Origin: an uncultured Paraprevotella sp.
GTDB lineage: Bacteria; Bacteroidota; Bacteroidia; Bacteroidales; Bacteroidaceae
Reading direction: 5' to 3'
DNA length: 64,000 nt
Assembly (NCBI GenBank): GCA_944321565.1
Contig: CALULT010000005.1
Coordinates: 20,592-84,591 of the forward strand
A program made the translations under genes and the position numbers. The notes under the pieces are model-generated. The model was given only the letters and a program-made list of their open reading frames with translations, had not been told where the DNA came from and searched no databases. Shown here piece after piece: positions 1 through 64,000 of this stretch (its first letter is position 1; every line of letters starts with the position of its first letter).

Positions 1-41
1 TACAAAAAAAGAATTATTTTCGCAGTGAAAATAATAAATAT

Positions 42-446
42 ATGAATAAAAACATCATGAAAAGGCTGAAACATTACCCCTTCACACTGCTCTTAGTCGC
101 CGCCGTCTGGTATCTCTCGCTGTTCACGCCCCCTAAGACACAACTAGACGACGTGCAATTCATTGACAAATGGGCACACCTGCTCATGTACGGTTCGCTA
201 ACGTTCGTCCTGTGGTGGGAAGACAGCCGCACACGCAAGACGCCAACCACATGGAAACGCGCGACCCTCCTTTTCCTATACCCCGTGGCCATGGGCGGAC
301 TCGTGGAATTGGCACAGGCCTACTGCACGACCAACCGTAGCGGCGACTGGCTGGACTTCGCCGCCAACGCCACCGGATGCCTCATCGGCCTCGGAATCGG
401 ACGTGCCATAGAACATCTGAAAAAAGGCCGCCAGCACCCCCGCTGA
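42..446 (+). CDS. VanZ-like membrane protein
   Basis: A 134-residue protein with about four hydrophobic segments (roughly residues 11-30, 43-58, 74-94 and 105-122). The conserved VanZ-type features are visible: DKWAHLLMYG after the first helix, ELAQAY in the third and a D..AN..G pattern before the last. VanZ proteins give low-level teicoplanin resistance in enterococcal clusters, but this stand-alone Bacteroidales form has no established role. The ATG at 42 is used; the ATG at 57 is an equally plausible start. An AT-rich hairpin with 8-bp arms (13-20 and 28-35) lies just upstream and may end transcription of a gene to the left. No van genes are nearby, so a resistance function should not be assumed. 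Confidence 0.75.
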   Translation: MNKNIMKRLKHYPFTLLLVAAVWYLSLFTPPKTQLDDVQFIDKWAHLLMYGSLTFVLWWEDSRTRKTPTTWKRATLLFLYPVAMGGLVELAQAYCTTNRSGDWLDFAANATGCLIGLGIGRAIEHLKKGRQHPR

Positions 447-479
447 CAGCCTTTCTGTTTTCCATGTCCTAGAAATCCG

Positions 480-953
480 CTAACCGTCTTTCCAAAGTTT
501 GTAAGGATAAGCCCTGAGATGGGAGTTATAATAACGCCGGTCGCCCGTCACTTCACGCCCGATGAAACCAGGCTTCTCGAAAGCTTCGTCCTCGGCCGAA
601 AGCTCTACTTCGGCCATCACCAGCCCTTCGTTGTCGCCATAAAACTCATCCACTTCAAACACATGCTTCCCCGAACGCACAAGATAGCGCGTCTTATCTA
701 CAATGCCAGGCTCGCACAGCTTCATCAGGTCTTCCGCGTCCCGCACGGACACTTCTGTCTCAAACTCGTAACGCGAAATGCCGGCGGCATCCGAAGGCCC
801 CTTGATGGTGAGATAGCCCTTGTCGTCACGGATGCGCACACGCACCGTACATCGTCCCGAAGCGATATATCCCTGCCGGATGCGGCTGCTGGCATACGCG
901 TGGGATTTGAATTCACCCGCAACCAAGAATTTGCGTTCTATTTCAAAACTCAT
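480..953 (-). CDS. CYTH domain protein (triphosphate tunnel metalloenzyme family)
   Basis: A 157-residue protein that starts MSFEIERKFLV, the canonical ExExK signature of CYTH / triphosphate tunnel metalloenzymes. Alternating charged beta-strand residues follow (RIRQGY, VRVRIRD, LTIKG, RYEFETEV, KTRYLV, FEVDEF, AEVELS), matching the tunnel-lining Arg, Lys and Glu residues that bind triphosphate and divalent metal. Members include inorganic triphosphatase and class IV adenylate cyclase; in bacteria inorganic triphosphatase is the commoner activity, so cyclase activity is not claimed. The start at 953 was chosen because the ExExK signature normally sits at the N-terminus. This start overlaps the 3' end of the small membrane-protein gene 943-1092 by 11 bases, which suggests translational coupling. 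Confidence 0.85.
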   Translation of the reverse strand: MSFEIERKFLVAGEFKSHAYASSRIRQGYIASGRCTVRVRIRDDKGYLTIKGPSDAAGISRYEFETEVSVRDAEDLMKLCEPGIVDKTRYLVRSGKHVFEVDEFYGDNEGLVMAEVELSAEDEAFEKPGFIGREVTGDRRYYNSHLRAYPYKLWKDG

Positions 954-1092
954 TGCCCATGATTGCAAAAGCGATGACACCTAAGACAATCAGTACGACC
1001 AAAGCCCATACCAACCCGTTCATCGCGCGCTTCTCCTGCCGTTTCTCACGGGCTGCGCGCGCGGCCCGCCGCATTTCTTTCTTCATACTCAT
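943..1092 (-). CDS. Small single-pass membrane protein, 49 residues
   Basis: A short open frame between prfB and the CYTH gene encodes 49 residues: a very basic N-terminus (MSMKKEMRRAARAAREKR, about residues 1-25), then one hydrophobic helix (GLVWALVVLIVLGVIAFAI, about residues 26-44) and a short tail. The architecture is that of an N-in single-pass inner-membrane microprotein. Its last codons overlap the start of the CYTH gene by 11 bases, and its start is 19 bases beyond the prfB stop, so the three probably form an operon. I do not recognise a family. The tight gene overlap and the clean basic-then-hydrophobic pattern are the reasons for calling it. Confidence 0.6.
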   Translation of the reverse strand: MSMKKEMRRAARAAREKRQEKRAMNGLVWALVVLIVLGVIAFAIMGNEF

Positions 1093-1110
1093 AGTCTCGC
1101 TATTTAAAGG

Positions 1111-2232
1111 TTAAACTTGTCCGTCTCCTCCGGCGAACTCCATCAAGTAAGCTTTGATGAAACCATCGATTTTCCCGTCCATCACGCCGTTGACATCCGA
1201 AGTCTGGAAGTTCGTGCGATGGTCTTTCACCCGGCGGTCGTCAAACACGTAGCTGCGTATCTGGCTACCCCATTCGATTTTCTTCTTGCCGGCCTCGATT
1301 TCCGCCTGTTTGGCCTTGCGTTTCTGCAATACACGGTCATAAAGTTGCGATTTCAAGAGCCGCATGGCGTTTTCGCGGTTTTCCAATTGCTTGCGGCTCT
1401 CCGTGTTCTCGATGAGGATTTCCTCTTCCTCGCCCGTATCCGGGTCTTTATATTGGTAACGCAGACGCACACCGGTCTCCACCTTGTTGACATTCTGCCC
1501 GCCTGCGCCTCCGGAACGGAACAAGTCCCATGACACACGCGACGGATCCACATACACCTCGATGGAATCGTCCACCAACGGGGTGACAAACACCGAAGCA
1601 AACGAAGTCATCCGCTTGCCCTGCGCATTATAAGGAGACACGCGCACCAAACGGTGCACACCGTTCTCCGACTTCAAGTAACCGTAGGCATACTCTCCTT
1701 CAATCTGCATGGTGACGGTTTTGATGCCCGCCTCGTCGCCGTCCTGATAGTTGCTGATTGTGCATTTATAATCGTGCGCCTCAGCCCATCGCATATACAT
1801 GCGCATCAGCATGGAAGCCCAATCTTGGCTCTCCGTGCCTCCCGCGCCGGAATTAATCTTGAGCACGGCGTCCATCACGTCTTCCTCCTGACGAAGCATG
1901 TTGCGCAATTCAAGGTCTTCAATGGCCTTCACCGCCTTGGCATACTGCTCGTCCACCTCTTCCTCGGTAACCATTTCTTCCTTATAGAAATCAAAAGCCA
2001 GTTCCAGCTCGTCGCCCAGCGTCTTGACCTCCTTGTAGCCGTCAATCCACTTCTGCAGCCCTTTCACCTTTTTCATCTGTTCCTCTGCCGCCTTGGCATC
2101 GTCCCAAAAACCGGGAGCTTGTGTGCGCAACTGCTCCTCCTCTACCTGGATTTTCTTATTGTCAATGTCCAGATAGCGGGCAAGCGCCTCCACACGCGTT
2201 TTTACATCCTTCAGTTGTTCAATGGTTATCAT
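1111..2232 (-). CDS. prfB: Peptide chain release factor 2
   Basis: RF2 recognises UGA and UAA stop codons and hydrolyses peptidyl-tRNA on the ribosome. The 373-residue protein has the catalytic GGQ at residues 244-246 within SGGAGGQNVNK, the domain 2 segment AGSGGTESQDWASML type core, and the stop-codon recognition loop reading VSPYNAQG, where Escherichia coli RF2 has SPF. The whole protein is in one frame from the ATG at 2232. The position of the classic programmed +1 frameshift (TAT CTT TGA C in E. coli) reads TAT CTG GAC at codons 20-22 here, so the autoregulatory shift is absent. The small membrane protein and CYTH genes follow closely on the same strand. Confidence 0.97.
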   Translation of the reverse strand: MITIEQLKDVKTRVEALARYLDIDNKKIQVEEEQLRTQAPGFWDDAKAAEEQMKKVKGLQKWIDGYKEVKTLGDELELAFDFYKEEMVTEEEVDEQYAKAVKAIEDLELRNMLRQEEDVMDAVLKINSGAGGTESQDWASMLMRMYMRWAEAHDYKCTISNYQDGDEAGIKTVTMQIEGEYAYGYLKSENGVHRLVRVSPYNAQGKRMTSFASVFVTPLVDDSIEVYVDPSRVSWDLFRSGGAGGQNVNKVETGVRLRYQYKDPDTGEEEEILIENTESRKQLENRENAMRLLKSQLYDRVLQKRKAKQAEIEAGKKKIEWGSQIRSYVFDDRRVKDHRTNFQTSDVNGVMDGKIDGFIKAYLMEFAGGDGQV

Positions 2233-2253
2233 ACAAAAAACGTTTTCAAGTTA

Positions 2254-2261
2254 CAAAGGTA
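2254..2261 (-). promoter_or_regulatory. Bacteroidetes-type -7 box for prfB
   Basis: On the minus strand this reads TACCTTTG, a match to the TAnnTTTG -7 element, 21 bases before the prfB ATG. No clear TTTG -33 element at the usual 19-21 bp spacing is seen. Confidence 0.5.
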
Positions 2262-2402
2262 TATAAAAATCCTGTTTTTTACACCGGTAACAAAAAGAAA
2301 TACGCTTTTCTTGCTACATAGCCCCCAATCCGAAGCTTGGACGGCCCAATCCAAGCTCAGGGACAACCCCCAAGGACACCTTGCGGCAAAATAGAAGTAG
2401 TA

Positions 2403-2476
2403 CTTACTTGGGCAAGTAAGATATCTTCTTTGGGCAAGTAAGATATCTTACTTTGCCATCGCAGTATATCTTACTT
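2403..2476. repeat. Tandem palindromic repeat array 1 (period 22-23 bp)
   Basis: Four unit starts lie at 2403, 2425, 2447 and 2470 (spacing 22, 22, 23). The first unit is CTTACTT-gggc-AAGTAAG followed by the spacer atat, so each unit can form a 7-bp hairpin; the second is CTTCTTT-gggc-AAGTAAG. Unit 3 has a degenerate right arm and unit 4 is truncated. Adjacent units also create the longer palindrome AAGTAAGATATCTTACTT. The 316-bp gap between prfB and the phosphatase gene holds the prfB promoter, this array and a terminator, and no gene. The array resembles, in architecture but not sequence, arrays at 35916 and 53995; a degenerate copy of its motif lies near 54142-54166. Confidence 0.8.
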
Positions 2477-2478
2477 TG

Positions 2479-2521
2479 AAAAAGCGGGCAGGCACGGATT
2501 GTCTCCCATGTGCCTGCCCGC
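2479..2521 (-). terminator. Rho-independent terminator of the TonB receptor/phosphatase operon
   Basis: A perfect 12-bp stem (GCGGGCAGGCAC with GTGCCTGCCCGC, arms at 2484-2495 and 2510-2521) is followed on the minus strand by five T residues. It lies 28 bases past the stop of the metallophosphoesterase gene. Confidence 0.85.
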
Positions 2522-2548
2522 AGAACAACGTTGCAAAAAACCGAGTTG

Positions 2549-3484
2549 TTATTTCGTGCGCTTGACGGTGTGGAGCACTTTGCCGTCCTTGTCCATCATG
2601 TGCAGGTTGAGTTCCTGCTTGTCCACCGTGATGAGCGAGAAACCTGTGGCGGGGCTACAGAACACCGTGCCGTCAATGGGCTTCACCTCGCGGGCAAGCG
2701 AACCGGAAGTGTTCACCACGTAATCAATGCTGCTATCCGGCTTGCGGATGTGCTGGAAGTTGTGGATATGCCCACAAAGATACATGTCCACATTCTTGTG
2801 GCGGCGCAAGATGCTGTCCACGTTCTTCTGCATGTCCGTGCGTTCCGACTCGCTCTTGTCCGTATCGGCATAGATGGGATGGTGTCCCACGACAAGCACC
2901 CAGTCTTCCTTGGCCGAAGTCAGCACGGAGTCAATCCATGCCAGCTGTTTCTGCCAATCCTGCTCGCAGGCGTCGGGGTATTTCTCCGTGTCCTTGCGGT
3001 ACTTTTCCAAAAGTGGTGACGTGTCGATCATGACGAGGCGAAGGGTGGTGCCGTCTTCTTCCATGACCTTGGTGTAGTAGCGGGCGGGCACGTTCCAGCG
3101 TGCGCTTACTTGAGTGTAGTCCACTACGGCCTGCGTGTTGCCGCGGTATTCGTGGTTGCCACAGATGGCATACCAAGGCAACATCAAGTCGGGATGGCTG
3201 TAGATTAACTCATAGTTGGTCATCCAAAGCGGGTCACTCGTACTGCGGACACCTTCGAAATGATGCACATCGCCTGCGGCCACGACAAACTCAATGTCTA
3301 TGGCTTCGGCCATGCGCCCCATCGTTTCAGCAATGGGCTTCTGGTCATAATATCCATTACGGCCCAAGTCGTTGCAAAGATAGAAGTTCAGCGGCTTTTC
3401 AAGGGCTTTCCAGGTGTTTACATCCTGTGCGGGCGCGATGACGGCACACAGGGCGAGCATGAGGCTCAGAAATAATTTCTTCAT
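2549..3484 (-). CDS. Secreted purple-acid-phosphatase-like metallophosphoesterase
   Basis: A 311-residue calcineurin-fold hydrolase, likely a phosphomonoesterase of the tartrate-resistant acid phosphatase type. The metal ligands appear in order: NDLGRNG (Asp), AAGDVHH, GNHEYRGN, VVGHHPIY and CGHIHNFQH, very like the mammalian ACP5 motifs. The signal peptide MKKLFLSLMLALCAVIAPAQ predicts export to the periplasm or beyond. The start at 3484 was chosen because it opens directly with the signal peptide; a longer in-frame reading to 3535 adds a non-signal extension. It is the last gene of a three-gene operon with a lipoprotein and TonB receptor, which suggests release of phosphate from an imported or surface-bound phosphorylated substrate. 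The substrate is unknown. Confidence 0.88.
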   Translation of the reverse strand: MKKLFLSLMLALCAVIAPAQDVNTWKALEKPLNFYLCNDLGRNGYYDQKPIAETMGRMAEAIDIEFVVAAGDVHHFEGVRSTSDPLWMTNYELIYSHPDLMLPWYAICGNHEYRGNTQAVVDYTQVSARWNVPARYYTKVMEEDGTTLRLVMIDTSPLLEKYRKDTEKYPDACEQDWQKQLAWIDSVLTSAKEDWVLVVGHHPIYADTDKSESERTDMQKNVDSILRRHKNVDMYLCGHIHNFQHIRKPDSSIDYVVNTSGSLAREVKPIDGTVFCSPATGFSLITVDKQELNLHMMDKDGKVLHTVKRTK

Positions 3485-3589
3485 AAATGTTACATTGTTT
3501 AGGTTTGAAAAATCCCGCTTCCCACAAGGCTTCATGCGGCCCGCGGAAAAGCGGGAGAAAAAATGTTTGTTTCGCTTGTTTGTCCGAGA

Positions 3590-5068
3590 TTAGTTAGCTG
3601 CGTAGCATCCGAACCAAGCGCCTACGGCAGGCGAAGTGTAGGTCTGTCCGCCTACGCTCAAACCGGAGGTGGCAAAGTGCGGTTGCGCGAATGCTTCGTT
3701 GCCGTTGTATGCACCTTGCAGGTTCACAGTCGGCGTGAAGTCCCAACTTTCATCATAAACCACGTTCTTCATGCTGGCACCATCCAGGTCATAGTTGCGG
3801 AACTGCGGGTCGTAGTACTCTGTGCCATTTGCAATCAGGCTATTGGCGTCAACGGCCGGAATGAGGGTCACACCATCTTCAGCAGTGCTGGCTCCGTAAT
3901 GGTAGTCCTCATGGTCGTAGGTATAACCTTGCCATGCATATTCGATGCCTTGGCCTGCAATGATTTCGCCATCGTCTTCCCATTCGGTGATAATCAAGTC
4001 GCTCTTCGTCCTGGCAGACACATAGCAGTTGTAGTCGATGACAGAGTGCGTGTCAAATCCGCCGTCCGTGTTGTTCGGGTCATCCCAGCTGGGCACTTGT
4101 GCACGGTATTTGCAGTTCACCATCATATTGTTGAACACGTTGGCCAACACGTTTTCTTCTACATAGATGCATCCGCCCTTTTCACCGTCACGGCGCCAGC
4201 CTGCGTTGAGGATTGTGTTGTTGTAAGCTGTCACTTCGGCTTGGTAGCGTGTTTCGCTTTGCCCGCCGCTAGAGAGCTTCAAGCCGTTCGTGTTGGGCGA
4301 ATACATGATGTTGCGGGCCACGTCCACAATGCAGCCGGACTTCACGTTCACGGCTTCTTCACCGTCATAACCGTTACCGGCAAAGATGTTGTTAGCGATA
4401 ATCGCACGTCCACCCATCATATAAATACCATCAGACTGTCCGTAGCGGATAATACTGTTGGTAACGACATAACGCCCATTCGGGTTGTTGGTCGTGATTT
4501 GGGGATAGATGTCGTCACCGGCTTCATAGTAGCCTGCATCTGCGGCAGGAGAACCTTGGACGACTTCGCCACCCGTGTATTCGATGATAGTGTGGTCAAT
4601 GAGCATTTCCTCGCAGGATTCGTAAGCCACGATACCGCCCCATTCGTGGTCGGCATTGTGGATGTTGGCCGTGGTGCGTTCTGCTTCAGGGATAGTCATC
4701 AGGACAGGCGCATCGGCCGTACCTTTGCAATAGAGGTTGCCTTTCACTATAAATTCAACAGGTACATGGTTGGTGCCCACGCCTTCCGTGGGGAACACGA
4801 CGGTCACGCCTTCCTCAATGGTCAGGCTTTGGCCTTCGGGCACAGTGATATGGCCGGTCACGCCTACCACGCTGCCTGCTTCCCATACGCCGGACACATC
4901 ACCGGAAACCGTGAAGTTGGCTCCTTCTGTGGAATCACCGTTTGCATCGTCATCACCGCCATCGGGAACAACTGCGATTTCGTCTTCATCGTCATCGTCG
5001 CACGAAGTTGTGGACACGCCCAATGTTGCCAACATGGCAACGGCATACAAATAATGTTTGAATCTCAT
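3590..5068 (-). CDS. Surface lipoprotein, predicted right-handed beta-helix
   Basis: A 492-residue protein with a lipoprotein signal (LATLGVSTTSC, modified Cys near residue 23) followed at once by DDDDEDE. An acidic run directly after the cysteine is the known Bacteroidetes lipoprotein export signal for surface display. Residues about 60-330 show the repeated short hydrophobic/Asn-rich strand pattern of a parallel beta-helix (for example GHITVPEGQSLTIEEGVTV, NNIFAGNG, NNTILNAG). It sits 44 bp downstream of the TonB receptor gene, so it probably acts as the receptor's surface partner, in place of a SusD-type protein. No catalytic motif was recognised. The start at 5068 is fixed by the signal peptide. 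Confidence 0.75.
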   Translation of the reverse strand: MRFKHYLYAVAMLATLGVSTTSCDDDDEDEIAVVPDGGDDDANGDSTEGANFTVSGDVSGVWEAGSVVGVTGHITVPEGQSLTIEEGVTVVFPTEGVGTNHVPVEFIVKGNLYCKGTADAPVLMTIPEAERTTANIHNADHEWGGIVAYESCEEMLIDHTIIEYTGGEVVQGSPAADAGYYEAGDDIYPQITTNNPNGRYVVTNSIIRYGQSDGIYMMGGRAIIANNIFAGNGYDGEEAVNVKSGCIVDVARNIMYSPNTNGLKLSSGGQSETRYQAEVTAYNNTILNAGWRRDGEKGGCIYVEENVLANVFNNMMVNCKYRAQVPSWDDPNNTDGGFDTHSVIDYNCYVSARTKSDLIITEWEDDGEIIAGQGIEYAWQGYTYDHEDYHYGASTAEDGVTLIPAVDANSLIANGTEYYDPQFRNYDLDGASMKNVVYDESWDFTPTVNLQGAYNGNEAFAQPHFATSGLSVGGQTYTSPAVGAWFGCYAAN

Positions 5069-5112
5069 AAGATTAAAAATTAAATTTGTTGTATGTAATA
5101 AATCAATTGTTT

Positions 5113-7749
5113 TCAAAGTTTGTAGCGCAGGCCAATCATAAACGTGCGTCCGCTCCACGACTCACGTTCCACCACATGGCCGTCTTCGCGCCGCGAAGTG
5201 ACGTTCACCGTATGTGCACCTTTATGGATGTAGCGGAGCAACGGTGTGTCAATGAGGTTGGAAGCTTTGGCAAAGAGGGTCAAGCCAAACTTGAAACCTT
5301 TCTCCAACGAAGCGTCAAGCTGGAAATAACCTTTCTCCCAAATGTCATCGTCTTCCCACGTGGAGATGTCGGCCAAACGCTTTCCGGTGTAAGAGCCCAG
5401 GATTTGCGCCTCCCAGGAATGTTTCTTGCTCTTGAACAAGAGCGAAAGATTGGCCACATGGGCGGCCTGCCCGAAGAGCGGACGGGTTTGTTCCACCATG
5501 ACCACGTCATTGCCGTCCATCTTCTGCTTTTGAGTCGTGATGGAAGAATGGGTGTAGGTGTAGTTGGCCTTGACGCCAAACCAACTGAAATATTTCATGA
5601 TGTCAACCTCCACGCCGAAGTTGGTGGCCGTGCCGAAATTCATCGGTTTATAAGTCAGGTCTTGCCCTTCTGTCATCAGCCCGTATTCGATTGGGTTTTG
5701 GATGTTCTTGTAGAACACGCCCACCATGAACTGTTCGCTGGTGCGGGGGAAGAACTCATAGCGCAAGTCCAAGTTGTCGGCCACGGTGTGTTTCAAGTCG
5801 GGATTGCCTTCTTCGTTGTAGTCATCTCCTATGAGGCTATAAGGGACGATTTCGAAGAAACTCGGACGGTTCACAGCGCGGTAATAGGAGAAACGCAGGT
5901 TGGCGTTTTCGTGCACGTTGTATTTCAGATGTGCGCTGGGCAACCAGTCCCAATATTTTTGGTATCCTTCGGGGTCGGAATTTTCTTCTGGGAATTTCAA
6001 CGTATAACCTTGGTCGGTGTGTTCGGCACGCAATCCCACGTTGATTTCCCAAAGCGGCCGCGTATATTTCACCATGAAGTAAGCTGCACCGATGCGTTCC
6101 GTGGCATCGTAGTTGAGCGGGTCGGCAATGTTACCATAGCGGCGGCGCGGTGTATATTCAATGTCATCGAAGTTCTCCCAGTCGTATCCGGTTTCGGAAT
6201 TGAACGTATAACTGTTGTAGAAGCTTTCACGCTTTTTATCGCGGTAGAGTCCGCCGGCCTTGAAGTCCATGACCTGTCCGCCTTCCATTTTCAACTTATA
6301 GGCCAAGTTGGCTTGAGCCGAAAGGTCGCGGTCGGAGTTATGTTCCCAACGACGCTCGGCACTGTTCTGCGAATATACACGCCGACCGTTGAATTCCATC
6401 TTCACTTGGTCTGGGGTTTCGTTATAGGCTTTCGAACCGTTGGCAGACCAATCCAACATCAACGCCCCGTCTTTCAGAAACTTGTGCTTGCCCTTGAGCG
6501 TGGAGTTGAAAATATACTGATGGTTCCATTTCAAGCGCACTTCGCGGTCTGACTCGTCGGCTCCGTCGCGCACTTCCTCTTCGCGCAAGTCCATGTAACC
6601 GTTATACCATGTCAGCTTATTCATTTCGTTGATGTGGTAGTCCAGTTTCAGGTGGGCACCCGTGCGGGCCTGATGCACGGAATAATTGCGGTGCAAGGTG
6701 CCATGTTGTGATTCGCCCGGTTTGTATTCGATGTCACTCTCGCGCCCACGGTTGGTATTTTGGAAGCTGGCAGCAAGCATGACGCCGAGATGGTCATTGA
6801 AGAAGCGGTCACCATAGGAAAGGCCTGCGGTAAGGTCGGGCAATGGCGTCTTCTCTGTGACGCGCAGTGGTGCACGGTCAAAGTATTCGGCTTGCATGCG
6901 ACTGCCTGTCTGTGTGGTTCCAAGGCGTTCGTCGGGCGATTTCTTGTTGATTTTGTCCCAAGCGAAAGATTGGAAGTCGCGGTCGAAGTACATGCTGTTG
7001 TAGCCGGTGGAGATGTTTGCCGTGAACTGCCGTTCCATGGGAGCGTCCTTCATGACGAGGTTCACGGCACCACCGATGCCGTCGCCCTCCATGTCGGCAG
7101 TAAGGCTCTTGGTCACTTCCAGTCGGTCGAGCATCTCACTAGGAAAGATGTCAAGCGGAACGAAACGGTTCTTGTTGTCGGGGCTGGAAATCTTCACGCC
7201 ATTTACCAACGTATAATTATAGCGTTTATCCATACCGCGCAAAATGGCATATTGCCCTTCACCGCTGGAGTTGCGTTCCACCGTGACACCGCTCATGCGC
7301 TGGATGACGTTGGCCACGGTAATGTCCGGCGACAACTCGATGGCTTTCGCGCTCATCACGTTCACCACGTTCAGGGCGTTCTTCTCAATGAGGCGCGCCC
7401 CGGCTTCGGTTCGTCCCGGATTGTGTGCCGTGACGGTCACGCCTTTCAGCTCGATTTCTTTCGCCACGAGCGGAATTTCGATGTTCTCGTTATCCGAACG
7501 CACTTGCATTTCGAATGGTTGGTAACCCATGTAAGTGCAGACTAACGTAAATGAATTTTGTCCCACGGAGAGATTGAAGCTTCCATCCAATCCGCTGACT
7601 ACAGCTTTCGAAGGGTCTCCTTTCACTTGAATCCGTGCGCCGATGATTTCCTCACCGGTCTGTGCGTCACGGATTTTTCCTTTGATGACCTTACCTTCGG
7701 CCTGCAGAGCCAGCAAACCGCAGATAAGCAACGGCCAACATCTTTTCAT
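5113..7749 (-). CDS. TonB-dependent outer-membrane receptor
   Basis: An 878-residue receptor. It has a signal peptide (residues 1-19), a carboxypeptidase-regulatory-like domain (about 20-100, starting VIKGKIRDAQTGEEIIGA), a plug domain (about 125-240, with ILRGMDKRYNYTLVNGVKI and GDGIGGAVNLVMK), and a long beta-barrel ending in an aromatic/hydrophobic C-terminal strand (FMIGLRYKL). It is driven by TonB-ExbBD to import a substrate across the outer membrane. It is not paired with SusD, so it is not a typical polysaccharide SusCD locus. The downstream beta-helix lipoprotein and acid-phosphatase-like enzyme point to a phosphorylated substrate or phosphate scavenging, which is inference. Confidence 0.92.
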   Translation of the reverse strand: MKRCWPLLICGLLALQAEGKVIKGKIRDAQTGEEIIGARIQVKGDPSKAVVSGLDGSFNLSVGQNSFTLVCTYMGYQPFEMQVRSDNENIEIPLVAKEIELKGVTVTAHNPGRTEAGARLIEKNALNVVNVMSAKAIELSPDITVANVIQRMSGVTVERNSSGEGQYAILRGMDKRYNYTLVNGVKISSPDNKNRFVPLDIFPSEMLDRLEVTKSLTADMEGDGIGGAVNLVMKDAPMERQFTANISTGYNSMYFDRDFQSFAWDKINKKSPDERLGTTQTGSRMQAEYFDRAPLRVTEKTPLPDLTAGLSYGDRFFNDHLGVMLAASFQNTNRGRESDIEYKPGESQHGTLHRNYSVHQARTGAHLKLDYHINEMNKLTWYNGYMDLREEEVRDGADESDREVRLKWNHQYIFNSTLKGKHKFLKDGALMLDWSANGSKAYNETPDQVKMEFNGRRVYSQNSAERRWEHNSDRDLSAQANLAYKLKMEGGQVMDFKAGGLYRDKKRESFYNSYTFNSETGYDWENFDDIEYTPRRRYGNIADPLNYDATERIGAAYFMVKYTRPLWEINVGLRAEHTDQGYTLKFPEENSDPEGYQKYWDWLPSAHLKYNVHENANLRFSYYRAVNRPSFFEIVPYSLIGDDYNEEGNPDLKHTVADNLDLRYEFFPRTSEQFMVGVFYKNIQNPIEYGLMTEGQDLTYKPMNFGTATNFGVEVDIMKYFSWFGVKANYTYTHSSITTQKQKMDGNDVVMVEQTRPLFGQAAHVANLSLLFKSKKHSWEAQILGSYTGKRLADISTWEDDDIWEKGYFQLDASLEKGFKFGLTLFAKASNLIDTPLLRYIHKGAHTVNVTSRREDGHVVERESWSGRTFMIGLRYKL

Positions 7750-7781
7750 AAACCTTTATACCTTGTTCTGAATTTTGCTGC

Positions 7782-7816
7782 AAAGGTACGGTGGACGTGT
7801 TACGCTGGCATTACGC
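7782..7816 (-). promoter_or_regulatory. Promoter with Pho-box-like direct repeat before the TonB receptor
   Basis: The minus strand carries TACCTTTG (7782-7789), a full -7 box match. Ten bases further upstream are two direct copies of GCGTAA (7811-7816 and 7800-7805) with an 11-bp period. That geometry, an 11-bp-period repeat replacing the -33 element about 10 bp from the core box, resembles sites of PhoB-type activators. The sequence does not match the E. coli Pho box, so the regulator is unproven. Confidence 0.4.
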
Positions 7817-7976
7817 AGGAATGAAAAAGCAATGAATTTTGTTAAAATACCTTTTGAAAGGCCGGAAACAAACTCAAAAGAGACCTGACATATCACCTTA
7901 TTGGAAAATTTAAACAGGCTCTTAATGTTATGGCACGGAAGAATGAACCTCAAGCGTGGAAACGGAAAAGAAAGGA

Positions 7977-8003
7977 GGAAGCCGGATGGTCAGGCCAGCT
8001 TCC
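7977..8003 (-). terminator. Likely terminator after the GH30 gene
   Basis: Arms GGAAGCCGG (7977-7985) and CCAGCTTCC (7995-8003) form a 9-bp stem with one G-T pair, 33 bases past the GH30 stop. The downstream minus-strand bases are pyrimidine-rich but are not a clean T tract. Nothing else was recognised in the 287-bp gap 7750-8036 apart from the promoter at 7782-7816. Confidence 0.55.
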
Positions 8004-8036
8004 CCCTATACCTATTATATATAGGATGTCAAATCG

Positions 8037-11000
8037 TCATTTGACTTGCACCTTGCGCACTTCCTTGCCACACTTCACCAGATAAATGCCCGGAGCCAAT
8101 CCCTGTGTGCGGTTGACGGCCATGCCGGAAAGGTTATACACGGTGTAGGGCGCATCGGCATACACTTGAATGCAACCTTTTCCGCCGATGACGCGCAATG
8201 CGCCTTGTGCGGCCAAGGCTGTTTCCATTCCGGTTGTTCTATCGGAAACGTAGAACAGGCGGAAGTCGTCGGCGGAGAACCATGTGCCGGTCCATTCTTT
8301 GCCTGTCACGAAACTGTCGTTGGTAAAGCCGATGTCCAGGCGGTTGTCCGTCACCACGATGTCCGTGATTTCGATGGTCTGCCAACCAAATCCCTTGCCG
8401 CCATTGGCGTTCTTCTCTGCCGAACCCACAGCTGCGTTTTCCCAAATGGGGCCGGCATCGTTGCCTTCCACACCATATTTGGTGATTTCCTTTTTCAAAT
8501 CCTGCGTGGCCGTGCGGGCGGTGATGAAGGCGCCCTCGCCACTTGTGCGGGCAGCGCATTGCAAGGTATAAGTCCCATTGGGAATGCCCGTCACGATCTG
8601 GCGACCGGTGTAATAGAGCGTGATCAGAATGCCACGGTCGGTGCGGGTGTTGCAATAGGAATCAAAGTAGTGGTTGCCCGTGTTGCCGCTGTAATGCTGT
8701 CCGGTCTTCACCTTGCCGTCTCCGTTGGTCACGTTCAGTTCCCAACCCAACGGGTCGCCATTCGCGCCGAAGGTTTCCAAGTCGGGCGACAGGATGGCGA
8801 AGGTATAATCAGAGTTGTCGCCCGGCAGCTGCGTCTTGCGCACGAGAAGCATTGCTTCTTCCAGTTCACGGATGAGGTCGGAGAAGGCTGTTTCGTCGGC
8901 CACCAGCGGGAGCAGCGTGATTTGCTTGTCCATCGTTTGTTGCAATGCCGCCCTTTCGTCTTCGGCGTATTCTTCATTTGATGCGTATGCCGCAGCTTCG
9001 TCCAACACCGTGAAATATGCAGTGGAAGCACGGAGCAGCGTGGCGCAGAGATTCACGGTTTCGGCTGTGGCTTCTTCTGCGTCGATTTGTCCTTTTTGTG
9101 CCGTCATGAGGTCTTGCTGTGCTTTCACGGCATCTTCCGACTTCAAGGAAGCTTGCAGGGTTTCGGCATCCGCAAGTGCCTGGTCGTATGCCGCCAAGGC
9201 CGCATTGGAGGCTGCGACGTCTGCCAAAGCCGTTTCCAAGGAAGAAAGGGCGGCGTTCAACGTTTGCAGGTTTGCCGCATCATTATCGACCACGGCTTGT
9301 GCTTCGTCCATGGCGGCTTGCAGACGCATCTTGTCGGCAGCCAGCCGCGCACTGGGCAACGCCGCGCCGGCGTCTGAAATTCTCTCGGACAAAACCCGGC
9401 GTACCTGGGAGGCTTCTTCCGCGCTCGCTTCTTCACCCAAATAAGCCAGCCTGAAGTTCGTGACACAGAACCAACCTTTGGTACCACCGCCCGAAGTGGA
9501 AGCATAACCGATGCGCAACTTGCCGTCCTCGCCCACATATACTTTTTCAGTGGTCTGTTCTTCCCAACCATTCGCGCTCCAGTCGCCAATGATTTTTACT
9601 GGCGAGACGGCGGTCACACCGCCACTGGTGGCGTAGGCATGCTGGTCGTTGATTTCACCATTTCCGCACAACGATTGGCAACTCATCTGATACCAGCCCG
9701 GCAACAAGCCTTCGAGGTCTTGGTACAAATCCATCGAAGTGAAGTTGTCCGACCAGTTGTTATAGCAAGCTTTGCCTTGCACTGTCCATGCCTTGCAGTC
9801 GCCGCTCACCATGACGTTGGCCTGCGTCCAGCCGTTGTCCCAGTCCGTGAGGTCTGCGTTTTGGATGAAGGCCGTGAAATCTGCAGGAGTGTCAGCCGTG
9901 GCTCCGGCCGACAACAAGTAGGCACGAATGGCTTCGTCCAACGTGGTTGCGGCTTGCAGAAGCTGGTCGTTCGTGGCTTCGGCGTTTTGCAACATGCTGT
10001 TGGCTTCTGTCATGGCTTGGGTGAACGCATCCTTTCCGCCAAAATTGGTTTCAGCAAACTTTTGTGCACGGTCGTAGCTCTCTTGCAACAATGCACGGCC
10101 GTCGGCCACGCCTCCGGCTTCTGCCGTGTGGATGGCAGCCTTCAAACCGGCTATGGCAGCGGCAATCTGGGCCTCATCCTCGCTGCCGGCCAAAGACTGC
10201 CCGGTTTCTACTGCATCGGCCAGCTGTTGTTTGGTCACTTCGTCCAGCGCGGAAGTGTCCACGGCCTTGGCTTCGTCCACCAGGAAAGCCAGTTGTGCGC
10301 CCGCTTCGCCAAACACATAACTGCTGAAAGAGTTGGCGGGCAATGTCGTGCTCAGATACTTGCCGTCAATCGACATGGTGATTTTGCGCGGCGCATCGCC
10401 ACGGTTGCCGGCCACCACGATGATGGCACCTTCCGGTGTGCGGGCGGCCAACACCTCGGCATCAGTGTCCGTGGCGGTCGAAGAACCTTTCAGGATGGCC
10501 GAACCCGGGGAGATGAAGTGGCTGTAGTGCTTGAAGGCATAGTATTCGGGAGTATAAGTGGCCGTGCGTGTAGCCGAGTTGACGTGTACCAAGGAATTCT
10601 GCTTCCAGTCCCACGTGCTGGCACCATCGTCTTTCAGCACGGCATTCCAATAGGTGTATTTCTCGCATCCTCCGCCCACATATTGGTTAATGAGGTAGAA
10701 CGTCCATTCGCCCGCATTCCAGTCGAATGTGCCGCTGCCGCATTCGCTTTCGGTCTGTTGGAGCGTCATGTTGGGATAGCGGTAGGCCAGTTCGGCCAGC
10801 ATGGGGCGGCCTTCCCATTGCAGGCCAATGCCCTTGAAGTGTTCCTGCACACCCGGGTGTTGCAGGATGGTTTCGAACACGTCCATGCTTCCTGTATTCA
10901 TCGTGCCCACAATCAGTTCCACTTCGGGTTTGTGCTCGGCAAAGTAAGGGCCGAGGTAGTCGCCCAGAAATGTGGCCGTGGCCTGTGCCGTCCACGAGCA

Positions 11001-11738
11001 GGCGGGATAAATTTTCTGGCTGTAAGCCTCGTTCTGGTACATCAGCGTCGTGATGGGAATGTTTTCTTCCTTGTACGCATCGATGAATTTGTCGAAGTAG
11101 AGGCAGTAGGCATTCAGGTAATCGGGTTCCATGATGAACTGGTCGCTGAAATAGACGGGATAGGTTTCCGTGCTGCCCGGCCCGACGGTGTTGGCGTAGT
11201 TCTTGTTTTTCTTCATCCACGCGGGCGGACTCCAGGGCGAAGCCCAAAACGTCATGTCGGGATTGTAGTGTTGCGCGAGCCTGATGTAGGGGATAAGGGC
11301 TTGCTTGTCGCGCTCGATGGTGAAGTGTTCCATCTCGAAGTCCGGCTCGTTGTTCGGTGTCTCGTCGCAACTGTACCAGTCGCGGCCATAGTCACTGGCA
11401 CCGACAGGAATGCGCCCGATGGTGAAGCGTAGGTCGCCGTCGGGGGCGAACATGCGCCTCATCACTTGTTGCTGCACGTCTTCGGGCAACAGCATGAGGG
11501 CGTCATAGCCCACTTCGTTGAAGCAAGTGCCCCAGCCTTTAAAAGTTTGTTTCACTTCATCGGAATTCAGAACGATTTCAGGAGTCCCGATGACTTGGTC
11601 TTGCAACTCGGCTTCTTCGAGTTGCCACATGTTCCCCTCGGTGGAGCGGAACAACAATCCTTCCGTCGTCTGTGCCTGGAGCAGGGACGCGAAGAACAAC
11701 AAACCGCAGCAGGCGGTTCGGAATAATGGAAATTTCAT
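8037..11738 (-). CDS. Secreted multidomain GH30 glycoside hydrolase
   Basis: A 1233-residue enzyme with a signal peptide (residues 1-22). The GH30 barrel and its beta domain span about 45-480. Glu237 in MYQNEAYSQ is the predicted acid/base and Glu330 in LQQTESECG the nucleophile; FKGWGTCFNE and ASPWSPPAWMK are also typical. After it come a helical FIVAR-like segment (about 490-620), a carbohydrate-binding-like domain (about 630-770), a second helical stretch (about 780-960), another beta-sandwich (about 975-1165) and a C-terminal YNLSGMAV...GIYLVK sorting-like module. GH30 members include beta-glucosylceramidases, beta-1,6-glucanases and xylanases; the exact substrate cannot be told, although the xylBA neighbours suggest xylan. 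It is transcribed separately from xylBA, because a terminator lies between. Confidence 0.9.
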   Translation of the reverse strand: MKFPLFRTACCGLLFFASLLQAQTTEGLLFRSTEGNMWQLEEAELQDQVIGTPEIVLNSDEVKQTFKGWGTCFNEVGYDALMLLPEDVQQQVMRRMFAPDGDLRFTIGRIPVGASDYGRDWYSCDETPNNEPDFEMEHFTIERDKQALIPYIRLAQHYNPDMTFWASPWSPPAWMKKNKNYANTVGPGSTETYPVYFSDQFIMEPDYLNAYCLYFDKFIDAYKEENIPITTLMYQNEAYSQKIYPACSWTAQATATFLGDYLGPYFAEHKPEVELIVGTMNTGSMDVFETILQHPGVQEHFKGIGLQWEGRPMLAELAYRYPNMTLQQTESECGSGTFDWNAGEWTFYLINQYVGGGCEKYTYWNAVLKDDGASTWDWKQNSLVHVNSATRTATYTPEYYAFKHYSHFISPGSAILKGSSTATDTDAEVLAARTPEGAIIVVAGNRGDAPRKITMSIDGKYLSTTLPANSFSSYVFGEAGAQLAFLVDEAKAVDTSALDEVTKQQLADAVETGQSLAGSEDEAQIAAAIAGLKAAIHTAEAGGVADGRALLQESYDRAQKFAETNFGGKDAFTQAMTEANSMLQNAEATNDQLLQAATTLDEAIRAYLLSAGATADTPADFTAFIQNADLTDWDNGWTQANVMVSGDCKAWTVQGKACYNNWSDNFTSMDLYQDLEGLLPGWYQMSCQSLCGNGEINDQHAYATSGGVTAVSPVKIIGDWSANGWEEQTTEKVYVGEDGKLRIGYASTSGGGTKGWFCVTNFRLAYLGEEASAEEASQVRRVLSERISDAGAALPSARLAADKMRLQAAMDEAQAVVDNDAANLQTLNAALSSLETALADVAASNAALAAYDQALADAETLQASLKSEDAVKAQQDLMTAQKGQIDAEEATAETVNLCATLLRASTAYFTVLDEAAAYASNEEYAEDERAALQQTMDKQITLLPLVADETAFSDLIRELEEAMLLVRKTQLPGDNSDYTFAILSPDLETFGANGDPLGWELNVTNGDGKVKTGQHYSGNTGNHYFDSYCNTRTDRGILITLYYTGRQIVTGIPNGTYTLQCAARTSGEGAFITARTATQDLKKEITKYGVEGNDAGPIWENAAVGSAEKNANGGKGFGWQTIEITDIVVTDNRLDIGFTNDSFVTGKEWTGTWFSADDFRLFYVSDRTTGMETALAAQGALRVIGGKGCIQVYADAPYTVYNLSGMAVNRTQGLAPGIYLVKCGKEVRKVQVK

Positions 11739-11772
11739 TAATTGTGGTATTAGGTTAATAAATTGATGATGG

Positions 11773-11817
11773 AAAAAAGGGGCGGGCTGCCCGTATGGTT
11801 TCCGGACACCCCGCCCC
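11773..11817 (-). terminator. Rho-independent terminator of the xylBA operon
   Basis: A perfect 8-bp stem (GGGGCGGG 11779-11786 with CCCGCCCC 11810-11817) with a partly self-paired loop is followed on the minus strand by six T residues. It starts 22 bases past the xylA stop. Confidence 0.88.
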
Positions 11818-11838
11818 TGTTTGGGTTATGTTATTGGC

Positions 11839-13155
11839 TTAGCAATACATGTTCACGATGGCTTCGTAGAGTTCCTGCTTGCCGCTGGTCTGTGCGGGTT
11901 CGCCTTGCGTCTTGGCGTAAGCCACAACGTCTTCCAAAGACAGCTTGCCTTCTTCGAATTCCTTGCCCTTGCCGCTGTCGAACGTAGCGTAGCGGTCGGC
12001 CACCATCTGCTTGATGGGAGACTTCTCCAACAGTTCGGCTGCGTTCTCCAATGCACGTGCCATGGCATCCATGCCGGCGATGTGGGCAATGAAGATGTCT
12101 TCCAGGTCTGTGGAGTTGCGGCGCGTCTTGGCGTCGAAGTTCGTACCGCCGTTGCCGAATCCGCCGTTGCGGATGATTTGCATCATGGCCTGGATGAGTT
12201 CATAGTTGTCGATGGGGAACTGGTCGGTGTCCCAGCCGTTCTGGTAGTCACCACGGTTGGCGTCGATGGAACCCAACATGCCGGCATCTACGGCGCAAGC
12301 CAGTTCGTGTTCGAACGTGTGGCCGGCCAAAGTGGCGTGGTTCACTTCGATGTTTACCTTGAAGTCCTTGTCCAAACCATGTGCGCGGAGGAAGCCGATA
12401 ACGGTCTCGGTGTCCACGTCGTACTGGTGCTTCGTCGGTTCCATGGGTTTCGGTTCGATGAGGAACGTGCCAGTGAAGCCTTTGCTGCGGGCATAGTCGC
12501 GGGCAGCCTTCAGCATCTGTGCGAGGTGTTCTTTTTCGCGCTTCATGTCGGTGTTGAGCAGGCTCATGTAGCCTTCACGTCCACCCCAGAACACGTAGTT
12601 CGTACCGCCCAGTTCGATGGTAGCGTCGATGGCGTTCTTGATTTGCACGGCTGCGCGGGCTACAACGTTGAAGTCCGGGTTGGTAGCCGCACCGTTCATG
12701 TAACGCTTGTGGCCGAACACGTTGGCCGTGCCCCACAGGTTCTTGATGCCGGTTTCCTGCATCTTCTCCTTGAGGTAAGCCACGATGGCTTTCATGTTGG
12801 CTTCATATTCTTCGATGGAGTTGCCTTCGGAAACGAGGTCCACGTCGTGGAAGCAGAAGTATTCGATGCCCAACTTCTGCATGATTTCGAAACCGGCGTC
12901 AGCTTTTTGCTTGGCGATGGTTACAGCGTCAGTGCCTTCGTTCCAAGGGAAAGTCTTGGTGCCGCCGCCGAACTGGTCTGTGCCGTCTGCGCAGAGGGTG
13001 TGCCACCATGCCATGGCGAACTTCAACCAATCCTTCATCTTCTTGCCCATGATGACCTTTTCGGCATCATAATAGTGGTAAGCCAACGGGTTCTTGCTTT
13101 CTTTTCCTTCGAACTTGATTTTCCCAATGTTAGGGAAATACTCTTTTTGTGCCAT
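11839..13155 (-). CDS. xylA: Xylose isomerase
   Basis: It converts D-xylose to D-xylulose in the cytosol. The 438-residue length fits the class II (long) isomerases. Visible signatures are [10 protein letters not shown], the catalytic His/Asp segment YFCFHDVDL, the metal-binding [15 protein letters not shown] and [16 protein letters not shown], and GSIDANRGD. The N-terminus [19 protein letters not shown] is nearly that of the Bacteroides-type enzymes known to work well in yeast. It lies 65 bp downstream of xylB and is followed by a strong terminator, so xylBA forms a two-gene operon. No xylose transporter lies in the window. Confidence 0.97.
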
Positions 13156-13220
13156 AATATTTGTTTTTTTAAAAGGTTGATAAATAAATTATGTTAGGCA
13201 TTTGTTTGAATGCTTTCGGA

Positions 13221-14771
13221 TTAATGGATTTGGGCGATGCCTTCAAGGGCTTTTGCCCAACGGCGGTAGGCTTCTTCATATTGGTCGCGCTTCTGCAGGT
13301 CGGGTTCGATGACCTTCAGTTTTTCGAGCGTGGAGAATGCCTCGCGGTTGTCCTTGTAGATGCCCGCGCCGATGCCCGCACCTTTGGCTGCACCTACGGA
13401 ACCGTCTGTTTCATACAGTTCGATGACGGCACCCGTCACGCCGGCCAGCGTGTCGCGGAAGATGGGACTGAGGAACATGTTTGCCCGCCCGGCATGTATC
13501 TTGTTCACTTCCATGCCCATGCCTTTCATGATGTCGATGCCATATTTGAAAGAGAACACGATGCCTTCCTGGGCGGCCCGCACGAGATGGTTGCGGTTGT
13601 GGATGTTGAAGCTGACGCCTTCGATGGCGCAACCCGTTTCTTTGTTTTGCATCACACGCTCCGCGCCGTTGCCGAAAGGAATGATGCTGAGGCCTTCGCT
13701 GCCGATGGGCACACTGTCGGCCATGCGGTTCATCTCTTCATACGAGCAACCTTCGGGCACCACGTTGCGGCGGATCCACGAGTTGAGGATGCCCGTGCCA
13801 TTGATGCAGAGCAACACGCCGAGACGGGTTTGTTCCGTGGACGGGAAGGACGGGAGCGAGGCGCAACCGGCCGTGTGGTTGACGTGGGCAAAAGTGTTCA
13901 CGCGCGATAAGGGGTCGTAGTTCACCGTGCCGTTCACACCATAGACCACGCCCGACGTGCCGGCCGTTGAAGCGATTTCGCCCGGCTCGAACACGTTCAG
14001 CGACAGCGCATTGTTCGGCTGGTCACCGCCACGGTAAGTCACGGGGATACCTGCCTTGATGCCAAGTTCCTCGGCCACGGCTGCCGTCACCCGGCCTTGT
14101 TCGCAGAACGTGGGACGGATTTCCGGAATCAAGTCCATGCTGAAACCGAAGTAATCCATCAGTTCACGGCACACGCAGTTGTTTTTGAAATCCCAAAACA
14201 TGCCTTCCGACAGTCCGGAGACGGTCGTGCAGGCCGTGCCCGTAAGCCGCATGGCGATGTAGTCGCCCGGGAGCATGATTTTGTCGATTTTTTCATATAC
14301 TTCCGGCTCGTTTTCCTTCACCCACGCCAGTTTGCTGGCCGTGAAGTTGCCGGGAGAGTTCAGCAGGTGGCCCAGGCAGAAGTCCGCACCGAGTGCTTCC
14401 ATTGCCTTGTTGCCATAAGGCACGGCACGCGAGTCGCACCAGATGATGGCGGGACGAAGCACTTTGCCCTCCTTGTCCACGCACACCAAGCCGTGCATTT
14501 GGTAACTGATACCGATGGCGGCCAGCCCTTCCCTGAGGGCTTCCCGGCTGCAACCGGCATGTTCCGCAGCCGTGGCGATAGCTTCCGCCGTGGCGTTTTT
14601 CAGGTATTCCCACCATGAATTCGGGTCTTGCTCCGCCCATCCGGCCTTCACGCTGAGGATGGGAGCTTCCTGTTTGGGGAAGAAGGCGTTGCTCAACGTT
14701 TTCCCGCTTTGCGCGTCAACCACGCAAGCCTTTACGGAAGAGCTGCCAATGTCATATCCTATCAGATACAT
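13221..14771 (-). CDS. xylB: Xylulokinase (FGGY family)
   Basis: It phosphorylates D-xylulose to xylulose 5-phosphate, feeding the pentose phosphate pathway. The 516-residue protein has the ASKHA nucleotide-binding folds of FGGY kinases: an N-terminal DIGSSSVKACVVD loop, ISYQMHGLVCVD, the substrate region CDSRAVPY, a middle GDQPNNALSLN and the C-terminal GGAAKGAG-like loop (SVGAAKGAGIGAG, about residues 460-472). It is the first gene of the xylBA operon. The promoter and an FNR-like palindrome lie in the 209-bp gap shared with a divergent Crp/Fnr regulator. Sugar specificity is inferred from the adjacent xylA. Confidence 0.93.
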   Translation of the reverse strand: MYLIGYDIGSSSVKACVVDAQSGKTLSNAFFPKQEAPILSVKAGWAEQDPNSWWEYLKNATAEAIATAAEHAGCSREALREGLAAIGISYQMHGLVCVDKEGKVLRPAIIWCDSRAVPYGNKAMEALGADFCLGHLLNSPGNFTASKLAWVKENEPEVYEKIDKIMLPGDYIAMRLTGTACTTVSGLSEGMFWDFKNNCVCRELMDYFGFSMDLIPEIRPTFCEQGRVTAAVAEELGIKAGIPVTYRGGDQPNNALSLNVFEPGEIASTAGTSGVVYGVNGTVNYDPLSRVNTFAHVNHTAGCASLPSFPSTEQTRLGVLLCINGTGILNSWIRRNVVPEGCSYEEMNRMADSVPIGSEGLSIIPFGNGAERVMQNKETGCAIEGVSFNIHNRNHLVRAAQEGIVFSFKYGIDIMKGMGMEVNKIHAGRANMFLSPIFRDTLAGVTGAVIELYETDGSVGAAKGAGIGAGIYKDNREAFSTLEKLKVIEPDLQKRDQYEEAYRRWAKALEGIAQIH

Positions 14772-14811
14772 ACGCTTAAATGTGTTTTTAATAATACTGT
14801 GATGTTGACTG

Positions 14812-14819
14812 CAAAATTA
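14812..14819 (-). promoter_or_regulatory. -7 box for xylBA
   Basis: The minus strand reads TAATTTTG, matching TAnnTTTG, 40 bases before the xylB ATG. At a 19-bp spacing upstream there is TTTT rather than the TTTG consensus. Confidence 0.5.
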
Positions 14820-14890
14820 GAAGAAGTTTGGAGAAAAAAAAATATTTGGGGCAAAAAAAGGAATTGTTTTACCAGGAAACTCGTTTTTTT

Positions 14891-14904
14891 CTGATTTATA
14901 TCAG
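14891..14904. promoter_or_regulatory. FNR-like palindromic operator
   Basis: CTGAT-ttat-ATCAG is a perfect inverted repeat with a 4-bp spacer and differs from the FNR consensus TTGAT-N4-ATCAA only at the outer base of each arm. It lies between xylB and a Crp/Fnr-family gene, about 60 bp upstream of that gene's likely start of transcription, so autoregulation or control of xylBA is plausible. Confidence 0.45.
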
Positions 14905-14980
14905 ATTTATGCCTCCGTCCGGTGCCGGATTTTAAACTATTTTTGTTATCTTCGTGCCGAAAGGTATAAGAAAGGAACAC

Positions 14981-15595
14981 ATGAGCATGGACAAACGTTT
15001 GATGGCCGACCTGATGCCATTGTTTGCCGGACTGAACAACACCGAGTTGGAGGCGTTGGCCGGAATACTGGAGTTGCGTTCGGTGCGGAAAAAACAGATG
15101 GTGGTGAGCGAAGGGGAAGTGTGCCATGACATGGTCTATGTGCGCAAGGGACTGTTGCGCCAGTTCTATTTCAAGAATGGGCGGGAAATCACGGAGCATT
15201 TCACCTGCGAGGGCAACATTGCCTATTGCATCGAGAGCATTTTCAAGAACGAACCTTCGCGACTGATGATGGAGGCGTTGGAAAACAGCGACCTGTGCCT
15301 GATTCCTTATGCCGGACTGGTGGATCTCTCGCATTCCTATCAAGGCATAGCCGACTGGCTGCGCCATTATTTGGAAAACAACCTCATCCTGCATCAGGTG
15401 AAAGCCGATTCGTGGCGGTTCGAGTCGGCGCGGGAACGCTACGAACGTTTTCTGCGCGAATTCCCCACTGTGGCCCATCGTGCATCGGTGAACGACATGG
15501 CTTCTTATTTGCTCATGACCCCGGAATCCCTAAGCCGCGTGCGCAAGGTGGTTTCGAACGCGGCGGGGAAAAAGGGGGAGATAGAGAAGGGATAG
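14981..15595 (+). CDS. Crp/Fnr family transcriptional regulator
   Basis: A 204-residue regulator. Residues about 15-115 form a cyclic-nucleotide-binding-like beta roll (RKKQMVVSEGEVCHDMVYVRKG, broken here: VVSEGEV and MVYVRKGLLRQFY are typical). Residues about 140-195 form a winged helix with MASYLLMTPESLSRVRK, where ETLSR-type recognition is expected. It lacks an N-terminal cysteine cluster, so it is not an iron-sulfur FNR in the E. coli sense. The ATG at 14981 follows AAAGGAAC and was preferred over an upstream in-frame start at 14954. It diverges from xylBA and could regulate it, but family members in this phylum have varied roles and the link is unproven. Confidence 0.85.
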   Translation: MSMDKRLMADLMPLFAGLNNTELEALAGILELRSVRKKQMVVSEGEVCHDMVYVRKGLLRQFYFKNGREITEHFTCEGNIAYCIESIFKNEPSRLMMEALENSDLCLIPYAGLVDLSHSYQGIADWLRHYLENNLILHQVKADSWRFESARERYERFLREFPTVAHRASVNDMASYLLMTPESLSRVRKVVSNAAGKKGEIEKG

Positions 15596-16134
15596 CTCCC
15601 AAAAACAAAGACTTACGTCAATCGCCGATGAAGCATTCCGCGACATAGGCATGCGCAAAAATCAAACACGCTTTTAAAAAAATAATTTTCTTATATAGAA
15701 AAAATCAGAACTTGTGAAACACTTTGGCACTACCATCCTTTAACTTTGCCAACGAAAGTAGCTTGCGTGTGACTTTTCAGACCTTTTCTTTGCCGTTTCC
15801 AGAAATTTTTGCTAGCTTTGACACGATAAACCTCAAAAACGAAAGGAGACGAAAAGAGAAAAAAGACGATAGATTAGGCATACGGCATAACTTGCTGGCA
15901 ATTATTTGATTCGGTTAAATCTGGTAAATTCAACAAGGAATCAGAGAATAAAGGCCAAGCATGTTTGCACCCTCCAAGGGCGCAGGCTGCTTTCCTCTTA
16001 TTTTAGATTCCGGGCTTTACCAGAGCCTAACCGAAAAAATGAGTGGAGATGGGTGCTGTGCCCTTTCGTTTTTCGCACAGCCGGTAGGCCGAACACGACA
16101 GTTGAGGCAAAACGCAAGAAGACAATGAAGTGTG
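15596..16134 (+). other. Intergenic region and long leader before the FtsK-like gene
   Basis: No convincing gene lies in these 539 bases. Short open frames (for example 15724-15909 and 15906-16187) have no recognisable pattern or family. A strong promoter at 15789-15820 implies a leader of about 300 bases. It contains a possible hairpin near 16051-16083 (GGTGCTGTGC with GCACAGCC) but I see no known riboswitch. A second -7-like box, TAACTTTG, lies at 15741-15748. Confidence 0.5.
15789..15820 (+). promoter_or_regulatory. Consensus Bacteroidetes promoter of the accessory island operon
   Basis: TTTG (15789-15792), a 20-bp spacer, then TAGCTTTG (15813-15820) is an exact match to the TTTG-N19-21-TAnnTTTG primary sigma promoter of Bacteroides. 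It is the best promoter match in the window and points toward the FtsK-like gene and the DUF262 pair. Confidence 0.7.
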
Positions 16135-17537
16135 ATGGAACAGAAGAATGTGAATGGGAAATGCTTTCCTGCCGATTTATTGCCTGAATCGGAAAAAGCG
16201 GTTGCTACGTTCCTGCCGGAAGAAGAAGCAGAACGGAAAAAGGAACAGATAGCGGAAACCTTTGAATGGTTAGGAATGGATGTCGTTGCCTCCATAGATG
16301 TGCTTGCCGGACCATCCGCCAGCCTTTACGAAGTGACATTGAAACCCGGTACAAACTTGCGCAAGTTGCACGGGATGGAAGATGATTTTATGCAGGCTCT
16401 GCCGGTGAAAGGTTCGCGCATCGTGAAATCCATATCGTCCCCTGGCAAGAGGGCAATAGGCATTGAAATCAGCAATGACCACCCCTGCACGGTGGCTTTG
16501 AGGGACATCTTAGGAACTTCGGCCTTTGCAGAAGGCAACATGGAACTTCCGGTGGCCATCGGGCGGATCGTGACAGGCGAACCGTTGGCGGCCGACTTGG
16601 CAGCGATGCCTCATTTGCTGGTGGGCGGTGCCACCGGGCAAGGGAAGACTGCATTCCTCAATAGCTTGATTGTTTCCTTGCTTTATGCGAAGCGTCCTGA
16701 AGAACTTAAATTCGTATTGATGGATCCCAAGGGAGTGGAGTTTGATGTGTATAGAGATCTGGGTGATGCTTTTCTTGCCAAGCTGCCCGATGGTAAAAGT
16801 GCAGTGGTGACCGATGTCACTACTTCCGTTGATGTCCTTCGGTCGCTTTGCCAAGAGATGGACATCCGCTATGGCTTGCTAAAAGAAGTACAGGTGCGCA
16901 ATATCAAGGAATACAATGCTTTGCCTTCGCGCAAGCGTTTGCCCTTTATCGTAGTCGTAGTTGATGAACTCTGTGAGATTGTCCTGGCAGCAGGCAAAGA
17001 TGCGGAGCAGTCCGTCGTGCGCCTTGCGCAATTGGCACGTGCCGTTGGCATCCATTTGGTGATAGCCACCCAGCGGCCTACAGCCAACATCATCACCGGC
17101 ACTCTCAAAGCCAATTTCCCCACACGGGTGGCATTCCGTGTATCCTCCGTGATAGACTCGCGCACTATCCTTGACGAACCCGGTGCCCACTGCTTGATGG
17201 GCTGTGGCGACTTGTTGTTTTCCGCGAAGGGCGAAACCGTGCGTACGCAAGGCGCATGGGTGGATGTGCCGGAGATAACACGGGTGGTGCGCTACGTCCA
17301 TGCGCATGCAGGAGAGGCAGAAGCGTATGTTTTGCCGGAAAGTTGCCGATGAGGATGCGGATACGGAGGTGCAACGCAACCCGTTGCTTGAAGAAGCCTC
17401 CCGGTATGCAAAAAAGAGAGAAAGGCGTGGCTGTTGCCGACTTGCAAAAGAAGTTTGCCATCGGTTGCGTTCGGGCAAAGCGGTTGTTGGCGCGGTTGAA
17501 GTCGGCAGGCGTGGTAAAGAATGGAGAGAACAGTTAA
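16135..17537 (+). pseudogene. FtsK/SpoIIIE-like DNA translocase ATPase, frameshifted twice
   Basis: The first frame (to the stop at 17350-17352) encodes about 405 residues covering the alpha and ATPase domains of FtsK: GPSASLYEVTLKPG, Walker A GGATGQGKT (about residues 164-172), MDPKGVEFDVY, a Walker B-like FIVVVVDELCE, and IATQRPTANIITGTLKANF. The N-terminal membrane domain of a true FtsK is absent. The DNA-binding gamma winged helix is present downstream but out of frame: NPLLEEASRYAKK in the second frame, then VADLQKKFAIGC and KRLLARLKSAGVV in the third, ending at 17537. Removing one A from GGAAAG near 17340 and one A from the A6 run at 17410-17415 would restore one continuous protein. It may be decaying, a sequencing artefact, or work without the gamma domain. 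The DUF262 gene starts 32 bp later. Confidence 0.75.
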
Positions 17538-17569
17538 TATATTATTAAACACTTAAATCTATTTTTGAT

Positions 17570-19573
17570 ATGAAATTGAAGTTGGCCCATTTGGGCGATT
17601 TGATGGGAATGTATTTCAACATTCCTTATTACCAGCGAGGTTACAGATGGGAAGCCAAGCAAGTGCTGGACTTGCTGGACGACTTGTTTGAGTTCCAGCA
17701 AAGCGTCTCAAACAAAGGGCAGTTTTATTGCCTCCAGCCGTTGGTGGCTTGCCGTAACAGAAGCCTGTCGCAGGAAGGGAGAGCCGTTTTTGATGTCATC
17801 GACGGCCAGCAACGCCTGACAACCCTTTTCCTGTTAATGGAACATTTGGGGATGCCGGCCTTTGAATTGCGCTATGAACGTGCCGTGGGCAAGGGTGAAG
17901 ACCTTCGTGTGTGGGAGAACGGGCGGCTTGACTATGAGGGCTTGAAACAGCTTTCCGATGCGGACATGGCGGGCAACCCGGACTATTTCTACATGAAGCA
18001 GGCTATGGCATGCATAGAAGGTTGGTTCTTGGAAAAGGAGAAAAATTATCCACGTATTCGGAGGATGATGGAAGATGTCTTGCTTCGTCCGGACTATTTG
18101 AATGGTGACCTTCCTTTCTATGAAACGGATGAAGACCTGAACGGCAGCCAAGCCGACGTGCGTTTCATCTGGTATGAGGACGAACCGGCAGGCGGCAGTT
18201 CCATCGACACTTTCAAGCGTTTGAACTATGGGAAAACGCCATTGACGGCCACGGAACTCATCAAGGCATTGTTGTTCCAATGTGATGTGTATGCGCCGGA
18301 GAGGAGAGCCGAAATGAAACAAGTCGCCTTCCGCATGTCCACCGAATGGGATGCCATGGAGAAAGCATTGCAGGACGACTTCGTATGGTCCATGCTTTTC
18401 CCGCAAAAGTATGAGAAGCCTTCGCGCATCGACCTCGTGTTGTCCTTCGTGGCAAGGGAACTGAAGGAAAGACATTCTATTGAGGTCAAGGCATCCGAAA
18501 CGGACAAGGACTATGATTATCTCATCTTCAATAAGTATATAGAACAGGAGCGGCAAAAGAATCGTCCTTACGAGGAGGTGGTGAAAGAGCTTTGGGCGGA
18601 TGTGCAGGATACGTATGCCGTGTTCCGCAGTTGGTTTGAGGACCGGACGCTGTACCATCTCACGGGCTTGTATCTCACCTTGCTGCACCAAAACCTCAAA
18701 GAGCATCTGCAAACCCTGCGCACGTTGGTGGCTGAGTTTAAGGATAGGAACCGACAGGGCTATATCAATTGGTTGAAGAAAGAAAAGATAGGCGCATTGA
18801 TCCGGTTTGATGAACACAAGTTTGACGAATCGGAGGAGGCCTCCTTTGAAAACCTGTATTACGGGAAGTTCAGCAATGAGATTGGCCGGATATTGCTGGC
18901 CTACAACGTGGATGTGACGATGAAGAACGGGCAGGATAGGGCTTATTTCCCCTTCATGTTCTATCAGGCCACCACGCCGAGCTTGGAACACATCCATCCA
19001 CAGCACTTGCAGGATGCGGACATAGATTTCGTCACGCGCTGCCAATGGTATAAAGACAAGTGCGCGGAGCTAAGTAAAGAAGACTTGGAAGATGAAGAAC
19101 TGCGAGCAGCTGTGGACGGTTTGCGCGATGTGCTGCACCTGACAGCCGACGAAGAATCCGGCAGCAAGTCGGACGAGGCAAAGAAATCACTGAAGGAAAA
19201 AGAGGAGCAGTATCGAGCGAATGAATATGAATACCGCCAGTTGCTGAAGGTGATAGACCGGCATTTTGACGAGTTGGCCGGAATTGATGAAAAGGAACTC
19301 CACAGCATCAGCAACTTGGCACTGGTGGACAACCTCACCAACATCCGTTTGGGCAATGGGCTGCTCCACACCAAACGTGCCATCTTGCAACGCATTTCCG
19401 ATGAGTACGACCGCTCAAAGGGCGAACAGGGGGCTTGCGTGTACAAGGGGACTTGGAAGGTGTTCCGCAAGGAATATGCGCCGAAGGCCACGGACACGCG
19501 GTTCTGGACAAAGGAGGATCGAAAGAATTATTTGAACGACTTAAAACGAACATACGATGAATACACAAAATGA
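17570..19573 (+). CDS. DUF262-DUF1524 protein, probable modification-dependent nuclease
   Basis: A 667-residue protein. The N-terminal DUF262 domain has IPYYQRGYRWE (residues 18-28) and IDGQQRLTTLFLL (77-89), signatures of the ParB/Srx-like NTPase fold found in GmrS, SspE and BrxU. The C-terminal part carries a DUF1524 HNH-like site: LEHIHPQH (about 472-479) and, further on, NLALVDNLTNIRLGN (about 585-600). Known proteins with this pair cut foreign DNA carrying modified or phosphorothioated bases, so type IV restriction or phage defence is the likely role. Its last 17 bases overlap the next gene, which has a second DUF262 domain. Promoter and terminator positions suggest an operon with the upstream FtsK-like gene. 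The frame is intact from end to end. Confidence 0.85.
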   Translation: MKLKLAHLGDLMGMYFNIPYYQRGYRWEAKQVLDLLDDLFEFQQSVSNKGQFYCLQPLVACRNRSLSQEGRAVFDVIDGQQRLTTLFLLMEHLGMPAFELRYERAVGKGEDLRVWENGRLDYEGLKQLSDADMAGNPDYFYMKQAMACIEGWFLEKEKNYPRIRRMMEDVLLRPDYLNGDLPFYETDEDLNGSQADVRFIWYEDEPAGGSSIDTFKRLNYGKTPLTATELIKALLFQCDVYAPERRAEMKQVAFRMSTEWDAMEKALQDDFVWSMLFPQKYEKPSRIDLVLSFVARELKERHSIEVKASETDKDYDYLIFNKYIEQERQKNRPYEEVVKELWADVQDTYAVFRSWFEDRTLYHLTGLYLTLLHQNLKEHLQTLRTLVAEFKDRNRQGYINWLKKEKIGALIRFDEHKFDESEEASFENLYYGKFSNEIGRILLAYNVDVTMKNGQDRAYFPFMFYQATTPSLEHIHPQHLQDADIDFVTRCQWYKDKCAELSKEDLEDEELRAAVDGLRDVLHLTADEESGSKSDEAKKSLKEKEEQYRANEYEYRQLLKVIDRHFDELAGIDEKELHSISNLALVDNLTNIRLGNGLLHTKRAILQRISDEYDRSKGEQGACVYKGTWKVFRKEYAPKATDTRFWTKEDRKNYLNDLKRTYDEYTK

Positions 19574-22106
19574 CAACCTCGCAGTGGCTTTCTCTGAATT
19601 TATCGAGAAGCATGACATACAAGTGCCCGTCATCCAAAGGGACTATGTGCAGGGACAGGCTTTGACAAGCCAAGAAAAGGAAAAACGCGATGATTTTGCA
19701 AAGAAGCTGATGGATGCCTTGCTGCCCGATGGCGTGCCTTGCCACCTTGATTTCGTGTATGGCGGCAGGGAGAGCTTTGGGAGCGGCGAGACGATGCCCA
19801 AGGATACCCCGTTCCTTCCGCTGGACGGGCAGCAACGATTGACGACGTTGTTTCTGCTTCACTGGGCATTGTTGCAGAAGAATGCCCCGGAAGCAAGCGA
19901 GGAAACCGAAGCCGGGAAGGAAACTTTCAAGAAAAGGTTGGAGGCACTGGCCAAGTTCACATACAAGACCCGCATCAGTTCCGGGCGGTTCTGTCGGAAG
20001 CTCACCGAACTGCAAACCGACCCGAACCGCTCCTTGTCCGAGCAGATAAAAGAAAAGTATTGGTATGACCCCGACATGCAGGCCGACCCCACCGTGAAAG
20101 CCATGATGCAAATGCTGGAATGCATGGAAGAAATGCTGGGAAGCGAACCTTATGTGTCGCAGAAGGCAACGATGCTCGCCAACCTGTATGCGGATTCTCC
20201 CAAACGCATCACCTTCGATGTCTTGGACATGGACCAATATAACCTGACCGACGGCCTCTATGTGAAGATGAACGCCCGTGGCAAGGAACTGACTGCTTTT
20301 GAGAATTGGAAAGCCAGTTTCATTGATTTGATAGAGCGGAAGCACGGCGTTGAGACAAACGGCTCCTTCCAGGTTGCCCCTTCCGACATGTATGCCATGC
20401 AGGTATATTTGTCAGTCGTGGAGGCAAGAAAGAGAGAAGAAAAAGAGCGTTTCTCTTATTCGATAGAGCATGAGTGGAACGATGTGTTTTGGAAAATCGC
20501 TTACCAGGATTATATAGACAGAGCGAGAGCTGCCAATGGGGAACGGGTGCCGTCTCCCACGATAGACGATGCGTTCATGCATTTCTTCAACAACCTGACG
20601 CGTCTTTTCTTCTTCATCGCTCCCGAAAACCAGTCCTTCAATGCCGAACATTACGAGGCGGGGCTTTGGAGTACGGTGAGCAGTGTGTATGGAAACCATG
20701 AGGAATTTCGCTGGATGCTGTTCGACATGCTCGACACGCTGCATGAGATTGATACCGCAAACGGAAGCATCCGCCAGTTCTTTGAAAGCATCTTTGCGAA
20801 AGAAGCTGAAAGCGGGAAGGTATGCTTGTTGGATGGCAGCAACACAGACCTCTTTGAAACGGCTTGCAGTTCCGATAGTTTCTCGGCCAACCACATCTTG
20901 CTGTTTGCCATCTTGCTTTATTGCACGAAGTACAAGACATTTGCCATTAACAGGCATTTGCTGGATTACGCGCGCTTTTGCCGGAATTACTTGTACGAGC
21001 ATAATTACTTCGACACGTCCAATGTCACGGTTTCGCCCCAAATCAGGGTCAGCGAGATGGCACAATACCTCCGCTTCTTCGAAGCCTTGGCTGCGGAAGC
21101 CGACCCGTTGGTTTCCTTGGAAAAATTGGAACTGAAGGACGACTATGCGCTTCGCGAAAAGGCGAAGCTGGCCTATTACCAGCATCCCAAAGTGTTGGAA
21201 TTGGTTTGGAAGTTGGAGGATTTGCCTTACACGTATGGCAATTTGAGCGCATTTGCGTCCGTGTTGGAAATGTGTCTGGCGGACGAAACTTATTGCGCGA
21301 AGGTGTGGGATGCAGTGGAAGCCTTCATCCATGCCCCGGCCCTGACGAAGGTGCAACTGTTTGTGGCATTCGGTTATAAAGGAATCAAAGTGCGTAACTG
21401 CGCTTACGGCAAAGCGGTCTTTTTGGGCAGCGAGTACAAAGGAACGCCGCGTTGGATGGTGCATTTCCGCAAAAAGTATGATGCCGCTTCGCCGTTCAAT
21501 GCTTGGATGATGCGTTACGTGGATGCCTTCTCTCAGGAAAGTGACCTGGATGCCCTTGTGGCGCAACATATTCCTTCGGATAAACATTCAATGGCCTACT
21601 ATCTGTTGAAGTATCCCGATGTGTTGGCCGCACAGGTGTATTGGCGGAACAATCGTGACCATGCGCCATTCTATTTTGCCATGATGCGTCCGTGGGAGGA
21701 CATGGACATGATTGCCATCCACAGCTTTTCTAGCCGTCCGTTGAACAACGCCTATCAGGTTTGCCCGATGGCAAATGCCGTGATGCGGAAAATAGATAGG
21801 TACAAGAAGTATAAAAGTGCGAATCGTATGTGGTATTCCGGGCAGTTTGCCGACAAGCATGGGATTGCCATCAATGAATATCCCAACGGTTGGGACAAGA
21901 TTATCTTTGCGATGTGCTTTGGTGATTGGGAATGGCTGTTGCCGAAGGAAACTTTTGACCTGCTTCCGCCTTCCCTGCAGGAAGAATTGCATAGGGATGG
22001 CGACAACTATGTGTTGAAGCAGCCTGAAGGCAAAGACTTGGTGGAAACGGCCGTGGATTTCCTGAACAAAGTATTGGACGATTTCGAGCAACACGGCTTG
22101 CTTTAA
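19557..22106 (+). CDS. Second DUF262 protein, nuclease-less partner
   Basis: An 849-residue protein beginning in the last codons of the preceding gene. Its N-terminal DUF262 signature is diverged: PVIQRDYVQGQ (residues 23-33) lacks the usual aromatic/Trp, while LDGQQRLTTLFLLHW (89-103) is intact. No HIHP or HNH cluster was found in the remaining 700 residues, which look helical and contain many aromatic and acidic residues. It probably works with the 667-residue DUF262-DUF1524 protein, for instance as sensor or regulator, by analogy with two-component GmrS/GmrD and Ssp systems. That pairing is inferred only from the overlap and shared domain. A strong terminator follows 24 bases after the stop. 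Confidence 0.8.
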   Translation: MNTQNDNLAVAFSEFIEKHDIQVPVIQRDYVQGQALTSQEKEKRDDFAKKLMDALLPDGVPCHLDFVYGGRESFGSGETMPKDTPFLPLDGQQRLTTLFLLHWALLQKNAPEASEETEAGKETFKKRLEALAKFTYKTRISSGRFCRKLTELQTDPNRSLSEQIKEKYWYDPDMQADPTVKAMMQMLECMEEMLGSEPYVSQKATMLANLYADSPKRITFDVLDMDQYNLTDGLYVKMNARGKELTAFENWKASFIDLIERKHGVETNGSFQVAPSDMYAMQVYLSVVEARKREEKERFSYSIEHEWNDVFWKIAYQDYIDRARAANGERVPSPTIDDAFMHFFNNLTRLFFFIAPENQSFNAEHYEAGLWSTVSSVYGNHEEFRWMLFDMLDTLHEIDTANGSIRQFFESIFAKEAESGKVCLLDGSNTDLFETACSSDSFSANHILLFAILLYCTKYKTFAINRHLLDYARFCRNYLYEHNYFDTSNVTVSPQIRVSEMAQYLRFFEALAAEADPLVSLEKLELKDDYALREKAKLAYYQHPKVLELVWKLEDLPYTYGNLSAFASVLEMCLADETYCAKVWDAVEAFIHAPALTKVQLFVAFGYKGIKVRNCAYGKAVFLGSEYKGTPRWMVHFRKKYDAASPFNAWMMRYVDAFSQESDLDALVAQHIPSDKHSMAYYLLKYPDVLAAQVYWRNNRDHAPFYFAMMRPWEDMDMIAIHSFSSRPLNNAYQVCPMANAVMRKIDRYKKYKSANRMWYSGQFADKHGIAINEYPNGWDKIIFAMCFGDWEWLLPKETFDLLPPSLQEELHRDGDNYVLKQPEGKDLVETAVDFLNKVLDDFEQHGLL

Positions 22107-22130
22107 TAACCGTCTTGCTTTTATTCATTG

Positions 22131-22169
22131 CCTCCGCACGTCCTTTCATTGGAGCGTGCGGAGGTTTTT
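22131..22169 (+). terminator. Terminator of the DUF262 operon
   Basis: A perfect 10-bp stem (CCTCCGCACG 22131-22140 with CGTGCGGAGG 22155-22164) is followed by five T residues. Confidence 0.9.
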
Positions 22170-22228
22170 CATTTTATGCTGCGCAGAGGAGCTTGCATGT
22201 CCTCCATAGAGGCCAAATCTGTTTGTCG

Positions 22229-22442
22229 CTGCTTAAACCCAAATCATTAGACCGCACAAAGGGCATATTCATTTGAAAAGCAAAGCTCTTCAGGCATCTT
22301 ACTCGCTTTTGCCAGCAGATTGCTTCCTGCCCTGTTTTGACGTAGCCCGCTACGCCTTCAACAGGGCAGAAATCAATCTGCAAGACACAAGCGGGCAATC
22401 CGCCTAAAGTCTAATGCGATTTGGGCTAAACTTTGCGGCAGC
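22229..22442. repeat. Large imperfect palindrome, MITE-like or structured element
   Basis: The outer arms are related inverted repeats: the left has GCTGC..TTAAACCCAAATC.ATTAGAC (22229-22253) and the right, read in reverse complement, has TTTAGCCCAAATCGCATTAGAC (within 22409-22442). Nested inside are perfect pairs: GCAGATTG with CAATCTGC, CCCTGTT with AACAGGG, and GTAGC with GCTAC around a centre near 22344. The left half has roughly 40-50 extra bases. The element fills most of the 362-bp gap between the DUF262 operon terminator and the DnaB-like gene. The open frame 22174-22398 on the minus strand overlaps it and is not called as a gene. Confidence 0.6.
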
Positions 22443-22468
22443 AAACTTTACGGCGGGTGTTCTTATTG

Positions 22469-23337
22469 ATGGAGCAAAAACACGAATCATACCTGAAAGA
22501 TGGGAAGGTTGGAATATTTTCCTGTCCTGTGCAACGCTTTGGCATGCAGGCGAGCTACCTTTGCACCATAAACCAAGTTCAAGGAAGAAAAATGATGTGT
22601 TTATCTGGAAATGTGATTCCGACAGGTTTGCCGTCGTTGGACGAAATCATGAAAGGCTGGCATCTGTCCGACTTGATAGTCTTTAGTTCTTGCCGCAGTG
22701 GGAAGATGAGGGATTTGGCGATGACCATTGCCCGCAATTTGACGGTTGACTGCCGTGTCCCTGTTGCGTACTTCTCTTTGTGCATGCCGTCCGTCCGTTT
22801 TGCCAAGGGATTGGTTGCGATGGAATCCGGCCACACTTTATCCGAATTAGGGAACTTCGGGGGAAGAGACAAGGCGACCGACAAAAGGATTGATGCTGCC
22901 GTGGACAAGCTTAGGGATGCTCCTTTATATATAGATGACTCTCCCGGTTTGTCAATTCTTGATTTTAAGTCGAAAACAAAAGAATGGGCTGGGAAGCATG
23001 GGGTCAAACTGGCGATAATCGACTATGTGCAACTGATGCGCGGCCATGAAGACGCGGGAGACTGGGGACAGGAGTTGGCGGGAATCATAAAGGCCCTTAA
23101 GGAGGCTGCGTCAGGATTGGGCGTGGCCATCATCGCTTTGACACCCCGACGTGTTGTTCGGCGGAGGCGGAAAGAGGGGCCGAAAAATATGCAGACATCG
23201 TGCTTGCCTGTCGTCCAAGCGGCTCCCATAGGCCGGACAGCGTGGAGTGGGTGGCCGAAATAGCTGTGGTGAAGAACAACAGGGACAGGTTTGGTGATTG
23301 TGATGTAGTATTAAAAAGGTGGGAGGATAGATTGTGA
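22469..23337 (+). pseudogene. DnaB-like RecA-fold ATPase fragment, frameshifted
   Basis: About 290 residues resembling the C-terminal helicase domain of DnaB, with no N-terminal domain. Matches in order: IPTGLPSLDEIMKGW, a degenerate Walker A SSCRSGKMRDL where DnaB has the GKT/S loop, VAYFSLCMPS, APLYIDDSPGLS, LAIIDYVQLMRG (Walker B) and a helicase motif IIAL. After IIAL near 23142 the frame is lost; the continuation KYADIVLACRPSG...IAVVKNNRDRFGD, which matches the DnaB C-terminus, is in the -1 frame and ends at 23337. One missing base near the CCCC at 23144-23147 explains it. In the first frame the protein would end at 23263 with a basic, unrelated tail. Both this gene and the FtsK-like gene start MEQK. 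The start at 22469 is tentative. Confidence 0.65.
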
Positions 23338-23441
23338 TTCAAGTGAAAAGCCCCCCATGCACGTGTGGCGCTTCTCTCTCTTCCCGTCTCGCTTACGTTG
23401 CCCGTGGATATGCCCGTGGTTGTCCTCGCAGGCGTGAGACC

Positions 23442-23481
23442 CCCGCCCGCCGCTTCGCGGCTCGTCCCCCTGCAAGGCGGG
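23442..23481. repeat. GC-rich nested hairpin
   Basis: CCCGCC (23442-23447) pairs with GGCGGG (23476-23481), enclosing GCCGC-ttc-GCGGC (23449-23461). It lies in the gene-free 247-bp stretch between the DnaB-like fragment and tRNA-Gln, which also contains the small palindrome GGGTCGTAACGACCC at about 23513-23527. The composition differs from nearby genes, and it may be a REP-like element or the remains of a mobile element. Confidence 0.4.
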
Positions 23482-23538
23482 ACAGTATTAACCAGCCGGA
23501 TGGAGAACAAAAGGGTCGTAACGACCCCAAAGGGGCAT

Positions 23539-23576
23539 AAAAAAACATCTGCAGGGAAATGAATCCTTGCGGATGC
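23539..23576 (-). terminator. Terminator after tRNA-Gln
   Basis: On the minus strand, arms GCATCCGCAAGGA and TCCCTGCAGATG pair with a few mismatches, followed by seven T residues (the A run at 23539-23545). It starts 9 bases beyond the tRNA 3' end. Confidence 0.75.
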
Positions 23577-23584
23577 TCTTTTGG

Positions 23585-23656
23585 TTGGACTACCTGGATT
23601 CGAACCAAGACAAACAGAACCAAAACCTGTTGTGCTGCCATTACACCATAGTCCAA
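23585..23656 (-). tRNA. tRNA-Gln (anticodon TTG)
   Basis: A 72-base cloverleaf on the minus strand. The acceptor arms TTGGACT and AGTCCAA pair fully; the D arm includes GGTGTAATGGCAGC; the anticodon loop TTTTGGT gives TTG for glutamine; the T arm contains GGTTCGAATCC. CCA is not encoded. The 3' end faces the accessory island to the left, the usual arrangement when an element integrates into a tRNA gene. Confidence 0.93.
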
Positions 23657-23732
23657 TCCTTTGGTGCTACCTCTCGAAAGCGGTGCAAAATTAGCGTTTT
23701 TTCTGCTAACTCGCAAATTTTATGCCTGTTTT

Positions 23733-25025
23733 TTATTTGGCAATAAGCAAAAAATAGTTTTTCTTGCCGCGTTGCACGAGCAAGTACTTGCCATCGAGCA
23801 AGTCATCTGTGGTCACCACGCGGTCGAAAGCGGTGAGCTTTTCCTTGTTCAGCGACACGCCTCCCCCCTGCACCATCTTGCGCATCTCTCCCTTGCTGGG
23901 GAAACATTGCGTCATTTCGGCCGTCAAGTCCACGGCTTTCACGCCTGCGGCCAAAGCATCGCGGCTGATTTCAAACTGCGGTACGCCCGCGAACACTTCG
24001 AGCAAAGTCTGTTCGTCCAGCTTGGCAAGACTTTCCTTTGTAGCTTTCCCGAAAAGGATGTTGCTGGCTTCCACGGCCATGTCGTAATCCTCACGGCTGT
24101 GCACCATGACGGTGATTTCCTCAGCCAACCGTTTTTGCAGGATGCGCTGCCCCGGATCCTCGTCGTGACGGGCGATGAGGCTGTCTATTTCTTCCTTGTC
24201 GAGCGTGGTGAAGATACGGATATAACGTTTGGCATCCTCGTCGGCCACGTTGAGCCAGAATTGGTAGAAGGCGTAAGGGCTAGTGTAACGCCGGTCGAGC
24301 CAAACGTTGCCTTTCTCCGTCTTGCCGAATTTCGTGCCGTCGGCCTTTGTCACAAGCGGGCAAGTCAGGGCGAACACTTCGCCGCCATTGGTGCGGCGTA
24401 TCAATTCGGCACCCGTAGTGATGTTGCCCCATTGGTCGCTGCCGCCCATCTGCAGCTTGCAACCTTTGTGTTCATATAAATAAAGGAAGTCATATCCTTG
24501 GAGGAGCTGGTAAGTGAATTCTGTGAATGAAAGCCCGTCGCGCGCCTCGCCGTTGAGCCGCTTCTGCACACTGTCCTTGGCCATCATGTAGTTCACGGTG
24601 ATGTGCTTGCCCACTTCGCGGGCGAAGTCGAGGAACTTGAAGTCCTTCATCCAGTCGTAGTTGTTCACCAATTCGGCATGGTTGGGCGCGTCGCTATCAA
24701 AATCAAGGAAACGCTCCAACTGCTTTTTAATGCAGGCTACGTTGTGGCGCAAGGTCTCTTCATCAAGCAGGTTGCGTTCCTGGCTTTTGCCCGAAGGGTC
24801 GCCAATCATACCCGTGGCACCCCCGATGAGTGCTAAGGGCTTGTGCCCGCACCGTTGGAAATGTTTGAGCATCATCACACCGCAGAGGTGGCCTATGTGC
24901 AGGGAATCTGCCGTTGGGTCGATGCCCAGATAGGCAGTGACCTGCTCTTTTTCGAGTAATTCTTCGGTTCCCGGCATCATGTTATGGATCATGCCTCTCC
25001 ATTTCAGTTCTTCTACAAAGTTCAT
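23733..25025 (-). CDS. tyrS: Tyrosyl-tRNA synthetase
   Basis: It charges tRNA-Tyr with tyrosine. The 430-residue class I synthetase shows the HIGH motif literally ([10 protein letters not shown], about residues 41-50), the tyrosine-binding [24 protein letters not shown] region (in parts, QGYDFLYLY and GGSDQWGN), the KMSKS-equivalent KFGKT (about residue 238) and a C-terminal S4 RNA-binding domain (about 360-430). The ATG at 25025 follows a -7 box. A 76-bp gap containing no clear terminator separates it from tRNA-Gln on the same strand. Confidence 0.97.
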
Positions 25026-25063
25026 CGTATGAGTCTATTTTGTTTTTATTCGTTTTGACGTGG

Positions 25064-25071
25064 CAAAAGTA
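25064..25071 (-). promoter_or_regulatory. -7 box for tyrS
   Basis: The minus strand reads TACTTTTG, a TAnnTTTG match 38 bases before the tyrS ATG. No clear -33 element was found. Confidence 0.45.
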
Positions 25072-25103
25072 CGACCTTTCGCCGACACTTGCAACTTATA
25101 CTA

Positions 25104-25766
25104 TTATTTTTTAGCATTCTGCGAAATGTCATACAGATTTTGCAGACATTGCATGTTCAAGCTTTCAGGACTGCATCCGCGCAAATCAGCAGCGGTATGG
25201 TACAAGGCTTCCACGGAACACCGGGCTTCGTCTGTTTCGAGAAACAGCCTTTCGGGCGGACATAGGCGCAGGCTTTCTGAATTGAAGCGTAGCCCAAAAC
25301 TCAGATAAAAGCCGCGGGTGAGGAGGTTTTCCGCCAACTGGGGTTTCCCGCGAAAGCCATGAATTACGCAAGCGGTTCCCGGACGAATCCGCTTCATTAT
25401 GGCCAGTAATTCTTCCCAGGCTTTAACGCAATGGATGATAACGGGCAGCCCCCTCTCGCCGGCCAACCCTAGTTGCCGGGCAAAGGCATCACACTGGAGA
25501 CTGAAAGAGACCGTGCAACATTTGTCAAGTCCGGCCTCTCCAATGGCAACACATTGGGAACAAAGAGCCATGCGACCTAATTGGCGCAACGCGTCATCGG
25601 AAGATGCGGGAAGATGCCATGGATGGATGCCTGCGGAAAAAGGGTTGCCGGCATTGACGGCCGCATCCTCTTCTTCTGTGGAAAGAGGCAGAAGGACGTT
25701 GCGGATAACAGTTTCACGGGGCGAAACAGCCTCGCGGTGGGCATGGAAGTTCAAATAGGGAAACAT
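25104..25766 (-). CDS. TatD-like metal-dependent hydrolase
   Basis: A 220-residue amidohydrolase-fold protein of the TatD family (DNases and related hydrolases). Metal ligands are visible in order: FHAHR near the N-terminus, IGEAGLDK (Glu), IIHCVKAWEEL (His), CVIHGFRG (His) and LETDEA (Asp). It is shorter than E. coli TatD (about 260 residues), as is common for the Bacteroidetes members. It follows yidD by 9 bp on the minus strand, making it the last gene of an rnpA-yidD-tatD group. The biological substrate is unknown. Confidence 0.87.
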   Translation of the reverse strand: MFPYLNFHAHREAVSPRETVIRNVLLPLSTEEEDAAVNAGNPFSAGIHPWHLPASSDDALRQLGRMALCSQCVAIGEAGLDKCCTVSFSLQCDAFARQLGLAGERGLPVIIHCVKAWEELLAIMKRIRPGTACVIHGFRGKPQLAENLLTRGFYLSFGLRFNSESLRLCPPERLFLETDEARCSVEALYHTAADLRGCSPESLNMQCLQNLYDISQNAKK

Positions 25767-25775
25767 GGCGGGCTG

Positions 25776-26018
25776 TCAAGGAACGGGATCATAGCCACTT
25801 CCGCCCCACGGATGACAGCGAAGCACCCGGCGCACGGCCAAATAGAAGCCTTTAAAAGGCCCGTGTTTGCGGATGGCTTCGATGGCATATTGCGAACATG
25901 TGGGAGTGAACCGGCACGAAGGCGGGGTGAATGGGGAAATGCCCTTGCGGTAAAATTGTATGGGCGCGATGAGGATGGCGGACAACAGGCGGAGGAAAAA
26001 ACGACAAAGCTTATTCAT
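25776..26018 (-). CDS. yidD: Membrane protein insertion efficiency factor YidD
   Basis: An 80-residue protein with the YidD core: [31 protein letters not shown] and [17 protein letters not shown], containing the three conserved cysteines. An N-terminal hydrophobic segment [19 protein letters not shown] suggests membrane association. It assists insertion of membrane proteins together with YidC. The start at 26018 gives the usual family length and overlaps the rnpA stop by 8 bases, the classic rnpA-yidD order. Confidence 0.93.
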
Positions 26019-26442
26019 GGGCGGAAACCTCCGTGGCGGATTGCATGAGCCGTTCGGACACACGCATCAACAGATGTTTCACACTGCGCTCCACCTCGCC
26101 TGTGGCATACAACCTGTCGGACAACCACAGGAAAGCAATCATGAGATGCCGGCCGGAGAGTTTTTCCATGGCTTCGTCCAACAGGTGCTTGTGCAAACGA
26201 TACCCCTCACGTATTTGCCTTTTCACACGGTTCCGTTTGACCGCCCGTTTGAAATGGCGTTTCGACACCGACACCATGATGGACACCGGAGCTGACGTTT
26301 CCGCTTGCGCCACCGGCATGAAGACAACCCGGAGGGGGAAAGCCGACATTGACTTCCCGCCGCCTGCAAACAAAGCCTCAATAAGACGCTTGCTGCACAG
26401 GCGTTCTTCCTTATGAAATGAGAAGTAGGACTTTTGTTTCAT
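26011..26442 (-). CDS. rnpA: Ribonuclease P protein component
   Basis: A 143-residue basic protein that binds the RNase P RNA and helps mature tRNA 5' ends. The family signature [18 protein letters not shown] (RNR motif, about residues 70-87) and the early [19 protein letters not shown] segment are present. It is the first gene of the rnpA-yidD-tatD group. rpmH is not next to it, as is common in Bacteroidetes. Confidence 0.95.
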
Positions 26443-26469
26443 GATTCACGTGTGTATGGAATGTGTAGA

Positions 26470-26500
26470 AAAATAAAGAGGGCGCACATCCGGCACCCTC
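26470..26500 (-). terminator. Terminator between hemD and rnpA
   Basis: Minus-strand GAGGGTGC and GCGCCCTC (within 26478-26500) form an 8-bp stem with a 7-base loop and one mismatch, followed by TTTATTTTT. It lies 23 bases past the hemD stop. Confidence 0.75.
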
Positions 26501-26522
26501 CTTTATGTCGCTCCGCTTAGGC

Positions 26523-27266
26523 TTAGCCGTTTTGCTTTTTGATAAAAGCATCCAACGCAGCGGTGATAGAAGGGTATTGCGGGGAAGGAGCTTCCAAATC
26601 CAAACGCAATCCTGCATCTTTCACTGCTTTGGCCGTAGTCGGGCCGAATGAGCCAATGGCGATATCCTTTTGTTCGAACTTGGGAAAGTTCTTCAGCAAT
26701 GCCTGTATGCCGGACGGGCTGAAGAAAATCAACATGTCGTAATCAAACTTCTCTTCCGAAGTAAAATCATTGCTCACAGTCCGATACATAACCACTTCCT
26801 TGTGGATGAGTTTCTTGGAATCCAGCAGGTTTGCTATCTCATCGTTATGTACGTCGGACAGGGGAACAAGATATTTTTCGGTTTTGTGCTTGACCATAGC
26901 AGGCAACAAATCGTCTATCTTCCCGGTTGAGCCAAAGAACACTTTACGTTTGCGATACTGTACATACTTTTGTATATAGAGCGCGATAGTTTCCGTAATG
27001 CAGAAATATTTCATGTCTTCAGGGATGGCTACGCGCAACTCCTTGCACAAAAGGAAAAAATGGTCAATGGCGTTGCGCGAAGTAAACACGATAGCCGTGT
27101 AATCCAAGATGGATACTTTCTGCTGGCGGAATTCTTTTGCCGAAAGTCCTTCAACTTTGATGAAGGGACGGAAGACTAAATCTACACCGTACTTGGAAGC
27201 GATCTCGAAATAAGGAGATTTCTCAGAGGTTGGTTTGGGTTGTGAAACCAATATCTTCTTAATCAT
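26523..27266 (-). CDS. hemD: Uroporphyrinogen-III synthase family protein
   Basis: A 247-residue two-domain HemD-fold protein that would cyclise hydroxymethylbilane to uroporphyrinogen III. Family features include VSQPKPTSEKSPYF near the N-terminus, AIVFTSRNAIDHF (about 58-70), LIFFSPSGIQALL (about 175-187) and IGSFGPTTAKAVKDAGL (about 200-216). Sequence conservation in HemD is low, so the assignment rests on these segments and length. The DUF4271 gene lies just upstream (16 bp), and a terminator follows. No other haem genes are in the window. Confidence 0.85.
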   Translation of the reverse strand: MIKKILVSQPKPTSEKSPYFEIASKYGVDLVFRPFIKVEGLSAKEFRQQKVSILDYTAIVFTSRNAIDHFFLLCKELRVAIPEDMKYFCITETIALYIQKYVQYRKRKVFFGSTGKIDDLLPAMVKHKTEKYLVPLSDVHNDEIANLLDSKKLIHKEVVMYRTVSNDFTSEEKFDYDMLIFFSPSGIQALLKNFPKFEQKDIAIGSFGPTTAKAVKDAGLRLDLEAPSPQYPSITAALDAFIKKQNG

Positions 27267-27282
27267 AGGTGTCCAAATATTT

Positions 27283-28293
27283 TTATAATAGTATGTCGTT
27301 CGTATATATCAGTGCCTGCCATAACCCGAAAAGGGGCATTATTTCAAGGGCACAAAAGTACACAATTAAATGCAGAACGCCATGAAAACTATGAAAAAAG
27401 ATGTAAAACGTCTTATAAAATAGGAGAAGTTTGACGAAAATGAGCAACAGAACCAAATAAGACAATGCGAGATGTGCGGGCAGGTTAAAATAAACCATGA
27501 CAAGAGCGAGGGGAAAAAACAAAATTCCTTCGCCGGCAACAAGAAAAGAATAGGATTCGCCCCAAGTTTTTCGTGCCTGCTTGTCAAAAAATACCCAATT
27601 CACAAAAGCATAAACGACTTGCTTAAGGCATAAATAGAGCCAACAAACAGCAATATAGATACCCAAAAGCGCATGGTAGGAAACAGGCACCATGAACAGG
27701 TCGTAGGTAGTTTGGACATAGTCAAAATAAATAAGCCCGGCCAAAAGCCCGGTTTGCAGGTAAAGGAACACGGCATGGCGCATTTCCCGACCTGTTTTCG
27801 TCCCAAAGAGCTGGTCTTTGTCCACCCGGTTCAGGAAAAAAATTTGGATGCGTTTCTGAATACCGCTCCTGTTGGCGGCTAAAATAGAAACCACCACAAA
27901 AAAGCAACATAACAGGATACAGGCCACCCAATTGTCGTTGCGCAACAAGTAAGGAAGCGGTTCGGATATTCTTCCAAAGGGACGAAATGGGATTTCCGGG
28001 TGATAGACAGGACTGTGCTGGAAAAAGCCTTCATCCTGGAAAGAAGGAAGTGTAGAAAATGACACATCCCCGGAGGGGATATCCCAACCGGGAAGATTCA
28101 ACGTGTCCGGACGGGTCGAGCGCACCTGCATACGCTCCGGAAGGTTGGCTTGAACAGCAGAGTCTTGTTGGGCAGGAGTAGCGTCTTCCGGCAGGCTCTC
28201 AATAATATCAGCCGGATGGAAGTCTTTTTTCCGAACGGTTGCCCGGATGAAGGTTTGGCTGGCCGGGGGGCGGTTTTGAATAGAATCTCTCAT
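27283..28293 (-). CDS. DUF4271-type membrane protein
   Basis: A 336-residue protein with a long soluble, Pro- and acid-rich N-terminal region (about residues 1-115) and five to six hydrophobic segments from about 122 to 330 (WVACILLCCFFVVVSIL, YLQTGLLAGLIYF, YHALLGIYIAVCWLYL, ILFFPLALVMVYFNL, LVLLLIFVKLLLFY, LIVYFCALEIMPLF). The hemD-DUF4271 neighbourhood fits the Bacteroidetes DUF4271 family. No function is established. It starts 3 bp after the LOG-family gene stop. Confidence 0.65.
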   Translation of the reverse strand: MRDSIQNRPPASQTFIRATVRKKDFHPADIIESLPEDATPAQQDSAVQANLPERMQVRSTRPDTLNLPGWDIPSGDVSFSTLPSFQDEGFFQHSPVYHPEIPFRPFGRISEPLPYLLRNDNWVACILLCCFFVVVSILAANRSGIQKRIQIFFLNRVDKDQLFGTKTGREMRHAVFLYLQTGLLAGLIYFDYVQTTYDLFMVPVSYHALLGIYIAVCWLYLCLKQVVYAFVNWVFFDKQARKTWGESYSFLVAGEGILFFPLALVMVYFNLPAHLALSYLVLLLIFVKLLLFYKTFYIFFHSFHGVLHLIVYFCALEIMPLFGLWQALIYTNDILL

Positions 28294-28296
28294 GGC

Positions 28297-28884
28297 TTAA
28301 ATGGCGGCGAATTTGCGGATGCTTTTATCCCAACATGGTGTGGACAGCAAGAGACTAACAGCTTCTGCAGGAGAAGATGCCACTTTCCATATATCCAAGT
28401 GAGCCGGACGCATGAAATGTTCTTCGGCTGCGCGTGAGAGCATCTCCAGCAAAGGGTCGTAGAAACCTTGGGCATTCAGGATGACAATAGGATTCAAATA
28501 TAACCCCAATTGTTTCCAGGTGATGATTTCGAGCAGTTCTTCCAACGTGCCGCATCCGCCGGGCAAGGCGATGATGCCGTCCGAGAGACGAGCCATCGTT
28601 TCCTTGCGGCTGTGCATGTCATTGGTTTCAATCAGTTCTGTCAACCCAGGGTGGCACCATCCTTGTTCTATCATGAAACGGGGAATAACACCTGTCACTT
28701 TTCCGCCTGCAGCAAGACAAGCATCGGCACAGGCTTTCATCAATCCTTGGTTGCCCGCACCGTTAACCAGCCGTATGCCTTGTCCGGCCAGCATCCTCCC
28801 CAATTCGGAAGCAACATGAAAATAGGCTTCCGGCACTTGTGTGCTGGAAGCCGAATATACGCAAACAGATTGAATATGGTTCAT
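28297..28884 (-). CDS. LOG-family (TIGR00730) protein
   Basis: A 195-residue Rossmann-fold protein of the lysine-decarboxylase-like / LOG family. The diagnostic PGGCGTLEELLE (PGGxGTxxE) lies near residue 107, preceded by SRKETMARLSDGIIAL. Characterised members hydrolyse nucleoside monophosphates such as cytokinin ribotides or AMP. The start at 28884 gives MNHIQSVCVYSASS, the normal N-terminus; an upstream reading to 28941 would run into metK. It begins 2 bp after the metK stop, so the two are co-transcribed. Confidence 0.87.
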   Translation of the reverse strand: MNHIQSVCVYSASSTQVPEAYFHVASELGRMLAGQGIRLVNGAGNQGLMKACADACLAAGGKVTGVIPRFMIEQGWCHPGLTELIETNDMHSRKETMARLSDGIIALPGGCGTLEELLEIITWKQLGLYLNPIVILNAQGFYDPLLEMLSRAAEEHFMRPAHLDIWKVASSPAEAVSLLLSTPCWDKSIRKFAAI

Positions 28885-28886
28885 GG

Positions 28887-30173
28887 TCAGGACAGTCCGA
28901 AAGCTGCTTTTATCTTGTCCACGTAATCCAATTTTTCCCAAGTGAACAACTCCACTTCCATGGTTTTCGTAGGCATGTAGCGGCTTTGGAACACTTTGGT
29001 GACAACACGGGGCTGACGACCCAAATGGCCATATGCGGCAGTCTCCTCATAAATGGGATTGCGCAACTTCAAGCGGTCTTCAATGGCTTTCGGACGCAGG
29101 TCGAACAGTTCCGCAATCTTTTGTGCGATGTCCCCGTCACTCATCTTGACATGGCTGCGCCCGTAGGTGTTGACGTAGATGTTCACCGGACGCGCCACGC
29201 CGATGGCATAGCTGACTTGCACCAGCATCTCGTCGGCCACACCGGCCGCTACCATGTTCTTGGCGATATGGCGGGCGGCATATGCAGCCGAGCGGTCCAC
29301 CTTGGAAGGATCTTTTCCCGAAAAAGCACCTCCGCCATGCGCCCCTTTTCCGCCATAGGTGTCCACGATGATTTTGCGTCCGGTCAACCCAGTGTCTCCG
29401 TGCGGGCCTCCGATGACAAACTTGCCTGTCGGATTAACATGATAGGTGATGTTTCCGTCAAACAGTCTGAGGATGTCCGGGTTGTGTATCTCGCTGATGA
29501 CGCGGGGCATCAGGATGTGAATGACATCTTCGCGTATCTTGTCCAGCATCTTGCGGTCGGCCTCTTCCTGATTGCCGTCCACGGGTTGCACGAAATCGTC
29601 GTGCTGGGTGGAAACCACGATGGTGTCCACGCGCACAGGCTTCCCGTGTGCGTCATATTCGATGGTCACCTGGCTTTTGGCATCAGGACGGAGGTAGGTC
29701 ATTTCCTTGCCTTCGCGCCGTATGTCGGCCAATACGCGCAGGATTTTGTGGCTCAGGTCAAGGGACAGCGGCATGAAGTTTTCTGTTTCGTTGGTGGCGT
29801 AGCCGAACATCATGCCTTGGTCGCCCGCACCTTGCTCCATGGGGTCTTCGCGCTCCACGCCCCGGTTGATGTCCGGGCTTTGTTCATGGATGGCAGACAA
29901 CACGCCACAGCTTTCGGCTTCGAACTTGTATTCCGCTTTGGTGTAGCCGATGCGGCGGATGGTGCGCCGCGCGATTTCCTGCAAATCGACATAAGCTTTT
30001 GATTTCACCTCTCCGGCCACGATGACCTGTCCGGTGGTGACCATCGTCTCGCAAGCCACTTTTGATTCGGGGTCGAAAGCCAATAATTCGTCCAGGATGG
30101 CATCGGAAATCTGGTCTGCCACTTTGTCGGGGTGTCCTTCGGACACGGATTCTGAAGTAAATAAGTAACCCAT
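28887..30173 (-). CDS. metK: S-adenosylmethionine synthetase
   Basis: It makes SAM from methionine and ATP. The 428-residue protein has the standard three-domain MetK sequence with [19 protein letters not shown] at the N-terminus, [12 protein letters not shown] (about 118-129), the phosphate loop [19 protein letters not shown] (about 280-298) and metal-binding acidic residues. It is longer than E. coli MetK (384) because of insertions typical of Bacteroidetes. No SAM riboswitch was recognised in the 279-bp leader shared with the divergent GH51-GH43 gene. Confidence 0.97.
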
Positions 30174-30312
30174 TTTTTTTGTAATTTGAATAAATGATAA
30201 GTTGAAAATGGGGTTTCATTGGGAAGGTATGCGTGCAATGCGGACATTGCCTTTAGCATTTTTTACTGTGGTTGCAAGCCGCCCAAATCTATCCACATTT
30301 GTATTTCGTCTG

Positions 30313-30320
30313 CAAAGTTA
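30313..30320 (-). promoter_or_regulatory. -7 box for metK
   Basis: The minus strand reads TAACTTTG (TAnnTTTG), about 140 bases before the metK start, giving a long leader. Confidence 0.45.
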
Positions 30321-30394
30321 AGGAGAAAAGAAGAAAAGAGGCGTGTTTTCCCCAATTATTTATGTTTTTATTAGGTTTCTAGCTCGTTTTTTCC

Positions 30395-30402
30395 TATTTT
30401 TG
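30395..30402 (+). promoter_or_regulatory. -7 box for the GH51-GH43 gene
   Basis: TATTTTTG matches TAnnTTTG and lies 50 bases before the ATG at 30453. No good TTTG at the usual spacing was seen. Confidence 0.45.
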
Positions 30403-30452
30403 ACGCAGGAACGAGTTTTATTGATTAACCTAACGACAATAATTTATTTATC

Positions 30453-33400
30453 ATGAACAAATCTCCTATTTTCAGGTGGGGCGCGACGCTGGCCATGGCG
30501 GTCTGCATGCTGTCTGCCCCGGCACAGGTGACGTTGGACATTGATGCTGGCCGGCGTGGACCTGCCATCGGCGAGCGTCATTACGGCCTTTTCTTCGAGG
30601 AAATCAACCATGCGGGTGATGGTGGCTTGTATGCGGAGTTGATTCACAACCGCTCGTTTGAGGACAACGCGGCGAATCCGGACAAGTGGTGGGCGGTAGG
30701 CAAAGCCGACATGTCTGTCACCACGGAAGGGCTGCTCAACGCGGCGCAAGGACATGCCCTTAGGCTGCAGATGCACGCACCGGGCGATGGTGTGCGCAAC
30801 GAAGGTTTTTGGGGCATCGACGTGGTGGAAGGACGCGTTTACAAGCTGTCTTTTTGGATTCGCGCGGAGGAGGCTTATGAAGGTGTGTTGACTTGCTCGT
30901 TGCAGGCAGAAGACGGCACATCGTTGGGTGCGACGGAAATCCCGGCGGACGTGAACGGCGAGTGGGTGAAGCTGGAAGCTGAAATCACGGCCACGGGCGA
31001 TGACCCGAAAGGATGGTTTGTGCTGACCGGAGATACGCCGGGCACGGTGGTGCTGGACGTGGTGAGCCTCTTCCCGCCGACATGGAAAGGCCGTGCGAAC
31101 GGTTGCCGACCCGACTTGGCTGAAATGCTGGCGGCAATGAAGCCCGGATTCGTGCGTTTTCCCGGCGGATGCTATGTGGAAGGCGTGTGGGGAGGCGGGA
31201 GCACGAACCGCTTTGAATGGAAGAAGACCATCGGGCCGATAGAGGAACGTCCGGGCCACATGAACCAGAACTGGGGCTACCGCGTGACGGACGGGATGGG
31301 ATTCCACGAGATGCTCCAGCTGACGGAAGATTTGGGCGCGGAACCGCTCTTCGTGGTGAACATGGGCATGGGGCACGGCTGGGCCGAAGACTACCGCCAG
31401 ATTGATGAATACATCCAAGAGGCGCTTGACGCGATTGAGTATTGCAACGGCGACGCGCAGACCACGAAATGGGGCGCGGAGCGGGCAAAGAACGGGCATC
31501 CTGAGCCCTTCAATTTGCGCCTGATAGAGATAGGAAATGAGAATTATAACTTTTCCTCTGAAAACAATAGCGACCAAAGCGACCACTATGCGGAACGTTA
31601 CATCCAGTTCTTCGAGGCCATCCGCGAAAAATATCCCGAAGTGACAATTATCGGCAACGTGGAAGCATGGGGCACAGACAATCCGTCGTGGCGCAATCCC
31701 TATCCCGTAGATGTGGTGGATGAGCATTATTACCGCAACCCGTCTTGGTTTGAAGGGAAATATAACAAATATGACACTTACAGCCGTTCGGCCCACAAGA
31801 TTTATGTGGGCGAATATGCCGTGACGCAGGATTTCGGTGTGCAAGGTCACTTGGAGGCCGCTTTGGGCGAGGCCGTGTTCATGCTGGGCATGGAAAATAA
31901 TTCGGACGTGTGCGTGATGAACAGCTACGCGCCGATATTTGCCAATGTGAACAACTACAATTGGCGTCCGGACATGATACAGTTCGATAGCCGCACAAGC
32001 TATGGTACTCCCTCGTATTATGTGCAACAGCTTTTCCCGAACAACGTGGGGAAAGAGAATGTGGAGTGGACGGAAGAAAACAATACGTCCCGTCGTGTAG
32101 GGTTGAGCACGTGGAGCACGACCGTCACGTTTGACAACGTGCGGGTGACGGGCGGCGATGGCACGGAAATATTCAGCGATGACTTTTCGTCCTCTAATTC
32201 CTTGTGGCAGGCAGGCGGCGGACGTTGGGAGGTGTCTGGCGGACAACTCCACCAAGAGGATGTCGCCATGATGGGCTCGGTGTACGTGTGCGACATTGAA
32301 GCCGGGGATGATTATACTTTTGAGGTGGAGGCCACGAAAAACAGCGGGGCTGAAGGTTTCCTGATTGCGTTCAATTACGTTGATGACAAGAATTATTGCT
32401 GGTGGAACTTGGGCGGATGGAACAACACGCAGCATGGCGTGGAAGTTTGCTCGGACGGGGTGAAGTCCACGGTGGCTTCCGTGGCGGGCGCTTTGGAGAC
32501 GGGGCGCACCTACCGCATACGGATCCGGGTGGAGGGTACGCGCGTGAGATGCTACCTCGATGATGAATTGCTGCACGACTTTACGTTGCCTGCCGTCGAG
32601 CGGCGCAAGGTGTATGCGGCTGCCAGCATCGACGACGAGGCGGGTGTGCTTTATGTCAAACTGGTCAACCCGCATGCCGCGGCGCAGGCCGTGACTGTCA
32701 ACTTGGCCAACGCTTCCGTCACGGGAGGCAGCATGGTGGAGCTGACAAGCGGGAGCAATAAAGATGAAAATTCGCTGGACAACCCGCGCAATGTCGTGCC
32801 GCGCGAATCGACGCTGGACGTTGCCGGGCAGCGGTTCACGGTGGACATGCCGGCTTGGTCGCTCCGAATCTTGCGGCTGGACGTGACGGACGTGAAAATC
32901 GTGGAGGAAGAACCTGCCACGTTGCCCGAACCGCTGGTGCAATACAGTTTTGAGGCAGGGAAAGGCACGGACGATTCGGGCACTTTCCAAGGCACGTTGC
33001 AGGGCGGCGCGTCCGTTGTGGCCATGGAGGATGGCAACCACGCGCTCTACACCGGGGCGGATGCAAAGGGCGGTTACCTGGATATGGGAGCCGATATGGC
33101 CCGTGCGACGCTCGGCGCGATAGAGGAGGATTATTCCGTGTCGGTGGACATTGCCTTGGCCGGCGTGGGCAACCTGGCGCAGGCATGCTGGGCCTATGGA
33201 CTGGCGGACGGGACGGACAAATATATGGGGCTGGTCGGTTCGGCCGGCAACATGGACTGGAGCTTCACGGCCAAAGGTGATGCGGGGGCCAGTTTCGTGG
33301 CTTCGCGCGGCGGGTTGGGATATGGCCGGTGGCATAATCTGACCTACGTGCAGGAAGGCGGCATGGCCCGCTTCTACGTGGACGGGCGGCTGGTTGCGGA

Positions 33401-35735
33401 ACAAGAGACCTCTTTCCATCCGGCGGATATCGCGGAGGGGCTGACGGAGGCTTATTTGGGGCGTTCGCCTTTTGAGAATGTCGCCTTGATGGCTGAGACT
33501 TATATGGATAATTTCCGAATTTACGGGCAGGCATTGGATGCCGCCCAAGTGGAGGAACTTTATGAGCAGGTGGCAGGCTTTTCGATGGAATCCGGCGAGG
33601 CAGACCTTGTGGATGCCTCAGCAGAGCTGGAGGCGCTTGGCAAGAAATTCGGTTTCCTGCATGCCACGGTCGCCCTTCCGGCGGAGACGGACGGAGGCGT
33701 TCCTTTGGCATGGGCGTTTGAACCCGGGGAGGCCAACGGCGGGCGCGTGACGCTCAGCGGGAACACGCTTTCGGTAAACAGCCTTCCTCAAGGCGTTGAA
33801 CCGGTTATGGCGGGCACGTTGAAGGTTTCCATCGGCGGCGATGCGTCCGCTTCTTGGTCGTGCCCCGTGCGGCTGGCACCGGATGACAACCGTCATGGCT
33901 ACCTGTATTGCTTCATGAATGCAGGCAATGAAATCACCAACTTCGCGTTGGGTACGAAGGAAGACCGGGGACACGTGTTCAACGTCCTGCTCGACGAGGG
34001 AGAGGTGTTCGACACGGAAGCCTTGGCCGGCATCGAGGGCGGCACACGCGATGCTTACCTCGGGCGCGGCGAAGAGGCGGACGGCTATTTCATCACCACC
34101 ACGGACATGAAGCAACACGCTTCGGGTGTGTGGAACAACCATGGCATCAACCTGCTGCGTTCCAAGGACCTCATCCATTGGGAAGGCACGACGTTCGATT
34201 TCACCAAGGGCAAGTCCATCTTCTCAGACCCCGAGGCCGTGACGGGCATCTATGACACGGACGAGGAATATGCCCGCATCAACCGCGTGTGGGCGCCTCA
34301 GTTCGTCTGGGACAAGGACTATGGCAATGGCGAGGGGGCTTACTTGGTGTATTACTCCATCCTTTCCACGAACGAGGGCGACACGCGCGACCGCATCTTT
34401 TATTCGTATGCCGACCGGGAGTTTAAGACATTGACCCAGCCCCGGCTTTTCTTCGACCCGGGCGTGGCGGTCATTGATGCCGACATCGTATATAATCCCT
34501 ACGACGGCCTTTATCACATGTTTTACAAGCGCGAAGGGGCTTCGGGCACCGAGCGCGGCATTTATGAGGCCACGAGCGACCGCCTTGTGGGCGGTACGTG
34601 GACTGACGTGGCGCACGTGACCAACGAAGGCAGTGAGCTGGTGGAAGCCCCCACGGCAGTGCGCCGCATCAATGAGGACGGCTACAATCTTTATTATATG
34701 CGTTATTCCGGCGGAAGCGCCTACAAATATTGCGAGACCGACCACTTGGGATTGAACATCAGCTATTCGACGAACGTGGGCGGCACAGGTGCGTTCCAGC
34801 ACGGCTCGGTGATGACCGTCACGGAGGAAGAATACGTCATGCTGCAGGCCTGGAGCGACGTGCGCCTTCTCCTTCCGGAAATCATTTTATTGAAAGAGGA
34901 AAGCGGGAGCGCGGCCTTTGACGAAGCCATCCGGCAGGCGGAAAGCGCGTTGGATTTGACTACGGTGGCGGAGCTGGCTTCGGCTCTTCCGGCGGCCCGT
35001 GCCGCCCTGATGGATGCCGCCGTGGCATACGCGGAGGAGGAATCCGGGGAAGGAGAAACCGACTTGACCTTCCTCCTGAAGAATCCCGGTTTCGATGAAT
35101 ATGGCTCGGGCTGGAGCGGTACGGCGTTCTCGGCAGCGGGCCCCGATGTGGCAGAATTTTTCAACACTACTTTTGACACTTATCAGGTGTTGCGCGACAT
35201 GCCTGCGGGGACATACCGTTTCCTCTGCCAGGGCTTTTACCGCGATGGAGACTATGTGGTGGCCTATCCTGCCCGACAGGACGGGACGGAGCAGTTGCGG
35301 GCGGTGCTTTACGTGAACGACGCGGCACAGCCTTTCATGTCGCTCTTCGATGAGTCCGCGCCCTACACTTATTCGCCCTATACTTATCCCGACAACGTGG
35401 CAACGGCTCACAGGGCCTTCAACATTGACGGCGAGTATGCAGACAACGAAGTGGAATACAAGCAGGAGCAGCGAGGCGACCTGCGGCTGGGCATTGCCAA
35501 AGACGAGTACCAGACGCACGATTGGACGTGTTTTGACAATTTCCGTCTTTATTTCAAAGCCTTGCCGACGGCCATCCGTGAAGTGACGGGAACAACTGTG
35601 GGCAATCCGGTGAATGTTTATACCATCAGCGGTATGAAAGTACGCAGCAGGGTCGCCCAGGACAAGGCTGTAGAGGGCCTGGCCAAAGGCATTTATATCG
35701 TTGGGGGGCGGAAAGTGGTCGTGAGCAAACACTAA
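30453..35735 (+). CDS. Secreted bimodular GH51-GH43 arabinofuranosidase
   Basis: A 1760-residue enzyme with a signal peptide (about 1-25). The GH51 module (about 30-555) has FFEEINHAGDGGLYAE, Glu363 in EIGNENYNF as acid/base and Glu454 in YVGEYAVTQ as nucleophile. Its terminal beta domain seems to be interrupted by a concanavalin-like insert (about 560-730). A LamG-like domain (about 825-1040) and an Ig-like stretch (about 1050-1140) follow. A GH43-like propeller (about 1142-1484) includes DAYLGRGEEADGYF, GINLLRSKDLIHWE and WAPQFVWDKDY. Last are a short helical segment, a carbohydrate-binding-like sandwich (about 1535-1700) and a YTISGMKV...GIYIVGG C-terminal module. Both catalytic families release arabinose, so it likely debranches arabinan or arabinoxylan. 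It is monocistronic, with its own terminator. Confidence 0.9.
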   Translation: MNKSPIFRWGATLAMAVCMLSAPAQVTLDIDAGRRGPAIGERHYGLFFEEINHAGDGGLYAELIHNRSFEDNAANPDKWWAVGKADMSVTTEGLLNAAQGHALRLQMHAPGDGVRNEGFWGIDVVEGRVYKLSFWIRAEEAYEGVLTCSLQAEDGTSLGATEIPADVNGEWVKLEAEITATGDDPKGWFVLTGDTPGTVVLDVVSLFPPTWKGRANGCRPDLAEMLAAMKPGFVRFPGGCYVEGVWGGGSTNRFEWKKTIGPIEERPGHMNQNWGYRVTDGMGFHEMLQLTEDLGAEPLFVVNMGMGHGWAEDYRQIDEYIQEALDAIEYCNGDAQTTKWGAERAKNGHPEPFNLRLIEIGNENYNFSSENNSDQSDHYAERYIQFFEAIREKYPEVTIIGNVEAWGTDNPSWRNPYPVDVVDEHYYRNPSWFEGKYNKYDTYSRSAHKIYVGEYAVTQDFGVQGHLEAALGEAVFMLGMENNSDVCVMNSYAPIFANVNNYNWRPDMIQFDSRTSYGTPSYYVQQLFPNNVGKENVEWTEENNTSRRVGLSTWSTTVTFDNVRVTGGDGTEIFSDDFSSSNSLWQAGGGRWEVSGGQLHQEDVAMMGSVYVCDIEAGDDYTFEVEATKNSGAEGFLIAFNYVDDKNYCWWNLGGWNNTQHGVEVCSDGVKSTVASVAGALETGRTYRIRIRVEGTRVRCYLDDELLHDFTLPAVERRKVYAAASIDDEAGVLYVKLVNPHAAAQAVTVNLANASVTGGSMVELTSGSNKDENSLDNPRNVVPRESTLDVAGQRFTVDMPAWSLRILRLDVTDVKIVEEEPATLPEPLVQYSFEAGKGTDDSGTFQGTLQGGASVVAMEDGNHALYTGADAKGGYLDMGADMARATLGAIEEDYSVSVDIALAGVGNLAQACWAYGLADGTDKYMGLVGSAGNMDWSFTAKGDAGASFVASRGGLGYGRWHNLTYVQEGGMARFYVDGRLVAEQETSFHPADIAEGLTEAYLGRSPFENVALMAETYMDNFRIYGQALDAAQVEELYEQVAGFSMESGEADLVDASAELEALGKKFGFLHATVALPAETDGGVPLAWAFEPGEANGGRVTLSGNTLSVNSLPQGVEPVMAGTLKVSIGGDASASWSCPVRLAPDDNRHGYLYCFMNAGNEITNFALGTKEDRGHVFNVLLDEGEVFDTEALAGIEGGTRDAYLGRGEEADGYFITTTDMKQHASGVWNNHGINLLRSKDLIHWEGTTFDFTKGKSIFSDPEAVTGIYDTDEEYARINRVWAPQFVWDKDYGNGEGAYLVYYSILSTNEGDTRDRIFYSYADREFKTLTQPRLFFDPGVAVIDADIVYNPYDGLYHMFYKREGASGTERGIYEATSDRLVGGTWTDVAHVTNEGSELVEAPTAVRRINEDGYNLYYMRYSGGSAYKYCETDHLGLNISYSTNVGGTGAFQHGSVMTVTEEEYVMLQAWSDVRLLLPEIILLKEESGSAAFDEAIRQAESALDLTTVAELASALPAARAALMDAAVAYAEEESGEGETDLTFLLKNPGFDEYGSGWSGTAFSAAGPDVAEFFNTTFDTYQVLRDMPAGTYRFLCQGFYRDGDYVVAYPARQDGTEQLRAVLYVNDAAQPFMSLFDESAPYTYSPYTYPDNVATAHRAFNIDGEYADNEVEYKQEQRGDLRLGIAKDEYQTHDWTCFDNFRLYFKALPTAIREVTGTTVGNPVNVYTISGMKVRSRVAQDKAVEGLAKGIYIVGGRKVVVSKH

Positions 35736-35761
35736 GAAAAGACACCCTTCATATTGAACAG

Positions 35762-35798
35762 ATGCGGTCTTCGGGACGGAAACGTCCGGAGACCGCAT
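35762..35798 (+). terminator. Terminator of the GH51-GH43 gene
   Basis: ATGCGGTCT (35762-35770) pairs with AGACCGCAT (35790-35798); CGGGACG and CGTCCGG extend the stem around a GAAA tetraloop. The following bases are AT-rich rather than a pure T tract. Confidence 0.75.
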
Positions 35799-35915
35799 TA
35801 TATATTATAGCCGAACAAAAATGGTTTGCGAAAAATCTTCCTGCATGTCGGGGAAGGAAAAGCAGTTCGTCCGGACAGGGTGTGCATAGAGGACTCCCCG
35901 CCTCACGGCCTAAAA

Positions 35916-36067
35916 GTTTCAGAGCCTGAAACACCCAGTTTCAGAGCCTGAAACACTCTGTTCCAAAGCCTGGAACACCCGGTTTCAAGGCCTGAAACAC
36001 CCAGTTCCAAGTGCCTGAAACACCCAGTTCCAAGTGCTTGAAACACCCAGTTCCAAGTGCTTGAAAC
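35916..36067. repeat. Tandem palindromic repeat array 2 (7 units, period 22-23 bp)
   Basis: Units start at 35916, 35938, 35960, 35982, 36004, 36027 and 36050 (spacing 22 four times, then 23 twice). Each is a palindrome of 17-18 bases plus a spacer close to ACCCA. Unit 1 is GTTTCAG-agc-CTGAAAC. Unit 3 is GTTCCA-aagcc-TGGAAC, where both arms changed together so pairing is kept. Later units (GTTCCA...TGAAAC) have a G-T or mismatched pair. The array lies in the gap between the converging GH51-GH43 and EamA genes (35736-36200); apart from the terminator and array I see nothing else in it. Units are too short and lack unique spacers, so it is not CRISPR. Confidence 0.85.
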
Positions 36068-36200
36068 TTTCATGCTTGGATATTATTCCCAAAAACCACA
36101 CAAAAAGAAGAGCCGGAGTCACTTCTAACTAAGTTTCGTTGTGCAATTCGCAAACCATTTCTTTTTGACTATATATGTGCGTTAGACCGACTCGTTCGTC

Positions 36201-37121
36201 TCAGGAATGACGGGGGCGTATGCGTTTCAGTAAAAGCGTAAGATTGTCACGGATGCTACGGTCGAGGATAATCAGTACGACAGCTACAAGGATGAATGCA
36301 ATGCCTATGGCTTCGCTCCACGTAAAGGCTTCATTAAATACCAATGCACCTATACACACGGCTGTCACCGGTTCCAAGGCACCGAGGATGGAAGTTAGCG
36401 TCCCGCCGATGTGGCGCACAGCCACCAGCAGGGTGATGTTCGATATGACAGTGGGAGCCACAGCCAGCAAAAGAATGTTGACGGCCGATATGGCATCGGG
36501 AACTGGTTGAAGCTGGAAGCCAATTCCTGTCTTGACGCCGAACATCACGGTCGTGAAGACAAACACATAGAAGGCCAGTTTGCGGCTGTGCATGTCCTTG
36601 ATGCGCGACTTGTTGACGGCGATGATGTAGCTGGCATAGCCTACGGCGGAAAGCAGCACGACGGCCACGCTGATTGGCTCGAGCCGTGTTTCCGTGCCTT
36701 GCAGGGAAAGGCGGGCTACTCCGGCAACAGCCAACACAATGGCCGTCCACGTCACCCATGAAGTTTTTTCACGGAACAACAACAGCATCAGCAGTGTCAC
36801 GAACACAGGATAGGTGAAATGGAGAGTGGTGGCTACGCCCGCTCCCATCACCTCGTAGCCATAGAGCAGGAACATGGCGGAAGCGGTGTAGAACAAGGCC
36901 AGCATCACGAGAATCGGCAGGTCGCGCAGGCTGATGCGGAACGATTCCTTTTTGATGAGCATCATGATGCCGAGGGCCATCGTGGCTACAAGGAAACGGT
37001 AGAACAGGATGGAGTCCGACTGCATGCCTTTTTGCATCAGTGGTAGCGTGAAGAGTGGAATCAATCCGAAAGTCACCGAAGTGACGATGCCGTAGAAGAA
37101 TCCTTTTATTTTGTTCTGCAT
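36201..37121 (-). CDS. EamA/DMT-family transporter
   Basis: A 306-residue inner-membrane protein with about ten hydrophobic helices and the two-EamA-repeat layout of drug/metabolite transporters (first repeat about 8-138, second about 150-290). GVATTLHFTYPVFVTLLMLLLF-type segments (in parts, TTLHFTYPVFVTLL and GALEPVTAVCIGALVF) are the conserved helix 4 and helix 9 regions. It probably exports a small metabolite; the substrate is not predictable. queG begins upstream on the same strand, with one base between the genes in the order EamA then queG. Confidence 0.87.
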   Translation of the reverse strand: MQNKIKGFFYGIVTSVTFGLIPLFTLPLMQKGMQSDSILFYRFLVATMALGIMMLIKKESFRISLRDLPILVMLALFYTASAMFLLYGYEVMGAGVATTLHFTYPVFVTLLMLLLFREKTSWVTWTAIVLAVAGVARLSLQGTETRLEPISVAVVLLSAVGYASYIIAVNKSRIKDMHSRKLAFYVFVFTTVMFGVKTGIGFQLQPVPDAISAVNILLLAVAPTVISNITLLVAVRHIGGTLTSILGALEPVTAVCIGALVFNEAFTWSEAIGIAFILVAVVLIILDRSIRDNLTLLLKRIRPRHS

Positions 37122-37122
37122 G

Positions 37123-38076
37123 TCAAATCTCTTTTTTAGTAGTTATATTTGTTTGGATGGCCGCGAGGTTGCGCGCCAGCCCTTCATATTTGGCGCGTTT
37201 CACGGCAGAGCCTTTGAAAAGGCGGCGATATTGTTCCACGTCAAGATGTAGCCAATCGGCATCTGTCATGGTTTGAAGCTCCGACGAGGGAGCAAAAGCC
37301 TCTTCCGTGGTCGGCGTGGCGGTGCGCAGATGGGGGCAGGCACGCAGGCAACGATCGCAACCATAGAAATAAGGAAACATCTTCGTGGCGGCTTCCGCAG
37401 GAATCTCCCCACGGTTTTCTATGGTCAGATAACTCAGGCAGCGACGGGCATCAAGCCCTTCCGGAGTGAGTGCATGAGTGGGACAGGCATCACGGCAACG
37501 GGTGCAGTTTCCACATCCTTTGTCCATTGGCGCATCATACTGGTCTGCGGGGAGGTTGAGCAGTATCTCACCAAGGAAAAATGCGCTCCCCATATATGGA
37601 ATGACCAATTGGGTGTGATGCCCGATCCATCCGATTCCGCATTGCCATGCCCAATAACGTTCGAGCACGGGAGCAGTGTCGCAACACACACGACCCTCGG
37701 CAGCAGGAAAAGCTGTTTGCAGAGTGGAAAGCAACCGATGCAGTTTGTCACGTACCACATCGTGGTAGTCTTTGCCATAAACGTACCAGGAAAGTTGCAA
37801 GCGGTCATCCGGAGCCGGATTGGCGGGGACATAACTCATGGCCAGGCTGACCACCGTGTGGCAACCTTCCATCAGTTTGCGCGGGTCTAGTCGCAGAGCC
37901 TCATGATTCTCCATGTAAGCCATGCCGGCTTGACACCCTCGTGCAAGCCATTGCCTGAAGAACCCAGTGTGGGCTGCATTAACAGCCCCTGCCGGAGACA
38001 ATCCACAGGCAGAAAAGCCGAGGCGCACGGCCTCGGCTTTAATATATGCTGCAGAAAGCAGTTGGGTCTTTTCCAT
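37123..38076 (-). CDS. queG: Epoxyqueuosine reductase
   Basis: It reduces epoxyqueuosine in tRNA to queuosine, using cobalamin and two [4Fe-4S] clusters. The 317-residue protein has the two cluster motifs CGNCTRCRDACPTHAL (about 190-205) and CDRCLRACPH (about 240-249) and the upstream conserved segments SYVPANPAPD, YGKDYHDVVRDKL and DTAPVLERYWAWQCGIGWIG. It is slightly shorter than the E. coli protein, which has a C-terminal extension; this shorter form is usual in Bacteroidetes. It is followed by the EamA gene and preceded, 9 bp away, by a polysaccharide deacetylase gene. Confidence 0.94.
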   Translation of the reverse strand: MEKTQLLSAAYIKAEAVRLGFSACGLSPAGAVNAAHTGFFRQWLARGCQAGMAYMENHEALRLDPRKLMEGCHTVVSLAMSYVPANPAPDDRLQLSWYVYGKDYHDVVRDKLHRLLSTLQTAFPAAEGRVCCDTAPVLERYWAWQCGIGWIGHHTQLVIPYMGSAFFLGEILLNLPADQYDAPMDKGCGNCTRCRDACPTHALTPEGLDARRCLSYLTIENRGEIPAEAATKMFPYFYGCDRCLRACPHLRTATPTTEEAFAPSSELQTMTDADWLHLDVEQYRRLFKGSAVKRAKYEGLARNLAAIQTNITTKKEI

Positions 38077-38085
38077 TTCTTTGTA

Positions 38086-38697
38086 TTACTCCAACACTTT
38101 GAATGTGTAACCTTGGTCTTCCAGCCATTGCAGGGACTCGGGCAACGCCGTGCGCAACTTGTCAATGCTCTTAAGCGAATCGTGGAACGTGATGATGGAG
38201 CCGTTGCGGGCATAACGTTTCACATTGTCCACCACATCGCGTGCCGTGACCCGTTTGCTGTAGTCGCGTGTCACAAGATCCCACATGACGATACGGTAGT
38301 GCTTGCGGAGCAGTTTGAACTGCAATAAACGCATCCATCCGTGCGGCGGACGAAACAAGTTGGTGTGGAGCAACTGGTTGGCCTTGTCCGCATTTTCCAA
38401 GTACTCCTTGCAGGAATGCTTGAATCCACCGATGTGGTTGAACGTATGGTTGCCAATACGATGACCGCGTTCAACCACCATGCGATAGACCTCCGGATGC
38501 TTACGCACATTGTCGCCCACCATGAAGAAAGTGGCCTTCACGCCGAAACGGTCGAGCGTGTCCAGCACGAACGGCGTGGCTTCGGGAATGGGGCCATCGT
38601 CGAACGTAAGATAAACCACTTTCTTCTTTCGGCTCATCCGCCAGATGGCCGTGGGATAGAGCCAGCGCAGGAACCTTGCCGGTTGTTCGATGAACAT
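38086..38697 (-). CDS. Polysaccharide deacetylase family protein (NodB fold)
   Basis: A 203-residue CE4/NodB-fold protein. All five family motifs are visible: TFDDGP (31-36 region), HTFNH for metal binding, RPPHGW, the MWDL region and the TFHDS His. No signal peptide is evident; an N-terminal hydrophobic stretch FLRWLYPTAIW could attach it to the membrane. It may de-N-acetylate peptidoglycan or a surface glycan. The gene sits between queG and a large DUF2723 gene, with 10 bp on one side and 9 on the other. Confidence 0.87.
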   Translation of the reverse strand: MFIEQPARFLRWLYPTAIWRMSRKKKVVYLTFDDGPIPEATPFVLDTLDRFGVKATFFMVGDNVRKHPEVYRMVVERGHRIGNHTFNHIGGFKHSCKEYLENADKANQLLHTNLFRPPHGWMRLLQFKLLRKHYRIVMWDLVTRDYSKRVTARDVVDNVKRYARNGSIITFHDSLKSIDKLRTALPESLQWLEDQGYTFKVLE

Positions 38698-38707
38698 GTC
38701 GTGCGGG

Positions 38708-41700
38708 CTATCTGTAAAGACTTACTCCACGTTGGTGGCAAGACATGGCATATTTGCTGGCCTCTGCATTCCATGCCTCCGCCTTTTTCTCATCGTAAGA
38801 AGCGTAGGTTTGCGCAATGTTGCCGAGTGTGACCACAGCAATGAGGCAGTCACGTGTGGATTGCAACAACCGTGGAGTACTCAGGCTAAGATACCAGTCA
38901 AGATATTCTTTGGCGTTTTGTCCTACAGCTTCGAGAATCTTTCCGCCTTCGGCTTTATGCCCGGTACGTAACCAAACTTCAGCCAATTCCACGGAATTAC
39001 CCATCATGTGTTCATGGGGAACAACCACAGGCGGAAGCTCCTCTTCAGCCCGCTGCACCACTTTGAGGGCCTTATCCGCCTTGCCCTCCCTCATCAGTTC
39101 CTGCGCCAGTTGGGCGAAGAGACGGCGATGGGTGTAACACATGCGGATGACCGTCTCGTCGAGATATACATCGGGATGCTCTTTCAGTCCGCCGTATTTG
39201 AACTTATTCATCATGTTGTCATACATGCGTTCAGTATCGACCATACGTCCGCTCGCTTTCGTGTCGAACGGAGTAATACGACAAGCCAAACCTTCCTGCA
39301 CGAAGTTGTCACCAAGGTGTCCGTAATTATCCGGCCCCACAGTAGTGGACATGTAGAGCGGACGTTCCCAATCACCATGCGAAATCATTTCGAGCATCAT
39401 CATCTCGCTCTTATAGACGGCGCGTTTGCCTTTGAGGGAGATGTGCATCACATCGGGGATAGAGTCGGCGGCAACCATCATGCCCGAGCGGCGCACAGAC
39501 TCCTTGTCCACTGTCACTACGATGCTGTCGGTGGGGAAAATCTGAAGGTCGGGGTTGTCGCTCAGAATCCAATACTTGATGATGTTCTTCAACTCATACG
39601 GGTTGTCGCCGAGCATCTGCTTCAGTTCCTCAGGGCTATCCTTATAGTAATCGAGCACTTGTGCCAGCGCGTCGGCTTGCACAGGAATAGCCTCGTGTAC
39701 GCCCGTCACGTAATCAATACGTTTCCAACTGATGGGCAATGAAGGCGAGTCATAGGCCGGACGGCACATTTGATCAATGTACCAGTCGGTCTGCAAGTAA
39801 CTCAAATTGCAGACACGGGCATCCGTGCGCACCCCTTCCGTTTCCTGGTTATACCACAAAGGGAAAGTGTCATTGTCACCGTTAGTGAAGATAACAGGAT
39901 TTCCTTTATCCGGAAGCGAATTCAAGTAGTTCTGCCCGAAGTCACGACAAGTGTATCGATTGCTGCGATCGTGGTCGTCCCATGTCTGTCCGGCCATTTG
40001 TATCGGTACGAACAAAGCGAGCAGGCTAACCAAGGCTGCACCCATTTCGGGCACTTTCAGGCGGCGCAAGCCATCAACGATGGCAGCCACGCCCATGCCC
40101 ACCCAAATGGCGAAGGCGTAGAACGACCCGGCATAAGCATAGTCGCGCTCACGCGGTTGCAGGGGTGTTTGGTTGAGGTAAACCACGATGGCGAGTCCCG
40201 TCATGAAGAACAGGAAGAACACCACCCAGAACTGCCTTACGCCTTCCTGGTTCTTATAGGCTTGCCAAAACAGACCGATAAGCCCCAGCAGCAAAGGCAG
40301 GCAGTAGAACACATTGTGCCCCTTGTTTTCCTGCAGCTCCGTGGGAAGCTTGCTTTGGTCACCCAACCGGGCGTTGTCGATGAAAGGAATCCCGGTGAGC
40401 CAGTTGCCGTGCTCCAGCTCGCCGTTGCCTTGTATGTCGTTCTGTCTTCCTGCGAAATTCCACATGAAATATCGCCAGTACATGAAGTTAATCTGGTAGC
40501 TGAAGAAGAAGCGCAGGTTTTCCCATTGCGTGGGCATCTTCACCATGACGGTCTGCCCGCACTGGTCGGCAGGCACTTGCCGCCCCTTCACGCCACCCAT
40601 CCAATCTTCGTATGCCCGCACGTGTTCCGCGCGGTCGGAATACATGCGGGGGAAGAACATGTTTTGCCCATACACCGGCTCTTTCGTGCGATATACGATG
40701 TGATAAGCATCCTTTTCGTCGGCCGAACGTTTCTCCACGCGCTGCCAGACCGGCGCGCCTTCCTTGTATTGGGGCACACAGTAGCCGTCTCCCGTGGGTT
40801 TGAACACGATTTTCGACTCGTATGCCTGTCCGTAGAAAAGCGGGCGGCTGCCGTATTGTTCGCGGTTCAGGTAGGAGCCAAGCGTAAAGATGTCCTCGGG
40901 CGAGTTTTGGTCCATAGGCGGGTTGGTGGTAGAGCGGATTACGATGACTGCATACGAACTGTAGCCTATCATAATCATCAGCATGCAGAGCAACGACGTG
41001 TTCATCACGCGCGGGCTGATCAGCGGTTCGCCCAGCACCTTGCGGTTCAACAAATAAGCCAATGCGCCGATGACGATGATGCCCACGATGAAGCTTGTCC
41101 ATCCGTAACCATAGAATGGGATACCAAGCATGGCCACGGCACACAAGTAAGCGATATTCATGCGGCGGCGATTCTTCTGCACGATGGTTTCGCGAATGGC
41201 CCAAAGCACCACGGCGATGAGGCAGAAAATATAAAAGATAAGCCCTGTGTTGAACGGCATGCCCAGTGTATTCACGAAAAGCAATTCAAACCATCCACCC
41301 ACCTTAACGATGCCCGGCACGATGCCATAGAGCACGGCGGCCACAAGCACGAATGAGCACACCAAAGCCCAAAGCGAACCTTTCACATTAGCATTGGGAT
41401 GCTTCTTGTAATACCATATCAGCACAATAGCTGGCAAACATAGCAAGTTAAGCAAGTGGACACCGATGGAAAGCCCCGTCAGGTATGCGATAAGCACCAA
41501 CCAACGGTCACTATGCGGTTCATCGGCATGTTCCTCCCATTTCAGGATGAGCCAGAACACCACGGCCGTAAACAACGAGGAATAAGCATAGACTTCACCT
41601 TCCACCGCACTGAACCAAAACGTGTCACTGAACGTATAGACCAATGCGCCCACTAAACCGCTAACCATGATGGCAATAAGCCGCGCCGGCGTCATTTGTG

Positions 41701-42028
41701 CATAATCGGGGCACACAAGTTTGCGGGTCAAGTGCGTGATACTCCAAAAAAGCAACATGATGCAACCTGCGCTCATCAGAGCCGACATCGTATTCACCAT
41801 AAGAGCGACCCGCGAAGGATCATCGGTGAACTGTGAGAAAAGGTTGGCCGTAAGCATGAAAAACGGTGCGCCGGGCGGATGTCCAACTTCCAGTTTGTAG
41901 CCGGTAGTAATAAACTCCGGACAGTCCCAAAAACTTGCGGTAGGCTCAATGGTCGAGCAATAAACCCACGCGGCAATGGCAAATGTGATCCAACCCAAGA
42001 GGTTGTTCACAAGTTTGAACTGTTTCAT
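38708..42028 (-). CDS. DUF2723 membrane protein, putative protein O-glycosyltransferase
   Basis: An 1106-residue protein. The N-terminal half (about 1-670) has roughly a dozen transmembrane segments with the DUF2723 hallmarks TASFWDCPEF and LEVGHPPGAPFF, near residues 27-55, which place acidic residues in the first external loop as in GT-C glycosyltransferases. The C-terminal half is soluble and helical, possibly TPR-like. The DUF2723 family is very common in Bacteroidetes and has been proposed to act in general protein O-glycosylation; that role is inferred. A -7 box lies 42 bases before the start. Confidence 0.85.
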   Translation of the reverse strand: MKQFKLVNNLLGWITFAIAAWVYCSTIEPTASFWDCPEFITTGYKLEVGHPPGAPFFMLTANLFSQFTDDPSRVALMVNTMSALMSAGCIMLLFWSITHLTRKLVCPDYAQMTPARLIAIMVSGLVGALVYTFSDTFWFSAVEGEVYAYSSLFTAVVFWLILKWEEHADEPHSDRWLVLIAYLTGLSIGVHLLNLLCLPAIVLIWYYKKHPNANVKGSLWALVCSFVLVAAVLYGIVPGIVKVGGWFELLFVNTLGMPFNTGLIFYIFCLIAVVLWAIRETIVQKNRRRMNIAYLCAVAMLGIPFYGYGWTSFIVGIIVIGALAYLLNRKVLGEPLISPRVMNTSLLCMLMIMIGYSSYAVIVIRSTTNPPMDQNSPEDIFTLGSYLNREQYGSRPLFYGQAYESKIVFKPTGDGYCVPQYKEGAPVWQRVEKRSADEKDAYHIVYRTKEPVYGQNMFFPRMYSDRAEHVRAYEDWMGGVKGRQVPADQCGQTVMVKMPTQWENLRFFFSYQINFMYWRYFMWNFAGRQNDIQGNGELEHGNWLTGIPFIDNARLGDQSKLPTELQENKGHNVFYCLPLLLGLIGLFWQAYKNQEGVRQFWVVFFLFFMTGLAIVVYLNQTPLQPRERDYAYAGSFYAFAIWVGMGVAAIVDGLRRLKVPEMGAALVSLLALFVPIQMAGQTWDDHDRSNRYTCRDFGQNYLNSLPDKGNPVIFTNGDNDTFPLWYNQETEGVRTDARVCNLSYLQTDWYIDQMCRPAYDSPSLPISWKRIDYVTGVHEAIPVQADALAQVLDYYKDSPEELKQMLGDNPYELKNIIKYWILSDNPDLQIFPTDSIVVTVDKESVRRSGMMVAADSIPDVMHISLKGKRAVYKSEMMMLEMISHGDWERPLYMSTTVGPDNYGHLGDNFVQEGLACRITPFDTKASGRMVDTERMYDNMMNKFKYGGLKEHPDVYLDETVIRMCYTHRRLFAQLAQELMREGKADKALKVVQRAEEELPPVVVPHEHMMGNSVELAEVWLRTGHKAEGGKILEAVGQNAKEYLDWYLSLSTPRLLQSTRDCLIAVVTLGNIAQTYASYDEKKAEAWNAEASKYAMSCHQRGVSLYR

Positions 42029-42069
42029 TGTTTTGCGTTTATTTTGTTCTTGATTATTTCCTCAATTTG

Positions 42070-42077
42070 CAAAGTTA
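42070..42077 (-). promoter_or_regulatory. -7 box for the DUF2723 gene
   Basis: The minus strand reads TAACTTTG, a TAnnTTTG match 42 bases before the ATG at 42028. Confidence 0.45.
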
Positions 42078-42136
42078 GCAACTATTTCCTTTTCGAGCGG
42101 TGCTTTTCCGTGCCACAACGGACTTCGTCCGCCCTT

Positions 42137-42898
42137 TTAACTTTGTTTGTGACATTTTAGTACCCTGTGGGGATAGTTCCCATGTCCGATTAGGTCTATC
42201 GGACAATTGAATTTTTCTTCCAACCAACCTTCGGGCAATTCCGTATCGGGATGATAGTCGAGAGTTTCATTGACACAAGCGATGGTACGCACGTTTTGCA
42301 GAACAGAGCCAAGGTCGTGACTGACAAGAATAATTGCGCTCTCGCGGTTGATGTCATTCAGCAACTGGTAGAGTTGGGTCTCAAAGCGTTTGTCAATATA
42401 GGTGTTCGGTTCGTCCAGGATGACCACGTCGGGCTGAGAGACAATGGCGCGTCCTAACAGGGCACGTTGCAATTGTCCACCGCTCAAAGTTCCTATCGGA
42501 CGTTGGGAGAGGTCTTCCAAGCCCATCCGCCGGAGCATGTCTTCCACTGCCGTATGTTGGTCGGCGGAATACCGTTGCCAAATCTTTTTCTTTAGTCCAG
42601 ACAACACGACCTCATAAACGGAAATAGGAAAGTCTTTATCTATTTTATTATATTGAGGCAGATAGCCCATGCGAATAGACGGAACCGCTTTTCCATTGCG
42701 GTAGAATGTCATGGAGCCAGAAGAGGGCTTCTTCAGTCCGAGGATGGTTTTTACTAATGTGGTCTTTCCGCCTCCGTTGGGACCGATGATGCCAAGAAAA
42801 TCCCGCACATACACCGTCAGGTCGATATCGCGGAGCACTTCCTTACGTCCGTATCCCGCACGGACTTTCCTAAGTTCTATCAAAGATCCTTTTTGCAT
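42137..42898 (-). CDS. Metal ABC transporter ATP-binding protein (ZnuC/TroB-like)
   Basis: A 253-residue ABC ATPase. Walker A is GPNGGGKTT (about residues 38-46), the Q-loop is YLPQYNK, the signature is LSGGQLQR (about 138-145), Walker B is VVILDEPN and the H-loop is LVSHDLG. Best resemblance is to zinc/manganese ATPases such as ZnuC. The start at 42898 was chosen because an upstream extension would run deep into the neighbouring gene; it overlaps that gene's 3' end by 19 bases. The partner binding protein is directly upstream, but no permease gene lies nearby. Confidence 0.88.
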   Translation of the reverse strand: MQKGSLIELRKVRAGYGRKEVLRDIDLTVYVRDFLGIIGPNGGGKTTLVKTILGLKKPSSGSMTFYRNGKAVPSIRMGYLPQYNKIDKDFPISVYEVVLSGLKKKIWQRYSADQHTAVEDMLRRMGLEDLSQRPIGTLSGGQLQRALLGRAIVSQPDVVILDEPNTYIDKRFETQLYQLLNDINRESAIILVSHDLGSVLQNVRTIACVNETLDYHPDTELPEGWLEEKFNCPIDLIGHGNYPHRVLKCHKQS

Positions 42899-43764
42899 TG
42901 TTCGTCTAATGTTTGGGCTATTCTCAGCATTTCTTCTTTCCAATCGTATGCAAGCGGATTGATGCTAACAATTCGCGTACCTGTTTCCTTAGCGATGAGT
43001 TCGGCGTTTTTCCGGTCGAATTCCTTCTGTACAAAGATGATGCGCACGTTTTGTGCCTTGCAATGGTTAATGAGTCGCACTATTTTTGCCGGCGAAGGCT
43101 CTTTGCCATCTGTTTCAATGGCGATTTGTGTCAGTCCATAATCATGAGCAAAATAAGTAAGCGCAGGATGATAGATGAGAAAAGCCTTTGTAGATGCATG
43201 TTCCAACAGGCTTTGGATACTGTCATCGACATTTTGAATTTCAGAGCGCATAATTTGGAGATTCCTGTGGAACATGTCGGCATGTACCGTGTCAAGGCGA
43301 CAAAGGGCCGTACAGATGTTTTGTGCGATAACAGCCATGTTGCGCGGTGAAGTCCACATGTGGGGGTCGGTAACGTTTTCCGTACCGCCATGGCAGTGCC
43401 CAGCAAGTGGAGTGATTCCTTCCGCAGTCTTGACAAAGGCCACCCCAGGCGCGTTTTGTTGCAATCTGTCCATCCAAATACGTTCGAATCCCAATTCGCC
43501 TATACTGAAATAGGCCAAACTCTCTCCGAGCCGTGCCATTTGTTCAGGTGTAGGTTCGTAAGTTTCCGGGCTACTGCCTTTCGGTACGAAAGTAGTTACG
43601 TTGAAAGCCCCGCCTGCAATCCGTTCCGTCACATAACGTAACGGTTCAATAGACACGGTAAGCGTTTTTTCCGGTTTGCCATTTTCGTTTCCCGGCTTCG
43701 TTTGTTTGCATCCGACAAATAAGCCGCAGCAAAACAAGATAAAGAAAAAAATACGGTTTCTCAT
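42880..43764 (-). CDS. Zinc ABC transporter substrate-binding lipoprotein (ZnuA-like)
   Basis: A 294-residue cluster A-I binding protein. The lipoprotein signal IFFFILFCCGLFVGC gives a modified Cys at about residue 19. Metal-site candidates are the SPETYEP segment (Glu where many homologues have His), TDPHMW, IYHPALTYFAHDYGL and the Asp region ETDGKEPSP; a His-rich GHCHGG loop is short compared with E. coli ZnuA. It likely captures zinc or manganese in the periplasm and passes it to an inner-membrane permease with the ATPase encoded next to it. The start is fixed by the signal peptide. Confidence 0.87.
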   Translation of the reverse strand: MRNRIFFFILFCCGLFVGCKQTKPGNENGKPEKTLTVSIEPLRYVTERIAGGAFNVTTFVPKGSSPETYEPTPEQMARLGESLAYFSIGELGFERIWMDRLQQNAPGVAFVKTAEGITPLAGHCHGGTENVTDPHMWTSPRNMAVIAQNICTALCRLDTVHADMFHRNLQIMRSEIQNVDDSIQSLLEHASTKAFLIYHPALTYFAHDYGLTQIAIETDGKEPSPAKIVRLINHCKAQNVRIIFVQKEFDRKNAELIAKETGTRIVSINPLAYDWKEEMLRIAQTLDEQCKKDL

Positions 43765-43769
43765 TTCCT

Positions 43770-44222
43770 TCAAAATAGAGTGACTGTGTAAACCAACACG
43801 GCGTAGCGGGTCAGTTTGCCGAGCGTAATGGAAATCAAGCAGATGAGCCAGTTGGCGCGCATGAATCCCAATGCCACCGAGATGGCATCGCCAATGACGG
43901 GCACAAAACAGAGGAAGCCGCCGACCCAAGCACCTTTCCGTTCCATCCAATGTTGCGCCCGTTCCATTTTTTCTTTTTTCACGTGCAGGTATTTTTCAAT
44001 CCATTCGATGCGTCCAAGCCGTCCGATGCTGTAATTGAACATGCTGCCGGCTACATTTCCAGCCGTCCCCCAAAGCAACAGCGGAAGCGGCGAGAGTCCG
44101 GCCACTTGGAGCCCCACCATGACCGCCTCCGAGCTAAAAGGGAAAACACTGGCCGCCAAGAAAGCCGCAACAAACATGCCCCAATAACCGTATTGAATCA
44201 GAATATCAACAAACGCGTCCAT
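43770..44222 (-). CDS. YqaA/VTT-family small membrane protein
   Basis: A 150-residue membrane protein of the SNARE-associated (VTT/DedA-like) family, YqaA type. It has four or five hydrophobic segments and characteristic FPFSSEAVMVGLQ, GTAGNVAGSMFNYSIGR, and the C-terminal FVPVIGDAISVALGFMR. DedA-type proteins act in lipid carrier recycling and envelope homeostasis; the small YqaA members are poorly characterised. It ends 5 bp before the zinc-binding protein start and overlaps the next upstream gene by 25 bases. Confidence 0.82.
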   Translation of the reverse strand: MDAFVDILIQYGYWGMFVAAFLAASVFPFSSEAVMVGLQVAGLSPLPLLLWGTAGNVAGSMFNYSIGRLGRIEWIEKYLHVKKEKMERAQHWMERKGAWVGGFLCFVPVIGDAISVALGFMRANWLICLISITLGKLTRYAVLVYTVTLF

Positions 44223-45145
44223 AAGTTAGAAAGTGCCAAGACGGATAAAATGAAAATAGAAAGGATGAACAACGAATTAGAGAAGCGTCCCTTCGTCAAT
44301 GCAAAATAATGTGCAATGAGCGGAGCAGAATTCATGAACAACAAACCGGAAAGCATGGGGAAATGTATGGGCTGCAGGACCATGAACACGACAATGAGCA
44401 ATTCCTGAATCATGATGAAATAAAGCAGCATCCGAGTGCGGATCTTTTCGTTGAAACTGGTGCGGATACAATGGGCAGAAGCAATCAGCGACAAAATGAC
44501 CACCCAAGCAATAAAGCTGACTTGCAGGTAATCGAAATGTTGGTAATTGTCTGGCCGTAACGGCTGGAATTGTACCAATGCAGCAAAATGTGCCGTGAAA
44601 TGGCTGAAATTTCCTGTGTAAATGTCATATCCGGCCATGAACCAATAAGGCAAGATAAGCCCTAAGATGGCTCCACAAAAAGTACGCCAATGCAATGAAC
44701 GGAAGAAAATGACAGAATACCACAAATAAAAGGGTACAAAATAAAGCAGTTGCGGGAAAAACAGGCTTCCGATGCCAATGCACAAGAAGGAATTGAACAA
44801 AGGAGAAACGGCATCCGTCCGTTGATAGGAACGAAACAACAGATTATAAGAGGCCAACATGGTACAAGCGATGATACCAGCCGATTGCAACGAATGCAGA
44901 CTGAATGCAGCACCCATTATGGCAACATAGACCGCAGGTGTGAGCAAGCTACGAATACGGATAAGGGCATTGGCATTATTGGTTTCCAGCCACAGGTAAG
45001 TCGTCAGTCCGCACAAAAGCCATCCCCACAGCATGTCAAGGGTATAGATTCCTTCCGCGCACCACAAGAGGGTGGCGAAGATAGCGGCAACGGGCAGCGT
45101 GTAGCCGCTCGTCGCCACTTTGTTTTGGAATCTGTTCCTCTTCAT
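44198..45145 (-). CDS. Polytopic membrane protein of unknown function
   Basis: A 315-residue protein with nine or ten hydrophobic helices and few charged residues apart from short loops (RRSYQRTD region; FNEKIRTR near residue 235). I do not recognise a family, though similar proteins appear in Bacteroidales next to purD. The basic N-terminus MKRNRFQNK and helix distribution suggest an N-in inner-membrane protein. It starts 6 bp after the purD stop and overlaps the VTT-family gene by 25 bases, so the three are likely co-transcribed. Confidence 0.65.
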   Translation of the reverse strand: MKRNRFQNKVATSGYTLPVAAIFATLLWCAEGIYTLDMLWGWLLCGLTTYLWLETNNANALIRIRSLLTPAVYVAIMGAAFSLHSLQSAGIIACTMLASYNLLFRSYQRTDAVSPLFNSFLCIGIGSLFFPQLLYFVPFYLWYSVIFFRSLHWRTFCGAILGLILPYWFMAGYDIYTGNFSHFTAHFAALVQFQPLRPDNYQHFDYLQVSFIAWVVILSLIASAHCIRTSFNEKIRTRMLLYFIMIQELLIVVFMVLQPIHFPMLSGLLFMNSAPLIAHYFALTKGRFSNSLFILSIFILSVLALSNLWTRLLIF

Positions 45146-45151
45146 GGCGGT

Positions 45152-46420
45152 TTATAAATCTTGTCCGATGTCGGAACGGAAGTATTTCTTTTCGAAACGT
45201 ATCTTCTGGGCTTGTTCAAAAGACTGTTTCAAGGCTTCTTCCTTGTTTTGTCCATAGGAGCTGACGGCGATGACCCGTCCGCCGTTGGTCACGACTTGCC
45301 CGTCTTTTAAGGCCGTTCCGGCATGGAAGACGATGCTGTCCGTCACCTCGTTGATGCCTGTGATGGGGAAACCTTTCTCGTAGGCTTCCGGATAGCCGCC
45401 TGATACCAGCATGACGCATACGACACTGCGTCCGTCGATTTCCAGTGTCCGCCGGTCAAGGTCGCCTCGCGCCACACCTTCCAGCAAATCCACCAAATCG
45501 CTCTTAATGCGCAACATGACGCTTTCCGTTTCCGGGTCGCCCATGCGGACGTTGTATTCTATTACCATCGGGTCGCCATCCACGTTAATCAGTCCGAAGA
45601 AAATGAATCCCTTGTAGTCAATGCCTTCTTCAGCCAGTCCTTCCACTGTGGGACGAATGATGCGGTCTTCTACCTTCTGCATCCATTCCGAAGTGGCAAA
45701 CGGAACAGGCGACACGCTTCCCATACCGCCGGTATTCAACCCGGTGTCGTGTTCACCGATGCGCTTGTAGTCCTTTGCTTCGGGAAGGATTTTGTAGTGT
45801 TGCCCGTCGGTGAGGACGAACACGGAACATTCGATGCCGCTAAGGAACTCTTCGATGACCACTGAAGAAGAAGCCGTACCAAACATGCCTCCCAGCATTT
45901 CCTTGAGCTCTTTGCGGGCTTCGTCCAACGTAGGCAGAATGAGCACACCTTTCCCTGCGCACAGCCCGTCGGCTTTCAGCACATAGGGGGCTTTCAGCGT
46001 TTCCAGGAATCGCAGGCCTTCTTCCAGCGTGTCCCCGGTGAAGGTGCGGTAGGCGGCGGTCGGGATACCGTGGCGTTGCATGAAACCTTTGGCGAAATCC
46101 TTGCTGCCTTCCAGCACGGCACCTTGTTTTGACGGGCCGATGACGGGAATGCCTTTCAATTGGCTGTCGTTTTTGAAAAAGTCATAAACGCCTTTCACCA
46201 GCGGGTCTTCCGGGCCAACGACTACCATGTCGATGCCGTTGTCAAGCACAAATTGCTTGATGCCGTTGAAGTCATCGGCTTTAAGAGGTACGTTCTGCCC
46301 CACCGTACTGGTACCCGCGTTACCGGGAGCGATGTAGAGCCGGTCCACTTTCTTGCTTTGTGCGATTTTCCAAGCTAGGGCGTGTTCACGCCCTCCGCTG
46401 CCTAAAAGTAATATATTCAT
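45152..46420 (-). CDS. purD: Phosphoribosylamine-glycine ligase
   Basis: Second step of purine synthesis: joins glycine to phosphoribosylamine using ATP. The 422-residue ATP-grasp enzyme starts [19 protein letters not shown], with VVVGPEDPL (about 68-76), [31 protein letters not shown] (about 150-160), the GARS signature RMGDPETE (about 295-302) and [10 protein letters not shown]. The length is normal. It precedes the membrane-protein gene and follows the DPP-IV-like gene at 17 bp, all on the minus strand. Confidence 0.97.
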
Positions 46421-46437
46421 CTTATTTTCTCCTTTTT

Positions 46438-48678
46438 TTATTTCAAATAATCTTCAAAATATTGCGTGATGCGTTCGTGCAAGTGTACACGATCGGTACC
46501 CATCATGTTGTGCTCGTCGCCCGGATAGACGAAAAAGTCAGGTTGTGTGCCTGCGTCGATGCAGGCCCGCATGAACGAAAGGGAATGTTGCGGCACACAG
46601 ACGGGGTCGTTGTAACCGATGATGACCTGCAACTTCCCTTTCAGGTTGCCAGCCTTCAGCCGCAGGTTGCTACCTTTGTAACCTTCGGGGTTGGCTTGCG
46701 GTGTGTCCATGTAACGCTCGCCATACATTGCTTCATAATATTGCCAGTCGATGACAGGCCCACCCGCCACACCGACTTTGAACACATCGGGATAAGTAAG
46801 CATCAAGTTGGTGGTCATGAATCCGCCAAACGACCAACCGTGCACCCCAATACGTCCGGCATCCACGTAGGGCAATGATTTTAGGAACTTCACACCTTCC
46901 ATCTGGTCTTTCATTTCCTCCACACCGAGGTGGCGGAACGTGACGTTCTCGAATGCCAATCCACGATGTTCCGAGCCACGGTTGTCAAGAATGAACAGCA
47001 AGTAACCTTTCTGTGCCATGTAGATTTCCCAACCACGGGTCAAATAGTTCCGGCTAGCATCCACATTGTGGGCATGCGGCCCTCCATAGACGTAGATGAC
47101 TGTCGGATATTTCTTCGTAGCATCAAAATCCACGGGTTTCACCATACGATAATACAGGTCTGTCGTGCCATCGGCAGCTTTGATGCTTCCGCAGGTGATT
47201 TCGGGCACGGCATAATCTTTCCACGGGTCTTCCGCATCGAGCAGGTTCCGGCTTTTGCCTTTGTGCGTGGAAGTGATGTCCACACGCCGCACCACAGTGG
47301 GAGAAGAATAAGTATCTATTAAAAACTTTCCTTCCTTGCTTAGGCTGGCATAGTGTACACCTTCCCCGTTATCCATCGGTTTGCGTTTGCCGTTTCCAAG
47401 TTCCACCTTATATATATTGGCTTGCAACGGATGGCGTTCGTTGCTGCAAATGAACAGGCTCTTGTCTTTGACATTGAATCCGAGCACGTCTTTCACCACC
47501 CATTTGCCCGAGGTCAGTTGGCCGACCTTGACTTTTTCGATGTATGTGCCCCCGCCTGCGGCTTGCTGTTCGTTTCCGTCTTGCGGTGCATTCAGGTCAA
47601 ACAAATAAAGGTGGTTGTAACCGTCGCGTTGGCTTTGGTAGATGAATTTGGAACTGTCCCATGGCAAAAAGAGTAAGCCATGTTGGGGCTCCACGTATTT
47701 GGGGTGCGTTTCTTCATAGAACACACCTTCCTTTTTCCCCGTAGCGGCATCGTAGCAGGCCAGTTCCGCATGGTTTTGGTCGCGGTTCAGTTCAATCATG
47801 TAAATCTTGCGGCTGTCCGGACTCCACGTGATGTTGGTGAAATAACGGTCGGTGGGGTCGCCGGCTTGCAGCCAAACGGTTTGTTCCGTAACCGGGTTGA
47901 ACACGCCAACGGTCACCTTGTGCGTCTTTTCTCCGGCCATGGGATACTTGCAGGAATAGGTGGTGGCAATCCGCGTGGTGATGTCCACCTGCGGATAGTC
48001 GGGCACCATGCTTTGGTCCATACGGTAAAAGGCCAGCAACTGTCCGTCCGGGCTCCAAAACGTGCCTTTGACGATGCCAAACTCGTTGCGGTGTACGGCC
48101 TGGCCATACACGAGGTCGTTGCTTCCGTCCTTGGACACGGCGACGGTTTTTCCGTTTTCACCTTTGATGACATACAAATTCTGTTCCCTCACGAAAGCCA
48201 GGTTGTTCGTGGCCGTTGCGCGATCCAGGGCAGCCGCGTCGGCGGGATAGGTCTGTGCATAGACTTTTTCCCCTTTTTTGAAATCAATGACGGCGTATGT
48301 CCGTGTGTGGGGTGAACCGGCTTGTTTGCGGTCTGAAATGGTGACGGCCACCAATGGTTTTTGTGCATCGGGGAACGACACGTAGTAACAGCTGCGCACC
48401 AACGGGCTGCCTGCAGGGGCTTCCAGCCATTGGTTGAGCTGTTCAAGGGTAAACAATGTTTTCTTTTTCCCGTTGTCCGCATCAATTTCATGGCAGGCAT
48501 CCAGTGTCGTTTCCACACAACGGTCACCCCACCACTCTGTGTAGAGGCTTTGGGGTTGCATTTGGGAATAAGTGCTTCCCCCTGGCATCAGGTCGTCCAA
48601 GGTGAAGCTCTTTTTTCCTTGTGCCATGAGCGACAAAGGCAAGCACATAAGCCAGAGCAAAAAATTAATCTTCTTCAT
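46438..48678 (-). CDS. Secreted S9 peptidase, DPP-IV-like
   Basis: A 746-residue serine peptidase with signal peptide [17 protein letters not shown]. Residues about 90-450 form the DPP-IV N-terminal beta-propeller; about 490-746 form the alpha/beta hydrolase. The catalytic triad is Ser616 in GWSFGGF, Asp691 in NDPVCVP and His723 in DEHNMMG. It should cleave X-Pro or X-Ala dipeptides from peptide N-termini in the periplasm. The start at 48678 opens the signal peptide; in-frame ATGs also lie at 48681 and 48684. It overlaps the upstream methyltransferase gene by 14 bases. The key N-terminal double-Glu motif of DPP IV could not be confirmed with certainty. Confidence 0.9.
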
Positions 48679-50275
48679 CATCATACCGGTTACTCCTTCT
48701 GTCTCTTGGATATGGTTTCCGGTTACGGTCGAAACCGCCTTGACGGTCGCGGCCGAAGTCTTGGCGTTCCCGTCCGAATCTCCGTCCTCCACGGTCGGAA
48801 TCTCTTCTCTCACGATCATAATCCCTCCTTTCACGGCCATAGTCACGGCCGTAGTCTTCGTTCCGGCCATAATCTCTACGCTCGCGGTCAAATGGTTTTT
48901 CTTCGCGCCTTGGCGGTCTCCGTTCCCATTCGTCTTTTTCGCGGCGGTTGAACGGCCGTCCTCCACGCGGCCGACTGTCGCGGTCGTCAAATCCGCGTCC
49001 TCTCACGTGGAACTCTTCTTCTTCGTCCTCTTCATCGAGAGCCCTCTTGAATTCACGGTGCATCTTAAAGCGGCGTTTGTCCGCCATTTGGCGACGTTCT
49101 TCCTCGCTCTTTATTTCTCCGCCCTCGGCCCTCATTTCTTTATATTTTCCGCTGAAGATCTGGTATTTCCGGAATTCACATTCCAATGAACCGTTGAACA
49201 AAGGTATCTTGAATGACGGTTTCAGTCCGATTTGGTCGAAGCATTCTTCGCGGTAGCTCAAAATCCATGCATCGTTGTCCAGGAACTGGTGCTTCAGCCG
49301 TTCGCCTATGGCACGGTACAGCCCCAACAGGTCTGGCGCGGAGATGCGTTCGCCATATGGCGGGTTGGTGATAATGATACTTTTTTCCGCTGGTTGTGTA
49401 AACTGGCGGAAGTCTTGCTGGTTGATTTCGATTTCCTTGCTTAGTCCGGCCGCTTTCACATTCCGCGTAGCGATGTCCACGGCATTGCGGTTGATGTCGT
49501 AACCGTAAATCTTATGGGCGAACTCGTGCTCCTGCGAATCGTCGTTATAAATCCGGTCGAGGAGTTCCTTGTCGAAGTCCGGCCATTTCTCAAAGGCATA
49601 CACCTTGCGGAACACGCCCGGGGCAATGCCACGGGCAATAAGGGCAGCCTCAATGGGAATCGTACCCGAACCGCACATCGGATCTATCAGGTCGCATTCC
49701 CCGTGCCATCCGGTGAGCAGAATCATGCCGGCAGCCAATACTTCGTTCAGCGGGGCTTCCACCGATTCTTGCCGGTAGCCACGCCGATGCAGCGATTCTC
49801 CGGAGCTGTCCAGTGAAAGGGTGCAGTCGTTTTCGGCGATATGTATGTTTAATTGCAAGTCCGGGTTGGTCACGCTGATGTTGGGGCGTGTCCCCGTAGT
49901 CTCGCGGAAGAAGTCCACGATAGCGTCTTTCACCTTGTAGGCTACGAACTTGCTGTGGCGGAATTCCTTGGAGAATACCACGGAATCCACGGCGAAGCTG
50001 GTGCCGTTGTCCAGGTATTGTGTCCAATCTATGGCCTTGACGGCGTTATATACTTGGTCGGCAGAATCTGCCTTGAAATGTTTGATGGGTTTCAGGATAC
50101 GGATGGCGGTACGCAGGGCGAAGTTCGCGCGGTACATCATTTCCTTGTCTCCAGTAAAAGACACCATCCTATGTCCAGTTTGGACGTTGTTTGCCCCCAG
50201 TTCGGTCAGCTCTTTGGCCAAAACTTCTTCCAGTCCTTGGAAGGTTTTGGCGATGAGTTCAAATTCGGTTTCCAT
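48665..50275 (-). CDS. RlmL-like rRNA guanine-N2 methyltransferase with RG/RD-rich tail
   Basis: A 536-residue protein. It has an N-terminal ferredoxin-like/THUMP region (about 1-155), then a UPF0020 class I SAM methyltransferase (about 160-400) with DPMCGSGTIPIEAAL, GYDINRNAVDIATRN and the catalytic NPPYGER. This matches the N-terminal half of E. coli RlmL (m2G2445 of 23S rRNA); the RlmK half is absent. From about 425 to the end runs a low-complexity tail rich in Arg, Asp, Gly and Tyr (repeats like RRDYGR, ERRDYDRE). Such tails are predicted to be disordered and RNA-binding. Confidence 0.87.
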   Translation of the reverse strand: METEFELIAKTFQGLEEVLAKELTELGANNVQTGHRMVSFTGDKEMMYRANFALRTAIRILKPIKHFKADSADQVYNAVKAIDWTQYLDNGTSFAVDSVVFSKEFRHSKFVAYKVKDAIVDFFRETTGTRPNISVTNPDLQLNIHIAENDCTLSLDSSGESLHRRGYRQESVEAPLNEVLAAGMILLTGWHGECDLIDPMCGSGTIPIEAALIARGIAPGVFRKVYAFEKWPDFDKELLDRIYNDDSQEHEFAHKIYGYDINRNAVDIATRNVKAAGLSKEIEINQQDFRQFTQPAEKSIIITNPPYGERISAPDLLGLYRAIGERLKHQFLDNDAWILSYREECFDQIGLKPSFKIPLFNGSLECEFRKYQIFSGKYKEMRAEGGEIKSEEERRQMADKRRFKMHREFKRALDEEDEEEEFHVRGRGFDDRDSRPRGGRPFNRREKDEWERRPPRREEKPFDRERRDYGRNEDYGRDYGRERRDYDRERRDSDRGGRRFGRERQDFGRDRQGGFDRNRKPYPRDRRSNRYDDEED

Positions 50276-50319
50276 TGTGTAATTAAGTTCGATGGATGCT
50301 TGTTTTTATTTGGTATGTT

Positions 50320-51228
50320 CTATCTGTATTTCTTCTGTACGAGTCGGGCACCGGCAGGCACGTCTTCCGTCACCCAAATGTTCCCACCGACAGTGGCACC
50401 TCGCCCCACTGTGATGCGCCCCAGTATAGTGGCATTGGAATACACTATCACGTCATCCTCCAAGATGGGATGGCGCGGAATACCCTTTATAGGATTGCCA
50501 TTTTCATCAAGCGGGAAGCTTTTTGCACCGAGCGTCACCCCTTGGTAGAGTTTCACGTGGTTGCCTATGATGCAGGTAGCCCCAATCACCACACCCGTAC
50601 CATGGTCAATAGTGAAATGATGCCCGATCTGTGCCGCCGGATGGATGTCGATGCCTGTTTCCGAATGTGCCATTTCCGTAATGATACGTGGAATCAGGGG
50701 AACACCGAGCAACAGCAATTCATGGGCGATGCGATAATTGCTCAAAGCCTTGATGATAGGATAGCAACTGATGATTTCCCCGTAGGATTCAGCGGCAGGA
50801 TCTCCGTTGTAGGCCGCCTCCACATCGGTAGCCAACACACGGCGCAAGGCCGGCAACCGGCTGATAAACTGTCCGGACAACTGGATGGCTTTCTCGCGAT
50901 AGGCGTCACACGACGGATATTCCGGCAGATTGCAACCGTCTTCATCGGCAAAGCAAAGTCCGGCATGAATCTGTTCGGCCAAAAGGCTGTAGAGACGTTC
51001 GATGTTGACACCGATATGGTAGGTGATGGTATGTTGATTGACCGTGGACTTTCCATAGAATCCCGGGAATAGGATGGCACGGCAAAGCTCTATCGTTTCG
51101 CGCAGCACTTTTCCCGAAGGTAACGGATCGCCGTCTTTATGCTCATGGAACAAGCCTCTCAGTGACGAACCTTCGGACAGTTCGGTGACGGTTTGTGCCA
51201 AGAGATGCGTGAAGTTCAGTTGACTCAT
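50320..51228 (-). CDS. cysE: Serine O-acetyltransferase
   Basis: It acetylates serine with acetyl-CoA for cysteine synthesis. The 302-residue protein has a helical N-terminal domain and a C-terminal left-handed beta-helix of hexapeptide repeats: IDIHPAAQIGHHFTIDHGTG, VVIGATCIIGNHVKLYQGVT, and VIVYSNATILGRITVGRGA. The catalytic Asp-His pair lies in TIDHGTGV. The start at 51228 gives MSQLNFTHLL. The length is greater than E. coli CysE (273). Confidence 0.92.
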   Translation of the reverse strand: MSQLNFTHLLAQTVTELSEGSSLRGLFHEHKDGDPLPSGKVLRETIELCRAILFPGFYGKSTVNQHTITYHIGVNIERLYSLLAEQIHAGLCFADEDGCNLPEYPSCDAYREKAIQLSGQFISRLPALRRVLATDVEAAYNGDPAAESYGEIISCYPIIKALSNYRIAHELLLLGVPLIPRIITEMAHSETGIDIHPAAQIGHHFTIDHGTGVVIGATCIIGNHVKLYQGVTLGAKSFPLDENGNPIKGIPRHPILEDDVIVYSNATILGRITVGRGATVGGNIWVTEDVPAGARLVQKKYR

Positions 51229-51258
51229 TAAATTAAATAATGTGTAATAATCTCTCTG

Positions 51259-51266
51259 CAAAGATA
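51259..51266 (-). promoter_or_regulatory. -7 box for cysE
   Basis: The minus strand reads TATCTTTG, a TAnnTTTG match 30 bases before the cysE start. Confidence 0.5.
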
Positions 51267-51280
51267 AGAAAAGATAAATA

Positions 51281-51314
51281 AATCAGGCATTCTTTAAGGA
51301 AAAAATGCCTGATT
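51281..51314 (-). terminator. Terminator after the U32 peptidase gene
   Basis: AATCAGGCATT (51281-51291) pairs perfectly with AATGCCTGATT (51304-51314). T-rich sequence follows on the minus strand. It lies between the U32 stop and the cysE promoter. Confidence 0.75.
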
Positions 51315-51354
51315 ATTTACCAAACATGGCTGTTTAGCTCTTTTTGGGGCTTGT

Positions 51355-52605
51355 TCATGCCTGTCTTACGCTTTGCACGAGCTTATATAACTTGTCGTTC
51401 GGACGTACTTTCTCGGGAACCCGGAACGACACACGCATGCCTTTGTCCACCGCGTCCACTGGTTTCAGGTCGTAGCGCACCTCTTCCAAGTCCAAGAACA
51501 AGGCTCCTGTCGTGGGGCCAGTGATGAGCAGCTTGTCGCCCACATGCATGTCGGCCGCTTCGATTTGAAATTCCCCTACGCCGATTTTAGAAAAGTATTT
51601 GACGGCTTTTCCTACATATACCTTCTTTTCCGTGGCCGACGAACCGTAAGTCTCAGACCATTCGCCCAGCCGTTGTCCCAAATAATATCCGTCCCAAAAA
51701 CCGCGGTTAAACACACGCGCCAACCGTTCGTCCCAATCATTTTTCTTTTCTTCCGTAAACGTGCCGTCAAGTACGCTTTGGATGGCTTCGCGGTAGCAGC
51801 CCACCACGGTGTGGACATATTCCGGGCCTCGCGCCCTCCCCTCAATTTTGAACACCCTTACGCCCGCTTCCATCATGCGGTCGATGAAACGGATGGTCTT
51901 CAGGTCTTTCGGGCTCATGATATATTTATTGTCAATCTCCAACTCCAAGCCCGAGTCGCGGTCTTTCACCAGATAAGCGCGCCGGCAAATTTGCATACAC
52001 TCACCCCGATTGGCCGACCGTCCCGTGTTGTCCAAGCTCAAGTAGCATTTCCCGCTCACGGCCATGCAGAGCGCACCGTGGCAGAACATTTCGATGCGCA
52101 CCGCTTCGCCGCTGGGGCCGCAGATGTGCTGTTCCTCTATTTGGCGATGGATGGCAGCGACCTGCTCCAGGTTCAACTCACGAGCCAACACCACTACATC
52201 GGCAAACCTTGAATAGAACTTCAAGGCTTCAATATTGCTGATGTTCAGCTGGGTGGACAAATGGACTTCCTGCCCCACCTCCCGGCAATAAGCCAGTACG
52301 GCCACGTCCGAAGCAATCACGGCCGAGATGCCGGCGGCCTTGGCTGCATCAATGATGGTGCGCATGAGCGTCATGTCTTGGTCGTAGATGATAGTGTTCA
52401 CGGTCAGGTAGCTTTTCACTCCGTGCGCGTCACAGGTGCGGGCTATTTCCTTCAGGTCATCGACAGTAAACGTGCTGGCCGAGTGTGCCCGCATGTTTAG
52501 GTTCTCGATGCCGAAATAGACGGAGTCCGCGCCAGCTTTAAGAGCAGCGGCCAATGATTCGGGCGAACCGGCGGGAGCCATGATTTCAAAGTCTGTTCTT
52601 GTCAT
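51355..52605 (-). CDS. U32-family peptidase-like protein (TrhP/RlhA type)
   Basis: A 416-residue U32 protein. The TIM-barrel N-terminal part has EIMAPAGSPESLAAALKAGADSVYFG (in parts, MAPAGSPESL and GADSVYFG), LSTQLNISN and the signature region EMFCHGALCMAVSGKCYLS (about 165-190). The cysteine cluster C..C..C (CHGALC, GKCYLS, GECMQICRRAY) probably carries an iron-sulfur cluster. Close relatives hydroxylate tRNA U34 (TrhP) or 23S rRNA C2501 (RlhA) from prephenate; peptidase activity is doubtful for this group. The start at 52605 was chosen because MTRTDFEIMAPAG matches the family N-terminus. The gene diverges from dusB. Confidence 0.85.
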   Translation of the reverse strand: MTRTDFEIMAPAGSPESLAAALKAGADSVYFGIENLNMRAHSASTFTVDDLKEIARTCDAHGVKSYLTVNTIIYDQDMTLMRTIIDAAKAAGISAVIASDVAVLAYCREVGQEVHLSTQLNISNIEALKFYSRFADVVVLARELNLEQVAAIHRQIEEQHICGPSGEAVRIEMFCHGALCMAVSGKCYLSLDNTGRSANRGECMQICRRAYLVKDRDSGLELEIDNKYIMSPKDLKTIRFIDRMMEAGVRVFKIEGRARGPEYVHTVVGCYREAIQSVLDGTFTEEKKNDWDERLARVFNRGFWDGYYLGQRLGEWSETYGSSATEKKVYVGKAVKYFSKIGVGEFQIEAADMHVGDKLLITGPTTGALFLDLEEVRYDLKPVDAVDKGMRVSFRVPEKVRPNDKLYKLVQSVRQA

Positions 52606-52623
52606 GCGGTTGGATTTTGGGTG

Positions 52624-52631
52624 CAAATTTA
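52624..52631 (-). promoter_or_regulatory. -7 box for the U32 gene
   Basis: The minus strand reads TAAATTTG (TAnnTTTG), 18 bases before the start at 52605, giving a short leader. Confidence 0.5.
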
Positions 52632-52705
52632 CGTCCTTTTCCCGATATTATGTGACTGTGTGTGCCTTTTTTGCCACATTCTTTTTTCTTTTGCCCGTCA
52701 TGACG

Positions 52706-52713
52706 TATCTTTG
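52706..52713 (+). promoter_or_regulatory. -7 box directly in front of dusB
   Basis: TATCTTTG matches TAnnTTTG and ends 5 bases before the ATG at 52719; TTTT at 52682-52685 is a near-match to the -33 TTTG at 20-bp spacing. Transcription would begin within a few bases of the start codon, giving a leaderless or nearly leaderless mRNA. Confidence 0.5.
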
Positions 52714-52718
52714 CACCC

Positions 52719-53744
52719 ATGAAAATAGGAAATCTTGAGTTTGGGCATTATCCCGTGTTCCTCGCCCCGATGGAGGATGTGACGGACATCGGGTTCCGGC
52801 TGTTGTGCAAGCAGTTGGGAGCTTCGATGGTTTATTCCGAGTTTGTGGCGGCCGATGCCTTGGTACGCATGGTGAACCGCAGCCTGGAGAAGCTGGCAGT
52901 GTGCGACGACGAACGCCCCGTGGCTATTCAGATTTACGGCAAGGAACCTGGCGCGGTGGCCGATGCGGCCCGCATTGTGGTGGAAAGGGCACACCCCGAT
53001 GTGATCGACCTGAATTTCGGTTGCCCTGTGAAGCGGGTTGCCGGAAAGGGAGCTGGGGCTGGATTGCTGCAGGACGTGCCGCGCATGTTGGACATCACAC
53101 GAGCCGTAGTGGATGCAGTCAACGTGCCCGTCACGGTGAAAACGAGGCTGGGATGGGACGACAGCCACAAAATCATCGTCAATTTGGCCGAACAATTACA
53201 GGACTGCGGCATAAAGGCCCTCACCATCCACGGACGTACCCGCGCACAGATGTACACCGGCGAGGCGGACTGGACGCTGATTGGCGAAGTGAAACAGAAT
53301 CCGCGCATGAAGATTCCCGTTATCGGCAACGGCGATATCACATCGCCCAAACGGGCCAGGGAATGCTTCGAACGCTATGGCGTGGATGCCATCATGGTGG
53401 GGCGCGCCACGTTTGGCCGCCCTTGGATTTTCAAGGAAATCATGGACGAACTGTGCCCCGGCCAGGTAGCAGCAGAACAAGTCGTGCGGAGCAGTTACCC
53501 GGTGATGAGCGACGATTGGAAAATAGACGTGCTCAAGGAACAAGTCCTCACCAGTGTGAGGCGCATCGACGAGTACCGCGGCATACTGCACAGCCGCCGC
53601 CATTTGGCCGCCTCGCCCGTGTTCAAAGGCATCCCCAATTTCCGCGAGACACGCATCGCCATGTTGCGGGCAAACACCGTGGACGAACTGTTTGCCATCA
53701 TCGAACAGGCGCGGACAGCCGTCAGGGCGACCAAAGAGGTTTAG
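52719..53744 (+). CDS. dusB: tRNA-dihydrouridine synthase
   Basis: An FMN-dependent enzyme that reduces uridine to dihydrouridine in tRNA D-loops. The 341-residue protein has the Dus motifs LAPMEDVTDIGFR (about 16-28), IQIYGKEP, the catalytic DLNFGCPVKRVAGKGAGAGLL (split: DLNFGCPVKRV, Cys about 101, and GKGAGAGLL), VKTRLGWD, TIHGRTRAQMYTGEADW and GNGDITSPKRA. A DusB-type assignment fits the length and the C-terminal helical domain. It diverges from the U32 gene, also a possible RNA modifier. Confidence 0.93.
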   Translation: MKIGNLEFGHYPVFLAPMEDVTDIGFRLLCKQLGASMVYSEFVAADALVRMVNRSLEKLAVCDDERPVAIQIYGKEPGAVADAARIVVERAHPDVIDLNFGCPVKRVAGKGAGAGLLQDVPRMLDITRAVVDAVNVPVTVKTRLGWDDSHKIIVNLAEQLQDCGIKALTIHGRTRAQMYTGEADWTLIGEVKQNPRMKIPVIGNGDITSPKRARECFERYGVDAIMVGRATFGRPWIFKEIMDELCPGQVAAEQVVRSSYPVMSDDWKIDVLKEQVLTSVRRIDEYRGILHSRRHLAASPVFKGIPNFRETRIAMLRANTVDELFAIIEQARTAVRATKEV

Positions 53745-53799
53745 CTGGGAATGTCCGCAATCTGCCAAATCCTTCCCGATATGCCCCGAATGGAGAATC

Positions 53800-53818
53800 T
53801 TCCGCCTCATGGGCGGAA
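53800..53818 (+). terminator. Possible terminator after dusB
   Basis: TTCCGCC (53800-53806) pairs with GGCGGAA (53812-53818), a 7-bp stem with a short loop, 56 bases past the dusB stop. No T tract follows, so this is tentative. Confidence 0.35.
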
Positions 53819-53994
53819 CAATTTGGCTGCATGTGGACATTCGTTTCTTCTACATCTGCGTTCTCATGTCTTCTTATGCACTTCTGTTTTCAGACACATC
53901 GTAGTGCAAAAAAGATGGATCTGTCTGAAAAAATCAGTTGCGGGAAACGATGCAGTGCTCTTTATGCCCCGATGCATATAACTGACTTCTTTGC

Positions 53995-54081
53995 ACGATT
54001 TATAATCGTACAGCGTGACGATTTATAATCGTACAGGCGGACGATTACTAATCGTACAACCAAGTAAGCTATATGACTTGG
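53995..54081. repeat. Tandem palindromic repeat array 3 (period 23 bp)
   Basis: Three units start at 53995, 54018 and 54041. Each is ACGATT-N3-AATCGT (loops TAT, TAT, ACT) plus an 8-base spacer beginning ACAG in the first two. A fourth palindrome of different sequence, CCAAGT...ACTTGG, follows at 54060-54081. Near 54142-54166 there is a degenerate motif that shares CAGTATATCTT with array 1. The gene-free stretch 53745-54254 otherwise holds only a weak hairpin after dusB and the rubredoxin terminator; I see no gene in it. Confidence 0.8.
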
Positions 54082-54189
54082 CTTCCCCAATGATAAGACA
54101 TGCCGATGCAACCCGTTTTCCGGACTGATCCAAAAAGATACCTACTTTCCCAAGTCAGTATATCTTCTTTTTTAATACCTATCACAATA

Positions 54190-54234
54190 AAAAGCGGCTT
54201 TCGGCCATGGTGTACATGGACAAAAACCGCTTTT
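54190..54234 (-). terminator. Terminator of the rubredoxin gene, possibly bidirectional
   Basis: AAAAGCGG (54190-54197) pairs with CCGCTTTT (54227-54234); an inner CCATG-gtgta-CATGG stem sits in the loop. Runs of A and T flank both sides. Confidence 0.8.
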
Positions 54235-54254
54235 ATCACGTTTCCTTCTGATTA

Positions 54255-54419
54255 TTATTCTTCGTAAGGCTCAAAATCATCCTTGCCCACACCGCAGACC
54301 GGGCACACCCAATCTTCGGGAATGTCTTCGAAAGCCGTGCCCGGCTCGATGCCGGATTCAGGATCGCCCACCTCGGGGTCATAGACCCATTGGCACACCG
54401 TACAGATAAATTTCTTCAT
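54255..54419 (-). CDS. Rubredoxin
   Basis: A 54-residue one-iron electron carrier too short for most gene finders. The two iron ligand pairs are CTVC (residues 6-9) and CPVC (39-42), with the typical WVYDPEVGD and [20 protein letters not shown] between and around them. It ends with the acidic tail PYEE. Rubredoxins pass electrons to oxygen- or peroxide-reducing enzymes in anaerobes. It starts 92 bases from the Sir2 stop on the same strand and has its own terminator downstream. Confidence 0.95.
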
Positions 54420-54511
54420 TGCTCTAAATAGTTTAAATTTATATTCATTTCAAATCCCAATGCAATTATACGACTTTTTGAGTAGAAAACAACAGGAACC
54501 TCCCGAAGCTT

Positions 54512-55213
54512 TTACTTTTTTAACAGTCCAACAAGTTCTTCCACGCCTTCCGATGCCCCCTTCATCAAATGGCACACCCTCCCTCCGGAGTGGATTCCTG
54601 CCACCGGCTTGGGATCGATGACATAAATCGGCGCATGGGCAGGAACATAATTCAATAGACCCGCGGCAGGATAGACGTTGAGCGACGTGCCGATAACCAC
54701 GAACACGTCTGCCATCTTCGTGACCTCGACGGCCATCTCAATCATGGGAACCGGTTCGCCAAACCACACGATGAACGGCCGCAACGGGCTTCCGTCCGCG
54801 GCCTTGTCCTCCGTCTTCACTTCCCATTGGTCAGGACGCAACTCACGAATATACTTCGGGTTGTTCGGGTCGCGGCTCGATGTGACCTTCATCAACTCGC
54901 CATGCAGATGAATCACGTTCGTGCTTCCGGCCCGTTCATGCAGGTTATCCACGTTCTGCGTGATGACCGCCACCACGTAATCCTTCTCCATTTCGGCCAA
55001 CAACTCATGTCCACGGCAAGGCTTCACTTCCCCCAACTGGCGACGCCGCTCGTTATAAAACCGTGTGACCAATTCCGGGTTGCGGGCATATCCCTCCGGT
55101 GTGGCCACATCTTCCACGGGGTAGCGATCCCACAACCCGCCAGAATCCCGAAACGTGCTCAGCCCGCTTTCGGCAGACATGCCGGCTCCTGTCAAAACAA
55201 CAACTTTTTTCAT
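54512..55213 (-). CDS. Sir2-family NAD-dependent protein deacylase
   Basis: A 233-residue sirtuin. The NAD-binding GAGMSAESGLSTFRDSGGLW (residues 9-28), TQNVDNLHERAG and the catalytic HLHGEL are intact. The zinc-binding CxxC pairs of most sirtuins are missing: the segment after HLHGEL reads MKVTSSRDPNNPKY with no Cys. The YNERR segment near residue 55 gives a YxxR pattern seen in SIRT5-like desuccinylases, so removal of acidic acyl groups is possible. The ATG at 55213 was preferred over a GTG at 55222. Confidence 0.9.
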   Translation of the reverse strand: MKKVVVLTGAGMSAESGLSTFRDSGGLWDRYPVEDVATPEGYARNPELVTRFYNERRRQLGEVKPCRGHELLAEMEKDYVVAVITQNVDNLHERAGSTNVIHLHGELMKVTSSRDPNNPKYIRELRPDQWEVKTEDKAADGSPLRPFIVWFGEPVPMIEMAVEVTKMADVFVVIGTSLNVYPAAGLLNYVPAHAPIYVIDPKPVAGIHSGGRVCHLMKGASEGVEELVGLLKK

Positions 55214-55233
55214 CTCTTTCACTTTTTTACCTA

Positions 55234-55241
55234 CAAAAATA
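55234..55241 (-). promoter_or_regulatory. -7 box for the sirtuin gene
   Basis: The minus strand reads TATTTTTG (TAnnTTTG), 20 bases before the ATG at 55213. Confidence 0.4.
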
Positions 55242-55285
55242 CATAAAAAACACCATAAAACCCTCCCAAGGTCAAATAAATCAAC

Positions 55286-55293
55286 TAACTTTG
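55286..55293 (+). promoter_or_regulatory. -7 box for the FKBP operon
   Basis: TAACTTTG matches TAnnTTTG, 38 bases before the first FKBP ATG at 55332. No TTTG was found at 19-21 bp upstream. Confidence 0.5.
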
Positions 55294-55331
55294 CGCCTTT
55301 AGTAAGAATATTCTAAATAAAGCACAACAAA

Positions 55332-55937
55332 ATGGACAAAGTAAGCTACGCCTTGGGCTTAGGCATCGGGCAGCAACTGAAAAGCATGGGAGCCACAGAC
55401 CTCTGTATTGATGATTTCGCACAAGCCATCAAAGATGTCCTCGGCGGTAACGAACTGGTCGTGTCCCACCACGAGGCACAAGGCATCGTCACCAAATACT
55501 TCCAGGAAAAAGAAGCCGCGCTCAACAAAGAAAAAGAAGCAAAAGGCAAACAAGCCAAGATTGACGGCGAAAAGTTCCTCAAGGAAAACGCACAGAAAGA
55601 AGGCGTGGTGACCACGGCCTCGGGATTGCAGTACATGGTGCTCCGCGAAGGCGACGGGAAAAAACCGAAAGCCACGGACAAGGTGCGCTGCCACTATGAA
55701 GGCATGCTCATCGACGGCACCCTTTTCGACAGTAGCCTGCAACGCGGTGAACCGGCCGACTTCCCGCTCAACGGGGTGATAGCCGGATGGACAGAAGGCC
55801 TCCAGCTGATGAAGGAAGGTGCCAAGTACCGCTTCTTCATCCCCTACCTGTTGGGCTACGGTGCCGGCGGAGCAGGCAACTCCATCCCCCCCTACAGCAC
55901 ATTGATATTCGATGTGGAACTGATTAAAGTGCTATAA
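55332..55937 (+). CDS. FKBP-type peptidyl-prolyl isomerase, no signal peptide
   Basis: A 201-residue FKBP_N-FKBP_C protein. The N-terminal dimerisation part (VSYALGLGIGQQLKSMG) is followed by a charged helical linker (about 50-95) and the isomerase domain (about 100-201) with VRCHYEGMLIDGTLFDSS, FPLNGVIAGWTEGL and YSTLIFDVELI. Unlike the next two genes it has no signal peptide, so it is probably cytosolic. It catalyses cis-trans proline isomerisation. It is 30 bp upstream of the second FKBP gene, and the three form an operon. Confidence 0.93.
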   Translation: MDKVSYALGLGIGQQLKSMGATDLCIDDFAQAIKDVLGGNELVVSHHEAQGIVTKYFQEKEAALNKEKEAKGKQAKIDGEKFLKENAQKEGVVTTASGLQYMVLREGDGKKPKATDKVRCHYEGMLIDGTLFDSSLQRGEPADFPLNGVIAGWTEGLQLMKEGAKYRFFIPYLLGYGAGGAGNSIPPYSTLIFDVELIKVL

Positions 55938-55967
55938 CTTTTAAACTTTAATATTTTCAAAACAAAA

Positions 55968-56837
55968 ATGAAAAAGACAGCTTTTATCGCAGCCGCCGGA
56001 TTGGCTGCACTGATTGCTTCCTGTACGTCTTCCACTCCGAAGGCGAACATGAAAAACGACGTGGACTCCCTGAGCTACTCCATCGGCATGGCACAGACGC
56101 AAGGCCTGAAACCTTATTTGGTAAACCGCCTCGGAGTTGACACCACTTACCTTTCTGAATTCATCAAAGGCCTGAACGAAGGAGCCAACGCCGGAGATGA
56201 CAAGAAGAAAGTGGCTTACTACGCAGGCATCAACATCGGCCAGCAAATCAGCCAGCAGATGGTGAAAGGCATCAACTACGAAGTCTTCGGCAATGACTCC
56301 ACGCAGACCATCAGTCTGCAGAACTTCATGGCCGGCTTCATTTCTGGCGTGACGGGCAAGGATGGCGCTATGACGCTCGAACAGGCACAAGAAATTGCCA
56401 CTGAAATGATGAAGGAAGTGAAAGCCAAAAACCTCGAAAAGGCATACGGTGAAAACAAAGCCGCCGGTGAGAAATTCATGGCTGAAATCGCAAAGAAGCC
56501 CGGCATCAAGAAGCTGGACAACGGAGTGTATTACGAGGTAATCACAGAAGGTAAAGGTGAAATTCCCGCTGATACCAGCCGCGTGAAAGTGCACTACGAA
56601 GGCAAGCTCGTCAACGACACCGTGTTCGACAGCTCTTACCGCCGCAACACGCCGACCACGTTCCGTTGCAACCAAGTGATTCCGGGGTGGACTGAAGCCC
56701 TCACGCACATGCCCGTAGGTTCGACATGGATGGTTTACATCCCTCAGGAACAAGGATACGCCGAAAGGGAAGCCGGACTCATCAAACCGTTCTCTGCGCT
56801 GAAGTTCAAGATTGAGCTCCTGAGCATCGAAAAATAA
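55968..56837 (+). CDS. FKBP-type peptidyl-prolyl isomerase lipoprotein
   Basis: A 289-residue isomerase with a lipoprotein signal ending LIASC (modified Cys about residue 19). FKBP_N (about 35-150) includes [22 protein letters not shown] (about 175-289) has [34 protein letters not shown] and [11 protein letters not shown]. It is a periplasm-facing or outer-membrane folding factor. It is clearly a duplicate of the next gene, sharing the same domain order and the [18 protein letters not shown] segment. Confidence 0.94.
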
Positions 56838-56847
56838 AACCGGAACA

Positions 56848-57747
56848 ATGAAAGGATTGAAATTCGCGGTTCTTTCATTGGCGCTTCTTGCATGTTTCGA
56901 CGGGGGCGCAAAAGTGAGAAAGAACAAAAAGGCCAAGAAAGCAGAAACGGCCAAGGTGGATACATGCTCCGTGGATACGTTCAGTTATGCCATGGGCATG
57001 GCCAACACCCAAGGGCTCAAACAGTATCTCACCAGCCGGATGAACGTGGACACGGCCTATATGGAAGACTTCATCAAGGGCTTCAACGCCACACTCTCGG
57101 AAGAAGAGCGCAAGAAACAGGAGGCTTACAGCGCAGGCCTGCAAATCCGACAACAGGTGGAAACACAAATCATCCCAGGACTTGACCGCCAAATAGCGGG
57201 CAACGATTCGGTGAAGATGCTCAACCGCACACTGTTTCTGGAAGGATTTGGAAAAATGCTGGCAGGAGAACCTACTGACATGACTTTGGCGAAGGCGGAA
57301 GAAATAGCCAAAAAACAGATGAAGTATTACAACGACACCAACATGGAACGCAAGTACGGGGAAAACCGCCGCGCAGGCGAAGCCTTCCTGAAAGCAAACG
57401 CCAAGAAAGACAGTGTACAAACGTTGCCTTCCGGCGTACAATACAAAGTGTTGGTGCAAGGTAAAGGCGAACTACCGACCGCCACTTCACGAGTAAAGGT
57501 GAACTACGAAGGCCGCCTGGTGGACGGCACGGTGTTTGACAGTTCTTACGAACGAAAGAAACCGGCCACATTCGGTTGCAACCAAGTCATCAAAGGATGG
57601 ACCGAGGCTCTCACGCACATGCCCGTAGGCTCCAAATGGGAAATCTATATCCCGCAGGAATTGGGCTATGGCTCGCGTGAGGCAGGAAAAATCAAACCTT
57701 TCTCCGCGCTCATCTTTACAGTGGAACTGTTGGAAATCGAAAAATAA
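56848..57747 (+). CDS. Exported FKBP-type peptidyl-prolyl isomerase
   Basis: A 299-residue paralogue of the preceding protein. The signal region [15 protein letters not shown] has a possible lipobox (LLAC) and is followed by a strongly basic stretch [17 protein letters not shown] contains [16 protein letters not shown] and FKBP_C has [20 protein letters not shown] and [14 protein letters not shown]. It starts 10 bp after the previous stop. A very strong terminator follows. Whether it is lipidated or cleaved is not certain. Confidence 0.92.
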
Positions 57748-57768
57748 AGGCCCATTCGCTACCCAGCA

Positions 57769-57800
57769 AAAAGATGCCAAAGCTTTTGGCATCTTTTTTT
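57769..57800 (+). terminator. Terminator of the FKBP operon
   Basis: AAGATGCCAAA pairs with TTTGGCATCTT around a tiny loop, followed by a run of T residues ending at 57800; it lies 22 bases past the third FKBP stop. Confidence 0.92.
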
Positions 57801-57833
57801 GTTAAAACGCCATGCAGTTTGCGAAAAAACGGC

Positions 57834-57841
57834 TATATTTG
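57834..57841 (+). promoter_or_regulatory. -7 box for the Lrp-type regulator
   Basis: TATATTTG matches TAnnTTTG, 34 bases before the ATG at 57876 and just beyond the FKBP terminator. Confidence 0.5.
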
Positions 57842-57875
57842 CTTACACAATGTAAAACAAAGGAAGAAAAGGAAA

Positions 57876-58349
57876 ATGGAAAAGACAGACAATTTGGACA
57901 GAAAGATACTGGAAATCATTACAGCCAACGCCCGCGTTCCGTTCAAAGACGTGGCAGAGGTATGTGGCGTGTCGCGCGCGGCTATCCACCAACGTGTGCA
58001 ACGGCTCACGGATGCAGGTGTCATCATCGGCTCGGGCTATCATGTGGATCCCAAAACACTGGGGTATAGCACGTGCACCTATGTAGGCGTCATCCTCGAA
58101 CGCGGCTCTATGTACAAACGCGTGGTCGAAGAACTTCGCCGCATTCCCGAAGTTGTAGAATGCCACTTCACCACCGGCCCCTACACGATGCTTGTCAAGC
58201 TCTATGCCCGCGACAACGCCCACCTGATGGAACTGCTCAACAACAGGTTGCAGGAAATCAGTGGCGTCATCTCCACCGAAACACTCATCTCGCTCGAACA
58301 GAGCATCAACAAGGAAATTCCCATCACGGCCGAAAAAGAAGATAAATAA
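57876..58349 (+). CDS. Lrp/AsnC-family transcriptional regulator
   Basis: A 157-residue regulator. An N-terminal winged helix (LDRKILEIITANARVPFKDVAEVCGVSRAAIHQRV, in parts LDRKILEII and VSRAAIHQRVQRL) is followed by the RAM ligand-binding/oligomerisation domain (about 70-150) with TYVGVILERG and VECHFTTGPYTMLVKLYA. The start at 57876 is used because upstream in-frame sequence runs into the FKBP terminator. It precedes the dipeptidase fusion gene by 17 bp, so it may control that peptide/amino-acid catabolic gene; effector unknown. Confidence 0.92.
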   Translation: MEKTDNLDRKILEIITANARVPFKDVAEVCGVSRAAIHQRVQRLTDAGVIIGSGYHVDPKTLGYSTCTYVGVILERGSMYKRVVEELRRIPEVVECHFTTGPYTMLVKLYARDNAHLMELLNNRLQEISGVISTETLISLEQSINKEIPITAEKEDK

Positions 58350-58366
58350 GGAAAGAAACACACAGG

Positions 58367-60142
58367 ATGGAAACTGCAGGTTATTTCGATTGGCAGGCGG
58401 CTTACGGCCACATGCACGACAGCTTCCCGGCATACCACGAGCGACCTGTCATCGGCATCACAGGCAACTTCGGCGACAAGGGCTGCGAACTGGCCGAAGG
58501 ATATTATGCCTCAGTACTCGCCGCCGGAGCCGTGCCCGTGGTCATCCCGCCTTTCGAAGACAGGGACGCACTGGCCGCCACGCTGGAAACGGTGGACGGC
58601 TTGCTGCTCTCGGGCGGGGGTGACCTGAACCCGCTCTTTTTGGACGAAGAGCCAGTGCCCGAACTGCACGGCATCAATGCCCGCCGCGACCTGGCCGAAC
58701 TTTTACTCACGCGCCTGGCCTATGACCGGCAGATTCCCATCCTGGGCATTTGCCGCGGTGCCCAGGTGCTGGCCGCCGCTTTGGGCGGAAGCGTGTGCCA
58801 AGACATCGGTAACCGGACGACAGAAGGCCGGCCTCCCGTGAAGCACGACCAACAGCTGGATCGCGCTTGCGCCTCACACACCGTGAGGATAACCGGCGAC
58901 AGCCTCATCCTGCGCCCCCTGCTCGGCACGGAAACGATTCCCGTCAACTCGTTCCACCACCAAGCCGTGCGCAATCCCGGGCCGCACCTGCGCGTCTGTG
59001 CCACAGCGGCAGACGGTGTCATTGAAGCCGTGGAGTCGGCGGAACACAAGTCCATCTTGGGCGTACAATGGCATCCGGAATGTTTCATCCTGCGTGGCGA
59101 CGAGTGCATGATGCCCCTGTTCCGCTGGCTGGCCGGAGAAGCGGACTCCTTCCGCCGCGCCAAAGCGTTGCACCAACGTATCCTGACGCTCGACAGCCAC
59201 TGCGACACTCCGATGTGGTTTCCGAAAGGCATCCGTTTCGACCGACGCGACCCCAATGTGCTCGTTGACCTGCACAAAATGACCGAAGGACGGCTGGACG
59301 CCGTCATCATGGCAGCCTACCTCGAACAGCGGGAACGCACCGACGAAGCTTTCCTGGCCGCCACGGCCAAGGCCGACCGCATCCTGACACAAATCGAAGA
59401 AATGGCGGCAGCCAACTGCACGGCCATGGACATCGCCTATACGCCAGCCGACCTCCCTCGCCTGAAACGCGACGGGAAAAAAGCTGTCATGCTGGCCATC
59501 GAGAACGGCTATGCCATCGGAAAGGACTTGTCCCTCCTCAGGCACTTCCGCGACAGGGGCATCGTCTATATGACCTTGTGCCACAACGGCGACAACGACA
59601 TCTGCGACTCGGCACGCGGACAAGGCGAACACGGCGGGCTGAGCGCGTTCGGGCGCGAGGTGGTGCGCGAAATGAACCGGCTAGGACTGATGGTGGACCT
59701 CTCCCACGCGGCGGAAAGCAGCTTTTACGATGCGTTGGAGCTGAGTGACGCCCCCATCGTCTGCTCCCATTCCTCGTGCCGCGCCCTGTGCGACGTGCCG
59801 CGCAACCTCTCGGACGACCAGCTGAAAGCATTGGCAAAGAAAGGAGGAGTGGCACAAGTGACGCTCTACAAAGGCTTCCTGCGCAAGGACGGAGAAGCCA
59901 CCATCCTCGATGCCATTGAACATTTGAACCACATGGTGAACATCATGGGCGTGGAACACGTGGGCATCGGCACCGACTTTGATGGCGACGGCGGCATCCC
60001 CGGCTGTGCCTCGGCATCCGAAGCCATCAACTTCACCCGCCGCCTGATGTCCGAACGATACAGCGAAGCGGACATCGCCGGAATCTGGGGCGGGAACTTC
60101 CTGCGCGTCATGCAGGCCGTACAAGACAAACGACAAACATAA
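58367..60142 (+). CDS. Class I glutamine amidotransferase-like (PuuD type) and M19 dipeptidase fusion
   Basis: A 591-residue two-domain enzyme. Residues about 22-260 are a gamma-glutamyl hydrolase-like class I amidotransferase: VIGITGNFGDKG, LLLSGGGDLNPLF, nucleophile Cys in GICRGAQVLAAALGG (about residue 127) and HPE in QWHPECF. Residues about 275-591 are an M19 membrane-dipeptidase-like barrel: DSHCDTPMW (zinc His-x-Asp), AIENGYAIGKDL, LCHNGDNDICDS, VDLSHAAESS, SHSSCRALCDVPRNL and GTDFDGDGG. There is no signal peptide, so it acts in the cytosol. It could first free an amide or gamma-glutamyl group and then split the dipeptide. Overlaps no other gene; 9 bp to the next. Confidence 0.9.
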   Translation: METAGYFDWQAAYGHMHDSFPAYHERPVIGITGNFGDKGCELAEGYYASVLAAGAVPVVIPPFEDRDALAATLETVDGLLLSGGGDLNPLFLDEEPVPELHGINARRDLAELLLTRLAYDRQIPILGICRGAQVLAAALGGSVCQDIGNRTTEGRPPVKHDQQLDRACASHTVRITGDSLILRPLLGTETIPVNSFHHQAVRNPGPHLRVCATAADGVIEAVESAEHKSILGVQWHPECFILRGDECMMPLFRWLAGEADSFRRAKALHQRILTLDSHCDTPMWFPKGIRFDRRDPNVLVDLHKMTEGRLDAVIMAAYLEQRERTDEAFLAATAKADRILTQIEEMAAANCTAMDIAYTPADLPRLKRDGKKAVMLAIENGYAIGKDLSLLRHFRDRGIVYMTLCHNGDNDICDSARGQGEHGGLSAFGREVVREMNRLGLMVDLSHAAESSFYDALELSDAPIVCSHSSCRALCDVPRNLSDDQLKALAKKGGVAQVTLYKGFLRKDGEATILDAIEHLNHMVNIMGVEHVGIGTDFDGDGGIPGCASASEAINFTRRLMSERYSEADIAGIWGGNFLRVMQAVQDKRQT

Positions 60143-60151
60143 CATACATCC

Positions 60152-61171
60152 ATGAAGAAAACAGTCATACCCTTCCGATGGGAAGCCGCCGCGTTCGGCT
60201 TCCTCCTGATGCTTTGCGCGGCATGCGGGAACAAGACCCGCAGCGAGGCAAACGGGAACGACACCATCCCCATGGCCGCCGCCCCGGACTTCAACGCCGA
60301 CAGCGCATACCAATATACTGCGGCGCAATGCGCCTTCGGCCCGCGTGTGCCCAACACGGAAGCACACCGCCTCTGCGGCGACTACATCGCCGGAAAGTTC
60401 AAAAGTTTCGGCGCGGCCGTCACCGAACAGAAGGCCGACTTGCGCGCCTTTGACGGCACCATCCTGAAAGCGCGCAACATCATTGCATCCTATAATCCGG
60501 AAGCCGAAGCCCGCATCCTCGTCTGCGCCCATTGGGACAGCCGCCCGTGGGCCGACAACGACCCCGACGAAGCCAATTGGGAAAAACCCGTGTTGGCGGC
60601 CAACGACGGAGCCAGCGGGGTGGCCGTCATGCTTGAGATGGCACGGCTCATCCAGCTTTCCCCCATTAATAATATAGGTATAGACTTCATCTGCTTCGAC
60701 GCGGAAGACTACGGCATCCCGCAATGGTCGGAAGAAGCCGGTTCGGATGCCACGTCGTGGTGTCTTGGATCGCAACATTGGGCGGCCAACCCGCACGTCT
60801 ATGGCTACCGCGCCCGCTTCGGCATCCTGCTCGACATGGTGGGCGGACAAGGCAACACGTTCTCCAAGGAAGGCTACTCGCGGCAATATGCCTCACAGGT
60901 GGTGGAACTCGTGTGGCAAACGGCGGCACAAACCGGCTACGGCCAGTTCTTCCCCGACCGCGACGGCGGCTACGTCACCGACGACCACGTGCCGGTAAAC
61001 CAAATTGCCCAAATCCCCTGCATTGACATCATCCCCTATTTCACCGACGGCGCGTCGGGCTTCGGCCCCACGTGGCACACCGTGGACGACAACATGGAGC
61101 ACATCGACCGGCAGGTGCTGGAAGCCGTGGGGCAAACCGTGCTCCAAGTGATTTACAACGAAAACGAATGA
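60152..61171 (+). CDS. Glutaminyl-peptide cyclotransferase-like M28 lipoprotein
   Basis: A 339-residue M28-fold zinc protein with an N-terminal lipoprotein-like signal (LLMLCAACGN). Zinc and catalytic motifs are AHWDSRPWAD (about 126-135), ANDGASGVAV (Asp), FDAEDYG and TWHTVDDN (His). These agree with the animal-type glutaminyl cyclases described in Porphyromonas and Prevotella, which make N-terminal pyroglutamate on exported proteins after signal-peptide cleavage. Its stop TGA overlaps the start ATG of the SufE gene (ATGA). Confidence 0.87.
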   Translation: MKKTVIPFRWEAAAFGFLLMLCAACGNKTRSEANGNDTIPMAAAPDFNADSAYQYTAAQCAFGPRVPNTEAHRLCGDYIAGKFKSFGAAVTEQKADLRAFDGTILKARNIIASYNPEAEARILVCAHWDSRPWADNDPDEANWEKPVLAANDGASGVAVMLEMARLIQLSPINNIGIDFICFDAEDYGIPQWSEEAGSDATSWCLGSQHWAANPHVYGYRARFGILLDMVGGQGNTFSKEGYSRQYASQVVELVWQTAAQTGYGQFFPDRDGGYVTDDHVPVNQIAQIPCIDIIPYFTDGASGFGPTWHTVDDNMEHIDRQVLEAVGQTVLQVIYNENE

Positions 61172-61623
61172 AAATGGAAACCATAAACGAACTGCAAGAC
61201 GAAGTCATTGAAGAATTCAGCGACTTCGACGACTGGATGGACAAATACCAACTGCTCATCGACCTGGGCGGCGAACAAGAACCGCTTCCCGAGGAATACA
61301 AGACCGACGCGAACCTGATTGACGGTTGCCAAAGCCGCGTGTGGCTCCAGGCCGACTACGCCGACGGCATCCTGACGTTCCGCGCCGAGAGCGACGCCCT
61401 CATCGTAAAGGGCATCGTGGCCTTGCTCGTCCGGGTGCTCAGCGGGCACACGCCGCAGGAAATCCTCGATGCCGACCTCTACTTCATCGACCGCATCGGC
61501 CTGAAGGAACACCTCTCGCCCACGCGCAGCAACGGCCTGCTGGCCATGCTCAAACAGATGAAGATGTATGCCCTGGCCTTCAAGGCCAAGGAAGAAAGCC
61601 ATCAGGCCAGTCTGCCTGATTAA
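61168..61623 (+). CDS. SufE-family cysteine desulfurase accessory protein
   Basis: A 151-residue SufE-fold protein. Key segments are FSDFDDWMDKYQLLIDLG near the N-terminus and the sulfur-accepting Cys in LIDGCQSRVWL (about residue 51), then RIGLKEHLSPTRSNGL. It accepts sulfur from a SufS-type desulfurase for iron-sulfur cluster assembly; no other suf genes are nearby. Start at 61168 overlaps the upstream stop by the ATGA arrangement, implying translational coupling with the glutaminyl cyclase gene; an ATG at 61174 is the alternative. Confidence 0.9.
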   Translation: MKMETINELQDEVIEEFSDFDDWMDKYQLLIDLGGEQEPLPEEYKTDANLIDGCQSRVWLQADYADGILTFRAESDALIVKGIVALLVRVLSGHTPQEILDADLYFIDRIGLKEHLSPTRSNGLLAMLKQMKMYALAFKAKEESHQASLPD

Positions 61624-61651
61624 CCTTATTGCCTAATCAAACAACCTAACC

Positions 61652-63721
61652 ATGCGAAAAACAAACTTCTTTCTCATGGCCTGCCTTTGTTTGGCCATGC
61701 CGTCCGGAGCCGACAACCTCCCGCAAGCGTTGCGGGGCAACTGGTTCTCCACCGACGGACAAGACACTTGGCGTTGTGGATTCTACGACAGCCTCGCCAT
61801 CATCGACAACGGATTCTACCGCTACACGGCCATCCGGGAAACGCAGGACAAGACCGTGCTCACCTTGGAAAGCGAAACGGGCAAGAGCCTGCTGCTCACC
61901 CTTTCGCTACGCAAGGACAGCACGTTGCGACTGGCTGCAGACAGCGACCGGCATGAAATCCTGGGCCGCAAGCCTCAGCTGCGTCCCGGCATCGTGCCGG
62001 CCGACACGGCGGATTTCGACGAAGCCACTTTTTTCCGCACCGACACCGCCGTCGTGCAGGGCTTCATCGATGGCTACGGGCCTCAGGCGGGATTCTCCAA
62101 CTTCCTGCTGCAACTGGAAGACCACTTCCTCCCCTCGGGCATGAACCAATGCCCCGTGCTTGCGGAAGTGGAACCGGACGGGCGTTTCCGCGCCGAAGTC
62201 CCCCTGACGCATCCCGTGATGGGCATGATAATCATCCACGACGAAAGCATGGTGCCGTTCTACGTGGAGCCGGGCGACACGCTCACCCTCTACCTCGACT
62301 GGGGACGCAGGACGCAATATGAGTGGAACCTGCAACGGGGCAACCTCATGGCCATGGGGCGGAACGCCCGGACGCTGACAGACTTCGCGGCATCCAACCC
62401 CCTCGACCTTTCCGGCAGCAGGGCTTTGATGCAGGCCGCCCAAACGATGTCGCCCGAAGAGTTCCTCCCGAAACAGCTGGAGTGGCTTTCGGCCGAACTG
62501 CACAGCCTGGACTCCGCTTTCGTCATCCGCCCCGTCACCCCGAAAGCCGCCGCATTGATGCGCAACCATGTGCGGCTCAGCGCGGGCAACAACCTGTTCA
62601 ACCTGACCGGCATCCCCGGGAAAAAGCCCAATACCGGGGACTACTACCGTTTCCTGCACGAAATGCCGATGGACGACATCACGGCTGCGGCCTGCCCGAC
62701 ATTCGAAACGTTCATCAACCGCTTGGAATTTGCCTATGTGTTCAACAAGATGCCCACGCTGAAAGGGTTCGTCCATCCACTCTCGCTGCTGTCGGTCATG
62801 CAGGACATGGGCATCACGCCCGACGAAACCGACCTGCCCGTGCTGCGTGAAATGGACAGGCGGGCAGGACACTACAATTTTTGGACTTCGGAAGAACTGG
62901 CCCGACATCTCAAGGATACCCAGACACTGGAAAAGAAATATCCCGAGGCCAGCAAAATGTGGGAAGAAAAGATCACCAATACCCCTGTGCCCGAAGAAGA
63001 GACCAACCCGGAAGGCATCGAATGGAGGGTTCTCAATAAGATGGTGCAAACCTACCGAACCATCAGCGACTCGATTGCAGCCAGTTGCGGCCTGCGCCAC
63101 TCTTTCGCCGAGAACCTGATGTGGGTACGCAAGTGTGACAGCTACCTTTCCTTCTTGAAAGACCGCGAAACAGCCCTGCGTTTCGGCGTGGTGCTCACGC
63201 AGGACATGCAACGCCCGCTACGCCTCACCCGCCTGGTGTTCGACGAAATCGAACGCGTCCATCCCAGCCGTCCGGTACAAACCGCCAACGACGGAGCTTA
63301 CGAATTGGCGGAGGGAGAGGAAGCCGACGTGTTCCGCCGCCTCATCGCCCCGTGCAAAGGGAAATATGTGCTGGTGGACTTCTGGGCCAGCTGGTGCGGT
63401 CCCTGCCGGAAAGGCATCGAAGAAAGCCGGGAACTGCGGGCAAAATACGCCGACAGCCCCGACATCGACTTCGTGTTCGTCACGGGCGACATCGACACGC
63501 CGCAACCATTCTACGACGACTTCACGGCCAAGCACCTGCAAGGCGAACTGTCCTACCGCATCTCGGACGACGACTTCAACCGCCTGCAGCGTCTTTTCCA
63601 CTTCACCGCCGTTCCCCGCTATGTCCTCGTGGACCGCGAAGGACGCATCCTCAACGACAACCATAGCGGTTACATCGGCTTCGAGTCCATGCTCAATGCA
63701 CTCTTGGAACGGAAAATTTGA
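61652..63721 (+). CDS. Exported TlpA-like thioredoxin-fold protein
   Basis: A 689-residue protein with a signal peptide (MRKTNFFLMACLCLAMPSGA; a lipobox-like CLC is present but not clear). The C-terminal domain (about 565-689) is a TlpA/ResA-like thioredoxin fold with FWASWCGPCRKG (Cys582 and Cys585) and the cis-Pro region TAVPRYVLVD. Residues about 125-240 resemble a DUF4369-like beta domain (VQGFIDGYGP...PFYVEPGDTLTLYL), and a long helical middle follows. This layout is common in Bacteroidales exported thiol-disulfide proteins. It probably reduces periplasmic disulfides; substrate unknown. It starts 28 bp after sufE. Confidence 0.88.
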   Translation: MRKTNFFLMACLCLAMPSGADNLPQALRGNWFSTDGQDTWRCGFYDSLAIIDNGFYRYTAIRETQDKTVLTLESETGKSLLLTLSLRKDSTLRLAADSDRHEILGRKPQLRPGIVPADTADFDEATFFRTDTAVVQGFIDGYGPQAGFSNFLLQLEDHFLPSGMNQCPVLAEVEPDGRFRAEVPLTHPVMGMIIIHDESMVPFYVEPGDTLTLYLDWGRRTQYEWNLQRGNLMAMGRNARTLTDFAASNPLDLSGSRALMQAAQTMSPEEFLPKQLEWLSAELHSLDSAFVIRPVTPKAAALMRNHVRLSAGNNLFNLTGIPGKKPNTGDYYRFLHEMPMDDITAAACPTFETFINRLEFAYVFNKMPTLKGFVHPLSLLSVMQDMGITPDETDLPVLREMDRRAGHYNFWTSEELARHLKDTQTLEKKYPEASKMWEEKITNTPVPEEETNPEGIEWRVLNKMVQTYRTISDSIAASCGLRHSFAENLMWVRKCDSYLSFLKDRETALRFGVVLTQDMQRPLRLTRLVFDEIERVHPSRPVQTANDGAYELAEGEEADVFRRLIAPCKGKYVLVDFWASWCGPCRKGIEESRELRAKYADSPDIDFVFVTGDIDTPQPFYDDFTAKHLQGELSYRISDDDFNRLQRLFHFTAVPRYVLVDREGRILNDNHSGYIGFESMLNALLERKI

Positions 63722-63766
63722 TTGCTTCACATAAGCGTTTCCTCCATCAAAAAGTCTTATTTCCTC

Positions 63767-63810
63767 CCCCAAGCATTGTCAAATAGCGGACTATCCGACA
63801 ATGCTTGGGG
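63767..63810. repeat. Long perfect palindrome after the TlpA-like gene
   Basis: CCCCAAGCATTGTC (63767-63780) pairs with GACAATGCTTGGGG (63797-63810), a 14-bp perfect stem, with a further short CGGA/TCCG pairing inside. No T tract follows on either strand, so it is an atypical terminator or the end of a mobile element. A small palindrome ACTAG...CTAGT follows at about 63816-63832. Confidence 0.55.
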
Positions 63811-63880
63811 ACAAAACTAGCTTGAAACTAGTCCCGAAGCATCACATGATAAATTCAAAACAGCTTCTTAGACAAGAAGC

Positions 63881-64000
63881 ATGATGAAAAACGAAATTCC
63901 ATACATCATATCCCGTTTTTTTATCGTAAATCTGTATAAGGAATATACCTCTTTGAAATCAAGAGAGTTAGAAGAATTATTTCGTTTTCGGGTAATGGGT
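63881..64000 (+). CDS. Partial hypothetical protein, cut by the window edge
   Basis: An open frame of 40 codons with no stop runs from the ATG at 63881 (or 63884) to the end of the window. The visible part reads as KNEIPYIISRFFIVNLYK then a charged stretch KSRELEELFRFR. It has lower G+C than the genes to its left. No family is recognised, and a chance open frame cannot be excluded. Confidence 0.35.
   Translation, partial: MMKNEIPYIISRFFIVNLYKEYTSLKSRELEELFRFRVMG

What the first reader, a model, noticed from the sequence alone, without database searches (positions are those of the whole stretch)
15789..22169. Candidate defence operon: FtsK-like ATPase, DUF262-DUF1524 nuclease and second DUF262 protein
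A perfect Bacteroidetes promoter leads into an FtsK-like ATPase gene, then (32 bp on) a 667-residue DUF262-DUF1524 protein with QRGYRW, DGQQR and HIHP motifs, then a 17-base overlapping 849-residue protein with a second, diverged DUF262 domain and no nuclease motif, then a strong terminator. Proteins with DUF262 and DUF1524 include GmrSD, SspE and BrxU, which act against modified or phosphorothioated DNA. A split into nuclease plus nuclease-less DUF262 partner, coupled with a DNA translocase-type ATPase, is not a configuration I can match to a named system.
Basis: partly seen in the sequence, partly recalled or inferred. Interest (0 to 1): 0.75.

Follow-up and report, generated by a model that had tools for sequence, protein, structure and literature searches.

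The report
Two-protein restriction operon behind structured RNA
An unnamed bacterium, probably a Bacteroides relative, carries a two-gene operon that looks like a phage-defence system described in 2025, one that cuts phage DNA with chemically altered bases; it is preceded by a strongly structured RNA with no match in the Rfam catalogue, which may be the newer part of the story.

Summary
The sequence observation is largely right. Genes A (17570-19573) and B (19557-22106) are intact and adjacent, each with an N-terminal DUF262 (GmrSD_N) domain; A also has an invariant H...N...N nuclease motif. Every B homologue checked has A just upstream: 13 of 13 genomic loci, 5 of 5 closer contigs, 15 of 15 plasmid records, 1 of 1 viral contig. 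The FtsK-like gene is not core: it is frameshifted here and absent from most pair loci. Unexpected: between promoter and FtsK lies a rod-shaped RNA (15894-16050) with strong covariation and no Rfam match; its family usually has a promoter box upstream and a T tract downstream. It precedes the pair in 5 of 5 close loci with visible upstream DNA (decayed in one) and in 0 of 17 distant ones. The other copy found in the host precedes a PvuRts1I-like modified-DNA endonuclease, but most copies in other genomes precede unrelated genes. Function is inferred throughout.

The parts
15789..15820 (+). Bacteroidetes-type promoter (TTTG / TAnnTTTG; consensus recalled)
   Evidence: exact pattern match, 4 in window vs 0.69 expected
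15894..16050 (+). structured leader RNA, rod-like hairpin (match to model R1)
   Evidence: fold z -4.4 for 15875-16080, -3.8 for 15822-16131; 138.7 bits (this copy is one of the 12 rows of the model, so its score is partly by construction); covariation on a MAFFT alignment of 12 copies 0.305 vs 0.175, 0 of 500 shuffles; no Rfam match at E<=1
16051..16063 (+). terminator-like hairpin with T tract right after the RNA
   Evidence: pattern scan; such sites are no more frequent in the region than in shuffles (6 vs mean 8.2)
16132..17352 (+). FtsK-like DNA translocase, alpha + motor domains, frameshifted
   Evidence: PF01580 E 5e-48, PF17854 E 6e-12; longer ORF with all domains in L002/L003
17256..17537 (+). 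FtsK gamma domain in a different frame
   Evidence: PF09397 E 4e-5, below gathering score
17570..19573 (+). gene A: DUF262 + His-Me (HNH) nuclease motif, GrwA-like
   Evidence: dN/dS 0.13-0.14 to L002/L003
19557..22106 (+). gene B: DUF262 + long C-terminal part of unknown fold, GrwB-like
   Evidence: dN/dS 0.15-0.16 to L002/L003
22131..22169 (+). terminator hairpin after B
   Evidence: read by eye; similar hairpin in L002 and L003; not listed by the scan

Best explanation
A and B form a two-protein, modification-dependent (type IV) restriction system that works like GrwAB. Both DUF262 domains bind and hydrolyse NTP and act in sensing altered bases in incoming phage DNA; B is an obligatory partner whose long C-terminal part adds recognition or assembly. 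Once licensed, the His-Me nuclease of A cuts the foreign DNA while the host's unmodified DNA is spared. Transcription probably starts at the 15789-15820 promoter and passes through a structured RNA that may limit or time expression of a nuclease that is toxic when over-produced. The FtsK-like gene in between is a decayed accessory and is not needed here. Shown here: gene order, homology, motifs, purifying selection, conserved A-B pairing, RNA structure by covariation. Inferred: transcription, complex formation, modified-DNA target, cutting, role of the RNA.
For: Every B homologue checked has A directly upstream in the same direction: 13 of 13 genomic loci (12 genomes), 5 of 5 contigs L002-L006, 15 of 15 plasmid records from six phyla (one with the matched parts 1.6 kb apart), 1 of 1 viral contig. 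In 22 of 22 loci with both ORFs called, the two genes overlap or lie at most 12 bases apart, and the 17-base overlap is kept in 6 of 6 close loci. Q22R23, D78GQQR82, F215xxxN219, H474, N582, N591 are invariant in 18 of 18 aligned A homologues; QR, DGQQR and [YF]xxxN in 19 of 19 aligned B homologues. GrwA's mutated residues R81, H431, N521, N530 fall within the ranges seen (R 73-115, H 402-499, N-N spacing always 9) and GrwB R86 within 72-125. dN/dS 0.13-0.16 for A and B between window and L002/L003 (0.19-0.20 between L002 and L003), against 0.27-0.30 for FtsK. Neighbours of pairs include WYL regulators (L022, L023, L112, L115), a Qat gene and, by eye only, type I RM-like genes (L116, L118, L119, L120). 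In print, GrwAB needs both genes and targets Tevenvirinae and Queuovirinae.
Against: No functional data. No GrwAB sequence was available, so membership rests on architecture and motif spacing. Pfam does not call DUF1524 in A. AlphaFold models were poor (mean pLDDT 55 and 43, six-row alignments), so the nuclease fold and the nature of B's C-terminus are unconfirmed. The best PADLOC matches cover only the DUF262 part, and no full-length match to a named system was found in PADLOC or NCBIfam.
Confidence: 0.72

Rival explanations
1. A three-part system in which the FtsK-like translocase delivers A-B to invading DNA (a 'HerA/FtsK capture' system), with FtsK decayed only in this strain.
For: A short FtsK with alpha, motor and gamma domains lies upstream of the pair in L002 and L003, and an FtsK-like gene lies downstream of the pair in L111 and L181. 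The FtsK motor matches PADLOC SspH (E 1e-50) and mad8 (E 7e-28). FtsK capture is a described theme in anti-invader systems (PMC10853773, passages).
Against: FtsK adjoins the pair in 5 of 23 loci, two lineages. It is frameshifted in the window while A and B are intact, and evolves with a higher dN/dS. It also occurs with glycosylase-like and FtsZ-like genes without the pair (L183; L040 decayed; L180 cut by a contig end).
Confidence: 0.1
2. A works alone as an ordinary GmrSD/BrxU-type enzyme and B is a regulator or dispensable.
For: A has the complete GmrSD-type architecture; BrxU, SspE and Eco94GmrSD are described as single proteins. One of 16 plasmid A hits (Prevotella, 33% coverage) has no B hit.
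Against: 15 of 16 plasmid A hits have B next to them, and B has A in 34 of 34 loci found through B. The genes overlap or nearly touch. The three published two-gene relatives need both genes.
Confidence: 0.08
3. The target is not modified phage bases but phosphorothioate or another signal (SspE-like), or the pair acts by toxicity (abortive infection).
For: Best solved-structure matches of A are SspE chains, over residues 13-155 only (E 7e-7). Over-expression of a two-gene relative is grossly toxic (PMC12373910, passages). GrwAB-protected cultures later showed moderate-to-severe lysis.
Against: I saw no dnd/ssp genes among the ORFs beside the window's pair (by eye, not searched systematically). 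[quoted passage not shown]
Confidence: 0.06
4. The locus is inactive cargo of a decaying island.
For: FtsK is frameshifted and a truncated DnaB-like fragment lies downstream. The region lies next to a tRNA-Gln gene whose other side holds other genes in related genomes.
Against: A and B are intact full-length ORFs with dN/dS 0.13-0.16 against L002 and L003.
Confidence: 0.04

Closest known systems
[quoted passage not shown] PMC12137116: section 11 and passages seen; PMC12409362: passages seen)
   Same: Two genes, A first (DUF262 + DUF1524-type nuclease), B second (DUF262 + long unknown C-terminus); QR, DGQQR, FxxxN; H-N-N with N-N spacing 9
TgvAB (PMC11411939: section 9 and passages seen)
   Same: Two DUF262 proteins, one with the nuclease; both needed
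   Different: Nuclease protein is TgvB, inside a type I RM operon; partner TgvA described as distinct from GrwB
GmrS1/GmrSD2 of ECOR17 (PMC12373910: section 10 and passages seen)
   Same: Two-gene GmrS-type system, both needed, toxic when induced
   Different: Nuclease is in the gene named second; sequence relation not tested
Single-chain GmrSD, BrxU, SspE
   Same: DUF262 N-terminus, DGQQR, His-Me nuclease
   Different: One protein; best PADLOC SspE match covers residues 13-93 of A only
HerA/FtsK capture systems (DndH and others; PMC10853773: passages seen)
   Same: FtsK alpha + motor related to cellular FtsK, near defence genes
   Different: FtsK is a separate gene here, broken, and not linked to the pair in most loci

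Membership tests
GrwAB | two adjacent genes, nuclease-bearing gene first | tested here: met
GrwAB | DUF262 with QR, DGQQR, FxxxN in A | tested here: met
   18 of 18 aligned homologues
GrwAB | DUF262 with QR, DGQQR, FxxxN in B | tested here: met
   QR and DGQQR in 19 of 19; third motif YxxxN in 18 of 19 (window included) and FxxxN in 1 of 19, so met with a conservative change
GrwAB | His-Me nuclease H...N...N in the C-terminal part of A | tested here: met
   H474, N582, N591 invariant in 18 of 18, N-N spacing 9 as in GrwA
GrwAB | DUF1524 / beta-beta-alpha fold | tested here: inconclusive
   no Pfam DUF1524 hit at E<=1 in the window's A or at E<=0.01 in L003 A; the structure model was too poor to judge the fold
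GrwAB | sequence homology to V. cholerae GrwA and GrwB | not testable with these tools
   no GrwAB record was at hand; GrwA residue numbers fit the family ranges
GrwAB | both genes needed; restriction of modified phages | not testable with these tools
   wet-lab
TgvAB | lies inside a type I RM operon | tested here: not met
   no RM domain in the neighbouring ORFs scanned (crp-like, FtsK, DnaB fragment); other neighbours judged by eye
SspE (phosphorothioate-dependent) | similarity over the whole protein | tested here: not met
   match only over the N-terminal part
HerA/FtsK capture system | intact FtsK ATPase in the operon | tested here: not met
   frameshifted in the window; longer ORF with all domains in L002, L003

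The most novel reading that the evidence does not exclude
The operon is led by a member of an undescribed family of discrete, promoter- and T-tract-bounded rod RNAs of Bacteroidales. It recurs in front of machinery against modified DNA (the GrwAB-like pair, PvuRts1I-like endonucleases) and of a module of short FtsK, glycosylase-like and mini-FtsZ proteins. In these loci the RNA serves as switch or component of defence against phages with modified DNA.
Probability: 0.25. Interest if true: 0.8.

Novelty: new member of a known kind. Interest (0 to 1): 0.5.

Why it matters
[quoted passage not shown] The leader RNA offers a testable control point for a class of nuclease that is toxic when over-produced; the same RNA before many unrelated genes suggests a broad Bacteroidales RNA family that I did not find in Rfam 15. 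The FtsK / glycosylase-like / mini-FtsZ module is a concrete lead for a further defence system.

Tried and rejected
FtsK as part of a fixed three-gene system: rejected because it is broken here and missing at most pair loci. RNA as a specific mark of type IV restriction: rejected as a general rule; of 87 downstream ORFs scanned only 4 were PvuRts1I-like and the others were mixed: LRR, zinc-finger, FtsK, SusD-like and more (71 families, of which the call shows 25). Those 87 come from 99 listed RNA hits (scores 52 bits and up, a part of the genome hits; L160 repeats L089), of which 88 had a downstream ORF by my simple rule. RNA as a known Rfam family: no match at E<=1 for the window copy, which covers the Bacteroidetes 6S family RF01685 too; in ten other loci only sub-threshold matches overlapped the RNA. 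A search for RF01685 itself found nothing over the cut-off in 41 genomes, nor in the 14 control genomes, so it says little. RNA as a coding leader ORF: by eye the L002/L003 sequence has a short open frame that shifts in the window; covariation explains the conservation better. RNA model hits in 145 of 301 and 72 of 295 genomes are upper figures: a long hairpin alone gives up to 30 bits (opposite strands), and 70 of the 99 hits carry the strict core motif. Structure prediction gave low confidence for A and B, so no fold search was run. No phage record gave a B match at E 1e-5. An att-like repeat of the tRNA-Gln end was sought in the window and not found. Paper searches on an RNA word (20 papers, 5 listed, all on animal or human cells) and on structured RNAs did not show this RNA.

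Rows left out: alignment A10 had 18 of the 23 pair loci (left out L002, L003, L005 as near-duplicates, L111 because its A ORF was not picked, L181 found later). A11 had 19 of 23 (left out L002, L003, L005, L181). R1 was built from 12 of the 13 RNA rows then known (L039 left out, its 5' part differs). One search was given 53 sources, a part of those held. The three annotated plasmid loci are 3 of 15.

Full report
Observation. Pfam finds GmrSD_N (DUF262) in A (E 3.6e-26) and B (E 1.3e-16) and, upstream, the FtsK alpha and motor domains. The FtsK gene is broken: the 406-aa ORF stops at 17352 and the gamma domain follows in another frame; L002 and L003 have 470- and 464-aa ORFs with all three domains. 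The promoter at 15789-15820 stands out as a pattern (4 in 64 kb, 0.69 expected). A 10-bp stem with a T run follows B (by eye), with a similar hairpin in L002 and L003.

Host. Two genomes of its family (G359, G383) have contigs of the same length as L002 (uncultured Bacteroides) and L003 (uncultured Bacteroidaceae) and the same RNA and genes, so I take the family as Bacteroidaceae and the order as Bacteroidales; this is inference.

The pair is a unit. B homologues were found in 6 of 61 relatives and 8 of 296 genomes of the phylum sample, own genome counted in both. In all 13 other genomic loci so found (12 genomes; L109-L121), in 5 of 5 contigs L002-L006, in 15 of 15 plasmid records with B and in the one viral contig, a homologue of A lies directly upstream of B in the same direction; in one plasmid the matched parts are 1.6 kb apart. 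For L111 the A homologue comes from the tblastn. Where both ORFs are called (22 of 22 loci), they overlap by up to 35 bases or lie at most 12 apart. In the reverse direction, 15 of 16 plasmid records with an A match also have B; the exception is a Prevotella record with 33% coverage. The plasmid hosts belong to Bacteroidota, Actinomycetota, Pseudomonadota, Campylobacterota, Bacillota and Spirochaetota (genera, phyla partly from recall). A and B are under purifying selection: dN/dS 0.13-0.16 between the window and L002/L003 and 0.19-0.20 between L002 and L003, FtsK 0.27-0.30.

Motifs. Over 18 aligned A homologues QR, DGQQR, FxxxN, H474, N582 and N591 are invariant; over 19 aligned B homologues QR and DGQQR are invariant and the third motif is YxxxN in 18 and FxxxN in 1. 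The N-N spacing is 9 in 18 of 18. The GrwAB paper reports loss of activity for GrwA R81A, H431A, N521A, N530A and GrwB R86A (PMC12137116, section 11); these numbers lie inside the ranges. Pfam does not call DUF1524 in A, a solved-structure search finds SspE only over residues 13-155, and AlphaFold models from six-row alignments were poor (mean pLDDT 55 and 43). The nuclease is therefore supported by motif, not by fold.

Known system. GrwAB has DUF262 + His-Me nuclease first and a DUF262 protein with a long unknown C-terminus second. Both genes are needed; it restricts Tevenvirinae, Queuovirinae and some Markadamsvirinae; phage escapers map to dpdA; homologues are in about 1% of genomes; protected cultures showed no abortive-infection pattern but lysed later (a review, PMC12409362, agrees in the passages seen). 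TgvAB and the ECOR17 pair are two-gene relatives with the nuclease in the B or second-named protein. I therefore file the window pair as a probable member of the GrwAB kind. The open point is direct homology to GrwA/GrwB, which I could not compute.

FtsK. The short FtsK is not the housekeeping copy (52% identical). It adjoins the pair in window, L002, L003 (one lineage) and, downstream, in L111 and L181 (another): 5 of 23 pair loci examined, or 4 of 22 without L181, which was found through an FtsK-linked query; L006 is cut at a contig end and L109 and L114 are short contigs. Elsewhere it sits with a glycosylase-like gene of about 230 aa (the name is recalled motif resemblance; no profile or structure match) and a mini-FtsZ holding only the GTPase part (TIGR00065 positions about 16-208 of 353). 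L183 has all three and no pair; L040 is decayed; L180 is cut. L115 has mini-FtsZ upstream of the pair. L003 has a different glycosylase-like protein (17% identical to that of L111), related to one in L172. The L111-type gene was found in 6 of 301 family genomes and 3 of 295 order genomes, one of these weak. FtsK capture by anti-invader systems has been described (PMC10853773, passages); a search for FtsZ-like with FtsK in defence gave 16 papers, 12 listed, none on such a module by title. In the window only the broken FtsK is left.

The leader RNA. Between promoter and FtsK a stretch of about 210 bases is 95% identical to L002 and L003, where FtsK is 80-81% identical as protein. It folds as a long rod (z -4.4; four homologues -5.3 to -9.1, though one of them, L043, takes another lowest-energy fold in that longer stretch). 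On a MAFFT alignment of 12 copies, 86.4% of cells pair and the covariation score is 0.305 against 0.175 in shuffles (0 of 500) and at most 0.123 when slid; helix 3 pairs in only 70.8% of cells but changes on both sides in six of six pairs (the structure came from one of the rows, which favours it in the slid control). On 54 matches fitted to the model the score is 0.577 against 0.193 (this alignment leans to the model). Rfam 15 gives no match to the window copy at E<=1, and in the whole window only a tRNA and a SAM-II riboswitch reach gathering score. In 53 copies examined, TAnnTTTG occurs within 120 bases upstream in 37 (base-shuffled mean 3.7, max 12) and a T tract within 60 bases downstream in 49 (mean 12, max 22). 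This suggests a discrete transcript with its own promoter and terminator.

Where the RNA sits. It lies upstream of the pair in window, L002, L003, L005 (46 bits, clear core, z -6.4) and L004 (80 bits, but helix 2 decayed and z -0.55): 5 of 5 close loci with visible upstream DNA, two of them without FtsK. It is absent upstream of the pair in 17 of 17 more distant loci (L109-L121, L022-L024, L181); L121 has a 41-bit hit several kb downstream of B. So it is a lineage trait, not part of the core. In the host two matches were found; the other (G000:C36) precedes a PvuRts1I-like endonuclease (Pfam 9e-35; PADLOC mREase_II 5e-91). It also lies 0.5 kb and about 2 kb upstream of glycosylase-like genes in L187 and L188, with one and two genes between, and upstream of the L172 one. 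Yet most RNA copies precede other genes: of 87 downstream ORFs, 4 PvuRts1I-like, 4 LRR, 4 zinc-finger, 3 FtsK alpha, 3 DUF6140, 2 N6-methylase and so on. The RNA is thus a general Bacteroidales leader or small RNA, used also by defence-like loci. My searches for it in print were few (Weinberg 2010, passages); a large candidate set (PMC8040213, search listing only) may contain it.

Verdict. The finding as given is a probable new Bacteroidales member of the GrwAB kind with a broken FtsK neighbour. The RNA and the FtsK / glycosylase-like / mini-FtsZ module are the less expected results and deserve their own follow-up.

Noticed in passing
window 15894-16050 (+); model R1; L040-L161: Structured rod RNA family of Bacteroidales with promoter box upstream and T tract downstream, up to 10 model hits in one genome (G765), no Rfam match; precedes diverse genes.
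   Followed up: partly
L183:7304-12257, L181:7128-9725, L111:11545-14483, L040:6541-8816, L180: Module of short FtsK, glycosylase-like (~230 aa) and mini-FtsZ GTPase, with or without the DUF262 pair; a WYL-like regulator ORF (by eye) lies beside it in L183.
   Followed up: partly
G000:C36:23779-23935 (L041:9780-9936, -): Second RNA copy of the host, directly upstream of a PvuRts1I-like modified-DNA endonuclease.
   Followed up: partly
window 22433-23263 (+), L003:10655-11296: DnaB C-terminal-domain fragment without N-domain downstream of the pair; Walker A looks degenerate in the window (by eye; motif recalled).
   Followed up: partly
window 23582-23655 (-): tRNA-Gln next to tyrS marks a variable site: the tyrS and tRNA side matches in 10 of 10 genus stretches; the window's crp, FtsK, A, B and DnaB are not found beyond it (two of the ten stretches end at the tRNA because the contig ends).
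   Followed up: partly
L090:1696-1761, L091:1375-1443: DUF805 RNA (RF03081) lies 50-60 bases downstream of the rod RNA.
   Followed up: no
L043, L046, L172, L112, L115, L022, L023: WYL-domain regulators lie next to the RNA or the pair in several loci (L046 and L172 by ORF resemblance only).
   Followed up: no
14 of 99 listed RNA hits: Lie within 500 bases of a contig end, perhaps because copies act as repeats in assembly.
   Followed up: no
window 30243-30302 (-): SAM-II riboswitch (RF01726, 54.5 bits).
   Followed up: no
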